NCBI GenBank assembly: GCA_025056745.1
Contig: JANWVQ010000060.1
Location: 1 to 51,884, forward strand
DNA: 51,884 bases
Source: Ignavibacterium sp.
Lineage (GTDB): Bacteria > Bacteroidota > Ignavibacteria > Ignavibacteriales > Ignavibacteriaceae
Direction of reading: 5' to 3'
This document shows positions 1 to 51,884 of this stretch, piece after piece. The notes under the pieces are model-generated. The model worked only from the letters and a program-made list of their open reading frames with translations, was not told the origin of the DNA and searched no databases. How positions within the stretch are numbered: position 1 is the first letter of the stretch; each line of letters starts with the position of its first letter. Made by a program: the position numbers and the translations under genes.

Positions 1-4
1 CTTG

Positions 5-88
5 TGGGCGGCGAGGGATTCGAACCCCCAAAGGCTCACGCCAACGGATTTACAGTCCGCCCCGGCTCTCCAACTCCGGCGTCCGCCC
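5..88 (-). tRNA. tRNA-Tyr (anticodon GTA)
   Basis: The minus strand folds as a class II tRNA. It has acceptor strands GGGCGGA/GCCGCCC, a CCGG D-stem, an anticodon loop CTGTAAA with anticodon GTA, a variable arm with a GGC/GCC stem, and a T-loop TTCGAAT. Class II form with GTA is tRNA-Tyr. The 3' CCA is not encoded; the bases after discriminator A are CAA. Two oddities: the seventh acceptor pair is A-G, and position 8 reads C where U8 is nearly invariant. The 3' side lies at the window edge, so further tRNAs or a tuf gene may follow outside. Confidence 0.93.
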
Positions 89-390
89 AATTTTTAGAGC
101 AACAAAAATAAATTTAATATTTTAAAAAAACAAATTTTTATTTATTAAAAATTATTTTCTTAGAGTTGATATTTTATCTAAACACAATACGATAAAAAAT
201 TAGCCATTCTTAATACATTCAGAACATAAATTATAAGATAATTTTTAATTTTAAATTCTAAATGTTTAATTGCTTTTGTATTACAATTCAATTAAATACG
301 AATAACGATTATACCAACCTTTTTATTGTTGATATTTATAAAGTATACATTCAATGAAAAATTGATTAATATAAATTTAATGAAATAAAT

Positions 391-486
391 ACCACAAAGA
401 CTCGAAGGCACAAAGATTCTTTGTGACTTAGTGTCTTAATGGAGAGATAATTATTAATTTCTTTATGTCTGTTTACTTTGTGGCAT
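391..486. repeat. Nested inverted-repeat element with CACAAAG cores
   Basis: The outer arms ACCACAAAG (391-399) and CTTTGTGGC (477-485) are inverted copies. Inside them lies a perfect short hairpin, CACAAAG-ATT-CTTTGTG, at 409-425. The same core arms, CCACAAAG and CTTTGTGG, form the hairpin at 48051-48090. Nested palindromes sharing one core in distant intergenic spots suggest a dispersed palindromic element of the REP/MITE kind. That reading is inference from two copies. Confidence 0.55.
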
Positions 487-579
487 CCAGATTCAATGTA
501 AGTTAATTTAAATTGCAATAAATAGTTCTCCTTATGAAAATAATAATCATTAAATTTAATTGTCAATTGAATAATTGTC

Positions 580-611
580 TTGACATATAATTAAATAATT
601 ATATATCTTTC
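580..611 (+). promoter_or_regulatory. Possible promoter for the porU operon
   Basis: TTGACA at 580-585 is followed by TATCTTTC at 604-611. The downstream box differs from the Bacteroidota -7 consensus TAnnTTTG only in the last base, and TTG lies at a suitable -33 distance. It would give a leader of about 70 bases before the start at 690. In sequence this AT-rich such matches also arise by chance. Confidence 0.35.
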
Positions 612-689
612 GATTAAAAATCGGAGAATAATAGAGAGTTTTGCTACTTTAATTTTATATTGGCGTATATAACTTTTAATTAATCAATA

Positions 690-3600
690 ATGAAAAGCAA
701 ATTCCCTATTATTCTTTGGTTTGTAGCTTATACATTAATCTATTCTCAAGATGAAATAAGAATAGTTGAATCAAATTTTGACTATCTTATTATTTCTTAC
801 AAACCCATCTTCACAGATACATCTCAAATTAAAATTGATGGGAAATTATTCAGAACAGTTAAAATTAAGTTCGGCATAAATAAATCAAACCTAAAAATTG
901 GAAGTCCAGATCTACAATCGAGAATCGTAACAATTGGAATACCTTCTGAATATGGAAATACCATAGAAATTTTAAGAACAAGCTCAAAAGAATTAAATGG
1001 AATTTTGATACCAATTCCCGAGGTAGTTCAAGATTCAAATAACTCTTTTTTAAGATATATTCAAAATGAAGAATATTTTCAATATAAAGATATTCCATTA
1101 GTTGAATTTGGTAATTCTGGAATTTCAAGGGATTTGATTATTCAAAATCTTATCTTAAATCCTGTTAGATTCATTCCAACAGAAAATAAAATATTACTTT
1201 TTAATGAAATAGTCTTTAAAGTAAATTTCACAAGTGGTGTAATTTCTCAAAAACCAGCAGATAATTTTTCAGAATTTGAAATTCTAAATTTCGAAGTTGC
1301 AAGATTTTGGAGTCAATCAGGAAGTTCATTAAATAAAACAAATAACATCAACAGTGTTCTCTCATCAGGTAGGTGGTTTAGATTTGAAATTAACGAAGAG
1401 GGTTTCTACAGAATAAATCGTTCCCAACTTTCAGCTTATGGAATAGACCCAAATAGTGTTGATCCGCGAACAATTAAAATTTACAATAATGGAGGAAAAG
1501 TTTTACCAGAGTCAAACAGTGCCTCCCGTCCCTTTGACTTAGTGGAAAATGCAATTCTTGTTGTGGGTGAAGAGGATGGTAAGTTTGATGAAGGAGATTA
1601 TATTCTTTTTTATGGTCGCGGTATTCACTTCTTTGATTACAATAACGACGGAAAAACAATAATCAGATTTTTTCATCCATATTCTAAATCAAATTATTAT
1701 TGGATTACCTCTGGTGGAGCTCGAGGTAAACGTATGGATAAAAAAAATAGCCTATCTCAGACCGCAAATTATCAGCAAAATTCTACAGTGGCTTTTATTG
1801 GCTTTGAAGAAGATAAAATCAATCTTCTAAAATCAGGGAGACAGTTTGTTGGAGATAATTTTACTGCATCATTAAATCAAAGAACTTATATTAATAAATT
1901 AGATCATAGAATATCATCAGAACCAATAAAATATTCTTTTAGATTTGTCGTCAATTCCTCCACAAATCTTACTCTTAATGTTTCAGAAAATGGAAATCAA
2001 TTATTGAATGACCTTTTATTCGGATATGGTAATCAAAAATATACTGTTGGCAGAGAGTATTTCAGAAATTTAGTCTTTCAAGGAAATTTACCCGATAATA
2101 GGAGTGTATTAACTTTTAGAATAAATCCCTCTGCTCAAACCTCTGTTGGTTATTTAGACTATTTCACAATTGAATATCGAAAAGAACTTAAAGCTACTGA
2201 TGATAATTTGTTAGTTTTTTCTGACCAAGTAAATGGAGTGGTAGAATATCTACTTAGTGGATTTTCTTCTACTAATTTTAGAGTCTTTGATATCACAGAT
2301 CATTCAAATGTTAAAGTCGTTGATAATTTTATACAATTAAGTGGGGGACAATGTCGATTTCAATTTTTAGAATCAGCTGAAAGAAGATCAAAATATTATG
2401 CTATTGAATTAAGTAAATTAAAATCTCCGTCAAATCCTGTTGAGGTTTCAAATCAAAACCTTAAAGGCGAACAAATTGGAGCTAAGTTTATAATTATAAC
2501 AAACAGGGAACAACTTGAAGCTGCAAATAAGCTCAAATCACATCGTGAATCGCAAACGGTTCCTCCTATTTCAACTTACGTTGTTGATGTTCAAAGAATT
2601 TACAATGAATTTTCTGGTGGGCTTTTGGATGTTACAGCGATTCGTGATTATATAAGATTTGCATTCAACAATTGGCAAGTAAAACCTGAATATGTTTTAT
2701 TATTAGGTAAAGGAACTTACGACTATAAAAACTTAGAAGGATTCAATGATAATATTATTCCAACTTGGCAAACAGAGGAATCTCTTTCTTATGTTTATTC
2801 TTTTAATGATTCTTATACAACAGATGATTATTTCGCTGCGATCGTCGGAGATGATTCTATTGTTGATTTGGCAATTGGTCGAATTCCTTCAAGAAATCTA
2901 ACTGAAGCAACAAATTTCATAAATAAGATTATAGATTATGAAAAAAATAGTGATTTAAGCCCTTGGAGAAATTTAATAACTTTACTCGCCGATGATGGAA
3001 TTAATACTGGCAGTGATGATGGTCCAATTCATACAGCTGCTTGTGAAAGATTAGCAAATTTCTATTTTCCGAAATATCTTGATTTTAATAAAATATATCT
3101 TGCATCATATCCGCCTGTTGTAACTTCAGCAGGCAGAAGAAAACCAGCTGTTAATGATGCCCTTGTGAAATCAATAAATGAAGGTACTCTGTTTCTGAAT
3201 TTTGTTGGTCACGGAAATCCTGAAGTTTGGACCTATGAAATCGTCTTTGAAAAATCAGTAACCATTCCACAATTAAAAAACAAAAGATTATTCTTTCTTA
3301 CTGCTGCAACTTGTGACTTTGGATATTACGATATACCAAATTACCAAAGCGGAACAGAACTTTTAGTTCTTATGAAAGATTTTGGTTCAATTGGAGCTTT
3401 GACTTCATCAAGATTGGTGTTTTCTGGTCAGAATGAGGCTATGAATCAAGCTTGGGTAAATATACTTTTTAACACAACCAGAGATACTTTGAACTTGCCA
3501 ATAACATTAGGTCGCGCACTTTTTCTATTAAAAAGGACCTATAATTCAGTTAATGATAAAAAATATCATCTTTTTGGTGATCCGACTTTAAGGCTTAACA

Positions 3601-4667
3601 TCCCTGTATTAAATGCAAGAATAGATTCAATAAACGGTAGAGACTTAAGTTCACCGATTCAAATAAAAGCGATGAGTAAAGTTAGAGTTTTTGGAAGAGT
3701 TTTGAATCAAAATAATACTACAAATTCTGATTTTAATGGAGAGGGAATTTTAACAGTTTTTGACTCTGAAAGAATTGTTCAGTTACCTGAAATAAACAGT
3801 AATATGACAATTCAAAACTCAATTATTTTCCGGGGTAGAGTCAGTGTTAGAAATGGAATTTTTAGTGCTGAATTTAATGTGCCTAAAGATATTTCTTATG
3901 AAAATCGAAATGGTAAAATAAATTTTTATTTCTTTAATAATAAATTTGATGGAATCGCTTACACATCAAATATAATTGTGGGTGGAACTGACAGTTCTGT
4001 TTCAAACGATGGCAATGGACCTCAAATTGAAATTTTCTTTGATGATGAAAATTATCAGAACTCTTATTTGGTAGGAACAAATCCAACTTTAATTATAAAA
4101 CTTTTTGATGAAACTGGATTAAATACTACTGGTACAGGTATCGGTCATAAACTTGAAGGTATATTGAATGAGCAATTTAATAATCCAATTGATTTTACAA
4201 ATTATTTTGTTGGTGATTTAGATGCGGGTGGAAAATCTGGAAGAGTTAATTACAGATTCAATAATCTATCTAATGGAGAATACTCAATACAAATTAAAGC
4301 CTGGGATATTTTCAATAATTTTTCTGTTGAAAAATCATATTTTACTGTCGTTGGTGATAAAGATTTAGTTGTCAGAGATGTTTACAACTATCCAAATCCA
4401 TTTACATCATCTACGACGTTTACATTTCAGCATAATTTACTTAAGCCAATTAATGTGAAGATAAAAATTTATACAATTGCTGGAAGGTTGATTAAAACAA
4501 TTGAGCAATTCAATATTAATGAAAAATATGTTATCATAGATTGGGATGGAAAAGATAATGATGGCAATGAAATATCAAATGGGACATATCTTTATAAAAT
4601 GATTTTAACATCAACTGATGGAGCTTATAAAAAAGATATTCTTGGTAGAATGGCAAAACTTAGATAA
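690..4667 (+). CDS. porU: Type IX secretion system sortase PorU (C25 family)
   Basis: PorU is the surface sortase of the T9SS. It cleaves the C-terminal signal of secreted cargo and attaches it to the cell surface. The 1325-residue product starts with a signal peptide (about 1-19), then a long beta-rich region. A gingipain-like C25 domain follows at about 595-970, with the catalytic pair His841 (VGHGNP) and Cys875 (AATCDF) and the family's closing GDPTLRL segment. From about 1230 it carries its own T9SS type A domain (NYPNPF), as PorU proteins commonly do. It is somewhat longer than the roughly 1160 residues of the Porphyromonas protein. porV follows after 75 bases. The alternative, a gingipain-type protease cargo, is less likely given porV next door. 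Confidence 0.88.
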   Translation: MKSKFPIILWFVAYTLIYSQDEIRIVESNFDYLIISYKPIFTDTSQIKIDGKLFRTVKIKFGINKSNLKIGSPDLQSRIVTIGIPSEYGNTIEILRTSSKELNGILIPIPEVVQDSNNSFLRYIQNEEYFQYKDIPLVEFGNSGISRDLIIQNLILNPVRFIPTENKILLFNEIVFKVNFTSGVISQKPADNFSEFEILNFEVARFWSQSGSSLNKTNNINSVLSSGRWFRFEINEEGFYRINRSQLSAYGIDPNSVDPRTIKIYNNGGKVLPESNSASRPFDLVENAILVVGEEDGKFDEGDYILFYGRGIHFFDYNNDGKTIIRFFHPYSKSNYYWITSGGARGKRMDKKNSLSQTANYQQNSTVAFIGFEEDKINLLKSGRQFVGDNFTASLNQRTYINKLDHRISSEPIKYSFRFVVNSSTNLTLNVSENGNQLLNDLLFGYGNQKYTVGREYFRNLVFQGNLPDNRSVLTFRINPSAQTSVGYLDYFTIEYRKELKATDDNLLVFSDQVNGVVEYLLSGFSSTNFRVFDITDHSNVKVVDNFIQLSGGQCRFQFLESAERRSKYYAIELSKLKSPSNPVEVSNQNLKGEQIGAKFIIITNREQLEAANKLKSHRESQTVPPISTYVVDVQRIYNEFSGGLLDVTAIRDYIRFAFNNWQVKPEYVLLLGKGTYDYKNLEGFNDNIIPTWQTEESLSYVYSFNDSYTTDDYFAAIVGDDSIVDLAIGRIPSRNLTEATNFINKIIDYEKNSDLSPWRNLITLLADDGINTGSDDGPIHTAACERLANFYFPKYLDFNKIYLASYPPVVTSAGRRKPAVNDALVKSINEGTLFLNFVGHGNPEVWTYEIVFEKSVTIPQLKNKRLFFLTAATCDFGYYDIPNYQSGTELLVLMKDFGSIGALTSSRLVFSGQNEAMNQAWVNILFNTTRDTLNLPITLGRALFLLKRTYNSVNDKKYHLFGDPTLRLNIPVLNARIDSINGRDLSSPIQIKAMSKVRVFGRVLNQNNTTNSDFNGEGILTVFDSERIVQLPEINSNMTIQNSIIFRGRVSVRNGIFSAEFNVPKDISYENRNGKINFYFFNNKFDGIAYTSNIIVGGTDSSVSNDGNGPQIEIFFDDENYQNSYLVGTNPTLIIKLFDETGLNTTGTGIGHKLEGILNEQFNNPIDFTNYFVGDLDAGGKSGRVNYRFNNLSNGEYSIQIKAWDIFNNFSVEKSYFTVVGDKDLVVRDVYNYPNPFTSSTTFTFQHNLLKPINVKIKIYTIAGRLIKTIEQFNINEKYVIIDWDGKDNDGNEISNGTYLYKMILTSTDGAYKKDILGRMAKLR

Positions 4668-4742
4668 AAATTAAGTCAAGTAAATTTCTTATATTTTAAC
4701 TTTAATTATGAACAGATTATAACAAATCGGAGGAAAAACTTA

Positions 4743-5897
4743 ATGAAATCTTTGAAGAGATTAATGCTTGTAATATTTGTGATGACATTTTTTGTAAAAA
4801 CTTTTGCACAAGGTGAAGCAGCAGTACCATTTCTACTTCTCGCTCCAGATTCAAGAGCTGGAGGTGTCGGTGAATCTGGAACAGGATTAGCAGATAATTC
4901 AGCAGCTATATTCTGGAATCCAGCAGGCATCGCTTTTCAAACCGGGACAGAAATAAGTATAACCCATAGTAACTGGTTACCACAATTTAAACTCGATTTA
5001 TTCTATGATTATTTAACTTTCAGACAATATATAGAAGAGTTAAATGGTAGTGTTACTGCAAGTATAACTTATATGAACTTTGGAGAATTTGTAAGAACTG
5101 GTGAAACAGATCCAACCCCACTTGGAACTTTTCGCTCCTTTGATGCAGCACTTACTTTGGGATATGCAACTAAAATTCATCCTGACTGGGGTTTGGGATT
5201 TAACTTTAGATTAATTCACAGTAGACTTTCTGATGTTTCTGTTGGTCAAGAAAAAGGTAAAGGTGTTGCAACATCTGTTAGCTTCGACATCGGTGCAATG
5301 TGGAGACCAAGAACTCTTTTTCTGCCATTCACTGATATAGATATTGGAAATCAACTTTCTATTGGAATGAATTTAAGTAATCTCGGGCCTAAAATTTATT
5401 ACATCGATAAAGCTCAAGCTGACCCAATACCAACAAATTTCAGACTTGGTTTTGCTTATAGGATCTTTAGCGATGAATTTAATTCACTAACATACACTCT
5501 TGATTTTAGTAAGTTATTGGTAAGCAGAGATAGCACCGGTTCAAAAGAATTCTATGAAGCCATTTTTACTGCTTGGGGAGATAAACCTTTTAGAGAAGAA
5601 TTGCGTGACATAGTAACTTCTATGGGAATGGAATATTGGTATGGAACTCCGGGTGATTTTCTATTCGCATTGCGTACTGGATTTTTCTATGAAGACCCAG
5701 CTTACGGAAATAGAAAATTTGTAACATTTGGGGCAGGTATCAGATATGACATTTATGGATTTGACTTTAGTTATATAACAACCTCTGTATTTAAAAATGG
5801 CGAGAACCATCCTCTTTCAGATACTCTTAGATTTACTGTTTTAATTGGTTGGGGTGCTGTCCCTGAATCCACTAGAGGTTTACCAAGGGGAATCTAA
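4743..5897 (+). CDS. porV: Type IX secretion outer-membrane protein PorV
   Basis: PorV is a FadL-like outer-membrane barrel that carries T9SS cargo from the translocon to PorU. The 384-residue product has a signal peptide ending near FAQG (about residue 22). The family signature follows: LLLAPDSRAGG, then a GLADN...FWNPAGI segment. Repeating amphipathic strands run to the C-terminus. GGAGG seven to eight bases before the ATG is a strong ribosome binding site. It follows porU directly and is separated from the M6-like gene by only 6 bases, so the three are probably co-transcribed. The translocon and motor genes (sprA, porK to porN) are not in the window. Confidence 0.9.
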   Translation: MKSLKRLMLVIFVMTFFVKTFAQGEAAVPFLLLAPDSRAGGVGESGTGLADNSAAIFWNPAGIAFQTGTEISITHSNWLPQFKLDLFYDYLTFRQYIEELNGSVTASITYMNFGEFVRTGETDPTPLGTFRSFDAALTLGYATKIHPDWGLGFNFRLIHSRLSDVSVGQEKGKGVATSVSFDIGAMWRPRTLFLPFTDIDIGNQLSIGMNLSNLGPKIYYIDKAQADPIPTNFRLGFAYRIFSDEFNSLTYTLDFSKLLVSRDSTGSKEFYEAIFTAWGDKPFREELRDIVTSMGMEYWYGTPGDFLFALRTGFFYEDPAYGNRKFVTFGAGIRYDIYGFDFSYITTSVFKNGENHPLSDTLRFTVLIGWGAVPESTRGLPRGI

Positions 5898-5903
5898 TAA
5901 TTA

Positions 5904-8900
5904 ATGAAAAAAATCTTTGCGCTCCTATTATGTTATGTTGCTTTGGGCAGTTTATCTGCCCAAAGTTTTAATATAAAAGTTAATCCTTTTCCAAACTCCT
6001 CACCCTTACTGGCAGACACATTAAAAATTCTTGCAGTGATGGTGAGTTTTCAGGAAGATAAAGATGCTTCCACTTTTGGAAATGGTAAGTTTGGATCAAT
6101 GTATTCAAAAAATTATGGTAACTCAATTTTAGACCCTCTTCCGCACGATAGAAAATATTTTGAGAATCATCTTGAATTTGTAAAAAATTATTTTCGAAAA
6201 GTTTCTAATTCAAAGTTGAATATTGAGTATTTTATTCTTCCCGATACTTTCTCGGTTTCAAAGACAATGAGAAATTATTCCCCTCCTCCAAAATCAAATG
6301 ATTTATCTCCCTTGGGAGAATTCGCAAAAGAAGTTTGGACACTTGCAAATCAACTATATCCAAATTTCAGATTTTCAGACTATAATATGTTCTTAATTTT
6401 TCACGCAGGAGTTGGAAGAGATGTTACTTTACCGGGAAGTTTAGGAAATGAGAGAGACCTTCCCTCTGTTTACTTATCAGAGAAAGCATTGAAATCAATT
6501 TTTGGTGGAGACTTTAACGGATTCCCTGTTCAAAATGGAAATTTCAGAATTAAAAATTCTGCTATAATTCCTTCTACTGAGTCGAGGGAACTTCAGACAT
6601 TGACAGGAACTTCCTTAGTTGAACTTACAATAAATGGTTTGTTGGTTTCAACAGTTGCAAGTCATTTAGGGTTACCTGATTTATTTGATACAGAGACTGG
6701 ACTTAGTGCAATTGGAAGATTTGGTTTAATGGATGGTCAATCAATATTTGCATATAATGGATGTTTTCCTCCAGAACCATCAGCTTGGGAGAAAATCTAT
6801 TTAGGATGGGTTTCACCAAATGAAATTTTAGAATTGTCTCCTTCTGAATTAATTAAGGATTTGACTCTTCCAGCTAAATTGGCTAGTTCAAATCAACCAT
6901 ATATAATAAAAATTCCTATTAATTCTTCAGAATATTTTCTAATTGAAAATAAACAAAGAGATGTTTTAAAAAATGGTGCTGTAATAACATACAGAATTGG
7001 TAATCAGGAATTTTCAAAATCCTTTGTAAAAGACACAACTGGTTTCAGAAGTTTTGACACTGACTCTTTAGCTGGTGTAATTGTCAATGTCGATGAATTT
7101 GATTGGGCAATTCCCGGAAACGGTATTTTAATTTGGCATATTGATGAAAATATCATTTCACAAAAAATCGCAGACAATAAAATTAATTCAGATAAAAAAA
7201 TGCGCGGAGTTGATGTTGAAGAAGCTGATGGAATTCAAGACATTGGTGAAAAATTTAGGACTATCTTTGGAGATGAATTAGTTGGTGAAGGGAATCAATT
7301 CGATCTTTGGTATGCTGGAAATACTTCTCAGTTTTATAAAAACAGATTTGATAAAAATAGTCGTCCTTCAACTCATTCTAATACTGGTGCTAATAGTTTA
7401 ATTTCAATCTTTGATTTCTCTGAATCAAAAAATTTAATGACTTTCAAAGTCGCTTTTAGGGATTCTATAATCAAGCCAATTTACACAAAACAATTTCCAA
7501 CATCTGAAACTGCCAAATCAATTTCATCTCTTGATGATAATTCTTCAAAGCAAATTATTTTGATTGGAAAAACTCTATTTATAATTGATTCAACTTCAAT
7601 TGACAGCATCACAAATTTCTCTGACTATAAACCAGCAGTTATAAAATTTGGAGGTTCGAATTATATAATAGGTGCAACTTACGATTCTCGTTTACAATTT
7701 CCATCAAGAATAAATTATATACAGATTACCGGAAATAATCTTAACCAAGGTGGTTTTAATACAACATTTTCAATATCTGGTTCACCAGTATTGTTTAAGA
7801 ATCCCAATGAAACTATTGATATTATTGTTCCAACATACGAGGGAAAAATTTTATTCTTCGATTTGAGCTCTTATTTATCCGGTAACCTTCAACCGAGAAG
7901 AGAAATAATCATCAACCAAGAATATCAGATTGAAAAACTTTCCATTGATACAAGAATCTCTGCTTTAGGAAAGAAAAGAAATTCAAATGTGGAATTTTTA
8001 GTTTATCTTGATGGAGTTACTCACAGTTTGAAGAATCAGGTTCTTTTCGATTTTGCTGCAACAAAGTTCAAAAACGAAAGTCTTGCAATAGTCTTATTAG
8101 CTGAAAGTGGGGTAAGAAAAATTAAAATCTTTAACAAAAATGGAATCTATTCAGAATTTGAAATAAGCTATACTTCAGGCGATAAATTTATTCTTTCAGA
8201 TTTGAAATCCGATGGAACAAATTATATTGTAACTTCAGATAGAAATAAGATTGAAGCTTTTAATTTACAAGGAGCACGAGCAGATAATTTCCCATTTACA
8301 ATTAAAGATGATGAATTCAATGGCTGGCTCCTTTCGGCAGATATAGAGGGTGATAACAAATCTGAAATAATTGCATTTACTAAAAAAGGAAATATTTATG
8401 CAATTAACGGCGGCACTGGAAAATTAGTGGATGGATTTCCAATTTCCATTGGAAAAAACAATTTTGCTTCTCCTTCATTATTTACTTTCGATGATAAAAT
8501 CTGCCTTTCAGCTATTGATAAAGAAAATAAATTTTATTCTTGGAAAATTTCTTCAATCATTTCTAAAATTGACTGGAGTGAGTTAAACGGAAATAAACAA
8601 AATCTTAACTTTGCTTATGAATATTCATCTTCAATAAGTTATAACAGATTTTTTCCAGAAAACAGAGCTTACAATTATCCAAATCCTGTTTATGAATCAA
8701 CCACTGCGATTAGATTTTATGTTTCAGAAGATGCAACTGTTAATGTCAAGATTTTTGACTTAGCTGGCGAAAAAGTTGATGAATTAGTTTCTACAGCTCG
8801 CGGCGGATTTGATAATGAAATAATCTGGAATGTATCTTCAATTCAAAGCGGAGTTTATCTAGCAAGGATAGAAGCCAAGAGTAATTCAGGCAAAACAGAA

Positions 8901-8933
8901 TCAACCGTTATTAAAATTGCAGTTGTCAAATAA
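5904..8933 (+). CDS. Secreted M6-like metalloprotease homologue lacking the zinc motif, T9SS sorting domain
   Basis: The 1009-residue product has a signal peptide (about 1-19, cleavage after SAQ). A region resembling M6 (immune-inhibitor-A-type) peptidases runs to about residue 520. Landmarks are FHAGVGRD, GLPDLFD at 256-262, a FGLMDG segment, EKIYLGWV and IWHIDEN. The middle (about 540-900) looks like a propeller of FG-GAP type (DIEGDNKSEII). A T9SS type A domain (NYPNP) fills about 923-1009. Where M6 enzymes have HExxH before the GLPD turn, residues 249-253 read S-T-V-A-S, and no HExxH occurs elsewhere. It is therefore probably catalytically dead. Its place directly after porUV suggests a structural or binding role at the cell surface, which is inference. 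Confidence 0.75.
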   Translation: MKKIFALLLCYVALGSLSAQSFNIKVNPFPNSSPLLADTLKILAVMVSFQEDKDASTFGNGKFGSMYSKNYGNSILDPLPHDRKYFENHLEFVKNYFRKVSNSKLNIEYFILPDTFSVSKTMRNYSPPPKSNDLSPLGEFAKEVWTLANQLYPNFRFSDYNMFLIFHAGVGRDVTLPGSLGNERDLPSVYLSEKALKSIFGGDFNGFPVQNGNFRIKNSAIIPSTESRELQTLTGTSLVELTINGLLVSTVASHLGLPDLFDTETGLSAIGRFGLMDGQSIFAYNGCFPPEPSAWEKIYLGWVSPNEILELSPSELIKDLTLPAKLASSNQPYIIKIPINSSEYFLIENKQRDVLKNGAVITYRIGNQEFSKSFVKDTTGFRSFDTDSLAGVIVNVDEFDWAIPGNGILIWHIDENIISQKIADNKINSDKKMRGVDVEEADGIQDIGEKFRTIFGDELVGEGNQFDLWYAGNTSQFYKNRFDKNSRPSTHSNTGANSLISIFDFSESKNLMTFKVAFRDSIIKPIYTKQFPTSETAKSISSLDDNSSKQIILIGKTLFIIDSTSIDSITNFSDYKPAVIKFGGSNYIIGATYDSRLQFPSRINYIQITGNNLNQGGFNTTFSISGSPVLFKNPNETIDIIVPTYEGKILFFDLSSYLSGNLQPRREIIINQEYQIEKLSIDTRISALGKKRNSNVEFLVYLDGVTHSLKNQVLFDFAATKFKNESLAIVLLAESGVRKIKIFNKNGIYSEFEISYTSGDKFILSDLKSDGTNYIVTSDRNKIEAFNLQGARADNFPFTIKDDEFNGWLLSADIEGDNKSEIIAFTKKGNIYAINGGTGKLVDGFPISIGKNNFASPSLFTFDDKICLSAIDKENKFYSWKISSIISKIDWSELNGNKQNLNFAYEYSSSISYNRFFPENRAYNYPNPVYESTTAIRFYVSEDATVNVKIFDLAGEKVDELVSTARGGFDNEIIWNVSSIQSGVYLARIEAKSNSGKTESTVIKIAVVK

Positions 8934-8951
8934 TCCGAAATATTCCAATTT

Positions 8952-11900
8952 ATGAAAAAATTAATCCTAATATTTTTGCTTCATCAAATTATATCCTATG
9001 CTCAATTCACTGAGTTTCATCCACAACTTAATTGGAGAACAATCAAAGGGAAAAAAATTCAGGTTCACTACCACGAAGAAGCCGAAAGAACTGCACGAGT
9101 AGTAGCGAAAATTGCTGATGAAATTTGGGAACCAATTTGTTCACTTTACGAATATGAACCAGAAGAAGTTCATTACATAATTAAGGACATAGATGATTAC
9201 TCAAATGGAGCTACTTATTTTTTCGATAATAAAATTGAAATCTGGACAAGCGCTTTAGATTTTGATTTACGCGGGACACACAATTGGCTTCGGAATGTTA
9301 TCTCTCACGAATTTACTCATTTAGTTCAGATTCAAGCTGGAATAAAATCCTCTCGTAGATTACCTGCTGTATTTCTTCAAGTTTTAGGATATGAAGACAA
9401 AAGGAGACCAGATATTCTATATGGATTTCCAAATCTTTTAATCTCATATCCATTAGCAATGATAAACATTCCTGCTTGGTTCGCAGAAGGAACTGCTCAA
9501 TATATGCGTAAAGAATTTGATTATGATAATTGGGATACACATAGAGATATGATTTTGAGAATGTATGCTTTGGATGGAAATTTTCTTACTTGGAATCAAA
9601 TGGGAGTATTTGGCAAAACAAGTCTTGGTAATGAATCAGTATATAATTCCGGCTTTGCTTTAACTAGATACATCTCTCAAAAATATGGTGAAAATAAAAT
9701 CAGAGAGGTTACAAAAACTCTTGGTAATTTTTCAGTCTTTACAATTGACCAAGCATTTGAAAAAGTTTTAGGCAAAAGTGGACAAGAGATTTATGATGAA
9801 TGGACGCAATTTCTTAAATCGGATTATTTGAATAGAACGGAGAAAGTTCGTTCTAATCTAGTTGCGGGAGAAAAAATTGCTGACGAAGGTTTCGGTAATT
9901 TTTATCCAATTTTCTCATCAGATGGAAAAAAGATTTATTATATATCAAACAAAAATTCAGATTATTTCTCCCCTTCATCTCTTTATGAATATGATATTGT
10001 TTCAAAAAAAGAAACTTTAATAAAAACAGGAATTCGTTCAACTTTTTCCTTTATTCCCAACACTAAAAAAGTCGTTTATTCAAAAATTAGTGATGATAAT
10101 CCAAATTGGTATAACGTTCACGATTTATACGTATATGATATTGAAACAAAAAAAGAAACAAGATTAACTTATAATCTAAGAGCAAATCATCCACACGTTT
10201 CAAATGACGGTAGTAAAATTGTTTTTCTTTTTCAAAGAGACGGAACAACTAATCTTGGAATCGTTGATATCGATGGAAAGAATTTTCGACAGTTAACTTT
10301 TTATTCTAATGGTGAGCAGGTTTATAATCCAAAATTTTCTCCGGACGACTCTAAAATTATTTTTGACTTTTCTTATCATCATACTCGTGATATTGCTTTG
10401 ATAAGTTCTGATGGTGGTAAAGTTGAATTTATCTTGAAAACAGGAAACGATGAGAGAAATCCAAAATTCATTTCATCTTATGAAATTATTTATTCAAGTG
10501 ATGAAACTGGTATTTTCAATGTTTATTCATTCAATTTAAACACAAAAGAAAAACGAAGATTAACTAATGTTCTTGGTGGTGCTTTTATGAGTGATAGAAA
10601 TTCAAACGGCGACATTGTTTATGCTGGTTATACCTCCTCTGGATATAAAATTTTTCTCTTAACTAAAGATCAATTAAAAGATATTGACTCAACTTCAAAA
10701 TATGTTTGGATAAATAATCCACCTTTAGATAAGGACAAGCCAAATGGGGATATTGATAGATTTAATATACAAGCATTAAAAAATTTCAATGACTATGAAA
10801 TACCCGTTTTTAATTCAAAAAATTATACAGGCGCTTTTTCAAAATTAACTTTCTTCCCTTTCATTAGATTTGATAATTACAATACAGGAAATACATTTAC
10901 CGAAAAATTAAAACCTGGTGTTTTTTTAACTTCAAGTGATATGTTAAATCGTTATTCAATTTTTGCTGGAGGTTCAATCAATACGAGAATGGAAAGAGAT
11001 TTGTTCCTTCAGTTTGAATATAAAAATAAATTGCCTTTAATTACAGCACTTGGTTTGAGACCTGAACTTTCATTAGAACTTTATAGCATTAGCAGAAAAG
11101 CAAATGTTGATGTTAATTTCGGTGCAGATACAGTCAATGGAGTTGTTTATTACGACTATACAATTCCTACTGATGTAACTTACGATCTTTTCGAAGCTGA
11201 TTTTATTGTTAAACACAGAATGTTCAGTAGAAATGATAATCTTCAACTTAAATTTGTTTATTCAACTTACACTGCTGCATTAGGAAGTTTTATTTTACCA
11301 GATAATACTCTTTATCCAACACTTAAAGATAATTATTTCATAGGTAGAAATTTTGAAGTAAAATATTCTTTTGAAGCAATTTCGCCAACTAAAGATAGTG
11401 ATATAAATCCCGCTGGATTACTATTTGATCTAACTTATAATTATGAGTTTAATAAGTTTAATTCTGAAGGCGAATACACTGTAGAAGATGGACTATTAAA
11501 ACCTTTGTATAAAAATTTTAACTTTCATAAAATCGAATTGAAGTCTGGATTTTACTATCCTATCTTTAAATCTCACACAATCAATACTACTCTAAGATTG
11601 GGTTCGATTTTAGGCCCTCAAGTTCCAGACTTCTTCGATTTTTATCTAGGTGGATTAATAGGAATGAAATCATATCCATTCTATGCAATAAGTGGAAATG
11701 AGATTGCTTGGTTAAATTTGACTTATCGTTTCCCATTGTTTAGAAATATTGATACGAGAATTGGTCATCTTTATGTTGATAAAATTTTCTTCTCAATAAA
11801 TGCAGATTTAGGTAATGCTTGGAATGGGAAAATTCCTTCGTTATCAAAATTCAAAAAAGGTGCTGGTGCCGAATTAAGAATACAGATGAGTTCATATTAT

Positions 11901-12065
11901 CTTTTTCCAACAAGTCTGTTTTTCCACGCAGCATATTCATTTGACAAATTCAATCGAGTGATAAACAATAAAACAGTTACTTATGGAAAAGAATGGAATT
12001 TTTATGGTGGAGTCCTTTTCGATTTTTCAATATTGAATTTCTTTAACAATAAAAAACTTAGGTGA
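8952..12065 (+). CDS. Zinc peptidase-TolB-like propeller-outer-membrane barrel fusion
   Basis: The 1037-residue product has a signal peptide (about 1-18). A gluzincin-type (peptidase MA-like) domain follows, with zinc ligands His119 and His123 in HEFTH and a probable third ligand Glu179 in WFAEGTAQYM. Residues about 310-560 contain WD40-like PD40/TolB repeats (FSSDGKKIYY, VSNDGSKIVF, FSPDDSKIIF). From about 620 to the end there are long amphipathic strands typical of an outer-membrane barrel, ending in LGSIL, GLIGMKSYPF and similar glycine turns. The substrate is unknown. It sits 18 bases after the M6-like gene and within a likely T9SS operon. Unlike its upstream neighbour, its active-site residues are intact. 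Confidence 0.75.
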   Translation: MKKLILIFLLHQIISYAQFTEFHPQLNWRTIKGKKIQVHYHEEAERTARVVAKIADEIWEPICSLYEYEPEEVHYIIKDIDDYSNGATYFFDNKIEIWTSALDFDLRGTHNWLRNVISHEFTHLVQIQAGIKSSRRLPAVFLQVLGYEDKRRPDILYGFPNLLISYPLAMINIPAWFAEGTAQYMRKEFDYDNWDTHRDMILRMYALDGNFLTWNQMGVFGKTSLGNESVYNSGFALTRYISQKYGENKIREVTKTLGNFSVFTIDQAFEKVLGKSGQEIYDEWTQFLKSDYLNRTEKVRSNLVAGEKIADEGFGNFYPIFSSDGKKIYYISNKNSDYFSPSSLYEYDIVSKKETLIKTGIRSTFSFIPNTKKVVYSKISDDNPNWYNVHDLYVYDIETKKETRLTYNLRANHPHVSNDGSKIVFLFQRDGTTNLGIVDIDGKNFRQLTFYSNGEQVYNPKFSPDDSKIIFDFSYHHTRDIALISSDGGKVEFILKTGNDERNPKFISSYEIIYSSDETGIFNVYSFNLNTKEKRRLTNVLGGAFMSDRNSNGDIVYAGYTSSGYKIFLLTKDQLKDIDSTSKYVWINNPPLDKDKPNGDIDRFNIQALKNFNDYEIPVFNSKNYTGAFSKLTFFPFIRFDNYNTGNTFTEKLKPGVFLTSSDMLNRYSIFAGGSINTRMERDLFLQFEYKNKLPLITALGLRPELSLELYSISRKANVDVNFGADTVNGVVYYDYTIPTDVTYDLFEADFIVKHRMFSRNDNLQLKFVYSTYTAALGSFILPDNTLYPTLKDNYFIGRNFEVKYSFEAISPTKDSDINPAGLLFDLTYNYEFNKFNSEGEYTVEDGLLKPLYKNFNFHKIELKSGFYYPIFKSHTINTTLRLGSILGPQVPDFFDFYLGGLIGMKSYPFYAISGNEIAWLNLTYRFPLFRNIDTRIGHLYVDKIFFSINADLGNAWNGKIPSLSKFKKGAGAELRIQMSSYYLFPTSLFFHAAYSFDKFNRVINNKTVTYGKEWNFYGGVLFDFSILNFFNNKKLR

Positions 12066-12070
12066 GATTT

Positions 12071-12937
12071 ATGATAAAAGTTTATTTGTTAACTTTTTTG
12101 TTGTATTCAATTTATACATTTGCTCAAATTAAAGATAGTCTCATTCTAACTGGAAATTTAAATGCTGACTCAAAAATAATTTTGAAAGAATTTAACTCAG
12201 AACTTTACCCAGATATAAATTTGAACATTTCAAAATCAGACAATAAAAAATCGCCAATGATTGCAGGACTTTTGTCAGCTGCTCTACCGGGCGCTGGAGA
12301 GTTTTATTCAGAGTCTTACATAAAAGCTGGAGTTTTTCTTGCATTGGAAGCAGCGTTGATTACAGTTGCAATTATTTATAACAATAAAGGCGATAACAAA
12401 ACAAAAGAGTTTGAAAACTATGCTGATAATGTCACCGATAATTCCGGTTGGAGTGTCGTTCGATACGTTCAATGGATTAATCAATACAAAGGTAAAAATA
12501 TTCAGATAAATCCCAACACTAATCTCAAACCTTGGGAAAGGGTTAATTGGGAAGAACTAAACGCAGTTGAACGACAAATAAGTGGTTTTTCACATACGCT
12601 CGCTCGACACGGAGAGCAACAATACTATGAAATGATTGGAAAGTATCATCAATTCAGTCCTGGCTGGTGGGATTTTCGAGGTGGTAGTAATAATTTTGAA
12701 ATATCACCAAGCTTTGCATATTACTCCGGATTGCGTGGTGAAGCAAATGATTTGTATAATATATCTACAAAGGCAGTGGTTGGAATTTATGTGAATCATT
12801 TCTTAAGTGCGCTGGATGCTGTTTGGTCAGCCGTGAGTTTTAATAAAAACTTAGCCATAAATATTAGAATGGATGCTATTAAAGTAGCTGATAATTACGA
12901 AATGTTTCCAACATTTTATTTGAAGTATAAATTTTAA
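12071..12937 (+). CDS. DUF5683-type membrane protein
   Basis: A protein of about 288 residues. The upstream GTG at 12062 overlaps the previous stop, but the ATG at 12071 is preferred: AGGTGAG stands just ahead of it and it begins a clean signal peptide (MIKVYLLTFLLYSIYTFAQ). Near residues 58-95 is the DUF5683 hallmark, PMIAGLLSAALPGAGEFYSE followed by a KAGVFLALEAAL helix. The remainder is tyrosine- and tryptophan-rich. DUF5683 proteins occur in Bacteroidota envelopes with no established role. It is translationally close to the peptidase fusion gene, and der follows after 15 bases. Confidence 0.7.
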   Translation: MIKVYLLTFLLYSIYTFAQIKDSLILTGNLNADSKIILKEFNSELYPDINLNISKSDNKKSPMIAGLLSAALPGAGEFYSESYIKAGVFLALEAALITVAIIYNNKGDNKTKEFENYADNVTDNSGWSVVRYVQWINQYKGKNIQINPNTNLKPWERVNWEELNAVERQISGFSHTLARHGEQQYYEMIGKYHQFSPGWWDFRGGSNNFEISPSFAYYSGLRGEANDLYNISTKAVVGIYVNHFLSALDAVWSAVSFNKNLAINIRMDAIKVADNYEMFPTFYLKYKF

Positions 12938-12952
12938 TAAAATTCTTTTGTT

Positions 12953-14278
12953 ATGAGATTACCTGTTGTTGCAATTGTTGGAAGACCAAACGTTGGTAAG
13001 TCAACTCTATTCAATCGTTTAATTGGTAAAAGAGACGCTATTGTAGATGATGTCAGCGGGGTTACTCGTGATAGAAATTACGGCGAATGTGAATGGAACG
13101 GTAAAAAGTTTAGATTGATTGATACTGGTGGTTATGTCCCTGAATCATCTGATTTATTTGAAACAGCGATTAGAGAGCAAGTCGAAGCAGCTATTAATGA
13201 AGCTGATTCAATTCTGTTCCTCGTTGATTTCAAATCTGGAATAAATCCAATTGATAAAACAATTATTGATATGCTTCGGCAGTCAAAAAAAGATTTTCAT
13301 CTTGTTATAAATAAAGTTGATAATGAAATTCAAAAAAATCTTATATCAGAATTCTACGAACTTGGAATTGATGAAATGTATGATATCTCTGCACTCAGTG
13401 GTAGAAGATTAGGCGATTTACTTGACAGATTAACTCGTAATTTCAATAAATATGAAGTAGAGCAAGTTGAAGATCGATTGAAAATTGCGATTGTCGGAAG
13501 ACCAAATGTAGGGAAATCATCTTTAGTGAATGCACTTTTAGGAGAAGAAAGAAGTATTGTAACTCCAATTCCCGGGACAACACGTGATAGCATTGATTCA
13601 ATTCTCAAATATTATGGCGAGGAAATTATTTTAATTGATACTGCTGGTCTAAGAAAAAAAAGTAGAGTTCAAGAAAGCATAGAGTTTTTCTCTAATATTA
13701 GAACGTACAGGGCAATTGGTGAATGTGATGTTGCTATTGTTTTGATCGACGCAACTCAAGGTTTTGAAAATCAGGATCAAAAAATAATTGATGAAGTTAT
13801 CAGATGGAGAAAAGGACTTATAATTGCTGTTAATAAATGGGATTTGGTTAAAAAGGATCAAAACACTGCAGTTGCTTATGAGAAGGCTATTAAAGCAAAA
13901 CTCGGTTCAGCAGACTTTGCTCATATAATTTTTATTTCGGCTTTAACAAAACAAAGAATTTTTAAGCTTATTGAACTCAGCAAAACCGTACAAACTGAGA
14001 GGAAAAAGAGAATTCCAACCAGTGAATTAAATGAATTTCTTTTAGGTGAAATAGAAAAAAGTCCTCCACCTGCAACAAAAACAGGTAAGGAAGTTAAAAT
14101 AAAATACGTCACTATGGGTGGTCAACACTATCCTGTTTTCATTTTCTTTACAAACCATCCTAAAGAAATTGCTGATCATTATAAAAGATTTCTTGAAAAC
14201 TTAATAAGAAAGAAATACGGTTATGTTGGTGTACCAATCACTTTGTCATTCAAATCAAAATTCAAAGGTGCGGAATGA
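12953..14278 (+). CDS. der: Ribosome assembly GTPase Der (EngA)
   Basis: Der is the tandem-domain GTPase that matures the 50S subunit. Two GTPase domains are plain. The first P-loop, GRPNVGKS, is at residues 10-17 with DTGG; the second, again GRPNVGKS, begins at Gly182 with DTAG and NKWD. A C-terminal KH-like domain (about 355-441) ends in KSKFKGAE. The length of 441 is usual for the family. The stop overlaps the upp start by 4 bases (ATGA), so the two are translationally coupled. An essential housekeeping gene riding behind the secretion genes suggests shared transcription. Confidence 0.97.
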   Translation: MRLPVVAIVGRPNVGKSTLFNRLIGKRDAIVDDVSGVTRDRNYGECEWNGKKFRLIDTGGYVPESSDLFETAIREQVEAAINEADSILFLVDFKSGINPIDKTIIDMLRQSKKDFHLVINKVDNEIQKNLISEFYELGIDEMYDISALSGRRLGDLLDRLTRNFNKYEVEQVEDRLKIAIVGRPNVGKSSLVNALLGEERSIVTPIPGTTRDSIDSILKYYGEEIILIDTAGLRKKSRVQESIEFFSNIRTYRAIGECDVAIVLIDATQGFENQDQKIIDEVIRWRKGLIIAVNKWDLVKKDQNTAVAYEKAIKAKLGSADFAHIIFISALTKQRIFKLIELSKTVQTERKKRIPTSELNEFLLGEIEKSPPPATKTGKEVKIKYVTMGGQHYPVFIFFTNHPKEIADHYKRFLENLIRKKYGYVGVPITLSFKSKFKGAE

Positions 14279-14901
14279 ATAACTTTATTATAGTTGATCA
14301 TCCTTTGATAAAAAAGGATTTGACAATAATAAGGGATGTAAATACTTCAACAGAAATTTTTAGAATTACTGTAGAGAGAATTTCTAGCATTTTATGCGTG
14401 GAAGTATCAAAAAACTTTCCATTAACAGAAAAAGAGATTGAAACTCCACTTGAAAAAACCATAGGATTTGAATTATCAAGGCAAGTAGTTTTAATTCCGA
14501 TTCTTCGCGCTGGACTTGGTATGGTAAATGGTTTTCTTGAATTAATTCCAAATGCTAAAGTTGGACACATCGGATTACAAAGAAATGAAGAAACTTTAGA
14601 ACCTATTGAGTATTATTTCAAAACTCCACAACAATTAGAAAATTCAGAAGTTATTTTGTTGGATCCAATGTTAGCCACTGGTGGAAGCGCAGTTGAAGCT
14701 ATTAATTATATAAAAAAGCGAGGTGTTAAAAATTTATATTTTGTTTGCATAGTTGCTGCACCTGTTGGAGTTGAAAGAATTCAAAAAATCCATCCTGATG
14801 TAAAAATATTTGCAGCAGTCCTCGATAGACAATTAAATGATAAAGGATACATCCTACCTGGTTTAGGTGATGCAGGAGATAGAACGTTTGGAACACTTTA
14901 A
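14275..14901 (+). CDS. upp: Uracil phosphoribosyltransferase
   Basis: This enzyme makes UMP from uracil and PRPP in pyrimidine salvage. The 208-residue protein has IPILRAGLGM, the PRPP-binding loop DPMLATGGSA and the C-terminal uracil-binding segment GLGDAGDRTFGT. All three are diagnostic of Upp, and the length is standard. It starts inside the end of der and overlaps the next gene's start, so it is in the middle of the array. Confidence 0.96.
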   Translation: MNNFIIVDHPLIKKDLTIIRDVNTSTEIFRITVERISSILCVEVSKNFPLTEKEIETPLEKTIGFELSRQVVLIPILRAGLGMVNGFLELIPNAKVGHIGLQRNEETLEPIEYYFKTPQQLENSEVILLDPMLATGGSAVEAINYIKKRGVKNLYFVCIVAAPVGVERIQKIHPDVKIFAAVLDRQLNDKGYILPGLGDAGDRTFGTL

Positions 14902-15910
14902 ATTTTTAATAATAATTTTTCTCGTAATTAATCAAAATTACTATTCACAAACTCATCCAAATGAGAATATTGACAGATTACTTAGAAATGGTATAAATGA
15001 AATCGTAAAACAAAATTATCAAATAGCTGAAAGAACATTTCGTCAACTTGACGAAGAACATCCCAAATTACCTTTAGGTAAGATTTATCTGGCAGCTACA
15101 CTTATAGCCAAAAGTTTTGATTATGGGATTCCATTCGATGAAGATCAAATTATTTCTTCACTAAACGAAGCAAAAAAAATTTCTGAAAATCTTCTTAAGG
15201 AAAATAAAAATAATCTATGGTATAAGTATTATTATGCTTTAACTGAAGGTTACAATGCTTATTATCTTGCTATAAATGGTAGCATCTTAGATGCATTTTC
15301 GATTGGATTAAAATCATACAACTTATTTGAAGATATTCTAAATCAAGACAGTTCATTTCAAGATGCACTTTTAGCTGTGGGAACATTCAAGTATTGGCGC
15401 AGTGATAAATTAAAATTTTTAAGTTGGTTGCCTTTTGTAAAAGATGAAAGAGCTATTGCAATTAACCAACTTGAGACATCAATTAGAAACAACAGTTACA
15501 ATTCTCATCTTGCCATTTATTCTTTAATCTGGATTTTCATAAATGAAAAAGAATACTTAAAAGCAAAGAATTTGGCTGAATTAGCACTGAGAAAATTTCC
15601 ACAATCAAGGCTCTTCAAAGAGGCACTCGCAAGAATTTATGAGAATATTGATTTAAGTCAATCAATTTTATTGTACACACAACTCTTAAATTCATATAAA
15701 GATTTAAAGCTTGAAAACAGAGTACGTGAGATAACTATTAATCATAAAATTGCAATTCAACTTCAAAAGTCAGGTGAAAAAAAACAAGCTTTAAAAATTT
15801 GTAATGAAATACTTTCTATTAATGATTTATCTGATTATGAAAAATCACAACTCAGTGAAAGACTCCAAAGGATTAGAAAAATGCGGCAAGAATTACTAAA
15901 TCAGAATTAA
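14888..15910 (+). CDS. Secreted or periplasmic TPR-repeat protein
   Basis: About 341 residues, mostly alpha-helical with TPR-like pairs (for example EKEYLKAKNLAELALRKFP and EKKQALKICNEIL). I chose TTG at 14888 because GGAG stands 8 bases upstream and translation begins with a clear signal peptide (EHFKFLIIIFLVI then YYSQ). GTG at 14867 and ATG at 14870 would also be open. The start lies inside the end of upp. TPR proteins serve as protein-binding scaffolds; no partner is visible. The gene ends tail to tail with the histidine kinase, the two overlapping by 4 bases. Confidence 0.7.
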   Translation: MEHFKFLIIIFLVINQNYYSQTHPNENIDRLLRNGINEIVKQNYQIAERTFRQLDEEHPKLPLGKIYLAATLIAKSFDYGIPFDEDQIISSLNEAKKISENLLKENKNNLWYKYYYALTEGYNAYYLAINGSILDAFSIGLKSYNLFEDILNQDSSFQDALLAVGTFKYWRSDKLKFLSWLPFVKDERAIAINQLETSIRNNSYNSHLAIYSLIWIFINEKEYLKAKNLAELALRKFPQSRLFKEALARIYENIDLSQSILLYTQLLNSYKDLKLENRVREITINHKIAIQLQKSGEKKQALKICNEILSINDLSDYEKSQLSERLQRIRKMRQELLNQN

Positions 15911-18249
15911 ACTGGTTTTATCAAATCAAATGATATCTTAGTACCTTTTCCAACTTCACTTTCTATATGAATATTACCTTTATGAGCATTAACAATTTCT
16001 TTACATAGAACTAATCCTAAACCTGTTCCTTTTTCATTATTTGTTCCAACAGTAGTAACTGAAGAGTCAAATTTGAATATTTTATCAAGATTCTCTTGGC
16101 TAATTCCAATACCATTATCAGATACTTCAAAAAGTATTTTAGAAATTGTATCTTCAGATTTAATCCTAATTTCCCCTTTTGGATTTGTAAACTTAATGGC
16201 ATTGGAGATAAGATTATGAAAAAGTGATCGTAATAGATTTTCATCTCCAACTATAAAATGGTTTGGATCAACGTCATTGTAAATGTTAATGTTTTTGAGT
16301 TTTGCAGTTTGAATTAATGTATTTATGACATTATCAACTAAGATGAAAGCATTAAGAGTAACTGGTTTCAATTGCATTCTACCGGTTTGAAAACGAGACC
16401 AATCAAGAAGATTTTCAATTAGCTTATAAAGAGATTTAACAGAGTTATTAATCTCCATTAAATCTTCTTTCAATTCATCTGGAGAAAGGAAATCTAAATC
16501 TTCAATTAATAATTCAGAAAGTCCCATTATTCCTTGTATTGGGCTTTTTAAGTCGTGTGAGATAATTGAAAAGAGTTTATCTTTCGTTGCAACTAATTCC
16601 TTTAACTCATTAGAGTATTCTCTAAGTTTTTGCTCGTCTGAGAGTTTATTGATTGCTAAAGCAATTTGTTCAGATACATAATTTAGAATATCTCTTTCTT
16701 CAATACCATAAGTGGTTTCATCATCGTAATCTTGCACTACAATTACACCAATGACTTTATCATTAATTTTCAGAGGTACACCCAACCAAATAGCAGAAGG
16801 CTCTCCAATTAATTCAGTTTCACCTTTGAGACGAAGTTCGAGATCTTTTTTTCTATCAATCAACATCGGTTCTTTTACTCTAAGAATATATTCAGTCAAT
16901 CCTCTTTTTAATTTCCTTGGTTGGGGGGGTGGATCAAATTCATCTACAAAATAAGGGAAAGAGATCATTTTCTTTTCTTCATCATACAAAGCTATGTAAA
17001 AATTATCTGCTTTCATCAAACTTTTAATTATTTTATGAATTTCTCTGAAGAGTTGATCAAGATTTTCAACTTTTGTTATTGCAGATGAAACTTTGAAAAG
17101 AGCTTCCAGAACAATTTCATTTTTTCTGATTTCAGTGATATCTCTGGAAATACCGACAGTACCAATGATTTTACCTTCGTTGTCTTTCAATGGTATTTTT
17201 GTTGTGAGAACCCACTTATTCTTTTTATCCTTATAAGTTTCTTTTTCAATTTCCTGGATAAATTCAGCTTCACCTTTTATTAATTTTATTTCATCGTTTC
17301 GTGCCTCAGTTGCGTGTTCACTTTCAAACAATTCGAAATCAGTTTTGCCAATTATTTCATCAAAGCTTTTAAGATTGAATTTCTCTAATGTTGCTTTATT
17401 AACTCTGATAAATCTGCTCGACTCATCTTTGAAGTAAATTGATTCTGGAAATGAGTTCATTAAATTTTGTAGCAGCAATCTTTCAAATTCTGTTTTAGCT
17501 TGGAGTTCTACTTCTTTGCTAACATCAGTCATCGAAAATAAAATTCCGATAACTGTATTTTTAAATTTCAAAACATTCAAATAAACATTTAACCATCTTG
17601 ACCTGTCTTTCAAATCCAATCTTAATCTAAAATTTGCTTTACTTACTTTTTGCGGATTTTGGGAAACAGAATTGAAAAAGTCTAATATCTTTTTATCTTT
17701 AAACAAACTTTTTAGATTGACATCCCCTGATATTTTATCATAAAAACCAAATAATCCATCGAAGCTTTTATTTGAAACGATTATTTTACCATCAAGATCA
17801 CAAAGACAAATAAAAACATCAGTATTATTAAAAATTTCTGTGAATTGAATTTCTTTTTTTGTGAACTCCTCCTGTTTTGCAAGCTCGTCTCTTATGTCTT
17901 TAATTAGGACTACTGAATAGAAATCTTTTTCTCTTCTGAAGTTCCCAACACTTACTAATACTGGTATAGTAACATTATCTTTGCTAACGATTTCGATTGA
18001 ATATTGTTTTGGTGCGGGTTGGTTAGATAATTTCAATTCATAATACTTTTTAATTATCGGTTTGTAAGGTTCACTTACGAAATAATCCATCGGGTTCCCA
18101 ATTATTTCGTATGGAGAATAACCAATCAAATTTGCCAATGAATTATTACAATGTTTGATAACTGAATTTTGAATAATCAAAAATCCATCTTCAAAAGAGT
18201 TCAAAGCATCGAGGATAATCCTTACATCGGTTATTTCATTATTTTTCAT
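15907..18249 (-). CDS. PAS-PAS-PAS-GAF sensor histidine kinase
   Basis: A 780-residue kinase without obvious membrane helices, so probably cytoplasmic. Order: PAS (about 10-120), PAS (about 135-250), PAS with PAC (about 258-385), GAF (about 388-540), dimerisation domain with phospho-acceptor His565 in SHDLKSP, and an ATPase domain with HNLISNAIKFT (N box), DNGIGI (G1) and GTGLGL (G2). All catalytic boxes are intact, and it ends without a receiver domain. No response regulator lies beside it, so it is an orphan in this window. Its input is unknown; three PAS modules and a GAF point to small ligands, redox or cofactor sensing. Confidence 0.92.
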   Translation of the reverse strand: MKNNEITDVRIILDALNSFEDGFLIIQNSVIKHCNNSLANLIGYSPYEIIGNPMDYFVSEPYKPIIKKYYELKLSNQPAPKQYSIEIVSKDNVTIPVLVSVGNFRREKDFYSVVLIKDIRDELAKQEEFTKKEIQFTEIFNNTDVFICLCDLDGKIIVSNKSFDGLFGFYDKISGDVNLKSLFKDKKILDFFNSVSQNPQKVSKANFRLRLDLKDRSRWLNVYLNVLKFKNTVIGILFSMTDVSKEVELQAKTEFERLLLQNLMNSFPESIYFKDESSRFIRVNKATLEKFNLKSFDEIIGKTDFELFESEHATEARNDEIKLIKGEAEFIQEIEKETYKDKKNKWVLTTKIPLKDNEGKIIGTVGISRDITEIRKNEIVLEALFKVSSAITKVENLDQLFREIHKIIKSLMKADNFYIALYDEEKKMISFPYFVDEFDPPPQPRKLKRGLTEYILRVKEPMLIDRKKDLELRLKGETELIGEPSAIWLGVPLKINDKVIGVIVVQDYDDETTYGIEERDILNYVSEQIALAINKLSDEQKLREYSNELKELVATKDKLFSIISHDLKSPIQGIMGLSELLIEDLDFLSPDELKEDLMEINNSVKSLYKLIENLLDWSRFQTGRMQLKPVTLNAFILVDNVINTLIQTAKLKNINIYNDVDPNHFIVGDENLLRSLFHNLISNAIKFTNPKGEIRIKSEDTISKILFEVSDNGIGISQENLDKIFKFDSSVTTVGTNNEKGTGLGLVLCKEIVNAHKGNIHIESEVGKGTKISFDLIKPV

Positions 18250-18711
18250 CTGGCAAATTATGGTTTACCTTATTGAATTATCGTAACTTCATATTTTTTA
18301 TTAAGTAAACAATTAATCAAAAATGATTAAATAACAGGACACTAGATAATCTTCATCAAATTTTGGGCTATTTTAATTTAATTAAAAATCTACAAAATCG
18401 TCTCAACAAAGTAAGAAGAAAATTAAAATCTTATAAGTAAACTTAACCAAATCTTCATAGTATTAACTAAAAATACTTAAATATTTTCTTTAATTCTTTA
18501 ATAACAAAAGAAATTAATACTTTCAATTAATATATTTGGGATGAATAAAAGAATAATAAACAGAATTTTAAAAAAATAAGAATCAATCAATAGATTCATA
18601 ATCCTTCTTAATAATCCAGTAAATCAGAACCATTAAAATTTTTTAGACTTTATAAAGCCTCTCAATTTATTTATATTTGCAGCGCTTTTTTACAAATTTT
18701 TTTGAGTTGTT
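18250..18711. other. Gene-free stretch between histidine kinase and helicase
   Basis: About 460 AT-rich bases between two divergently read genes. Apart from the promoter element at 18672-18679 I see nothing that stands out: no open frame with a recognisable product, no strong hairpin and no repeat of other parts of the window. Confidence 0.5.
18672..18679 (+). promoter_or_regulatory. -7 promoter element for the helicase gene
   Basis: TATATTTG matches the Bacteroidota primary sigma -7 consensus TAnnTTTG and lies 32 bases before the ATG. No clear -33 TTG box is visible. Confidence 0.4.
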
Positions 18712-20895
18712 ATGAGTCTTCTAAAAAATCTTAATCCAGCCCAGCAAGAGGCTGTCGAATATACCGAAGGTCCTCAAATAATAATAGCAGGTGCAGGCTC
18801 AGGTAAAACGAGGGTTTTAACATATAAAATCGCATATCTACTAAAGAAAAACTTCAAGCCTGAGTCAATTTTAGCCCTAACCTTTACAAATAAAGCCGCA
18901 AATGAAATGAAAGAAAGGGTTAAGGAGTTAATTCCCAAAAAGGCTGATTCTATTTGGATGGGAACTTTTCATTCTATTTTTGCAAGAATTTTGAGGATCG
19001 AAGCAAAACACACAAATTTCAAAAGCAATTTCTCCATTTACGATACAGTTGATTCTCTTTCTCTTGTTACTAACATTATGAATGATCTTAATATTGATAC
19101 TGATAAGTTTCAGCCAGGAGCAATAAGACATCGAATAAGCTACTTAAAGAATCATATGATCCCTCCTACTGATTTCAGAAAAACTTATATGAAAAGCCTT
19201 TTCGATCAAAAAGTGGCTGATGTATATGAAGAATATGAAAATAGAATGCTGAACTTTAATTCATTGGATTTTGATGATTTATTATTAAAACCTATAGAAC
19301 TTTTTACCACTAAAAAATCAATTTTGCAAAAGTATCGTTCACAGTTTGAGTATGTATTAGTCGATGAATTTCAGGATACGAATAAAGCACAATATGAATT
19401 GCTCAAAGTTCTTGTGCCCAAAAACGGGTTGATTTGTGTAGTAGGAGATGATGCTCAAAGTATATATGGTTGGAGAGGTGCAGTAGTTTCCAATATGCAC
19501 GATTTTATAAAAGATTTTTCAAAAGTAAAAATTTTCAAACTCGAACAGAATTATAGATCAACAAAAACTATTCTTAAAGCAGCAGACTCAATTATTAAAA
19601 ATAATTCAAATCAGCTTGAAAAGACTTTGTGGACAGAGAACGAAGAAGGCGAAAAAATAATGTTAATCAAATGCTCCGATGAAAAAGATGAAGCATCACA
19701 AATTATAAAATGCATCAAAGATGAAATATCTTCCAAAAAATTATCTTTCAACGACTTTGCTGTTCTCTACAGAACTAATGCTCAATCAAGAATAATGGAA
19801 GATATTTTCAGAATGGAAATGATTCCTTACACAATTATTGGAGGAGTCGATTTTTATAAGCGTAAAGAAATAAAAGATCTGATTGCTTACCTAAGAGTAA
19901 TTGCAAATCCAAATGACGAAGAAAGTTTATTGAGAATAATGAATTTCCCTCAACGAGGTATAGGTTCAACAACAGTTGATAGAATGCTTGCTTTTGCAAA
20001 AAGACACGGACTTACCTTATTTCAAACTATGTCTCGCGTTTATGAAGTAATCGATATTAAGGAACGTATTCAGAGAAATGTAAAGAATTTTAGATTGATT
20101 TTAGATAAATACATTAACCTAAAAACAAAATTATCCATTGGAGAATTAATTAGTTCATTAGTTGAGGAACTCGAAATTATCAAAACCTTTAAAGAAGAAA
20201 ATACTCAGGAAGCTTTGCAAAGATTAGAAAACGTAAATCAGCTAATTAAATTCATAACTGATTATTCAAAGGAAAATCCAGACGTAAAACTAGAACAATT
20301 CTTAGAGCAAGTTTCATTATACTCCGACATTGATAATTACGATGAGGAGAAAAATGCTGTTGCCTTACTTACATTCCATAGCGCAAAAGGTTTAGAATGG
20401 CCAATAGTTTTCATAACAGGCTGTGAAGAAGAACTATTCCCAATATCATCAAAATTCATTCTTGATACTTCTCTTGAAGAAGAGCGAAGATTATTTTATG
20501 TAGCATTGACAAGGGCAAAACAAAAAGTTTATATAACTCACGCAAGATCAAGATATAGATTTGGTGAAGTCGCATATCAAAGTCGCTCGAGATTTATTGA
20601 TGAACTTGATAAATCAACTTATATTGAAGAGAATGGTTTATTAGGAAGAAAATCAAATCGAAAAACTAAAAAAGAAATTTATCTTGAATATTTTAAAAAC
20701 ATTGATTACGAAGATTTCTCTCAAGAAGGAGCTACACTCAAAGTTGGATCAAGAGTTATGCACGACAAGTTTGGGTTAGGAAAAGTTACCGAAGTTCAGG
20801 GAAGTGGAGAAATGTTAAAAGCTACCGTTCACTTTGAAGGAAATAATATTAAACAACTTATGTTGAAGTTTGCTAAATTAAAAGTGTTAAATTAG
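18712..20895 (+). CDS. pcrA: UvrD/PcrA-type superfamily 1 DNA helicase
   Basis: An ATP-dependent 3'-5' helicase of DNA repair and replication restart. The 727-residue product has Walker A GAGSGKT at residues 27-33, the motif LVDEFQDTN (motif II), VVGDDAQSIYGWRGA (III), LEQNYRS (IV), LLTFHSAKGLEW (V) and EERRLFYVALTRAK (VI). The C-terminal segment (KVGSRVMHDKFGLGKV onward) is the Tudor-like domain typical of PcrA/UvrD. The length is normal. It is followed after 17 bases by the phosphofructokinase gene, perhaps co-transcribed. The choice between pcrA and uvrD as a name is conventional. Confidence 0.92.
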   Translation: MSLLKNLNPAQQEAVEYTEGPQIIIAGAGSGKTRVLTYKIAYLLKKNFKPESILALTFTNKAANEMKERVKELIPKKADSIWMGTFHSIFARILRIEAKHTNFKSNFSIYDTVDSLSLVTNIMNDLNIDTDKFQPGAIRHRISYLKNHMIPPTDFRKTYMKSLFDQKVADVYEEYENRMLNFNSLDFDDLLLKPIELFTTKKSILQKYRSQFEYVLVDEFQDTNKAQYELLKVLVPKNGLICVVGDDAQSIYGWRGAVVSNMHDFIKDFSKVKIFKLEQNYRSTKTILKAADSIIKNNSNQLEKTLWTENEEGEKIMLIKCSDEKDEASQIIKCIKDEISSKKLSFNDFAVLYRTNAQSRIMEDIFRMEMIPYTIIGGVDFYKRKEIKDLIAYLRVIANPNDEESLLRIMNFPQRGIGSTTVDRMLAFAKRHGLTLFQTMSRVYEVIDIKERIQRNVKNFRLILDKYINLKTKLSIGELISSLVEELEIIKTFKEENTQEALQRLENVNQLIKFITDYSKENPDVKLEQFLEQVSLYSDIDNYDEEKNAVALLTFHSAKGLEWPIVFITGCEEELFPISSKFILDTSLEEERRLFYVALTRAKQKVYITHARSRYRFGEVAYQSRSRFIDELDKSTYIEENGLLGRKSNRKTKKEIYLEYFKNIDYEDFSQEGATLKVGSRVMHDKFGLGKVTEVQGSGEMLKATVHFEGNNIKQLMLKFAKLKVLN

Positions 20896-20912
20896 AAAAG
20901 GTTTTAATACAA

Positions 20913-22286
20913 ATGACTATTGCACCTAAAAAACTTGCTATTTTAGTTGGAGGAGGTCCTGCTCCAGGGATTAATAGTGTTATCGGAGCTGCTACAATAA
21001 GAGCTGTTGTTGAAGGAGTTGAAGTATTAGGAATTAAGGACGGTTTTAAGTGGATTATGGAAGGAAACATTTCTAATGTTAAAGAACTTAATATCCATAA
21101 CGTAAGTCGTATTCACTTCCGAGGTGGCTCCTACATAGGAATTTCTAGGGCAAATCCAACTAAAAATCCAAAACACTTGGAAAATACTGTTACTTCTCTT
21201 CTAAGATTAAATGTAGATAAGCTCATTACTATTGGAGGAGATGATACTGCCTATAGTGCAATGAAAGTTGATGAAATGGCTAATGGTAGAATAAAAGTTG
21301 TACACGTTCCCAAAACAATTGACAATGATTTAGATTTACCGCACGGTATTCCTACATTTGGTTTTCAGACAGCAAGGCACATTGGAGTTGAATTAGTCAA
21401 AAATTTGATGGTTGATGCACAAACAACATCGCGATGGTATTTCGTTGTTTCAATGGGTAGAAAAGCAGGTCATCTCGCTCTTGGTATCGGAAAGGCTGCT
21501 GGTGCAACCCTTACTTTAATCCCTGAAGAATTTCCATCAAAAGAAATAAAACTCTCTCATATTGTTGACATTTTAGTTGGTGCTATTATAAAAAGATTAA
21601 GTTACGGGCGTTCTGATGGAGTAGCGATATTGGCTGAGGGTCTAGTTGAGCATTTAACACCTCAAGATTTAGAACAATTAGTAGATGTTGAAAGAGATGC
21701 TCACGATAACATTAGAATAGCTGAAATCAATTTTGGAGAGATATTAAAGGCAAAAGTATTAGAAAGATTGAAACAATTTGGATTAAAAGCAACAATTGTC
21801 GCAAAAAATATTGGTTATGAATTAAGATGTGCTGATCCCATTCCTTATGATATGGAATATACCCGTGATTTAGGTTTTTCAGCGGCACAGTTCATTCTTA
21901 ATGGTGGTACTGGTGCTATGGTATCAATTCAAAACGGTCATTTCGTTCCAATGTATTTCAAAGATATTCTCGATCCAAAAACAGGAAGAACTAAAGTTAG
22001 AATGGTTGATCCAGCTTCTGAATCATTTTACATTGCGAGAAGATATATGTTGAGATTAAATCAGGCTGATTTTGAAGATGCACACGAACTTGCTAAATAT
22101 GCTGCGACTGCAAATATTTCATTAGAAGAATTCAAAAATCAATTTTATTATCTGATTGAAAATGATCTATTATATCAAAATTTAAAGGCCGGAAGATTAA
22201 AATTAGCTTCTGAAGACAGCAACGTAGCATTCAAAAGTTATGGAAATGTATCAACTAAAGAAAATGGAGAGGTTACAGAGCAATAG
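20913..22286 (+). CDS. 6-phosphofructokinase, probably pyrophosphate-dependent
   Basis: The enzyme phosphorylates fructose 6-phosphate in glycolysis. The 457-residue protein has the PFK fold markers GGGPAPGIN (phosphate loop), GGDDT at 108-112, PKTIDND with Lys134, and a GRKAGHLAL substrate segment. Two positions decide the phosphoryl donor in the family: Gly-Gly in ATP enzymes such as E. coli PfkA (GGDG, PGTIDND) and Asp-Lys in PPi enzymes. Here they are Asp111 and Lys134, so pyrophosphate is the predicted donor and the reaction would be reversible. It is longer than PfkA by a C-terminal extension of about 100 residues. Confidence 0.88.
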   Translation: MTIAPKKLAILVGGGPAPGINSVIGAATIRAVVEGVEVLGIKDGFKWIMEGNISNVKELNIHNVSRIHFRGGSYIGISRANPTKNPKHLENTVTSLLRLNVDKLITIGGDDTAYSAMKVDEMANGRIKVVHVPKTIDNDLDLPHGIPTFGFQTARHIGVELVKNLMVDAQTTSRWYFVVSMGRKAGHLALGIGKAAGATLTLIPEEFPSKEIKLSHIVDILVGAIIKRLSYGRSDGVAILAEGLVEHLTPQDLEQLVDVERDAHDNIRIAEINFGEILKAKVLERLKQFGLKATIVAKNIGYELRCADPIPYDMEYTRDLGFSAAQFILNGGTGAMVSIQNGHFVPMYFKDILDPKTGRTKVRMVDPASESFYIARRYMLRLNQADFEDAHELAKYAATANISLEEFKNQFYYLIENDLLYQNLKAGRLKLASEDSNVAFKSYGNVSTKENGEVTEQ

Positions 22287-22472
22287 AAATTAGATTGTAA
22301 CTGTTTATTTAATAGTTAATCTATATAAAAATTAAATTGAGTAATATCCATTTCCGTTTTTGAAAGAATACAATTCTAATTATCATTTGAAACTATATAT
22401 ATTAAATTAATCTTAAAATTAATTCCAATTATAGATTTTACATTTTAAATTATAATTTATTCATTATCATTC

Positions 22473-23315
22473 TTATTTCAGTATTCTCGTCAAATTAAAT
22501 CCAAAACTTGGACTACTTTTGAGAAATTGTTTGTCTGCTCCGTTTGCAAAATGAGATGTATTTAAATCAACACTGTTTGATAAAATGAATTTGAAAAAGT
22601 GACCACCACCTGTATCAAGTTCAAAACCAAAGGCAACTGGATTAAACTTATTTCGATATCCAGTTACAGTTGGGTTCCACTCTAAAATTGCACTCCATTT
22701 ATCTGAAAGATAAACTTGGATGTAGCTTCCTAGTGTGAATGAGTAATATCTTTTCAATGAATAAACATTACTGTTGTATAGGTAAGTAGGGACAAATCCT
22801 ATTCCAAAAGTTCTTTCGTATAAAGTATTAAATATTCCTTGTGCATAAAACTGAAAGTTCTTTGAGTCAAAAAGTTTTCTTTGAGAGGAGGGGAAATTTG
22901 TTGCCCAACCTGTTCCAAACCTTATTGAAAATTGTGAAGGGAAAAGTTCACCCATTAATTGAATTAATTTATACTTTAGTGCAAAATCAATGTTACCATC
23001 AACATTGGCTCTACCAACTGTCAAAGTCATTCGATGAGTCGGCGCGTAGCTTAAAGAAAATCTGATATTAGCAGGTCCATCTAAACCGAAAAACTTTCCT
23101 TTTTCATCAACAGCGGGAATAAATCTGTGTGATATTTCATATTCAAAATCACCTTTCTCATAAGTTTCTGCGGATGGAAGATTAATAACTTGTGTTGAAC
23201 GAAACAATCTCAATTCTTTTGGTTCATTGTTTTCAGTTGACCTTCGCCAGGTAATTTCTTGAGTAAATAAATTAAAATTTATAAGAAGAAAGCAAATTAC
23301 AAGAATTAATTTCAT
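22473..23315 (-). CDS. DUF5777-type outer-membrane beta-barrel protein
   Basis: A 280-residue protein with a signal peptide (about 1-19, ending FTQ). The body is built of alternating strands such as LFRSTQVINLPSAET, FRFSLSYAPTHRMTLTVG and SFTLGSYIQVYLSDKW, and the C-terminus is consistent with a barrel. It resembles the DUF5777 family, which has no established activity. It is the last gene of a trio (gaps of 9 and 15 bases) with a YceI protein and a lipoprotein cytochrome, a grouping that suggests a redox or lipid-ligand task at the envelope. Confidence 0.7.
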   Translation of the reverse strand: MKLILVICFLLINFNLFTQEITWRRSTENNEPKELRLFRSTQVINLPSAETYEKGDFEYEISHRFIPAVDEKGKFFGLDGPANIRFSLSYAPTHRMTLTVGRANVDGNIDFALKYKLIQLMGELFPSQFSIRFGTGWATNFPSSQRKLFDSKNFQFYAQGIFNTLYERTFGIGFVPTYLYNSNVYSLKRYYSFTLGSYIQVYLSDKWSAILEWNPTVTGYRNKFNPVAFGFELDTGGGHFFKFILSNSVDLNTSHFANGADKQFLKSSPSFGFNLTRILK

Positions 23316-23330
23316 AATAGCATTATCCCT

Positions 23331-23897
23331 TTAATTTTTTTCTTTTATGTAAAAATCAAGAACCAGTTTTATATCTTCACTGATCCTCATAAACATCAAT
23401 GAAGGAATTTCAATTTTATAATCAGATAGTTTAATGATAAAATCTGTTTGAATTCTATATGAGGGTTTATTTTTCTCAATTGTTCCTTGAACTGTAATTT
23501 TTTTTGCAACACCGTGAATAAACATTTCTCCATCAACTGTGACTTTGGATTTATTATCAGATATTTTCTCTTCATTAACTACTTTTCCATTGAACTGTGC
23601 ATAGGGATAACGAAATGTTTCTAAGTAATTTTCTTTCATATGCCTATTTCTCAATCCAATTCCTGTATCTAAAGCATCAAGATTTACTTCAAAATAAAGC
23701 TGACTTTTGTTTGTTAGATTATCACCTTCCCAATACATATAACCATCAATCTGATTTGTTATTCCTTCGAAAGATTCAATAGGTGTTTTTGAAATGAATT
23801 TTACAAGGTTGTTCTTTTTTTTATCGACAAAATGTTCCTGAGCTTGAGAAGTTATACTGATAAGAAGAAAAATAAAAATATATTTTAATGCTTTCAT
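23331..23897 (-). CDS. YceI-family periplasmic protein
   Basis: YceI proteins are lipocalin-like barrels that bind polyisoprenoids or other hydrophobic ligands in the periplasm. The 188-residue product has a signal peptide (about 1-19, cleavage after AQA). Family features are a VKFISKTPIESFEG opening strand, LDTGIGLRNRHMKENYLETFRYP, and a late VDGEMFIHGVAKKITVQG strand pair. The LRNRHM...YLET segment is the most characteristic part. It lies between the cytochrome and DUF5777 genes in one operon. Confidence 0.88.
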   Translation of the reverse strand: MKALKYIFIFLLISITSQAQEHFVDKKKNNLVKFISKTPIESFEGITNQIDGYMYWEGDNLTNKSQLYFEVNLDALDTGIGLRNRHMKENYLETFRYPYAQFNGKVVNEEKISDNKSKVTVDGEMFIHGVAKKITVQGTIEKNKPSYRIQTDFIIKLSDYKIEIPSLMFMRISEDIKLVLDFYIKEKN

Positions 23898-23906
23898 AAT
23901 AATCTC

Positions 23907-24332
23907 TTAATTGTTCAAAGCTCCTCTATCAATCCAAGCTTTAATTGAGTCAATAATTTCTTGTTTTAGTTTTCCACTTGGAGGCATTAATGATGTTCCA
24001 TTGCCTTCAAGTTTACGAATTAATAAACTTTGTCCGCTTGAACCAGGGACTACTCGTTTTAATGATGGATTTTCATTACTATTTACATTCACTAATTGAT
24101 TGTAAGAATTTCCCGAAGTTAAATTTAGATTAGCTGCAACATTTGAACCACCGTGACATCCTGAAGTTGCACAACTTACATTGAACACTTTAATCTGTAT
24201 ATCTGATAATTTTGCTGTTACTCCTGATTGAGTCGGTGAAGGCTCTGGTTCATTAACAATTTTATCCTCGCAAGAAATAAAAGTGGAAATAATTATAATA
24301 AAGATAAAAAATGTTTTTATTAAAGATTTCAT
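23907..24332 (-). CDS. Small lipoprotein c-type cytochrome-like protein
   Basis: A 141-residue protein with a lipobox (TFISC, Cys21), so it is probably anchored to the envelope. The heme-attachment candidate is Cys54-Cys59-His60, spaced C-x4-CH rather than the usual CxxCH. LMPPSGKL near residue 117 offers a Met axial ligand, and the closing KAWIDRGA resembles the end of planctomycete-type small cytochromes. GAGGAAAT stands just before the ATG. Heme binding is inferred; a non-heme structural version cannot be excluded because of the wide spacing. Confidence 0.72.
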   Translation of the reverse strand: MKSLIKTFFIFIIIISTFISCEDKIVNEPEPSPTQSGVTAKLSDIQIKVFNVSCATSGCHGGSNVAANLNLTSGNSYNQLVNVNSNENPSLKRVVPGSSGQSLLIRKLEGNGTSLMPPSGKLKQEIIDSIKAWIDRGALNN

Positions 24333-24505
24333 ATTTCCTCGGATTTATGATGGTAATTTGCCGAATAACAATGGTTTAACATAATCAAGATTATTTTAGT
24401 TTCAAAGACAATTTTATAAAATTTAATAAAATAATTTACGCCGCAAATTCTTTTAATATAAAATTATTAATGTGATAAGAAACAAAAAGACTTATGAAAT
24501 TTATT

Positions 24506-24513
24506 TATTTTTG
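24506..24513 (+). promoter_or_regulatory. -7 promoter element for the UDP-sugar pair
   Basis: TATTTTTG matches TAnnTTTG and lies 33 bases before the start of the UDP-glucose dehydrogenase gene, whose own ribosome binding site is GGAG at 24536-24539. No clear -33 box is seen. Confidence 0.4.
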
Positions 24514-24546
24514 AAATCATTGTTTTAAAAAAATTGGAGATTTATA

Positions 24547-25878
24547 ATGAAACTCGCAGTAATTGGAACCGGTTATGTTGGACTTACTTCAGGAGTTTGT
24601 TTTGCAGAGATGGGAAATGAAGTACTTTGCATAGATAATAATCAAGATAAGCTGAACAAACTTTTAAGCGGACAGATTACTATTTACGAACCAGGTTTAG
24701 AAGTTCTTTATTTAAGAAATTTTAAGCAAAAGAGATTAAAGTTCAGTAACAATCTTAAAGAGGCTTTGGACTTTGCAGAAGTTATATTCTTTTGCCTACC
24801 AACCCCTCAAGATGAGGATGGCTCTGCTGATTTACAACACGTAATTAAAGTTACTGAAGATATAGGAAATTTGTTAAAAGATAATTCTAACTATAAACTA
24901 ATAATAAACAAAAGCACTGTTCCGGTTGGAACAGTTGAAATGATTAAAAGTATTTTAATTGAAAAAGGTGTCAAGAACTTTGATGTTGCATCAAATCCTG
25001 AATTTTTAAGAGAAGGTTTCGCTGTCGATGATTTTATGAAACCTGATAGAATTGTAATTGGAGCTGAATCAGAAAAGGCTTTTAAGATTCTTCGAGAACT
25101 TTATGAACCATTTGTTCGTCAAGGAAATCCTATTATTGAAATGGATATCAAAAGTGCTGAAGTCACAAAATATGCTGCAAATAGTTATTTAGCGATGAGA
25201 ATAACTTTTATGAATGAACTCGCTAATTTTTGTGAAAAGGTTGGTGCTAATATTGACTTGATTAGAAAAGGAATGGGAAGTGATTCGAGAATAGGAAAAA
25301 GATTTTTATTCCCCGGAATTGGTTACGGTGGTTCGTGTTTTCCAAAAGATGTTAATGCATTGATTAAAACATCTACCGATAAAGGAGCAAAACTAACTAT
25401 TCTCGAACTAGTTGATAAAATAAATAAAGAACAAAGAACTCGTTTTGTTGAAAAAATATTAAATCACTTCAATAGAAATATTCAAAATAAACATTTCGCA
25501 GTTTGGGGACTTTCATTTAAACCAAACACCGATGATATGCGTGAAGCACCATCAATTACAATAATTCAAAAATTAATCGAAGCTGGAGCAACAATCTCCG
25601 CATTTGATCCAGTTGCTATGGATAATGCAAGATTTTATTTAAATGACACAATATCTTATGCAGATAATCAATATGCTGCCCTATTAAACGCAGATGCACT
25701 TTTGATTTTTACGGAATGGAATGAATTTAGAAATCCTGATTTTGATAAAATCAAAGAACTACTTAAAGAACCAATAATTTTTGATGGCCGAAATGTTTAT
25801 GATCTTGATGATATGAAAGAAAAAGGTTTTACATACTATAGTATTGGTCGACAAGCAATTTTAAGAGGTGATAATTGA
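24547..25878 (+). CDS. ugd: UDP-glucose 6-dehydrogenase
   Basis: It oxidises UDP-glucose to UDP-glucuronate with two NAD+. The 443-residue protein has the Rossmann start [10 protein letters not shown], the NKSTVPVGT segment, SNPEFLREG and the catalytic Cys264 in [10 protein letters not shown]-terminal UDP-binding domain carries [14 protein letters not shown]. The length is typical. Its stop overlaps the start of the UDP-glucuronate decarboxylase gene by 4 bases, so the two consecutive steps are coupled. Products feed polysaccharide or lipopolysaccharide glycosylation, though no glycosyltransferase is nearby. Confidence 0.96.
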
Positions 25879-26816
25879 AAACAGCAGTAGTAACAGGCGG
25901 AGCAGGATTCCTCGGTTCGCACTTGTGTGATAGACTCATAAATGAAGGAATGAGAGTTATTTGTATCGATAATCTCATCACAGGTGATATTGAGAATATT
26001 TCTCATTTATTTGGAAATGATAATTTCTTATTCATAAAACACGATGTAACAAATTTCATTCACGTCCCAGGTAAAGTCGATTACATTCTACATTTTGCTT
26101 CTCCCGCTAGTCCAATCGATTATTTACAACTTCCAATTCAAACCCTAAAAGTAGGTTCATTGGGTACACATAAAGCATTGGGATTAGCTAAAGAGAAAAA
26201 TGCGGTATTTCTATTAGCTTCAACTTCAGAAGTTTATGGAGATCCTCTTGAACATCCACAAAGCGAAAATTACTGGGGAAACGTTAATCCTGTTGGTCCT
26301 CGCGGAGTTTATGATGAAGCCAAAAGATTTGCTGAATCTTTAACTATGGCTTATCATCGTTATCACGGTGTTCAAACAAGAATAGTAAGAATATTTAATA
26401 CTTTCGGACCTAGAATGCGAATAAATGATGGTAGAGCTTTACCAGCTTTCATATCTCAAGCATTAAAAAATGAACCAATTACAATTTTCGGAGATGGAAA
26501 TCAAACCCGAAGTTTTTGTTACGTTGATGATTTAATTGAGGGAATTTATCGCTTATTACTATCCGATGAAGTTTATCCAGTTAACATCGGAAACCCTGAG
26601 GAAATAACTATCAAACAATTTGCTGAAGAAATTATTGAATTAACTGGCTCCAAAAGTAAACTTGAATTTCATCCTTTACCTGAAGATGATCCCAAAGTTC
26701 GACAACCTGATATTTCAAAAGCGATGAAAATTCTAAATTGGAAACCTAAGTTTAGTAGAAGAGAAGGAATTCTTAGAACTTTAGAATATTTCAAAAAGAA
26801 ATTACAGGTTGAATAA
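25875..26816 (+). CDS. UDP-glucuronate decarboxylase (UDP-xylose synthase)
   Basis: A short-chain dehydrogenase-fold enzyme that converts UDP-glucuronate to UDP-xylose. The 313-residue protein starts at TTG (AGGTG just ahead). It has [10 protein letters not shown] for NAD+ and the catalytic Tyr146-x3-Lys150 in VYDEAKR. The [14 protein letters not shown] segment and the NVNPVGPRG segment are specific to UXS rather than to epimerases. It overlaps ugd by 4 bases. Its 3' end overlaps the HAD gene on the other strand by 26 bases. Confidence 0.93.
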
Positions 26817-27453
26817 TTTCTTTTAGAATCTTTAATTTATCAATCACACAAGCACCAACCGAATGTAACTTATATGATGCTTGATGTCCATTTGAAAAAA
26901 GAATTGGTTGAACATTTATCTTTTGAGCAACCTGATAGTCGTGAAGAGTATCTCCTATTAAAATAACTTGATCTTTTGGATATTTAAGCTTCTCTCGTAA
27001 TAAAATACCGAGCTCCTCTTTTCCACTTGCATAAATATTATCCAATCCTTTAATTGTTATGAAAAACTTTTTAATATCAAAGTAATCAGCCATCTCAATT
27101 AGATTATCAACTTTGTATGCAGAGAGAAGATATTGTTCAATTCCTAACGAATTAAAGTATTCAAGAATATTCATAGCATCATCAAAAAGCTTTAATGAAA
27201 ATTTATTTTTTTCATAATTATCTATAAAAATTTTTCCAAGTTCTTCGAAAGATTTTTTATTAAAATCAAATCCTGCTTTTTTATAATAATCTTTTACGGG
27301 GAAAGTGAAAATGTTTCTATATTCTGAAAGCGTCAATGGTTTAAGTTGATTATCAATTAAAAGATTATTTAGAATATTCAAGCAATATTCTACATCATTA
27401 AGAAGAGTTCCATTCCAATCCCAGATTACAGCACGAATATTTTCGAACTTCAA
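26791..27453 (-). CDS. HAD-superfamily hydrolase, phosphoglycolate phosphatase-like
   Basis: A 220-residue HAD phosphatase. Motif I is WDWNGTL with nucleophile Asp11; the usual second Asp is Asn, a variant found in a HAD subgroup of related bacteria. Motif II is LLSAYK, and motif IV is LIGDTLHD. A helical cap lies between. The substrate cannot be told. It is coupled by a 4-base overlap to the Nudix gene upstream, so both may act in nucleotide or metabolite clean-up. Confidence 0.82.
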
Positions 27454-28103
27454 CTTAATTCCTTTAACTTTTTAACAAAGTCATAAATTATCTCTGCAGT
27501 AATTCCCCAGACAATCTCTGGTTGAGATTTATAGATTAGAATTCTATGTTTATGGGTTCCCCAAGGTTTAGAATATTTTTCAGGTAAATTAAATTTTTTA
27601 GCAGGAAAAAGTTCAATATTATTTCCATTTGCATCTATATAATTTGGTATCACTTGAGCTTTAGCATAAAAAATCTCAGGTTGGTTTTCGAGAAAAAACT
27701 TTATAGGTAAACTAAAAACAAACTCTACTTCCGTCTTGTCAAAATTAAGTTCTTCAATGCTTGAGATTGATAGTTCTAATAAATGCACATCAATTAATGC
27801 TGCGAATGGAGTTACAAGTGAGCCATATTTTCCAAGATAATTTATTTTCTCTTCAGAAATTCCGAGTTCTTCACGAGTTTCTCTGATTGCTGCTAAAGAA
27901 GAATCTTTCTCATTTTCTTCACACTCACCACCTGGTAAACTTACCTCACCACCCTGTCTTATATCAGCAGAGCGTTTTTCAAAGACTATATGTTCCTCGC
28001 CGTCTTTTATGAATATTGGAATTGCTACTGATGCTTTGAAGTATTTTTCAGTGCCAATTAAATAGTTATTATTGACTAAACTTTTAATCTTATTTTTAAT
28101 CAT
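27450..28103 (-). CDS. CoA pyrophosphatase-type Nudix hydrolase
   Basis: The Nudix box runs from LPGGE to REELGI. It has one extra residue between the first glycine and the REXXEE helix (14 instead of 13), as in E. coli NudL and other CoA-type members. I therefore predict hydrolysis of CoA or its derivatives to phosphopantetheine and 3',5'-ADP. I chose ATG at 28103 (about 217 residues). An upstream TTG at 28127 would overlap the TATTTTTG -7 element at 28125-28132, which fits transcription starting just before 28103. Confidence 0.82.
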   Translation of the reverse strand: MIKNKIKSLVNNNYLIGTEKYFKASVAIPIFIKDGEEHIVFEKRSADIRQGGEVSLPGGECEENEKDSSLAAIRETREELGISEEKINYLGKYGSLVTPFAALIDVHLLELSISSIEELNFDKTEVEFVFSLPIKFFLENQPEIFYAKAQVIPNYIDANGNNIELFPAKKFNLPEKYSKPWGTHKHRILIYKSQPEIVWGITAEIIYDFVKKLKELS

Positions 28104-28124
28104 AAAATTCTTATTTAATTCATT

Positions 28125-28132
28125 CAAAAATA
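28125..28132 (-). promoter_or_regulatory. -7 promoter element for the Nudix-HAD pair
   Basis: On the minus strand TATTTTTG matches TAnnTTTG, 22 bases before the ATG at 28103. If real, it excludes the upstream TTG as the start codon. Confidence 0.35.
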
Positions 28133-28186
28133 GTTTTATTTTTATAATTGCATTGAATATTTTTTTTTACAGATAAAGGTAAGAAC

Positions 28187-28735
28187 TTGAAATATATTAA
28201 AAGTTCAATACTTATTGTGGTTTTAGTTACGCTACTGCTGATAAACAGTGGCGCTTATGTTTTATTGTATTTATCTTCTCTAAAGATTGTCAAAGAAACA
28301 ATTCATTATCTAATTGAAAGTGATAAACTGAATCATCAGCTCATTATTGTTTCATTTTCTAAAAAAGATTTAGAAAGCAAGATTATTAAGTTCGAATGGA
28401 TTGAAGAAAAAGAATTTCGATTTAATGGAAAATTGTACGATATAAAAAGAGATTTATCTGATGAGGATTCTCTTCGTTTTTTGTGTTATCAGGATGAACA
28501 CGAAAATTTATTGGAAAAAATTTTTAACAAATATTCGGACTCTGATAAAAACAAGAATTCAAGTCAACCTGTCAAACTTATTATTAATTTTTTAGCTTTA
28601 TTCTTTCAAGAAGCTGAAAGTCAAAATTCAATAGTTCAGTCAATGACATTCAGCTTGTTTGATCCTTTCCATTTAATCTATAACTATCTTGAAGTTTTAA
28701 CTCCTCCACCCAAAAATGATTTCATCTATTCATAA
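28187..28735 (+). CDS. Small membrane-anchored protein of unknown family
   Basis: A 182-residue product starting at TTG, with AAAGG ahead. It has one hydrophobic N-terminal helix (about 7-29), a charged middle, a Ser/Asp/Lys-rich patch near 118-126, a second hydrophobic segment (LIINFLALFF) and a closing LTPPPKNDF. I do not recognise the family. It lies 41 bases before a TonB-dependent receptor. Short single-helix proteins ahead of such receptors are frequent in Bacteroidota and are often metal-regulated; that parallel is inference. A hairpin covers its stop codon. Confidence 0.6.
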   Translation: MKYIKSSILIVVLVTLLLINSGAYVLLYLSSLKIVKETIHYLIESDKLNHQLIIVSFSKKDLESKIIKFEWIEEKEFRFNGKLYDIKRDLSDEDSLRFLCYQDEHENLLEKIFNKYSDSDKNKNSSQPVKLIINFLALFFQEAESQNSIVQSMTFSLFDPFHLIYNYLEVLTPPPKNDFIYS

Positions 28736-28745
28736 AATCATTTTT
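28712..28745 (+). terminator. Hairpin with T-rich tail over the stop codon
   Basis: AAAAATGATTT at 28712-28722 pairs perfectly with AAATCATTTTT at 28735-28745 around a 12-base loop, followed by GTTTATT. It lies between the small protein gene and the receptor gene, so it could be a terminator or attenuator. The stem is AT-rich and hence weak. Confidence 0.4.
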
Positions 28746-28776
28746 GTTTATTAAAATCAATTTAAGGAGTTAAACT

Positions 28777-30933
28777 ATGAAAAATTCTTTATTTGGATTT
28801 TTAGTGGGATTTCTATTGCTTTTAATTAACCCAAATAAAATTAATGCACATAATGTATTTCAAGAAAAATTATCATCTGAAATTGATACAATAAAATACC
28901 AAACTGATGAAGTTATTGTTACTGGAACAAGGACGACGAAAAAAATAATTGATATTCCCTATCCTGTTGTGAGAATTTCTAATAAAACTTATAAATATGA
29001 CAGAAAAACTTCTATTAGTGATATATTAAATGTCGCTCCCGGAGTATTTATGCAAAACAGATATGGTAATCACGATGTAAGAATATCAATCAGAGGTTTT
29101 GGAAGCAGATCAAATTCAGGCATACGCGGAGTTAGAATATTATTAGATGGAATTCCAGAATCGGAACCAGATGGTCAAACAAGAATTGAGGCTATAGATT
29201 TTAACTCTGTTGGTAGTATTGAAATTGTTAAAGGGAATTCATCATCACTTTATACTAATGCGCCTGGTGGAGTTGTGAACTTCATTAATGATATAAATTT
29301 TCCAAATAATTTCTTTACAATATTTAATGATTTTGGTTCTTTCAACTTACGAAGAAATGGATTTAAAACTGGAATTAGAACTCCTGATTATGGATTTCTT
29401 TTAACATATACTTATCATAATTATAAAGGGTATCGAGCTCATAGTGAAGACTATTGGCATATCGTTAATACAGTTTTAGAAACAGATCCGGGAAAGAACA
29501 CGAGTTTGCAATTTCTCGGATATTTCGTAAGTGGATTAATAAGATTGCCAGGCTCATTAACAAAAAGTGAATTTAATAAAGATCCTTTTCAAGCAGCAAA
29601 ACGTGAAGTTGATTTTGATTTCAGAAGAATATCCAAAAAAGGAAGGGTTGGACTCAGACTAAATTCTAAGTTTGGTGAATCTCTTAATAATGAAGTAGAG
29701 TTAACAACTTATGGAACGATTAAATATCTTGAAAGAACACAAAGAAACTATCGAATAATTAATCGTTATGGATTAGGAGCATCTTTAAGATTCTCTAATA
29801 AATCTACACTCCTCCAAAACCTTAATAATGAGTTTAGCTTGGGTGGTGATTTTTTCTATCAGACTGGTCCCGTAGAAGATTATAATAATATTTCCGGGAA
29901 AAAAGGCGATATATTAAATTATCTTACAGATGAAACGATTGGAAACTCAGGATTTTACATTCAAAATAATTTTGAATTATTGAAAAATAAGTTGTTCTTG
30001 TTAGTTAGTGGAAGATATGACAATGTATATTTTGATCAAAAAGATCAATTACTAGCCATAAGAAATGATATAAGAAGATTTAAAGCATTTACACCAAAAG
30101 CAGCTTTGAATTATAAACTTACTCCATCTGTTTCAATTTATTCTTCTTATGGAATGAGTTTTGACTCACCGGCAGGCAATGAATTAGATAATTATCCATT
30201 AAGCTCCAATGGTGGAACAACTTTAATAAATCCCGATCTTAAACCTCAAAAATCAAATAACTTTGAATTGGGTATTAAAGGTAATTTAATTGATTTGAAC
30301 AGGAAGTTTTTTGGTGATACTTATTTTGAAGTAACATTCTTTAATAGCATTATTTCAGATGAAATAGTTCCCTTTGAAGTTTATGGAGATGTATTCTATA
30401 GAAATTCAGCCAAAACAATCAGAACTGGATTAGAAGTTGGTGGAAATACCACAGTAATACAAGGATTAAAACTATCTTTATCTTATGCTTATTCAAAATT
30501 CAAATATGACGAATATAAAGCCATCTCAATTGAGGTTGATAGTTTGGGCAATATAAAAACTAAAATCAGAGATTTTGCTGGAAATTTTGTCCCATCAGTG
30601 CCTGAACATAATATTTTTACTTCTATTGAGTATGAGCATAATTTCAGTTATGAGCTTTTAGGATTTATTAAAGGAAGTTTACAGTACGTCTCAGGTTTAT
30701 TTGTTAATGATGCAAATGAAGACAAAACCAGTGATTACACTTTATTCGGTCTAACAACTGGAATTGAATATAAGTTAGGAAATTTTTCTATGTTGCTTTC
30801 AGGTGGAATGAATAATATTTTCAATAAAAAATATGTAGGTTTTATAAATATCAACTCCACCAATAAAAGATTTTATGAAACTGGTGAGCCAAGAACATTC
30901 TTTGCATCATTCAGAATAGGATACACCTTCTGA
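28777..30933 (+). CDS. TonB-dependent outer-membrane receptor
   Basis: The protein imports a scarce ligand across the outer membrane using TonB energy. The 718 residues comprise a signal peptide (about 1-24), a TonB-box-like DEVIVTGTR near 45, a plug domain (about 55-170) with IRGFG, LLDGIPESEPDGQT and VEIVKG-like SIEIVKGNSS, and a 22-strand-type barrel. The last residue is Phe in RIGYTF, as barrel assembly requires. The plug wording resembles siderophore or citrate receptors of the FecA kind. AAGGAG precedes the ATG. The stop shares one base with the next gene's start. Confidence 0.93.
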   Translation: MKNSLFGFLVGFLLLLINPNKINAHNVFQEKLSSEIDTIKYQTDEVIVTGTRTTKKIIDIPYPVVRISNKTYKYDRKTSISDILNVAPGVFMQNRYGNHDVRISIRGFGSRSNSGIRGVRILLDGIPESEPDGQTRIEAIDFNSVGSIEIVKGNSSSLYTNAPGGVVNFINDINFPNNFFTIFNDFGSFNLRRNGFKTGIRTPDYGFLLTYTYHNYKGYRAHSEDYWHIVNTVLETDPGKNTSLQFLGYFVSGLIRLPGSLTKSEFNKDPFQAAKREVDFDFRRISKKGRVGLRLNSKFGESLNNEVELTTYGTIKYLERTQRNYRIINRYGLGASLRFSNKSTLLQNLNNEFSLGGDFFYQTGPVEDYNNISGKKGDILNYLTDETIGNSGFYIQNNFELLKNKLFLLVSGRYDNVYFDQKDQLLAIRNDIRRFKAFTPKAALNYKLTPSVSIYSSYGMSFDSPAGNELDNYPLSSNGGTTLINPDLKPQKSNNFELGIKGNLIDLNRKFFGDTYFEVTFFNSIISDEIVPFEVYGDVFYRNSAKTIRTGLEVGGNTTVIQGLKLSLSYAYSKFKYDEYKAISIEVDSLGNIKTKIRDFAGNFVPSVPEHNIFTSIEYEHNFSYELLGFIKGSLQYVSGLFVNDANEDKTSDYTLFGLTTGIEYKLGNFSMLLSGGMNNIFNKKYVGFININSTNKRFYETGEPRTFFASFRIGYTF

Positions 30934-32588
30934 TGAAAAAATATATTGTAAGCTTTTTAGTTTTGATATCTTTAGCCACTTCCCTACCACAGGGAAGTGG
31001 TCTTTCTATTGGAGCAAATTATATCATTTATCCAAGTAATGTCTCACAGACTGAGCCATTTATAGTTAAGCATCCAACTAACAAGAATATTTTATTCGCC
31101 ACGGCTAACACAATAACATTTCAACCTTCATTCTTTGTGAGTGAAGGTGTTTATACAACTACGAATGGCGGAAACAGCTGGTTCGGAAGTGATACTTGCA
31201 ACGGAGCTAATATTTTATTCCATCAAGGAGATCCTGGAATTACAATTGACAAAAATGGGGTTTTCATTCTAACTCGCCTAGGAAGACAACCATTTTATGG
31301 AATTTACTCTCATCATTCTACTGATTATGGATTGAATTGGTCATCTCAAAAGTTAATAACAAGAGATGGAGAATCTTTATATGAGAGAGCTAGTATAATT
31401 TCTGATAATAATCCATTAAGTCCTTTCTTTGGTAGAACATATTGCACTTGGGTTAGATTAGCTGGAAATTTTCCAGTTGAATTTTCATACTTAGATGATA
31501 TTCAACAAAATTGGAGCAATAAAATTATCGTTAACTCTTTCAATCAAAGATGCTCGGGAACAGATATAGAAATTGGTTTAAATGGAGAAGTTTATATCTG
31601 CTATGCTATAGTTTCAAGTACATCTCCATTTAATGAAACTGCTATTGGATTTGCTAAATCTACAAATGGTGGATTGAATTGGACTGTAAATAACAACGCT
31701 TTTGAAGTTAACGGTATTACCGGTGTTTTGCCAACCAAATCCAATATTCGAGTCAATGGCTTACCGAGAATAGCAATTGATAAATCTAATTCACCTCATA
31801 GAGGTAATATTTATATTGTAACAACACAAAGGAACAGATTTCCAGCAGGAAATGATCCGGATATTATTTTGGTAAAATCAACTGATAATGGTAACACTTG
31901 GTCTAATCCAATTAGAGTAAATCAAGACAATTTTAACAACGGGAAAATACAATACTTCCCTGCAATTGATGTTGATGACTACGGTGGGATAAATATAATT
32001 TATTATGATGATAGAACAACTACATCAGATTCCGCAAGTGTTTTTCTTTCACGTTCAACCGATGGAGGTAATACTTGGAATGATTATAAAATTAGTGATA
32101 GAAATTTCAAACCAATTCCAATTGGTGGATTAGGACAGGGTTATCAAGGAGATAATATAGACTTAGTTTCAGTTGAAAATAAAATTTTTCCAGTTTGGAT
32201 GGATAATCGAACAGGAATATATCAAATATGGAGTGCTCCAATTTCTTTTTCACCAAATTCAGCAGCTGAAGAAAATTTTTCTCCTAAAGATTTTTATTTA
32301 TACCAAAATTATCCAAATCCATTTGGTAGAAATTCTTACTCAAATTATCAAAGCACCCAAATTTTTTGGCAATCGCCAGTAAGTGGTCATACAACATTGA
32401 AAATTTTCGATGTCCTTGGAAATGAAGTTGCTACTTTAGTTGATGATTACAAAAAAGCAGGTAAATATCAAATTGATTTCTCTGCAATTAGTTCAGTTAA
32501 TGGAATAACTCTTTCAAGCGGGATATATTTTTACAGACTACAAGTAGGCAACTTTGTTGAAACTAAAAAAATGATTTTTATACAATAG
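30933..32588 (+). CDS. Secreted Asp-box (BNR) beta-propeller protein with T9SS sorting domain
   Basis: A 551-residue secreted protein: signal peptide (about 1-19), a sialidase-like propeller and a T9SS type A domain from about 455 (YQNYPNPF). At least five Asp-box turns occur: TNGGNSW, STDYGLNW, STNGGLNW, STDNGNTW and STDGGNTW. Asp boxes mark the fold, not activity, and I see no clear sialidase arginine triad, so no enzyme is claimed. It starts on the receptor's stop (TGATG), so the two are translationally coupled and the propeller may bind the receptor's ligand. Confidence 0.82.
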   Translation: MKKYIVSFLVLISLATSLPQGSGLSIGANYIIYPSNVSQTEPFIVKHPTNKNILFATANTITFQPSFFVSEGVYTTTNGGNSWFGSDTCNGANILFHQGDPGITIDKNGVFILTRLGRQPFYGIYSHHSTDYGLNWSSQKLITRDGESLYERASIISDNNPLSPFFGRTYCTWVRLAGNFPVEFSYLDDIQQNWSNKIIVNSFNQRCSGTDIEIGLNGEVYICYAIVSSTSPFNETAIGFAKSTNGGLNWTVNNNAFEVNGITGVLPTKSNIRVNGLPRIAIDKSNSPHRGNIYIVTTQRNRFPAGNDPDIILVKSTDNGNTWSNPIRVNQDNFNNGKIQYFPAIDVDDYGGINIIYYDDRTTTSDSASVFLSRSTDGGNTWNDYKISDRNFKPIPIGGLGQGYQGDNIDLVSVENKIFPVWMDNRTGIYQIWSAPISFSPNSAAEENFSPKDFYLYQNYPNPFGRNSYSNYQSTQIFWQSPVSGHTTLKIFDVLGNEVATLVDDYKKAGKYQIDFSAISSVNGITLSSGIYFYRLQVGNFVETKKMIFIQ

Positions 32589-32602
32589 TAAATTTTCAAC
32601 AG

Positions 32603-33898
32603 CTATTTGATACAGACCATAGGTTTGGTTTTTACTTTGTCTCCAATTCTTAATTGATAATAATATACTCCTGATGGGAATGATGAATTCATAATGTATA
32701 ATGTAGAATGAAAACCTGATTGAAAATAACCCTCAATAATTGTATCTAATTCCTCGCCTAAAGAATTAAATAATTTAATAGATAGATAATCACTTGAAGA
32801 ATTTCTCCAATTAATAGTTGTTCCTGAATTAAATGGATTTGGATAGTTCTGGTATAAATCAAAATCATCAACGATAATATTACTTTTATAATCTACATAA
32901 TTTGGCTGCAAACGATAGATTAGTATTTTTCCGCTATCAGCAACACTTAATCCAAAAGTAGAATCTACAAACTCAATATCATATATCATCAAATTATCTG
33001 GAGTAGGAATCGTCTCCCAATTGTATCCATAATCTTTACTGAAAATAAACTCATTTTGAAATGTTCCCCAAATTTCTCTATCAGTTCTTTTAGAAATTCC
33101 TCTGCATACACCATAATAAGGAATTTCGAAAAAGTACCAAGATGTACCAAGATTTGTTGTTTTAAAGATTGCACTTGGATAGCTTCTTTCAATATCACTT
33201 GCAATTGTAATCACACTTGTTGAATTTAGAAATTCCATATCAAAAAACGGATCAGCATAGGCAGAGTCTGTATTCCAAGATAGTCCACCATTTGAACAAT
33301 GCCATATTACTCCACCAAAATCAAAATATCCACCAACTGCAAATCCATAATTTTTGTTTATGAATCTAATTTTCCTGACTGGATATTGTGAGAAGATTAA
33401 TGTGTCTCTTTGAACTGGCAACCAGTTTTCACCTGCATCTAAAGTGTAGTGAAACATATTTTGATCACCACCAATAAAACCCTTCAAACTATCAATAAAA
33501 CAAATTGTAAAAAGAGTTACATCATCTGGCCGAAATCTTTTTCTATTCCAAGTTATTCCTCCATTTGAAGTTGAAAGAATATTATTTAGGACAGTTATTC
33601 CATTAGATCCATTTTCAATTGCCCAGCCTTTATCCTTGTCAATGAAAAAAATATCTGTGATTTCGAAGTTTGGATTGTAATTCTGAACTTGCCAATTCAT
33701 ACCTTTATCATTCGAGTAAAGTATGTAAGAGCTATCGCCTGCAATCCATATATTTAGGGAGTCAATCACAAAAATTTGTTTAAGATTTGCTTTAACAGGG
33801 GTTTGATAAACTGTCCAAACAAGATTTTGTGATATTACATTAATACTGAATATTATAAGTAAAGAAAATAAGTTTATAATAAAATTAATTTTAGTCAT
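32603..33898 (-). CDS. Secreted YCF48-like propeller protein with T9SS sorting domain
   Basis: A protein of about 431 residues. The longer frame opens at 33937, but ATG at 33898 begins a proper signal peptide (TKINFIINLFSLLIIFS ... VISQ). Six Asp-box-like turns recur about every 45-50 residues: SNDKGMNW, TSNGGITW, TLDAGENW, CSNGGLSW, TTNLGTSW and SKDYGYNW. They predict a BNR/YCF48-type propeller. A T9SS type A domain (YQNYPNPF) takes the last 85 residues or so. It is tail to tail with the other propeller gene, 14 bases apart. Function beyond surface display is unknown. Confidence 0.82.
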   Translation of the reverse strand: MTKINFIINLFSLLIIFSINVISQNLVWTVYQTPVKANLKQIFVIDSLNIWIAGDSSYILYSNDKGMNWQVQNYNPNFEITDIFFIDKDKGWAIENGSNGITVLNNILSTSNGGITWNRKRFRPDDVTLFTICFIDSLKGFIGGDQNMFHYTLDAGENWLPVQRDTLIFSQYPVRKIRFINKNYGFAVGGYFDFGGVIWHCSNGGLSWNTDSAYADPFFDMEFLNSTSVITIASDIERSYPSAIFKTTNLGTSWYFFEIPYYGVCRGISKRTDREIWGTFQNEFIFSKDYGYNWETIPTPDNLMIYDIEFVDSTFGLSVADSGKILIYRLQPNYVDYKSNIIVDDFDLYQNYPNPFNSGTTINWRNSSSDYLSIKLFNSLGEELDTIIEGYFQSGFHSTLYIMNSSFPSGVYYYQLRIGDKVKTKPMVCIK

Positions 33899-33955
33899 TA
33901 ATAATAATTCAAATTGATTGACATAAAAATAACTCAATAATAAAAAAATACTTTT

Positions 33956-34459
33956 ATGAAAAATTTATTCTTAATACGCCACGCAAAATCTAGTTGGAAA
34001 GAGCCTCATTTACCGGATTTTGAAAGACCTCTTAATAAAAGAGGTAAGGAAAGTCTGAAAATAATGAGTAAGTTTTTCTCTGAGAAATATCCGAAACCTG
34101 ATTTAATTTTATCAAGCCCAGCAGAAAGGGCAAAAGTTACTGCAATTAGTTTTGCAGAGAAATTAAATTATAAAGTTGAAAAGATAATTTTCTTGGAAGA
34201 ACTTTATATGGCTGATTCAAGTGATATTGCAAAAATAATTTCACAGCAGAATGAAGATTCAACCTCAATTGCATTATTTGGTCATAATCCTGGTCTAACT
34301 GATTTTGTTAATCTTTACAGTAAATCTGTATTGGAAAATATTCCAACTTGTGGAATAGTACATTTAAGAATGGAGAATAATTGGAAAAGCTTAAAGCATA
34401 GAAGTTTATCAATGGTAGATTTTTTCTATCCTAAAATGTTTGGAGAGTTTAAGGATTAA
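33956..34459 (+). CDS. SixA-like phosphohistidine phosphatase (histidine phosphatase superfamily)
   Basis: A 167-residue member of the histidine phosphatase superfamily. The catalytic motif is IRHAKSSW with Arg8 and His9, followed by FERPLNKRGKES; the second histidine is His110 in FGHNPGLTD. The AKSSW wording and the short length fit SixA, which removes phosphate from phosphohistidine in signalling or phosphotransfer proteins. It is divergent from the propeller gene, and a strong terminator follows. Confidence 0.85.
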   Translation: MKNLFLIRHAKSSWKEPHLPDFERPLNKRGKESLKIMSKFFSEKYPKPDLILSSPAERAKVTAISFAEKLNYKVEKIIFLEELYMADSSDIAKIISQQNEDSTSIALFGHNPGLTDFVNLYSKSVLENIPTCGIVHLRMENNWKSLKHRSLSMVDFFYPKMFGEFKD

Positions 34460-34504
34460 ATTTTTTTATGTGTTAATTCAAAACTTATGGTGATTAATTA
34501 CAAT

Positions 34505-34543
34505 AAAATTGTCAGTCCTCGAAAATCTTAGACTGACAATTTT
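34505..34543. terminator. Bidirectional terminator
   Basis: AAAATTGTCAGTC (34505-34517) pairs perfectly over 13 bases with GACTGACAATTTT (34531-34543) around a 13-base loop. A and T runs flank both sides. It sits between two converging genes and can stop transcripts in both directions. Confidence 0.8.
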
Positions 34544-34577
34544 AATTTTGAAATTTAATTTTAACATACAGAGAAAT

Positions 34578-36833
34578 TTATTTTATACCAGTTTGAGCAT
34601 CTACTACAGCAATTGCAGTCATATTTATAATATCATCAACAGTTGCCCCTCTTTGTAAAACGTGAACAGGTTTTCTCATACCTAATAGGATAGGACCGAT
34701 AACCGTTGCTTGACCTATTCGAGCCATAAGTTTATAAGCAATGTTTGCAGAGCCTAGATCTGGAAATATTAAAACATTAGCACCTCCTTTAATTTCAGCA
34801 AACGGAAATGTTTTTTCAATTATCTCTGGAACCACAGCTGTATCAGCTTGCATTTCTCCATCAACAATTAAATCAGGTCTTTTGGATTTAACGATCTTGA
34901 CTGCTTCCTTTACTTTTATTGATTCTGGATAAGGAGCGCTTCCAAAGTTACTGAAAGATAGCATTGCAATTTTAGGAGTTACATCAAAAGACTTTACTGC
35001 ATCAGCTGCTGAAATAGCAATCTCTGCAAGCTGCTGAGCATTTGGATTAACATTCACTGTACAATCTGAGAAGAAGTAAGTTTCTTTTTTCGTTATAACT
35101 ATATACATCCCTGAAACTACAGAGAAATCATCTTTAACACCAATACATTGTAAAGCAGGTTTAATTGTATTAGGATAGCTTGTAGTGTAACCACTTATCA
35201 TTGCATCAGCATCACCTAAAGCTAACATCATTGAACCGTAGTAGTTGTTCTTTTTAATTATTTCTCTTGCATCATAAAGTGTGGCTCCTTTTCTTTGTCT
35301 TCTCTTAAAGAATTCTTGAGCATATTCCTCACATTTTTCACACTGCATAGGATCAATAATTTGAAATTCATTTTCATCATAACCTATTCTTTTTATTTCA
35401 TTCAGGATTTTTTCTTTATTGCCAAGTAAAATCGGATTTGCAATTCCATCATTAAAAACACTATGAGCAGCTCTGATAATATTCTCTTCTTCACCTTCAG
35501 GATAAACTACTTTCTTAGGTTTTCTTTGAGCTTTATGAATCATTACTCTAACAATTTCTTTTGACAGTCCAAGACGTTCTTTAAGTTGTTCTTCATAAGC
35601 CGTCCAATCCATCTCTTTTATTTTTGCAACTCCAGTTTCAATTGCAGCTTTCGCAACAGCAGGAGCAACATACCAAAGCACTCTTGGATCAAATGGTTTA
35701 GGTATAATATAATTTTTACCAAATTGAAATTCTTCTCCACCATAAGCTTTGATCACCATTTCAGGGACTTTTTCTTTTGCTAATCTTGCTAAAGCGAGAG
35801 TTGCTGCCATTTTCATTTCATCATTAATTTGAACTGCTCGAACATCCAGTGCTCCTCTGAAAATAAATGGAAATCCTAATACGTTATTGACTTGATTAGG
35901 GAAATCACTTCTTCCTGTTGCCATTATCAAATCATCTCTAACTGAAATAGCATCATCATACATTATTTCAGGATCAGGATTTGCCATTGCAAATATGATT
36001 GGATTCTTTGCCATTGATTTGACCATTTCTTTACTAACAACTCCTCCAACAGATAATCCAATAAAAACATCTGCATCTTTCATCGCTTCAGCTAATGAAT
36101 TAAATCCAATATTTTGAGCAAACTCTTTTTTATATTTATTCAAATCAGTTCTGTCTTTAGTAATACAACCTTTGGTATCAAACATCCAAATATTTTCTTT
36201 TTTAGCTCCAGCCATTATATAATGTTTACAACACGATATAGCAGAAGCACCAGCACCATTAACAATAATCTTGACTTTATCTATTTCTTTTCCTGCAAGC
36301 TCTAAAGCATTAATTAACGCTGCACAAGAGATTATAGCAGTGCCGTGCTGATCATCGTGAAAAACTGGAATATTCATAGTTGCTTTTAATGTTTCTTCTA
36401 TTTCAAAGCATTCGGGAGCTTTAATGTCCTCGAGATTTATACCACCAAATGTTGGTTCAAGTAATTGACAAACTCTAATAACTTCTTTAGGGTCTTTTGA
36501 ATTTACTTCAATATCAAAAACATCTATATCAGCAAATCTTTTAAATAAAACACCTTTACCTTCCATAACAGGTTTTCCTGCTTCAGGTCCAATATCACCA
36601 AGCCCTAGAACTGCGGTTCCATTTGATAAAACAGCTACTAAATTTCCTTTTGCTGTGTATTTATAAACATCTTCAACATTTTTGTGAATTTCTCTACAGG
36701 GTTCAGCGACCCCGGGTGTATATGCTAGTGATAAATCGCGAGAAGTTAAACAAGGTTTAGAGGGAATAACTTCTATTTTCCCTATTCTTCCACTGCTGTG
36801 ATATAATAGGGCTTCTTCTTTTGTAATTTTCAT
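34578..36833 (-). CDS. maeB: NADP-dependent malic enzyme with phosphotransacetylase-like C-terminal domain
   Basis: It decarboxylates malate to pyruvate, supplying NADPH. The 751-residue form is the MaeB type. The N-terminal malic domain has [10 protein letters not shown], and the NAD(P) domain has [11 protein letters not shown] and MANPDPEIM. The phosphotransacetylase-like domain (from about 430) has [26 protein letters not shown] and [16 protein letters not shown]. That domain regulates oligomeric MaeB through acetyl-CoA and is usually not an active transferase. AAGGAGATCAC precedes the ATG. It is monocistronic between a terminator and a 180-base gap. Confidence 0.95.
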
Positions 36834-37012
36834 TGTGATCTCCTTAGAATTTAAAATTTCGTATGAAAATTGTGTGGTATTCGTTTTCTGTATTTTTTAA
36901 TTTAAGAATTGAATAGTGAATGAGGATATAAAAAGTCTTTTCCAAGCTTTTGCTTTCAATAAATCAAATATTTTACTTTCAAAATTACTTAATTAGTTGA
37001 CTATAGCAAAAA

Positions 37013-37771
37013 TTATTTTTGTGTGGCTTCTAATTGAAGTTTTTCAGAAAGTTCTTTCCCCAAGTAAACATCAATTAAATAGTGAAGAATATATAAAATA
37101 GGAGTTAGCAAGACTGCAATAATGAATTTGTAAATGTAATTTACTAAACCGATTGCAAAAACTAACTTTAAATCCCATCCAGCCCCAATATAAAATGCAA
37201 TGAATAGAACTACGAAACTATCAATAAACTGAGAAACTAAAGTGGAACCTGTTGCTCTCAACCATATTTTAGAACTTCCTGTTTTAGATTTTACAAGATG
37301 AAATACTGTTACATCAACCAACTGACCAATTAAAAAAGCTACGAGAGAACCCACAATAATCCAAAGCCCTTGACCAAAAATCACGTTGAAAGCTAAATCC
37401 ATATTGATGCTTCCAAGAGGAGTTTCCCGAACAATCCAGAAATCAGCAGGCTTGAGTCCCATAGAGAAATAAATCATAAAGTATGCATAAGAGATTAATC
37501 CTGCGGCAGAGAATGACATAAATCTAACCCCTTTACGACCAAAGTATTCGTTAATTATATCTGTCATTATAAAAACAACAGGCCATAATAAAACACCAGC
37601 GGTTAGATTGAAAGAAAGATTCTCTACACCAAAAAAATTAAAGTTAAATTGTTTTATTCCCAAAGTCTTTTCTAAAGAGAATATTTTTACTCCAATGAAT
37701 TCAGCTAATAGCGCATTTGCTACGAAAAATGCACCTAAGATAAAAAATAGTCTGTTCTCTTTTGATTTCAT
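37013..37771 (-). CDS. Queuosine precursor transporter (YhhQ/VUT1 family)
   Basis: A 252-residue inner-membrane protein with about six transmembrane helices. Family marks are FIMTDIINEYFGRKGVR after the second helix and ATGSTLVSQFIDSFVV in the fourth to fifth helix region. E. coli YhhQ takes up the queuine precursors preQ0 and preQ1, so the same job is likely. It lies 28 bases after the Cys-rich gene and may share its transcript. No queuosine synthesis genes are in the window. Confidence 0.9.
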   Translation of the reverse strand: MKSKENRLFFILGAFFVANALLAEFIGVKIFSLEKTLGIKQFNFNFFGVENLSFNLTAGVLLWPVVFIMTDIINEYFGRKGVRFMSFSAAGLISYAYFMIYFSMGLKPADFWIVRETPLGSINMDLAFNVIFGQGLWIIVGSLVAFLIGQLVDVTVFHLVKSKTGSSKIWLRATGSTLVSQFIDSFVVLFIAFYIGAGWDLKLVFAIGLVNYIYKFIIAVLLTPILYILHYLIDVYLGKELSEKLQLEATQK

Positions 37772-37799
37772 TATTATAAAAATTAAAATGTATGATTAA

Positions 37800-38498
37800 T
37801 TAGTTAAGAAACTCTTTCAAGTATGATGAAAGTTCATCAATAAGTTTTTCATTGAGTGTAAATGTAACAAAATCTGCGAAATTATTAAGAATGACTATTG
37901 AGTTAATATTGGCATCTTTTTTTTCGAGGTCTGCTACTTTTTTAGAAACATTATTGTTTAATATTCTGATGTCTTCATAAATATCAAATAATTTTTTCAT
38001 ATCCCAATCAGGCTCTTCACCTTGTTTCATTTTAATCAATTGAGCAAGTAAATAAAGAGAAAAAACTCTAATCTCAGTTTCTTCCAATGTTGCAAATGGT
38101 AGATGAAAATGAAGCATTGGTGAGAGCTTTTTCATCACCGGGCACCCTGAAGCTACCATTAAAATTCCTAAATAACTGCTTACTCCCGATTGTAAATCTG
38201 TTTCTTTGTAAAAAGTTCGATTATCTGTTATTACTGTTACTTTAACTCTATCAAAAGAATTATGCTCATTAAACTCATCAATCATTTTCACTAAATTTAA
38301 TGCTAAAGGACAATAAATATGCTCGTTTGGATTGAGAGGACAATGAGGACAACTGAAATTTTTTAATAGAGTCCAATCGGGAGGCTTTTCAACAGAATTA
38401 TTAATTATCAGCATATTTTCAAGATCGATAGCTAAATCGAACCTTTTTATATTCCCATCCTCAAATTCAAATATGTATGTGATTTCCTTTTTAGTCAT
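37800..38498 (-). CDS. Cys-rich protein of unknown family
   Basis: A 232-residue soluble protein without a signal peptide. Clustered potential metal ligands are Cys50, His52 and Cys53 (SCPHCPL), Cys63 (YCPLA), Cys118 (ASGCPVM) and His129/His131 (LHFHLP). A beta-rich N-terminus (to about 48) is followed by mostly helical sequence, with a long charged helix near 185-205. I do not recognise the family. Four cysteines and several histidines could bind zinc or an iron-sulfur cluster; this is inference. It is 28 bases upstream of the queuosine-precursor transporter. Confidence 0.65.
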   Translation of the reverse strand: MTKKEITYIFEFEDGNIKRFDLAIDLENMLIINNSVEKPPDWTLLKNFSCPHCPLNPNEHIYCPLALNLVKMIDEFNEHNSFDRVKVTVITDNRTFYKETDLQSGVSSYLGILMVASGCPVMKKLSPMLHFHLPFATLEETEIRVFSLYLLAQLIKMKQGEEPDWDMKKLFDIYEDIRILNNNVSKKVADLEKKDANINSIVILNNFADFVTFTLNEKLIDELSSYLKEFLN

Positions 38499-38646
38499 TT
38501 TAGTTAATCATTTACTGTAATATTATCGAATACTTATAAAATTTATCAAGAGTCATACTTAAATAAAACATTTTTCTGTAAATAGAAATGACCTTAGTAA
38601 CAAAATTAAAATTATTTAGCAATGGAAGGATTAAAATCACAAGGTT

Positions 38647-38682
38647 AGGGCTGTCTTAAAAATCTACTACATTGACAGCCCT
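38647..38682. repeat. Inverted repeat downstream of the DUF6600 gene
   Basis: AGGGCTGTC (38647-38655) pairs with GACAGCCCT (38674-38682), a GC-rich 9-base stem with an 18-base loop. It lies just after the minus-strand stop at 38702 and may end that transcript, but no T-run follows on that strand, so it is not called a typical terminator. Confidence 0.5.
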
Positions 38683-38701
38683 TCTAAAGTAGGAATTAGT
38701 T

Positions 38702-40117
38702 TTATCGATTTCTTTCTTCTCGTTCAATTATTTGATTTCTATCTCTTGAATTATCAATATTTTCTCTATTTCTTTGTTCATTTCTCTGCTGAAATTTGAA
38801 TCCACTATTTGGTTCTCTATTTAGATTTTCATTTCTATCATTCCTTCTTCTATCATCTCTTGAATCTCGTCTATCATCAATTCTGGGAATGATCCTATTG
38901 TTATCTCTTTTTTCTATTTCATTTCTTTCTTGTTTGAACTGAAAATTTTCAATAAGACTTCTTTCTCTTGTATTAAAATCATCTCGTTCTTTTTTATTCA
39001 AATTATCATCACTGTCTTCCCTTGAATTTTTATTGCTAAATATTTGAAATTTATTTCTTTGATTTTCTTTTCTTTCAGATTTAATTCTGTCGTTTTCTTG
39101 ACTGTTAAAAATTATTCTATCGTCTTCTTTTTTATCGTAGTTATTTCTTTCAAAATCTTTTCTATTATCATCTCTCGATTGAATATCTGAAACTCTACGA
39201 GATAGTTTAGTATCTTCCCTTTCTGAATTTTCTCTATCATCTTTTCTGCTAATTTCATTTTTATATCTTGTTTCAGCTAATTCTACTCTGGATAATTCAA
39301 TTGAAGGCTTTATTTTATTTTCTCTTATGATTTCTGCATTTCTTATCGTTTCTCTGTCTTTTAGAATTTTATCTCTATCAGCTATGAATGTTTCAATTCT
39401 ATTTTTATCTCTATCAGATTTCTCATTAATAATTCTTGGATTATCCACGATTGTTAATTCTCTTTTCTGGATGTTATCATTTGTTCTTTTTCTAATAAAA
39501 TCATATTCAACACCTTGATTTATCACTCGCCCATTAGAATATCTATATTCATTTCTGTATTTGGTATTTTGATGAACTCTATATTTAACTTTCTCTGGGA
39601 CATAGTATTTGTATACATAAGGTTTGCAGAAATATTTGATTTTAACATAATGCCAATGTATTACTGGAACGGCGTAAGAGTAAGTGTAGATTACTCCATA
39701 ATAAGGTTTGAATACTGCATAAGGAGGTAGCGGTGCCCATCCTATGTAATCGTCATCATACCTCCATTCAACCCAAGCAGGTGCCCATTCGTAATCTGGA
39801 ATCCAAATCCATCCATAGTAATCATCATAATGCCATCGTCCGTAGTGATAAACAATTACTCCAAAAGGTTCATAAGAATCCCAATACCAACCATAGTCTG
39901 TCCATACCCATCGGCCAATTTTGTATGGAGCCCAAGTTTTAACTATTATAGTTGGTCTCCAAGCGTAAACTCCGTGATCTAGTAAAATCCAAGTTCCGTA
40001 AGGTGTGAGACAAGAATAAAAATATCCATCTAAGTGGTATGGTTTATTTGCTCTAAGAGTTTCAGAATAGAGAGTTACAAAAGTGAGTGTAGCAACAATA
40101 AAAATTATTTTTTTCAT
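38702..40117 (-). CDS. DUF6600-like secreted protein with charged low-complexity tail
   Basis: A 471-residue protein with a signal peptide (about 1-23). Residues about 28-165 are extremely rich in Tyr and Trp, in repeats of the DUF6600 kind (GRWVWTDYGWYW, YHYGRWHYDDYYGWIW, YEWAPAWVEWRY, YIGWAPLPP). From about 215 to the end almost every residue is Arg, Asp, Glu, Asn, Lys, Ser or Ile, with recurring RDD, ERN and RN blocks. The tail is probably disordered and near charge-balanced. AGGAG precedes the ATG. Function is unknown; a cell-surface or matrix role is a guess. Confidence 0.75.
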   Translation of the reverse strand: MKKIIFIVATLTFVTLYSETLRANKPYHLDGYFYSCLTPYGTWILLDHGVYAWRPTIIVKTWAPYKIGRWVWTDYGWYWDSYEPFGVIVYHYGRWHYDDYYGWIWIPDYEWAPAWVEWRYDDDYIGWAPLPPYAVFKPYYGVIYTYSYAVPVIHWHYVKIKYFCKPYVYKYYVPEKVKYRVHQNTKYRNEYRYSNGRVINQGVEYDFIRKRTNDNIQKRELTIVDNPRIINEKSDRDKNRIETFIADRDKILKDRETIRNAEIIRENKIKPSIELSRVELAETRYKNEISRKDDRENSEREDTKLSRRVSDIQSRDDNRKDFERNNYDKKEDDRIIFNSQENDRIKSERKENQRNKFQIFSNKNSREDSDDNLNKKERDDFNTRERSLIENFQFKQERNEIEKRDNNRIIPRIDDRRDSRDDRRRNDRNENLNREPNSGFKFQQRNEQRNRENIDNSRDRNQIIEREERNR

Positions 40118-40279
40118 CTCTAAACTCCTTATGATATTTATAAATCAGACCTTTAAGATTTAGCAAAGTATATACCATAAATATTATCTTAAAAAATTAT
40201 TGAAAATGAATTTGATAATGATTGTTCTGTTACAAACTGTATAATTAATTAAACAATACTGGATGGAAAAAAGTAATTG

Positions 40280-41008
40280 TTATTCTTTGGAAATTGAAAG
40301 TAACCAATTATAGAATTCTGGATTATTGTATGTCCTTGTCCAAGAGTCGTGTGCTAAATCAGGATAGATTGTAATTTTTATTTTGTTTGAACCACAGTTT
40401 TTAATTGCTTCATAGATTTTTTGAGAATACTCTATTGAAATAACCTCATCTTTAGCACCGTGGAAAATCCAAATTGGAAGGTCTTTGAGATTGCAAGCTT
40501 CAAAAGTGTCAGTCCAACCACAAATTGGAGCTATGGCTGCAAATTTTTGCGGATTGTAGAATGCTAAAGCCCAAGTGCCTTGCCCACCCATACTTAAACC
40601 TGTTAGATAAATTTTCTTTTCATCAACTAAATAATTCTTTTGGATTTCTTCAATTAGTAAAGATAATTCTAACAAAAGATGAGTCCATCTTTTGCCTGAA
40701 GGACATTGAGGTGCAATCAGAATAAAAGGAAATTTTTTACCGTCCTCAATTAATTTAGGAATACCGTGCTTTTTTACTTTTTCTAAATCATCACCTCTTT
40801 CACCTGAGCCGTGTAAGAAAATTACTAAAGGATATTTTTTATCAGATAATTTATAGTCCTCCGGCAAATAAAGAAGATAGTTAAGATCTACTTTTATCAA
40901 CTCTTTTTTGTTGAAATTTTTATGCAACAATTTATTCATTTCCTCTTGAGAATAAGATTTTATTTGAAGTATAAGTATTAATAATAAGATAATTTTTATT
41001 ATTATCAT
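40280..41008 (-). CDS. Exported alpha/beta hydrolase (esterase or peptidase type)
   Basis: A 242-residue alpha/beta hydrolase with an N-terminal signal peptide (about 1-20). The triad is Ser139 in GLSMGG, Asp187 in HGAKDEV and His220 in LAHDSW; the oxyanion segment is LHGSGERGDD. The wording matches the dienelactone-hydrolase/phospholipase-carboxylesterase branch often attached to polysaccharide esterases. Substrate unknown. It is a stand-alone gene, with the DUF6600 gene 160 bases downstream. Confidence 0.85.
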   Translation of the reverse strand: MIIIKIILLLILILQIKSYSQEEMNKLLHKNFNKKELIKVDLNYLLYLPEDYKLSDKKYPLVIFLHGSGERGDDLEKVKKHGIPKLIEDGKKFPFILIAPQCPSGKRWTHLLLELSLLIEEIQKNYLVDEKKIYLTGLSMGGQGTWALAFYNPQKFAAIAPICGWTDTFEACNLKDLPIWIFHGAKDEVISIEYSQKIYEAIKNCGSNKIKITIYPDLAHDSWTRTYNNPEFYNWLLSISKE

Positions 41009-41085
41009 TTAACTCACGTATAATGAAGAGTAAAAGATTTCATTTATTAAATAAATTTAAAATGATTAATTAGTATTTAAAGTAA

Positions 41086-41114
41086 AAAAGTCCGAGAAAT
41101 TAACCCGGACTTTT
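41086..41114 (-). terminator. Terminator of tRNA-Thr
   Basis: On the minus strand AAAAGTCCG and CGGACTTTT form a 9-base stem with an 11-base loop, followed by a run of T. It begins 6 bases after the 3' end of the tRNA. Confidence 0.8.
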
Positions 41115-41119
41115 ATTTG

Positions 41120-41192
41120 AGCTGGCGAAGGGATTTGAACCCCCGACCTGCTGATTACAAGTCAGCTGCTCTACCAACTGAGCTACGCCAGC
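41120..41192 (-). tRNA. tRNA-Thr (anticodon TGT)
   Basis: The minus strand gives a complete cloverleaf: acceptor GCTGGCG/CGCCAGC, D-arm GCTC...GAGC, anticodon loop CTTGTAA with TGT, stem GCTGA/TCAGC, and T-arm with TTCAAAT. The discriminator is T, and CCA is not encoded. A terminator hairpin follows at once. Confidence 0.96.
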
Positions 41193-41334
41193 ATTTTATT
41201 TCAAAAATTTAGTTTTTTAACTATTGCTTTAATTCCATTAATTAACGGATTCGAACAATAATCAATAAAAATTCTTATTAAGAACTAAAAATATTTATTT
41301 ACAAAGTTAATTTACTTCAAAATAATTATCAAAT

Positions 41335-42639
41335 TTATTTATCCTTTACCTCAGCAAAATCCGATTTTTTCGAATAAATCCTAAACTGCACCATTTTCTG
41401 CCGAATTTTTTTAATAAGTTCAAAAACTAAATCGTCAAATTCAAATTTATCTCCCGGATTTAATATCATCCCTGATTTGGAAGCTACAAAACCCGCAACA
41501 GTATTGTAATCATCTGATTCAGGTAATTTGTAATTAAAAACTTCATTGAAATCACTAATGTTCATCGTTCCTAAAACATAATATTTTCCATCCGAACCTT
41601 TATTATACTCTGCAAATTCTTCTCGTTCAGATTTAATTTCACCGATTATTTCCTCGAGTATATCCTCAATTGTAATCATACCTTCAGTTCCACCGTATTC
41701 ATCTGTCACAATAGCAACACGTTGTCCTTGTTTTTGCATTTCCTTAAGAGTTTGAAATATTGGTTTATTTTCTGGAACAAAATAGGCTGGTCTCATTAAC
41801 TCCTTGAAGTCTATCTTCTCACCAGAAATTGATGCTTTCATTAAATCCTTAGTATGTAATATTCCAATGATGTTATCAATATTTTTTTCATAAACTGGAA
41901 TTAGTGTATGACCTGTCTGAATAATTTTCTGAATGTTTTCTTTGTAATCATCTAAAACATCTAAAGCCACCATCTCTGTTCTAGGAATCATTACTTGTTC
42001 AACTGTTAAATCAGTTGTTTCAAAAATGTTTTCTATAATTTCTTGCTCTGTTTGATCTACCGTCCCAGACTTCACTCCATCTGAAATAATATCAAGGATC
42101 TCATCTTCAAAAGGTTTTGTTTCACTAAAAGCAATTTTCTCTTTCATTGGTCTTAAAAATAAATTAGCCAAAAAAGTAGCTAATGAAGAAAATGGAGAGA
42201 AAATGTTAGATATAAATAATATTTTCCTAACTGATTTTCTTCCAATATAATCAGAATATTTGAATGCAATAGATTTTGGAATTAAAACATTTAATATTAA
42301 CACAACAAAAGTCAAAGAAAGAGAAGTTATTAACAACGAAAGTATAACAGCTACACTTTGAAGACCTTCATATTGCTTAAAGAAATTAAATAAGTAATCA
42401 TTAATTATTAGATATCCAAGAATGCTTATAATCACAAGATTTATGGTGTATAAAAAATTTAGAGAACCATATACTGCATCTTGATTCTGTAGAAATTTTT
42501 TGAAAATATCAGCATCAGGATCATTGTTTTCTTCAAGTTCGCTTATTTTGTTCTCGCCAAAAGCACCTAGAGCAATCTCTGAGACAGACAATAAAAAGTT
42601 GATTATTAAAAGAATAACGACTGTAATTAAAAGTATCAT
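41335..42639 (-). CDS. CNNM/CorC-family protein (DUF21, paired CBS, CorC domain)
   Basis: A 434-residue inner-membrane protein. DUF21 with three to four helices takes about 1-180. Two CBS motifs follow (VMIPRTEMVALDV and ILHTKDLMKA for the first, VAIVTDEYGGTEGMITIEDILEEIIGEI for the second). A C-terminal CorC/HlyC domain takes about 345-434. The family is linked to Mg2+/Co2+ efflux and, in older literature, to haemolysins. CGGAG precedes the ATG. Transport of a divalent cation is the likely role. Confidence 0.9.
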   Translation of the reverse strand: MILLITVVILLIINFLLSVSEIALGAFGENKISELEENNDPDADIFKKFLQNQDAVYGSLNFLYTINLVIISILGYLIINDYLFNFFKQYEGLQSVAVILSLLITSLSLTFVVLILNVLIPKSIAFKYSDYIGRKSVRKILFISNIFSPFSSLATFLANLFLRPMKEKIAFSETKPFEDEILDIISDGVKSGTVDQTEQEIIENIFETTDLTVEQVMIPRTEMVALDVLDDYKENIQKIIQTGHTLIPVYEKNIDNIIGILHTKDLMKASISGEKIDFKELMRPAYFVPENKPIFQTLKEMQKQGQRVAIVTDEYGGTEGMITIEDILEEIIGEIKSEREEFAEYNKGSDGKYYVLGTMNISDFNEVFNYKLPESDDYNTVAGFVASKSGMILNPGDKFEFDDLVFELIKKIRQKMVQFRIYSKKSDFAEVKDK

Positions 42640-42670
42640 TTAACTCCGTATTTATGAAACTATTACTTCG

Positions 42671-42678
42671 CAAAAATA
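42671..42678 (-). promoter_or_regulatory. -7 promoter element for the CNNM/CorC-like gene
   Basis: TATTTTTG on the minus strand matches TAnnTTTG, 32 bases before the start codon. It faces away from the element at 42705-42712 in the same 102-base spacer. Confidence 0.4.
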
Positions 42679-42704
42679 GTATTAAAGTAAATTCATTCAT
42701 AAGT

Positions 42705-42712
42705 TATATTTG
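42705..42712 (+). promoter_or_regulatory. -7 promoter element for the DUF971-TrmH pair
   Basis: TATATTTG matches TAnnTTTG, 29 bases before the DUF971 start codon. It forms a divergent pair with the element at 42671-42678. Confidence 0.4.
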
Positions 42713-42741
42713 GAATGTTAAATAATTATTAAACATTCAAA

Positions 42742-43083
42742 ATGAAACCAAAACAAATAAAAATAATAAACAAAGAAGCTTTGTATATAAAGTGGGACAA
42801 TGAAGAAGAGATGACAATCTCATTAAAGTATCTCAGAGATGAATGTCCCTGCGCAAATTGTAAAGGAGAAACTATTTTACTTAAAACTTATCGTCCTCCC
42901 AAAATAGTTGATCATTCTCCTGAAATGTATAAAATTGAAAAGATTGAACCTGTAGGTAATTACGCAATTCAAATAATATGGAAAGATGGACATAACACAG
43001 GTATTTATTCTTGGGAATATTTGCAAAAGTTAAATAAAGATCAAAAAGATGGTCTTAAACAGAATTATCAGCCATTGATATGA
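42742..43083 (+). CDS. DUF971-family protein
   Basis: A 113-residue protein with the DUF971/GBBH-like signature: a WDNEEEMTISLKYLRDECPCANC strand-helix block, VGNYAIQIIWKDGHNTGIYSWEYL and a short tail. The CPCANC cysteines may bind metal. Family members are found near iron-sulfur assembly and ApbC/Mrp genes elsewhere, but not here. It overlaps the TrmH-type gene by 4 bases (ATGA). Confidence 0.85.
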   Translation: MKPKQIKIINKEALYIKWDNEEEMTISLKYLRDECPCANCKGETILLKTYRPPKIVDHSPEMYKIEKIEPVGNYAIQIIWKDGHNTGIYSWEYLQKLNKDQKDGLKQNYQPLI

Positions 43084-43838
43084 TTTCAAAAAGTGATATT
43101 AAATATTTCTCTTCATTAAATCAAAAAAAATATAGGAAAAAGGAAAATCGTTTTTTAGCCGAAGGTTTGAAGATAGTTTTAGAAGGAATTAAAAGCCAAT
43201 ATGAATGTGAAGTAATTTTGGTAACATACGAGTTTGCGGATAAGCAAAGTGATGTTATTAAATACTTAAAAAAAGAAAACTTAGCAATTGAACTTATTAA
43301 CTTCCACGACTTTCAAAAAATTTCAGATACCAAAACACCCCAAGGAATAATCGGAGTATTTAAATATGAAGCACTAAACTTTTCTATAAATAAAAATCAT
43401 TCAAATTTGCTTGTTTATCTTGATAACATATCCGATCCAGGAAATTTAGGAACGATAATTAGAACTTGCCATTGGTTTGATATAAAAGAAATATTAATAA
43501 GTCCCAACTCATCAGAGTTTCTAAACCCAAAAGTTGTTAGAGCATCGATGGGATCAATATTTCATCTTAAAATTTACGATGATATTGAAATAAATGTATT
43601 GAAAGAAATTAAATCTTCTGGTTATAAAATTATTTGCAGTGACTTAAGAGGAGAAAACATTTTTAATTTCAAATTTCCAGAGAGATTTGTTATAACATTA
43701 TCATCTGAATCAGCAGGTCCATCTGAGGAAATTATATCATTAGCAGATAAGTCAGTTACCATTCCAAAATTTGGTAATGCAGAATCTTTGAATGTGTCTG
43801 TTGCAGCAGGAATCATTTTATCAAGAATTAAATCTTAA
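43080..43838 (+). CDS. TrmH/SpoU-family RNA 2'-O-methyltransferase
   Basis: It transfers a methyl group from S-adenosylmethionine to a ribose 2'-OH of rRNA or tRNA. The 252-residue protein has an L30e-like RNA-binding N-terminus (about 1-85) and the knotted SPOUT domain. Motif 1 is DNISDPGNLGTIIRTC, motif 2 is VITLSSESAGPS and motif 3 is IPKFGNAESLNVSVAAGI. The layout is closest to the RlmB/TsnR group, but the target nucleotide cannot be told. Confidence 0.93.
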   Translation: MISKSDIKYFSSLNQKKYRKKENRFLAEGLKIVLEGIKSQYECEVILVTYEFADKQSDVIKYLKKENLAIELINFHDFQKISDTKTPQGIIGVFKYEALNFSINKNHSNLLVYLDNISDPGNLGTIIRTCHWFDIKEILISPNSSEFLNPKVVRASMGSIFHLKIYDDIEINVLKEIKSSGYKIICSDLRGENIFNFKFPERFVITLSSESAGPSEEIISLADKSVTIPKFGNAESLNVSVAAGIILSRIKS

Positions 43839-43886
43839 AAATTATCACTTCCTATAATTAGTTTGCTCGGGATTTCAGAGAGTCAT

Positions 43887-44645
43887 CTACTCTATTACAA
43901 AATCAAAGTAAGTATTTGGATATGGTTCATTAATAAGAGTGAAGTGCCACCATTCGAGAGGATAATTTTTAAAGCCATATTTCTCCATAATAGTTTTCAG
44001 TAATAATCTATTGATTCTTTGGTTTAATTCTAAGTTATTATTTATCGTATGTGAAATTGGATGGAAACAATCATAACCAGAGCCCATATCTATAGAGTTA
44101 TCTTTGAATCTTCTATTTATTGGAAGAAAACACTCGCATAATTCTGATTTAATATTAAAACTATCTTGTTCTGGAACTGGAATTGGAACTATTGTAAGAT
44201 CTACTGTGCTGCCTCTGCTATGAGATGATTTTTCGGCAATATATCCATCTTTAATTAAATCTTTTTTATCAATTGTAGGATAAAATTCTTTTTTCGTCAA
44301 AGTGTCAGAAAGATCTTTTGCCCATCTTACAAAATGATTAACAGCTCTTTGTGGCCGATATCCATCATAAATTTTCAATGTTAAATTAAACTTTCTTAAT
44401 TCTTCCTGCACTTTTGCAAGGGATTCAGCTGCTGCTTTAGTTAGATAACAAATCTCTTTTTCATATCCATCAATCCGTTTACCTATGAAATTATGATCTC
44501 CATAATATCGAAGCTCAACAATAATATCAGGAATGACTTCTTTAACATTGACAAAATCATAAGGTCTTTTATCAATTATGTTTTGTGAATAGTTAAATGA
44601 AAAGAGGATGAATACAAGAAAAAGAATTTTCAGAAAAAATTTCAT
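43887..44645 (-). CDS. Exported D-Ala-D-Ala dipeptidase (VanX/DdpX, M15D)
   Basis: A zinc dipeptidase that splits D-Ala-D-Ala. The 252-residue protein has a signal peptide (about 1-20, MKFFLK...FNYSQ), so it should act outside the cytoplasm, unlike VanX. Landmarks are Arg97 in YDGYRPQRA, zinc ligands His142 and Asp149 in SSHSRGSTVDL, catalytic Glu231 and ligand His234 in EWWHF. All key residues of the M15D family are present. It is the last gene of a five-gene run with gaps of 6 to 19 bases that includes a sodium symporter. Confidence 0.9.
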   Translation of the reverse strand: MKFFLKILFLVFILFSFNYSQNIIDKRPYDFVNVKEVIPDIIVELRYYGDHNFIGKRIDGYEKEICYLTKAAAESLAKVQEELRKFNLTLKIYDGYRPQRAVNHFVRWAKDLSDTLTKKEFYPTIDKKDLIKDGYIAEKSSHSRGSTVDLTIVPIPVPEQDSFNIKSELCECFLPINRRFKDNSIDMGSGYDCFHPISHTINNNLELNQRINRLLLKTIMEKYGFKNYPLEWWHFTLINEPYPNTYFDFVIE

Positions 44646-44651
44646 TTCTCT

Positions 44652-45302
44652 TTAATACATAATTCCAAGACTGAGAGTTATGAAAAGTCCTGATAGATTT
44701 TTTTGAAACCTTCCATATAAACTTTCTACACCGTCACCAAAAAGTTTAATGTGATAATAACGAACATTAAGTCCAATTAAACTCGACTTATCCAGCCCAA
44801 AATTAGCTCCCAGCCCAGCATAACCTCCTACAGCCCACTGCGACTGAGCATTTCCGAAAGAGCTGAAAAATTCTTCAAGATATGGGGTTGTGATTATTAA
44901 AGAAGGTCCAACTCCAATGTTTATATAAGGCCTTAAATTTTCTGCTATTGAATTTTCAAACAATCGATATTGAATGCCTAAAAACATTGGCATTTGAAAA
45001 ACTCTATTCTTTTTACCGATGACAAAAGTGTTACCCCAATAATCGACGTATTCTATTTCTCTTTCATCTTTAGCTTCTGAAAAAGAGATATCAAAGTATG
45101 CAGTTATTTTATTATTCAATTGTTTTCTTACAAATGTTCCGACACCAAAACCAGCTTCACCAAACATAACATCAACACCCCAAGCACCATCTGGAAATTT
45201 TTCTAATGGTTTATCTGGTTGAACTTCGCCAAGTTTCTGTGCGAACAAGTCTAAGAGAGAAATAAATAAAATAATTGTGGTAAGACGCAAATATTTTTTC
45301 AT
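44652..45302 (-). CDS. Outer-membrane beta-barrel protein
   Basis: A 216-residue protein with a signal peptide (about 1-21). Strands alternate through the body: ITAYFDISFSEA, FQMPMFLGIQYRLF, YINIGVGPSLIIT, WAVGGYAGLGANFG, SLIGLNVRYYHIK and GLFITLSLGIMY. The final aromatic residue fits outer-membrane barrel assembly. It looks like the small 8-strand barrels of the OmpA/OmpW/PorT type. It lies between the symporter (16 bases) and the dipeptidase (6 bases), so it may be a porin for their substrate. That role is inference. Confidence 0.75.
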   Translation of the reverse strand: MKKYLRLTTIILFISLLDLFAQKLGEVQPDKPLEKFPDGAWGVDVMFGEAGFGVGTFVRKQLNNKITAYFDISFSEAKDEREIEYVDYWGNTFVIGKKNRVFQMPMFLGIQYRLFENSIAENLRPYINIGVGPSLIITTPYLEEFFSSFGNAQSQWAVGGYAGLGANFGLDKSSLIGLNVRYYHIKLFGDGVESLYGRFQKNLSGLFITLSLGIMY

Positions 45303-45318
45303 AGAGTTCCCAATTTAA

Positions 45319-47415
45319 TTACATCTCTTTTTCTGCGATTAGAGTAACGCCTTTAACAAATTGACCTTGTTCAAGATGCTCTTGGGTAATATAAACAATA
45401 CCATCTTCATCGTGAGGCTCACCATAAACAGTATGGCAAGATTTAAGGCCACCTAAATATTTTCTATGATCTGAAATATAGACAAGATCACCAACTTCAG
45501 CAGCCATTTTTTTCATATCATTCTTTGAAAAATTGATTGTGTTATCATTTCCTTCTTTTAATTTCCATATTACTTTAACTTTCTCACCTTCTCGATCATT
45601 TATCTTAGAACCTTTGAAGAATTCTTTAGCTTTGTTTATTGACCAAACGGTAAGTCCTAAAGTTTTTTCTTCTTCATTATAATCTATATAATAATGTGAA
45701 GCTAATACTACAAAGAAAACCATAACAAAAGTTAATACTATTAGAATAATCATTGGTAATAAGTTGAAAACAACCAAAGCAAATATTATAACCGAAACCA
45801 TTATCATCGAAGTCATAATTATTTTTCGATTAGGATTTCTTTTTATCAAATCCACAATCTTTATTTGCTGTTTTGTTGTGAGAGTTGTTAATACAGCAAA
45901 AAAGATACAAACAAATAGATTATACAAAGCACCGATATAAGTATATGGATGTTTGGGATCAAATGCAGTTCCGTGATCAAAGAACTCAATTAAAGGTCTT
46001 GGATAATACATACCTAATACCATCAACGCAACTCCACCAACTAAAGTTCCTATCACAGCCGAGTTATTAAATTTTTTCCAAAAAACTCCTAAGAAAATTG
46101 CAACTACTAGTGGAGGTGTTAAAGTTGAGTGAAAATAACCGTGAGCCTCATAAACCGTTGGAAATTTGCTGAAAGGGATGACAGAAAGAACTCCCAAAAA
46201 TGTAAATACAGCCGTTGCGATTCTTGCTGATGAAAGCTCTTGTTTATCTTCCTCTTCCCAAGTTTGAATTTTTTTTGTTAACCATTTTTTGATAGGCCTG
46301 TGAATATCATTTATATAAACAGCGGCAGTTGCATTTAAGAGAGTGTCAACTGTTGACATCAATGCTGCGGTTAAAGCAGCCATAATGAAACCAAACACGC
46401 CTGGATGCGAGATAATATTCGCTACAACTACGAAAATTGCGTCAGGATTTGTGTTTGGTGGAACAAGTTGAGGATTTGCAACAGAAATAGCTTTACCAAT
46501 CCATCCTGCATTTCCTACGACGATTGCTGAAATTGGGAGCATAAAAAGAATATTAAAAGCAGCAGCTTTTCGACCTTCATCTACACTTTTACAAGCCATA
46601 AATCTCATCACTAAGCCCATATTCATAAATAAAAAGCCAACAGAGCCAGCCACTCCATCTTGCCAAAATATTCCAACAAAATTAAAACCTGGTGGATCGT
46701 TAAAATGGGCAAATGGAAGTTTCCATTCGGTTGGTAAGAGATTCCAAAAAACACCAAATCCACCTATATAATCTACACCAAGAACAAATATTAGAATACC
46801 TGTGAAAATCAATACAAAGCCTTGCACGAGATCTGTAAATATGACAGCTGTTTGACCACCATAAGTAATATAAATTCCAATAACTAATGCAATTACAATT
46901 ACTAATCTCATCAAGTCAATTTCAATCGTGTAACCAAATAAATTAAATTCAGGTGGTAGTAATGGTAATAAAGCTTTACCCATTGTTAAAAAACCAATTC
47001 CAACATATCCAACCATATAAAGTAGAAGTAAGAATGTTGCAAAGAATCGTGTTAATGGAGAAAATCGTCTTTCAAAATATTCAGGGATAGATCTGATTTT
47101 AGTATAAACTATAATAGGTAGCCAGCCAAAAATGAAGAAAGGTACAAAGAACCAATCATTCATATAAGTCATTGTAGAAGAAAAACCAGCCTCAAAACCT
47201 TTTGCTGAATATTTAATAAAACTATGACTACCAACCCCTGTTGCAACAATACTCATTGCTATTAGCCACCAAGAAAATCTTCTTCCTCCAAAGAAAAAGT
47301 CAGTAGTTGTTCGATTATATTTGCTGAAATAAGCTCCAAAAGCCAGAATAACAATGAAATAGACTAACATTACTATCCAATCGCTGGCAGTTCCAAGACT
47401 ATGATGAGTTTCCAT
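45319..47415 (-). CDS. Sodium:solute symporter family protein with extra cytosolic domain
   Basis: A 698-residue inner-membrane symporter of the SSS family. About 14-15 helices fill residues 10-570. Markers are GRRFSWWLIAMSIVATGVGSHSF in the first helices (unwound TM1 region), ITYGGQTAVIFTDLVQGFVL (the SSS signature region) and LMSTVDTLLNATAAVY in the helix 8 region, where the Na+ site Ser/Thr lie. Residues about 609-698 form a hydrophilic domain (VGDLVYISD, YLGGLKSCHTVYG, VYITQEHLEQGQF). The solute is unknown. Two tiny membrane proteins precede it with 19-base gaps. Confidence 0.9.
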   Translation of the reverse strand: METHHSLGTASDWIVMLVYFIVILAFGAYFSKYNRTTTDFFFGGRRFSWWLIAMSIVATGVGSHSFIKYSAKGFEAGFSSTMTYMNDWFFVPFFIFGWLPIIVYTKIRSIPEYFERRFSPLTRFFATFLLLLYMVGYVGIGFLTMGKALLPLLPPEFNLFGYTIEIDLMRLVIVIALVIGIYITYGGQTAVIFTDLVQGFVLIFTGILIFVLGVDYIGGFGVFWNLLPTEWKLPFAHFNDPPGFNFVGIFWQDGVAGSVGFLFMNMGLVMRFMACKSVDEGRKAAAFNILFMLPISAIVVGNAGWIGKAISVANPQLVPPNTNPDAIFVVVANIISHPGVFGFIMAALTAALMSTVDTLLNATAAVYINDIHRPIKKWLTKKIQTWEEEDKQELSSARIATAVFTFLGVLSVIPFSKFPTVYEAHGYFHSTLTPPLVVAIFLGVFWKKFNNSAVIGTLVGGVALMVLGMYYPRPLIEFFDHGTAFDPKHPYTYIGALYNLFVCIFFAVLTTLTTKQQIKIVDLIKRNPNRKIIMTSMIMVSVIIFALVVFNLLPMIILIVLTFVMVFFVVLASHYYIDYNEEEKTLGLTVWSINKAKEFFKGSKINDREGEKVKVIWKLKEGNDNTINFSKNDMKKMAAEVGDLVYISDHRKYLGGLKSCHTVYGEPHDEDGIVYITQEHLEQGQFVKGVTLIAEKEM

Positions 47416-47434
47416 AATTTGAAAATCCGTTTTG

Positions 47435-47647
47435 TTATAGATAAAAAGCTGATAAAATTAATAGTGCGTGAATTAACATAAAGTAGAAAAACCCAATGAT
47501 CGTTATTCTCCACCAGTATCTATGTCTTTTGTTTTGAGGGTTATAGGCACCGGCTTTTTTTACTATAATTAACCCTGAGATAAAGAATATACCTCCTACA
47601 CCGTAGAGATAAATAAATGGAATCCAAGAATTATATATTAAATTCAT
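47435..47647 (-). CDS. Small two-helix membrane protein, copy B
   Basis: 70 residues with two transmembrane helices (about 8-27 and 47-68) separated by a basic loop (NPQNKRHRYWW). It is clearly homologous to the neighbouring 72-residue protein; both share SW(I/L)PFIYLYG(V/I)GGIFF and a closing helix LIHALLILSAFYL. I do not recognise a named family. It is 19 bases upstream of the symporter gene and is likely an accessory subunit, as small membrane proteins accompany some other symporters. Confidence 0.75.
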   Translation of the reverse strand: MNLIYNSWIPFIYLYGVGGIFFISGLIIVKKAGAYNPQNKRHRYWWRITIIGFFYFMLIHALLILSAFYL

Positions 47648-47666
47648 AATTAACTACTTTCTAATT

Positions 47667-47885
47667 TTATAAATAAAGCGCCGAAATAATTAAAAAAGCG
47701 TGGAGAAACATAAAAAAGAAATAACCACCATACAAAACTTTTACCCAGAACTTGTGGTTTCTTTTTTTAATATTCAATGCACCACTTTTATGAATTATAT
47801 ACATTCCAGAGAAAAAGAATATGCCACCAATCCCGTAGAGATAAATGAAAGGCAACCAAGATTGAAAGAATAATTGTAATTCCAT
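47667..47885 (-). CDS. Small two-helix membrane protein, copy A
   Basis: 72 residues, a paralogue of the next gene in the operon. It shares SWLPFIYLYGIGGIFFFSG in helix 1, a basic loop (KKRNHKFW) and FLHAFLIISALYL in helix 2. The N-terminus begins MELQLFFQ. It is the first gene of the five-gene run, with 19 bases to copy B. Two related but distinct small proteins suggest a heteromeric partner for the symporter. Confidence 0.75.
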   Translation of the reverse strand: MELQLFFQSWLPFIYLYGIGGIFFFSGMYIIHKSGALNIKKRNHKFWVKVLYGGYFFFMFLHAFLIISALYL

Positions 47886-48050
47886 AAATAATTCTTTTTA
47901 TTTTTATTTGAAAGATATAGAACAGCAATTTTTTCAGCAATTAATTAAATACTATCTATGATCAAATAATGAAGTTTTATTGAATTAATTAGAAGTAATT
48001 TAGAAATTTTGATTTTATTAGTTAAAAATTTTGATAAAGATAAAATAAAA

Positions 48051-48090
48051 AATGCCACAAAGGGATTTAGTCTTTTTTCTTTGTGGCATT
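48051..48090 (-). terminator. Terminator built from a CACAAAG inverted repeat
   Basis: AATGCCACAAAG (48051-48062) and CTTTGTGGCATT (48079-48090) form a perfect 12-base stem with a 16-base loop. On the minus strand a T-rich run (TTTTTATTTTA) follows directly, 34 bases after the stop of the fibronectin-type gene. The stem core matches the arms of the repeat at 391-486. Confidence 0.75.
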
Positions 48091-48123
48091 GACCTCCTAA
48101 AATTATAATGACTTAGTAAATTT

Positions 48124-50079
48124 TTATGGAATTATTTCATCTGAATCATAAGAATTTCCATCGTTATCATATATTCTTATAAAATAATAATATCTATCCT
48201 TCTCTCCTTGAGGATCTTCGAATTGATTTTCAGTTATGAAATTACTAATTGGAGCACTCAAATCTTCGTTTTTATCTCTTTTATAAACAACAAATCCTGA
48301 TGCTAAATCAATTTTATTCCATCTTAACGAACTAACTTTTCTCTCCGGATCAAAGAAACCTGACAGACTAACATTTTTATTCAGAGGAACTTGATAGAAT
48401 ATTGAACATTCTAACGTATCTGAATTTTCAGATATGTTTCCCGAAGAGTCTATCGCTACAATATAAAATTTATAATCTCCTGAAGATGCCAAGTCAAATT
48501 CATAAGATGTAGTTTTGATAAACTCTCTATTTGCTTTATTAAAGACACTATCACTGTTTATCTCAGCATAAAATACATCATAACCAGCAAGATTGGGCTC
48601 ATAATTTCTTAACCATTCAAGTTTTACCTTTAAATCTTGATTGGAAACTTTCAATAAAATTGGTTTATCTGGTGGAGTTACATCAATCATTCTAACATTA
48701 ACGGTTTTTGAATAAGGACTTTCATTATAGTTCGTATCTACAGCTTTAATACGATAAGTGATTATATTGTTAATCTCTTTATTCAACGAGTCGATATAAG
48801 TATTATTTGGAGTAGGGTCAGGATTTAACAACAAAAAGTCGTCTTCTTTTCCAGACATAGAGCGCCAGACAAAATATCCAAGTAAATCCGATTCAGTGTT
48901 ATTTTTCCATTTAAGAACAACTCTACCAACCTCACCAACAGCTTCTAAATCCTTTGGTTGTGCTGGTGGTTTACTATCAGTTATTACTACAGCAGTAGGA
49001 AATGTTCTTGTTGAATTTCCTGAAAGATCAACTGTCTCGATTGAATAGAAGTATGCTGGTTCATATTTGTCAAGGACATCCACATATTTTTCAACATTTA
49101 TTTTAAGAGGTGATTTATTAATTTTTATAAATTCACCATCAAACTGTTTTCCTCGATAGATATTGATTTCTTTTAAATCTTTTTCTTTTTGGACTTTCCA
49201 GGATAATATTACTGAATCAGATTTTACAGAAACTTTAACATCAAAAGCTTCTGCGGGTGGAGTTTTATCTTTTGTTGTGGCTGCGATTTCTTCTGAAGGT
49301 AGGCTTTCTCTTCCTAAGTAGTCAAAACCTGTTAATTCATAATAATATGTTTTTCCTGAAACTAAATTAGTATCTATAAAAAATTGTTCAGCTCTTTTAG
49401 ATTTACCAGCTTCATCTTTGAATTCAAAAACCATTATGGGATGTTTGTTGATTTTAACTTTTTTACCCTGTTTAGAATCTGATCTGTAAAGATTATAAGC
49501 AAAGAATTTTTTCTTATCGTGAGTCCAAAGAAACTTTACAGAATTTTCATCTTCTCTTGTAATCAAACCAGTTGGTGGTTGGGGTTGTTTATACTGTTCT
49601 ATTTTAACTTGATTAGAAATTGAACCTTCTTTTTCCTGACCATTTTCAACTCGAACAATTTTGTACTCATAAGTTTTGCCAGATTCAATTTCTTTATCAA
49701 CGTATTGCATTCCATAAAACTCAGCAAATTTAGGGTCTAATATTCCAGTTGTAATTATTGCTATTCTCCAAGTGCCTTCATCTTCAGGATCTTTAGGTTT
49801 GTTGTATGTGAGAGCATTATAAAAAAGTAATGTCGTATCTCTTGTGGAGTTTGAAATGTCATTTGATCTTTTAATTGGAGTTTGGTTAAGTTTAATCCAT
49901 TCATTTGCACCAACTTCTCTTTTATAAATATTTACTCCCTCAACGTTGAATTGATGATTTGAGAACCATTTAATTGTGACAAAATTATCTTTGTCAATAC
50001 CAGCCACTACACTTAGTGGCTGGCTGAAAATATTTTCTAAACCTAAGATTATTATAGTTGTTATTAAAAGGTTTTTCAT
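48124..50079 (-). CDS. Secreted multi-domain fibronectin type III protein
   Basis: About 651 residues. A GTG at 50088 is open, but GGAG lies 8 bases before ATG at 50079, which begins a good signal peptide (KNLLITTIIILGLENIFSQ). The body has about six fibronectin type III modules; typical blocks are GKTYEYKIVRVENG, GKTYYYELTGFDYLGRES, PAYFYSIETVDLSGNST, ITYRIKAVDTNYNES and YKFYIVAIDSSGNIS. There is no T9SS sorting motif or other anchor. It follows the large beta-rich gene after 16 bases and may be its structural partner. Confidence 0.82.
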   Translation of the reverse strand: MKNLLITTIIILGLENIFSQPLSVVAGIDKDNFVTIKWFSNHQFNVEGVNIYKREVGANEWIKLNQTPIKRSNDISNSTRDTTLLFYNALTYNKPKDPEDEGTWRIAIITTGILDPKFAEFYGMQYVDKEIESGKTYEYKIVRVENGQEKEGSISNQVKIEQYKQPQPPTGLITREDENSVKFLWTHDKKKFFAYNLYRSDSKQGKKVKINKHPIMVFEFKDEAGKSKRAEQFFIDTNLVSGKTYYYELTGFDYLGRESLPSEEIAATTKDKTPPAEAFDVKVSVKSDSVILSWKVQKEKDLKEINIYRGKQFDGEFIKINKSPLKINVEKYVDVLDKYEPAYFYSIETVDLSGNSTRTFPTAVVITDSKPPAQPKDLEAVGEVGRVVLKWKNNTESDLLGYFVWRSMSGKEDDFLLLNPDPTPNNTYIDSLNKEINNIITYRIKAVDTNYNESPYSKTVNVRMIDVTPPDKPILLKVSNQDLKVKLEWLRNYEPNLAGYDVFYAEINSDSVFNKANREFIKTTSYEFDLASSGDYKFYIVAIDSSGNISENSDTLECSIFYQVPLNKNVSLSGFFDPERKVSSLRWNKIDLASGFVVYKRDKNEDLSAPISNFITENQFEDPQGEKDRYYYFIRIYDNDGNSYDSDEIIP

Positions 50080-50095
50080 AATAATCACTCCGATA

Positions 50096-51884
50096 TTAGT
50101 TCATACAACTATTACTTAAATCAAATTCACCGTTTTTGTAACGCATTTTAAAGGTTGCAGAGGCACATATATCACAACTAATTACTGGACAAGGATCAAA
50201 GCAAATTTCAGCATACACTGAACCTGCCATACACATTGGATCTGGGAAAGTTGCATTTAAATTTGCATTAACTTGCCCTTCAAGTAAAGTAACATTTCCA
50301 GACCAAACAGAAAGATTAACAAATACACCAATGTTTGCTTGCGCTGAAAGACTTGCGTTTGCTTGAACATTGAAGTTTTCATAAGTCATTTTTCCTACAA
50401 AATCAACATTACCCCAAGCTCTTCCCCAACAACCAAAAACTTCACCCCATCTTTGTTCGCCAGTATCAAATCCATACATAATGCCCAATGTAGTAAATTG
50501 TGGATAAATTTCAAGATAGTTTTTATAAGTCAAAAGGTCTCTACACATAACTTTCATAGTATTAGGCTTTTCTTTTGAACCAAATTTAACGTGCCAGGTT
50601 TTATCATCAATGTAAACATTAAGTTTAGCATCTCCACATAAAGCATTCCATAAATTAGCAGAGACGTTAACATCTGTTTTGAAAAATATTGGTTCTGTGC
50701 TAACGGTTATTGTTGCATCTCCTTTTATTTTGCCATCTTTCTTTTTATAGCCACTTGAAAATACATTTAATTCACCGTGAAGCACTACTGTTAAGCCTTC
50801 ATCAGCCATTATCTCCAAGTCTGTGTAACCCCAGAATTTTTTCCCTCCATCTGAAGCTGATGAGATTGGAAGCTTAGCATAAACACCAAATTTATTATTT
50901 TTATCAGGGACATAATCAGAGGAAGTAATTCCTTTCCCCGAATGTTTCATTTTTGAATAAACTCTTCCGGTGAAACCATTAATAGCAATGTCCATAAATG
51001 TAGTTGGAATTCCAGGATTGAAATCAACACCAGCTTCAACAAACCAATAAGCAAAACCATTCCCATTATCTGTTTTGCCAATCATAATTTTACTTTCTGC
51101 TTCAAAATAAGATGGCTTATTCATTTTAATTTTTAACTGAGCTAAAAATCCTTTACCATAAACAGGATCATTGTTAAACCATTTTACTTCAGCTTTAAAG
51201 TTGGAGGTGTTGTTTTTGAATTTTAGAGGTATTTCGTTAACTCTTGCTTTCTTTAATAGATTATTTTCAAATATAGCGTCCTTACCACCTTCTTCAATTG
51301 GTATATCAACCTCTGCATTAAATGGAGTTCCGCCATCATTAGATAAATCATCTGTCATTACAATATTTCCGCTGATACCAACAATGTATCTATCCAGTTT
51401 TTGTATCTTAAACTTATCAATAGTGATGGAGAATCCATTAAAAGTACCATCTCTCGCATTTTCTAATACTTTCACACCAGAATTATCTGCACCAAATATT
51501 ATAACATTGCCGGTGCTGTCAATTTTAATATTGGTGATGTTTATCTCACTTGTAGCTATACCTATATTTGGCTGATTTTCATAATCAAAAATTCCATTTA
51601 AACTAAAAATATTATCATTAGCACTGTAAGCAATTCCTTGAACTTTAACGTTTAGTCTAGTTCCATCTTCAGAATCAGTAAATAAGTTAATCCATTGGTC
51701 GTCAATTTCAGAGACATCCACCACGCCATTTGAAATTCCGTTTAATGTAATTTCCAAATCAAATTTTGCATTTTGATTTATAAATGGAATTTCAATATCA
51801 CCAGATAAATTGCTCAGGTTGGAAATCTTATTATTTACAACTATCAAAGAAAATTCACTTACTTTGAATTTATATCCTCTAAAT
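50096..51884 (-). CDS. Large beta-rich protein, 5' end outside the window
   Basis: The reading frame is open to the window edge, with at least 595 residues visible, so the true start lies beyond 51884. The visible part is a long series of short beta strands (INGFTGRVYSKM, GLTVVLHGELNVFSSG, KGDATITVSTEPIFFKTDVNV, VQANASLSAQANIGVFVNLS). It has no helices or membrane segments. The C-terminus is cysteine-rich (CFDPCPVISCDICAS and the closing NSCMN), probably disulfide-bonded and therefore extracytoplasmic. I do not recognise the family. There is no T9SS sorting motif at this end. It lies upstream of the fibronectin-type gene in one transcript. Confidence 0.7.
   Translation of the reverse strand, partial: FRGYKFKVSEFSLIVVNNKISNLSNLSGDIEIPFINQNAKFDLEITLNGISNGVVDVSEIDDQWINLFTDSEDGTRLNVKVQGIAYSANDNIFSLNGIFDYENQPNIGIATSEINITNIKIDSTGNVIIFGADNSGVKVLENARDGTFNGFSITIDKFKIQKLDRYIVGISGNIVMTDDLSNDGGTPFNAEVDIPIEEGGKDAIFENNLLKKARVNEIPLKFKNNTSNFKAEVKWFNNDPVYGKGFLAQLKIKMNKPSYFEAESKIMIGKTDNGNGFAYWFVEAGVDFNPGIPTTFMDIAINGFTGRVYSKMKHSGKGITSSDYVPDKNNKFGVYAKLPISSASDGGKKFWGYTDLEIMADEGLTVVLHGELNVFSSGYKKKDGKIKGDATITVSTEPIFFKTDVNVSANLWNALCGDAKLNVYIDDKTWHVKFGSKEKPNTMKVMCRDLLTYKNYLEIYPQFTTLGIMYGFDTGEQRWGEVFGCWGRAWGNVDFVGKMTYENFNVQANASLSAQANIGVFVNLSVWSGNVTLLEGQVNANLNATFPDPMCMAGSVYAEICFDPCPVISCDICASATFKMRYKNGEFDLSNSCMN

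What the first reader, a model, noticed from the sequence alone, without database searches (positions are those of the whole stretch)
43887..47885. Five-gene operon joining an SSS symporter with twin mini-membrane proteins and a VanX-type dipeptidase
Seen: five minus-strand genes with gaps of 6-19 bases: two paralogous two-helix proteins, symporter, outer-membrane barrel, exported dipeptidase with intact M15D residues. Known: E. coli ddpX is paired with an ABC permease for D-Ala-D-Ala. Inference: here the dipeptide enters through the barrel, is split in the periplasm by the signal-peptide-bearing enzyme, and free D-alanine is taken up by the Na+ symporter with its small partners. I know of no description of this arrangement.
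Basis: partly seen in the sequence, partly recalled or inferred. Interest (0 to 1): 0.7.

Follow-up and report, generated by a model that had tools for sequence, protein, structure and literature searches.

The report
Paired mini-protein symporter, probably phosphate-linked
The five genes are really there, but the conserved unit is a tiny membrane protein paired with a sodium-driven importer that, in related bacteria, sits beside phosphate-uptake genes, so it probably helps import phosphate; the cell-wall dipeptidase next to it is a local add-on in three close relatives.

Summary
In detail: five minus-strand ORFs with gaps of 6, 16, 19 and 19 bases encode two 70-72 aa two-helix proteins ("mini"), a 698-aa SSS symporter, a small beta-barrel and an exported VanX-type M15D dipeptidase with intact catalytic residues. 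The D-alanine pathway is not supported. Barrel and dipeptidase follow the symporter only in this genome and two close congeners. What is conserved is mini + symporter: in 80 GTDB loci from Ignavibacteriota and Neomarinimicrobiota a mini precedes the symporter in all but two, both cut by a contig end. In 59 relatives both genes occur together in 30 genomes; one has a mini only. The mini matches no Pfam or NCBIfam family. The symporter has a C-terminal double-psi beta-barrel. Neighbours point to phosphate: in 20 of 64 ignavibacterial loci the unit is divergent from pstSCAB-phoU (17), Npt-PhoU (2) or PiT (1), often over a TGTTAA-N5-TGTTAA repeat resembling a Pho box. In the genome with a mini but no symporter, the mini lies 27 bp upstream of a PiT phosphate transporter. 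Best reading: Na+-coupled uptake, most likely of inorganic phosphate, by an SSS transporter with a new small subunit. This is inferred from neighbourhood, not shown.

The parts
47667..47885 (-). mini1: 72-aa two-helix membrane protein, first twin; its clade (support 0.99) holds the first twins of other twin-bearing genomes
   Evidence: no Pfam or NCBIfam family
47435..47647 (-). mini2: 70-aa two-helix membrane protein adjacent to the symporter; its clade includes the mini that precedes a PiT phosphate transporter in G026 and several orphan minis
45319..47415 (-). 698-aa SSS (SSF, PF00474) symporter; Na2-site Ser354/Thr355 invariant; divergent subfamily in Ignavibacteriota and Neomarinimicrobiota
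45322..45678 (-). C-terminal double-psi beta-barrel domain of the symporter (residues 580-698; strands 613-696), ends ...EKEM
44652..45302 (-). 216-aa exported small outer-membrane beta-barrel; single-copy family in the order, joined here only in G000/G001/G002
43887..44645 (-). 252-aa exported VanX-type D-Ala-D-Ala dipeptidase (M15D) with catalytic and zinc residues
48045..48089 (-). terminator-like hairpin plus T run after the upstream 654-aa gene; marks the 5' boundary of the five-gene block
   Evidence: read by eye
47886..48123 (-). upstream region of mini1: no TGTTAA-N5-TGTTAA repeat here (best 8 of 12, shuffle p = 1.0), unlike many orthologous loci

Best explanation
The functional core is mini-mini-symporter. 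The symporter is a sodium-coupled importer of the LeuT-fold SSS family, and the two-helix mini proteins are its dedicated accessory subunits, acting like the small partners known for other SSS transporters (for stability, targeting or activity). The substrate is most likely inorganic phosphate: the unit is a secondary phosphate-uptake system used alongside or instead of Pst, PiT and Npt, and in many relatives it shares a Pho-box-like control region with them. The C-terminal double-psi beta-barrel is probably a cytoplasmic interaction or regulatory domain. Barrel and dipeptidase were joined to this unit in the ancestor of three closely related genomes; the dipeptidase probably trims cell-wall D-Ala-D-Ala in the periplasm independently. 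Shown: gene pairing, neighbourhoods, predicted fold and motif. Inferred: complex formation, substrate, regulation.
For: Pairing: a mini precedes the symporter at nearly every locus; co-occurrence in 30 of 59 genomes, with one genome holding a mini only. Phosphate: 20 of 64 ignavibacterial loci are divergent from a phosphate transporter gene: pst 17, Npt-PhoU 2, PiT 1 (Pfam identities). Three unrelated phosphate transporter types at the same place argue for function, not inheritance alone. In G026, which lacks the symporter, a mini of the mini2 clade lies 27 bp upstream of a PHO4/PiT gene. A TGTTAA repeat peaks at an 11-bp period in these regions: 12 of 24 regions reach 11 or more of 12 matches, against 2 or fewer at other periods tested. 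11 of 20 loci with an adjacent phosphate gene carry it, against 1 of 44 without. Period 11 fits the Pho box (PMC4415409). G000 at 99.8% completeness has no PiT and no Npt match, only Pst. Na2 residues align with SiaT Ser342/Ser343. Structural neighbours include SGLT-MAP17 and NIS.
Against: No SSS member is known to me to carry phosphate, and the parts of the 2021 review that I read or searched name no such case. In the window itself pst is not adjacent and the Pho-box-like repeat is absent; G001 and G002 have only weak matches. 44 of 64 ignavibacterial loci and all 51 Neomarinimicrobiota-type loci lack an adjacent phosphate gene. Most genomes also have other phosphate transporters, so it is rarely the only candidate. 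Neighbourhood can reflect co-regulation rather than substrate. The 20 loci are not phylogenetically independent.
Confidence: 0.52

Rival explanations
1. One reading: D-Ala-D-Ala enters by the barrel, is split by the periplasmic dipeptidase, and D-alanine is imported by the Na+ symporter with its small partners.
For: Tight gaps and the same five-gene order in three genomes; in G000 the block stays intact although both flanks differ from those in G002 (pst on C35; carboxyltransferase on C5), which fits one operon. VanX active site intact.
Against: The link exists only in three close congeners; dozens of orthologous symporters have no dipeptidase nearby. The barrel is a widespread single-copy family with other neighbours. 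Phosphate neighbourhoods point elsewhere.
Confidence: 0.07
2. The mini-symporter unit belongs to the phosphate-starvation response but carries something else, for example an organophosphate or phosphonate, or a carbon or osmotic solute.
For: Same neighbourhood and motif evidence; characterised SSS members mostly carry organic solutes or small anions (PMC7918813).
Against: The neighbours are inorganic phosphate transporters of three families, and I saw no phosphonate genes beside the unit; a mini sits directly in front of a PiT gene.
Confidence: 0.2
3. The symporter is a general nutrient transporter whose phosphate neighbourhood is an inherited accident of gene order in one bacterial order; the substrate is some other solute taken up constitutively.
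For: Neomarinimicrobiota loci lie in a different conserved context (mannose-1-P guanylyltransferase, EF-G, HIT) and show no adjacent phosphate gene.
Against: Three unrelated phosphate systems occupy the same divergent position, and a mini precedes a PiT gene in a genome without the symporter.
Confidence: 0.16
4. The symporter acts mainly as a phosphate sensor or regulator of Pst signalling, with the double-psi barrel as output.
For: Extra conserved domain; adjacency to pst-phoU; SSS-domain sensor kinases exist (PMC7918813).
Against: Na2 site fully kept; tandem copies in several genomes and presence in genomes without a PstB match.
Confidence: 0.05

Closest known systems
SSS/SLC5 symporters (SiaT, vSGLT, SGLT1/2, NIS)
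   Same: SSF domain, LeuT-type fold, Na2-site residues
   Different: Distant in sequence (about 20-25% to solved structures); own subfamily with a C-terminal double-psi beta-barrel and a mini gene as constant neighbour; probable phosphate link
SGLT1/2-MAP17
   Same: SSS transporter with a small membrane partner (PMC10803289, found)
   Different: MAP17 is a eukaryotic partner; the mini matched no Pfam family and no PDB chain
Bacterial SSS small partners (YjcH-ActP, YhdT-PanF, DUF4212 and DUF3311 pairs; from memory)
   Same: Short two-helix protein encoded next to the SSS gene
   Different: None of these families is among the Pfam families listed for the 48 mini members at E up to 1
Pst, PiT (PHO4) and Npt (Na_Pi_cotrans) phosphate transporters
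   Same: Neighbours and probably shared control; one PiT gene has a mini upstream
   Different: Unrelated protein families
VanX / DdpX / PcgL D-Ala-D-Ala dipeptidases (M15D)
   Same: Catalytic and zinc motifs
   Different: Exported; about 30 extra residues between the two conserved blocks; scores 201 against the 320-bit VanX cut-off; not beside van or ddp genes

Membership tests
SSS/SSF symporter (PF00474) | SSF profile over its cut-off | tested here: met
   138.5 bits against 22.8
SSS/SSF symporter (PF00474) | Na2 Ser/Thr pair in TM8 | tested here: met
   Ser354/Thr355 invariant in 28 sequences, aligned with SiaT Ser342/Ser343
SSS/SSF symporter (PF00474) | Na+-coupled solute uptake | not testable with these tools
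   needs a transport assay
Known SSS small-subunit families (DUF485, DUF997, DUF3311, DUF4212) | profile match of the mini | tested here: not met
   48 members scanned; scattered weak single hits only, none to these families in the listed top 25 of 31; NCBIfam likewise
Accessory subunit of this symporter | gene pairing and co-occurrence | tested here: met
Accessory subunit of this symporter | physical complex | not testable with these tools
   no complex prediction offered
Pho regulon member | Pho-box-like 11-bp repeat and divergent phosphate genes in relatives | tested here: met
   20 of 64 loci adjacent; 11 of these with the repeat
Pho regulon member | Pho-box-like repeat at the window's own copy | tested here: not met
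   best 8 of 12, p = 1.0
Phosphate transporter | phosphate transport | not testable with these tools
   inferred from neighbourhood only
M15D VanX-type dipeptidase | M15 profile and catalytic/zinc motifs | tested here: met
VanX equivalog (NF033115) | score over the curated cut-off | tested here: not met
   201 of 320 bits
Double-psi beta-barrel (symporter C-terminus) | fold match | tested here: met
   model pLDDT 87; Foldseek to DPBB and p97-N structures, best E 1.8e-6

The most novel reading that the evidence does not exclude
A new branch of the SSS (SLC5) family that imports inorganic phosphate with Na+, works with a previously unnamed two-helix subunit that can also partner a PiT phosphate transporter, and carries a double-psi beta-barrel regulatory domain; spread across Ignavibacteriota and Neomarinimicrobiota.
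Probability: 0.45. Interest if true: 0.75.

Novelty: new variant of a known kind. Interest (0 to 1): 0.52.

Why it matters
Phosphate uptake is essential and is thought to rest on a few transporter families. A phosphate carrier in the SSS family, which includes the human glucose and iodide transporters, would add a new one and show that this branch of the LeuT fold can handle phosphate. The mini gives a clean bacterial case of a small constant partner of an SSS transporter, comparable to SGLT-MAP17. Both claims are directly testable. For the original finding, it shows that a tidy operon in one genome can mislead about substrate.

Tried and rejected
D-alanine route: rejected as main reading because barrel and dipeptidase are not conserved neighbours. 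Barrel as dipeptide porin: judged unlikely, since it is a widespread single-copy family with other neighbours. Mini as a known Pfam/NCBIfam family: no convincing match; PDB profile search gave only one chance-level hit. Shared C-terminal domain between the symporter and the G026 PiT protein: tested, none found. Repeat upstream of all minis: only loci with an adjacent phosphate gene, plus one, carry it at 11 or more of 12. Absence of all other phosphate transporters in symporter-bearing genomes: seen in only three (G409, G412, G416), at least some of them incomplete, so weak. PHO4-lacking share in symporter-plus against symporter-minus relatives (8 of 30 against 4 of 27, counted) is not a clear difference. 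The 364-aa protein between pstS and the permease genes in some loci, which I first labelled OprP, has no Pfam match, so that label is dropped. Literature searches gave no SSS phosphate transporter.

Full report
Observation. The five minus-strand ORFs are present with gaps of 6, 16, 19 and 19 bases. Domain searches give an M15 dipeptidase, a weak small outer-membrane barrel, an SSF symporter and two proteins without any family. The dipeptidase keeps the VanX motifs. The genome is a 2.74-Mb, 99.8% complete assembly whose closest named relatives are Ignavibacterium MAGs.

The five-gene block is a local arrangement. It occurs in G000, G001 and G002 only. In G004 and G005 the twin minis and symporter lie beside pst, while barrel and dipeptidase lie elsewhere; in the single-contig genome G005 they are hundreds of kilobases apart. 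The barrel is found once per genome in 56 of 59 relatives, usually next to an AddB-like gene and a CYTH gene. The dipeptidase in G003, G004 and G005 precedes a glyoxalase-fold gene and a carboxyltransferase gene set (probably methylmalonyl-CoA epimerase and a decarboxylase, by similarity), and in G001 and G002 the block still runs into these genes. In G000 both flanks differ: pst is on contig C35 and the carboxyltransferase on C5, yet the five genes stayed together. That fits one transcription unit but says nothing of substrate.

The conserved unit is mini plus symporter. Of 80 GTDB loci found with the symporter, a mini lies directly upstream in all but two, both starting at a contig end. One locus (L037) has a second symporter without its own mini. 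Among 59 relatives the symporter subfamily occurs in 30 genomes and the mini in 31, the extra one being G026. The mini has ten invariant residues in 48 sequences (W8, Y13, L14, Y15, G18, G19, F22, W45, G52, H60). Twin minis form two separate clades across several genera, so the duplication is old; mini2-type genes also occur alone in some genomes.

The symporter. Sequence and fold place it in the SSS family near SiaT, SGLT and NIS. Ser354 and Thr355 match the Na2 serines of SiaT. About 119 C-terminal residues form a conserved extra domain, modelled at pLDDT 87 and matching double-psi beta-barrels. Its side of the membrane is not established.

The phosphate link. In 20 of 64 ignavibacterial loci the gene divergent from the first mini is a phosphate transporter gene: pstS of a pst operon in 17, an Npt gene followed by a PhoU-domain gene in 2, a PiT gene in 1 (identities). 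In G026 a mini lies 27 bp upstream of a PiT gene, in the same direction. The intergenic regions often contain TGTTAA-N5-TGTTAA; the 11-bp period stands out against all others tested, as expected of a Pho box built of 11-nt direct repeats (PMC4415409). Of 20 loci with an adjacent phosphate gene 11 carry it at 11 or 12 of 12 matches; of 44 without, 1; of 51 Neomarinimicrobiota-type loci, 0. The upstream region of pstS in G000 carries it (11 of 12) but the window's mini1 does not (8 of 12). The loci are related, so I put weight on the three different transporter families rather than on the count.

Limits. Substrate, complex formation and regulation are inferred. Most genomes have other phosphate transporters, and absence of all of them was seen in only three assemblies. 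The reading for the window itself rests on orthology.

Verdict. The anatomy is confirmed, the D-alanine model is not supported, and the best-supported reading is a sodium-driven, probably phosphate, importer with a new small subunit, to which a barrel and a dipeptidase were joined in one small lineage.

Noticed in passing
L169:5301-7826 (G026): A mini gene 27 bp upstream of a 758-aa PHO4/PiT transporter in a genome without the symporter.
   Followed up: partly
L247, L257, L209: PiT (L247) or Npt-PhoU (L257, L209) genes divergent from mini-symporter over a perfect TGTTAA-N5-TGTTAA repeat.
   Followed up: yes
L170, L171, L172, L173, L205: Orphan mini2-type genes without a following symporter; in L171 and L172 they lie between def and coaD, where relatives have a second mini-symporter pair.
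   Followed up: partly
L162:12801-16675: Unusually long PstC-like (744 aa, propeller-like hits) and PstA-like (545 aa) permeases in this genus.
   Followed up: no
L258, L259, L095: Frame-broken symporter copies next to intact minis (G006 and a K_DeepCast MAG).
   Followed up: no
L050-L112 (Neomarinimicrobiota): In most of these loci mini-symporter is the last pair of a conserved run: Ig-like protein, mannose-1-P guanylyltransferase, small protein, EF-G, HIT.
   Followed up: partly
L161, L162: In G001 and G002 the five-gene block runs into epimerase-like and carboxyltransferase genes, the neighbours of the dipeptidase in other congeners.
   Followed up: yes
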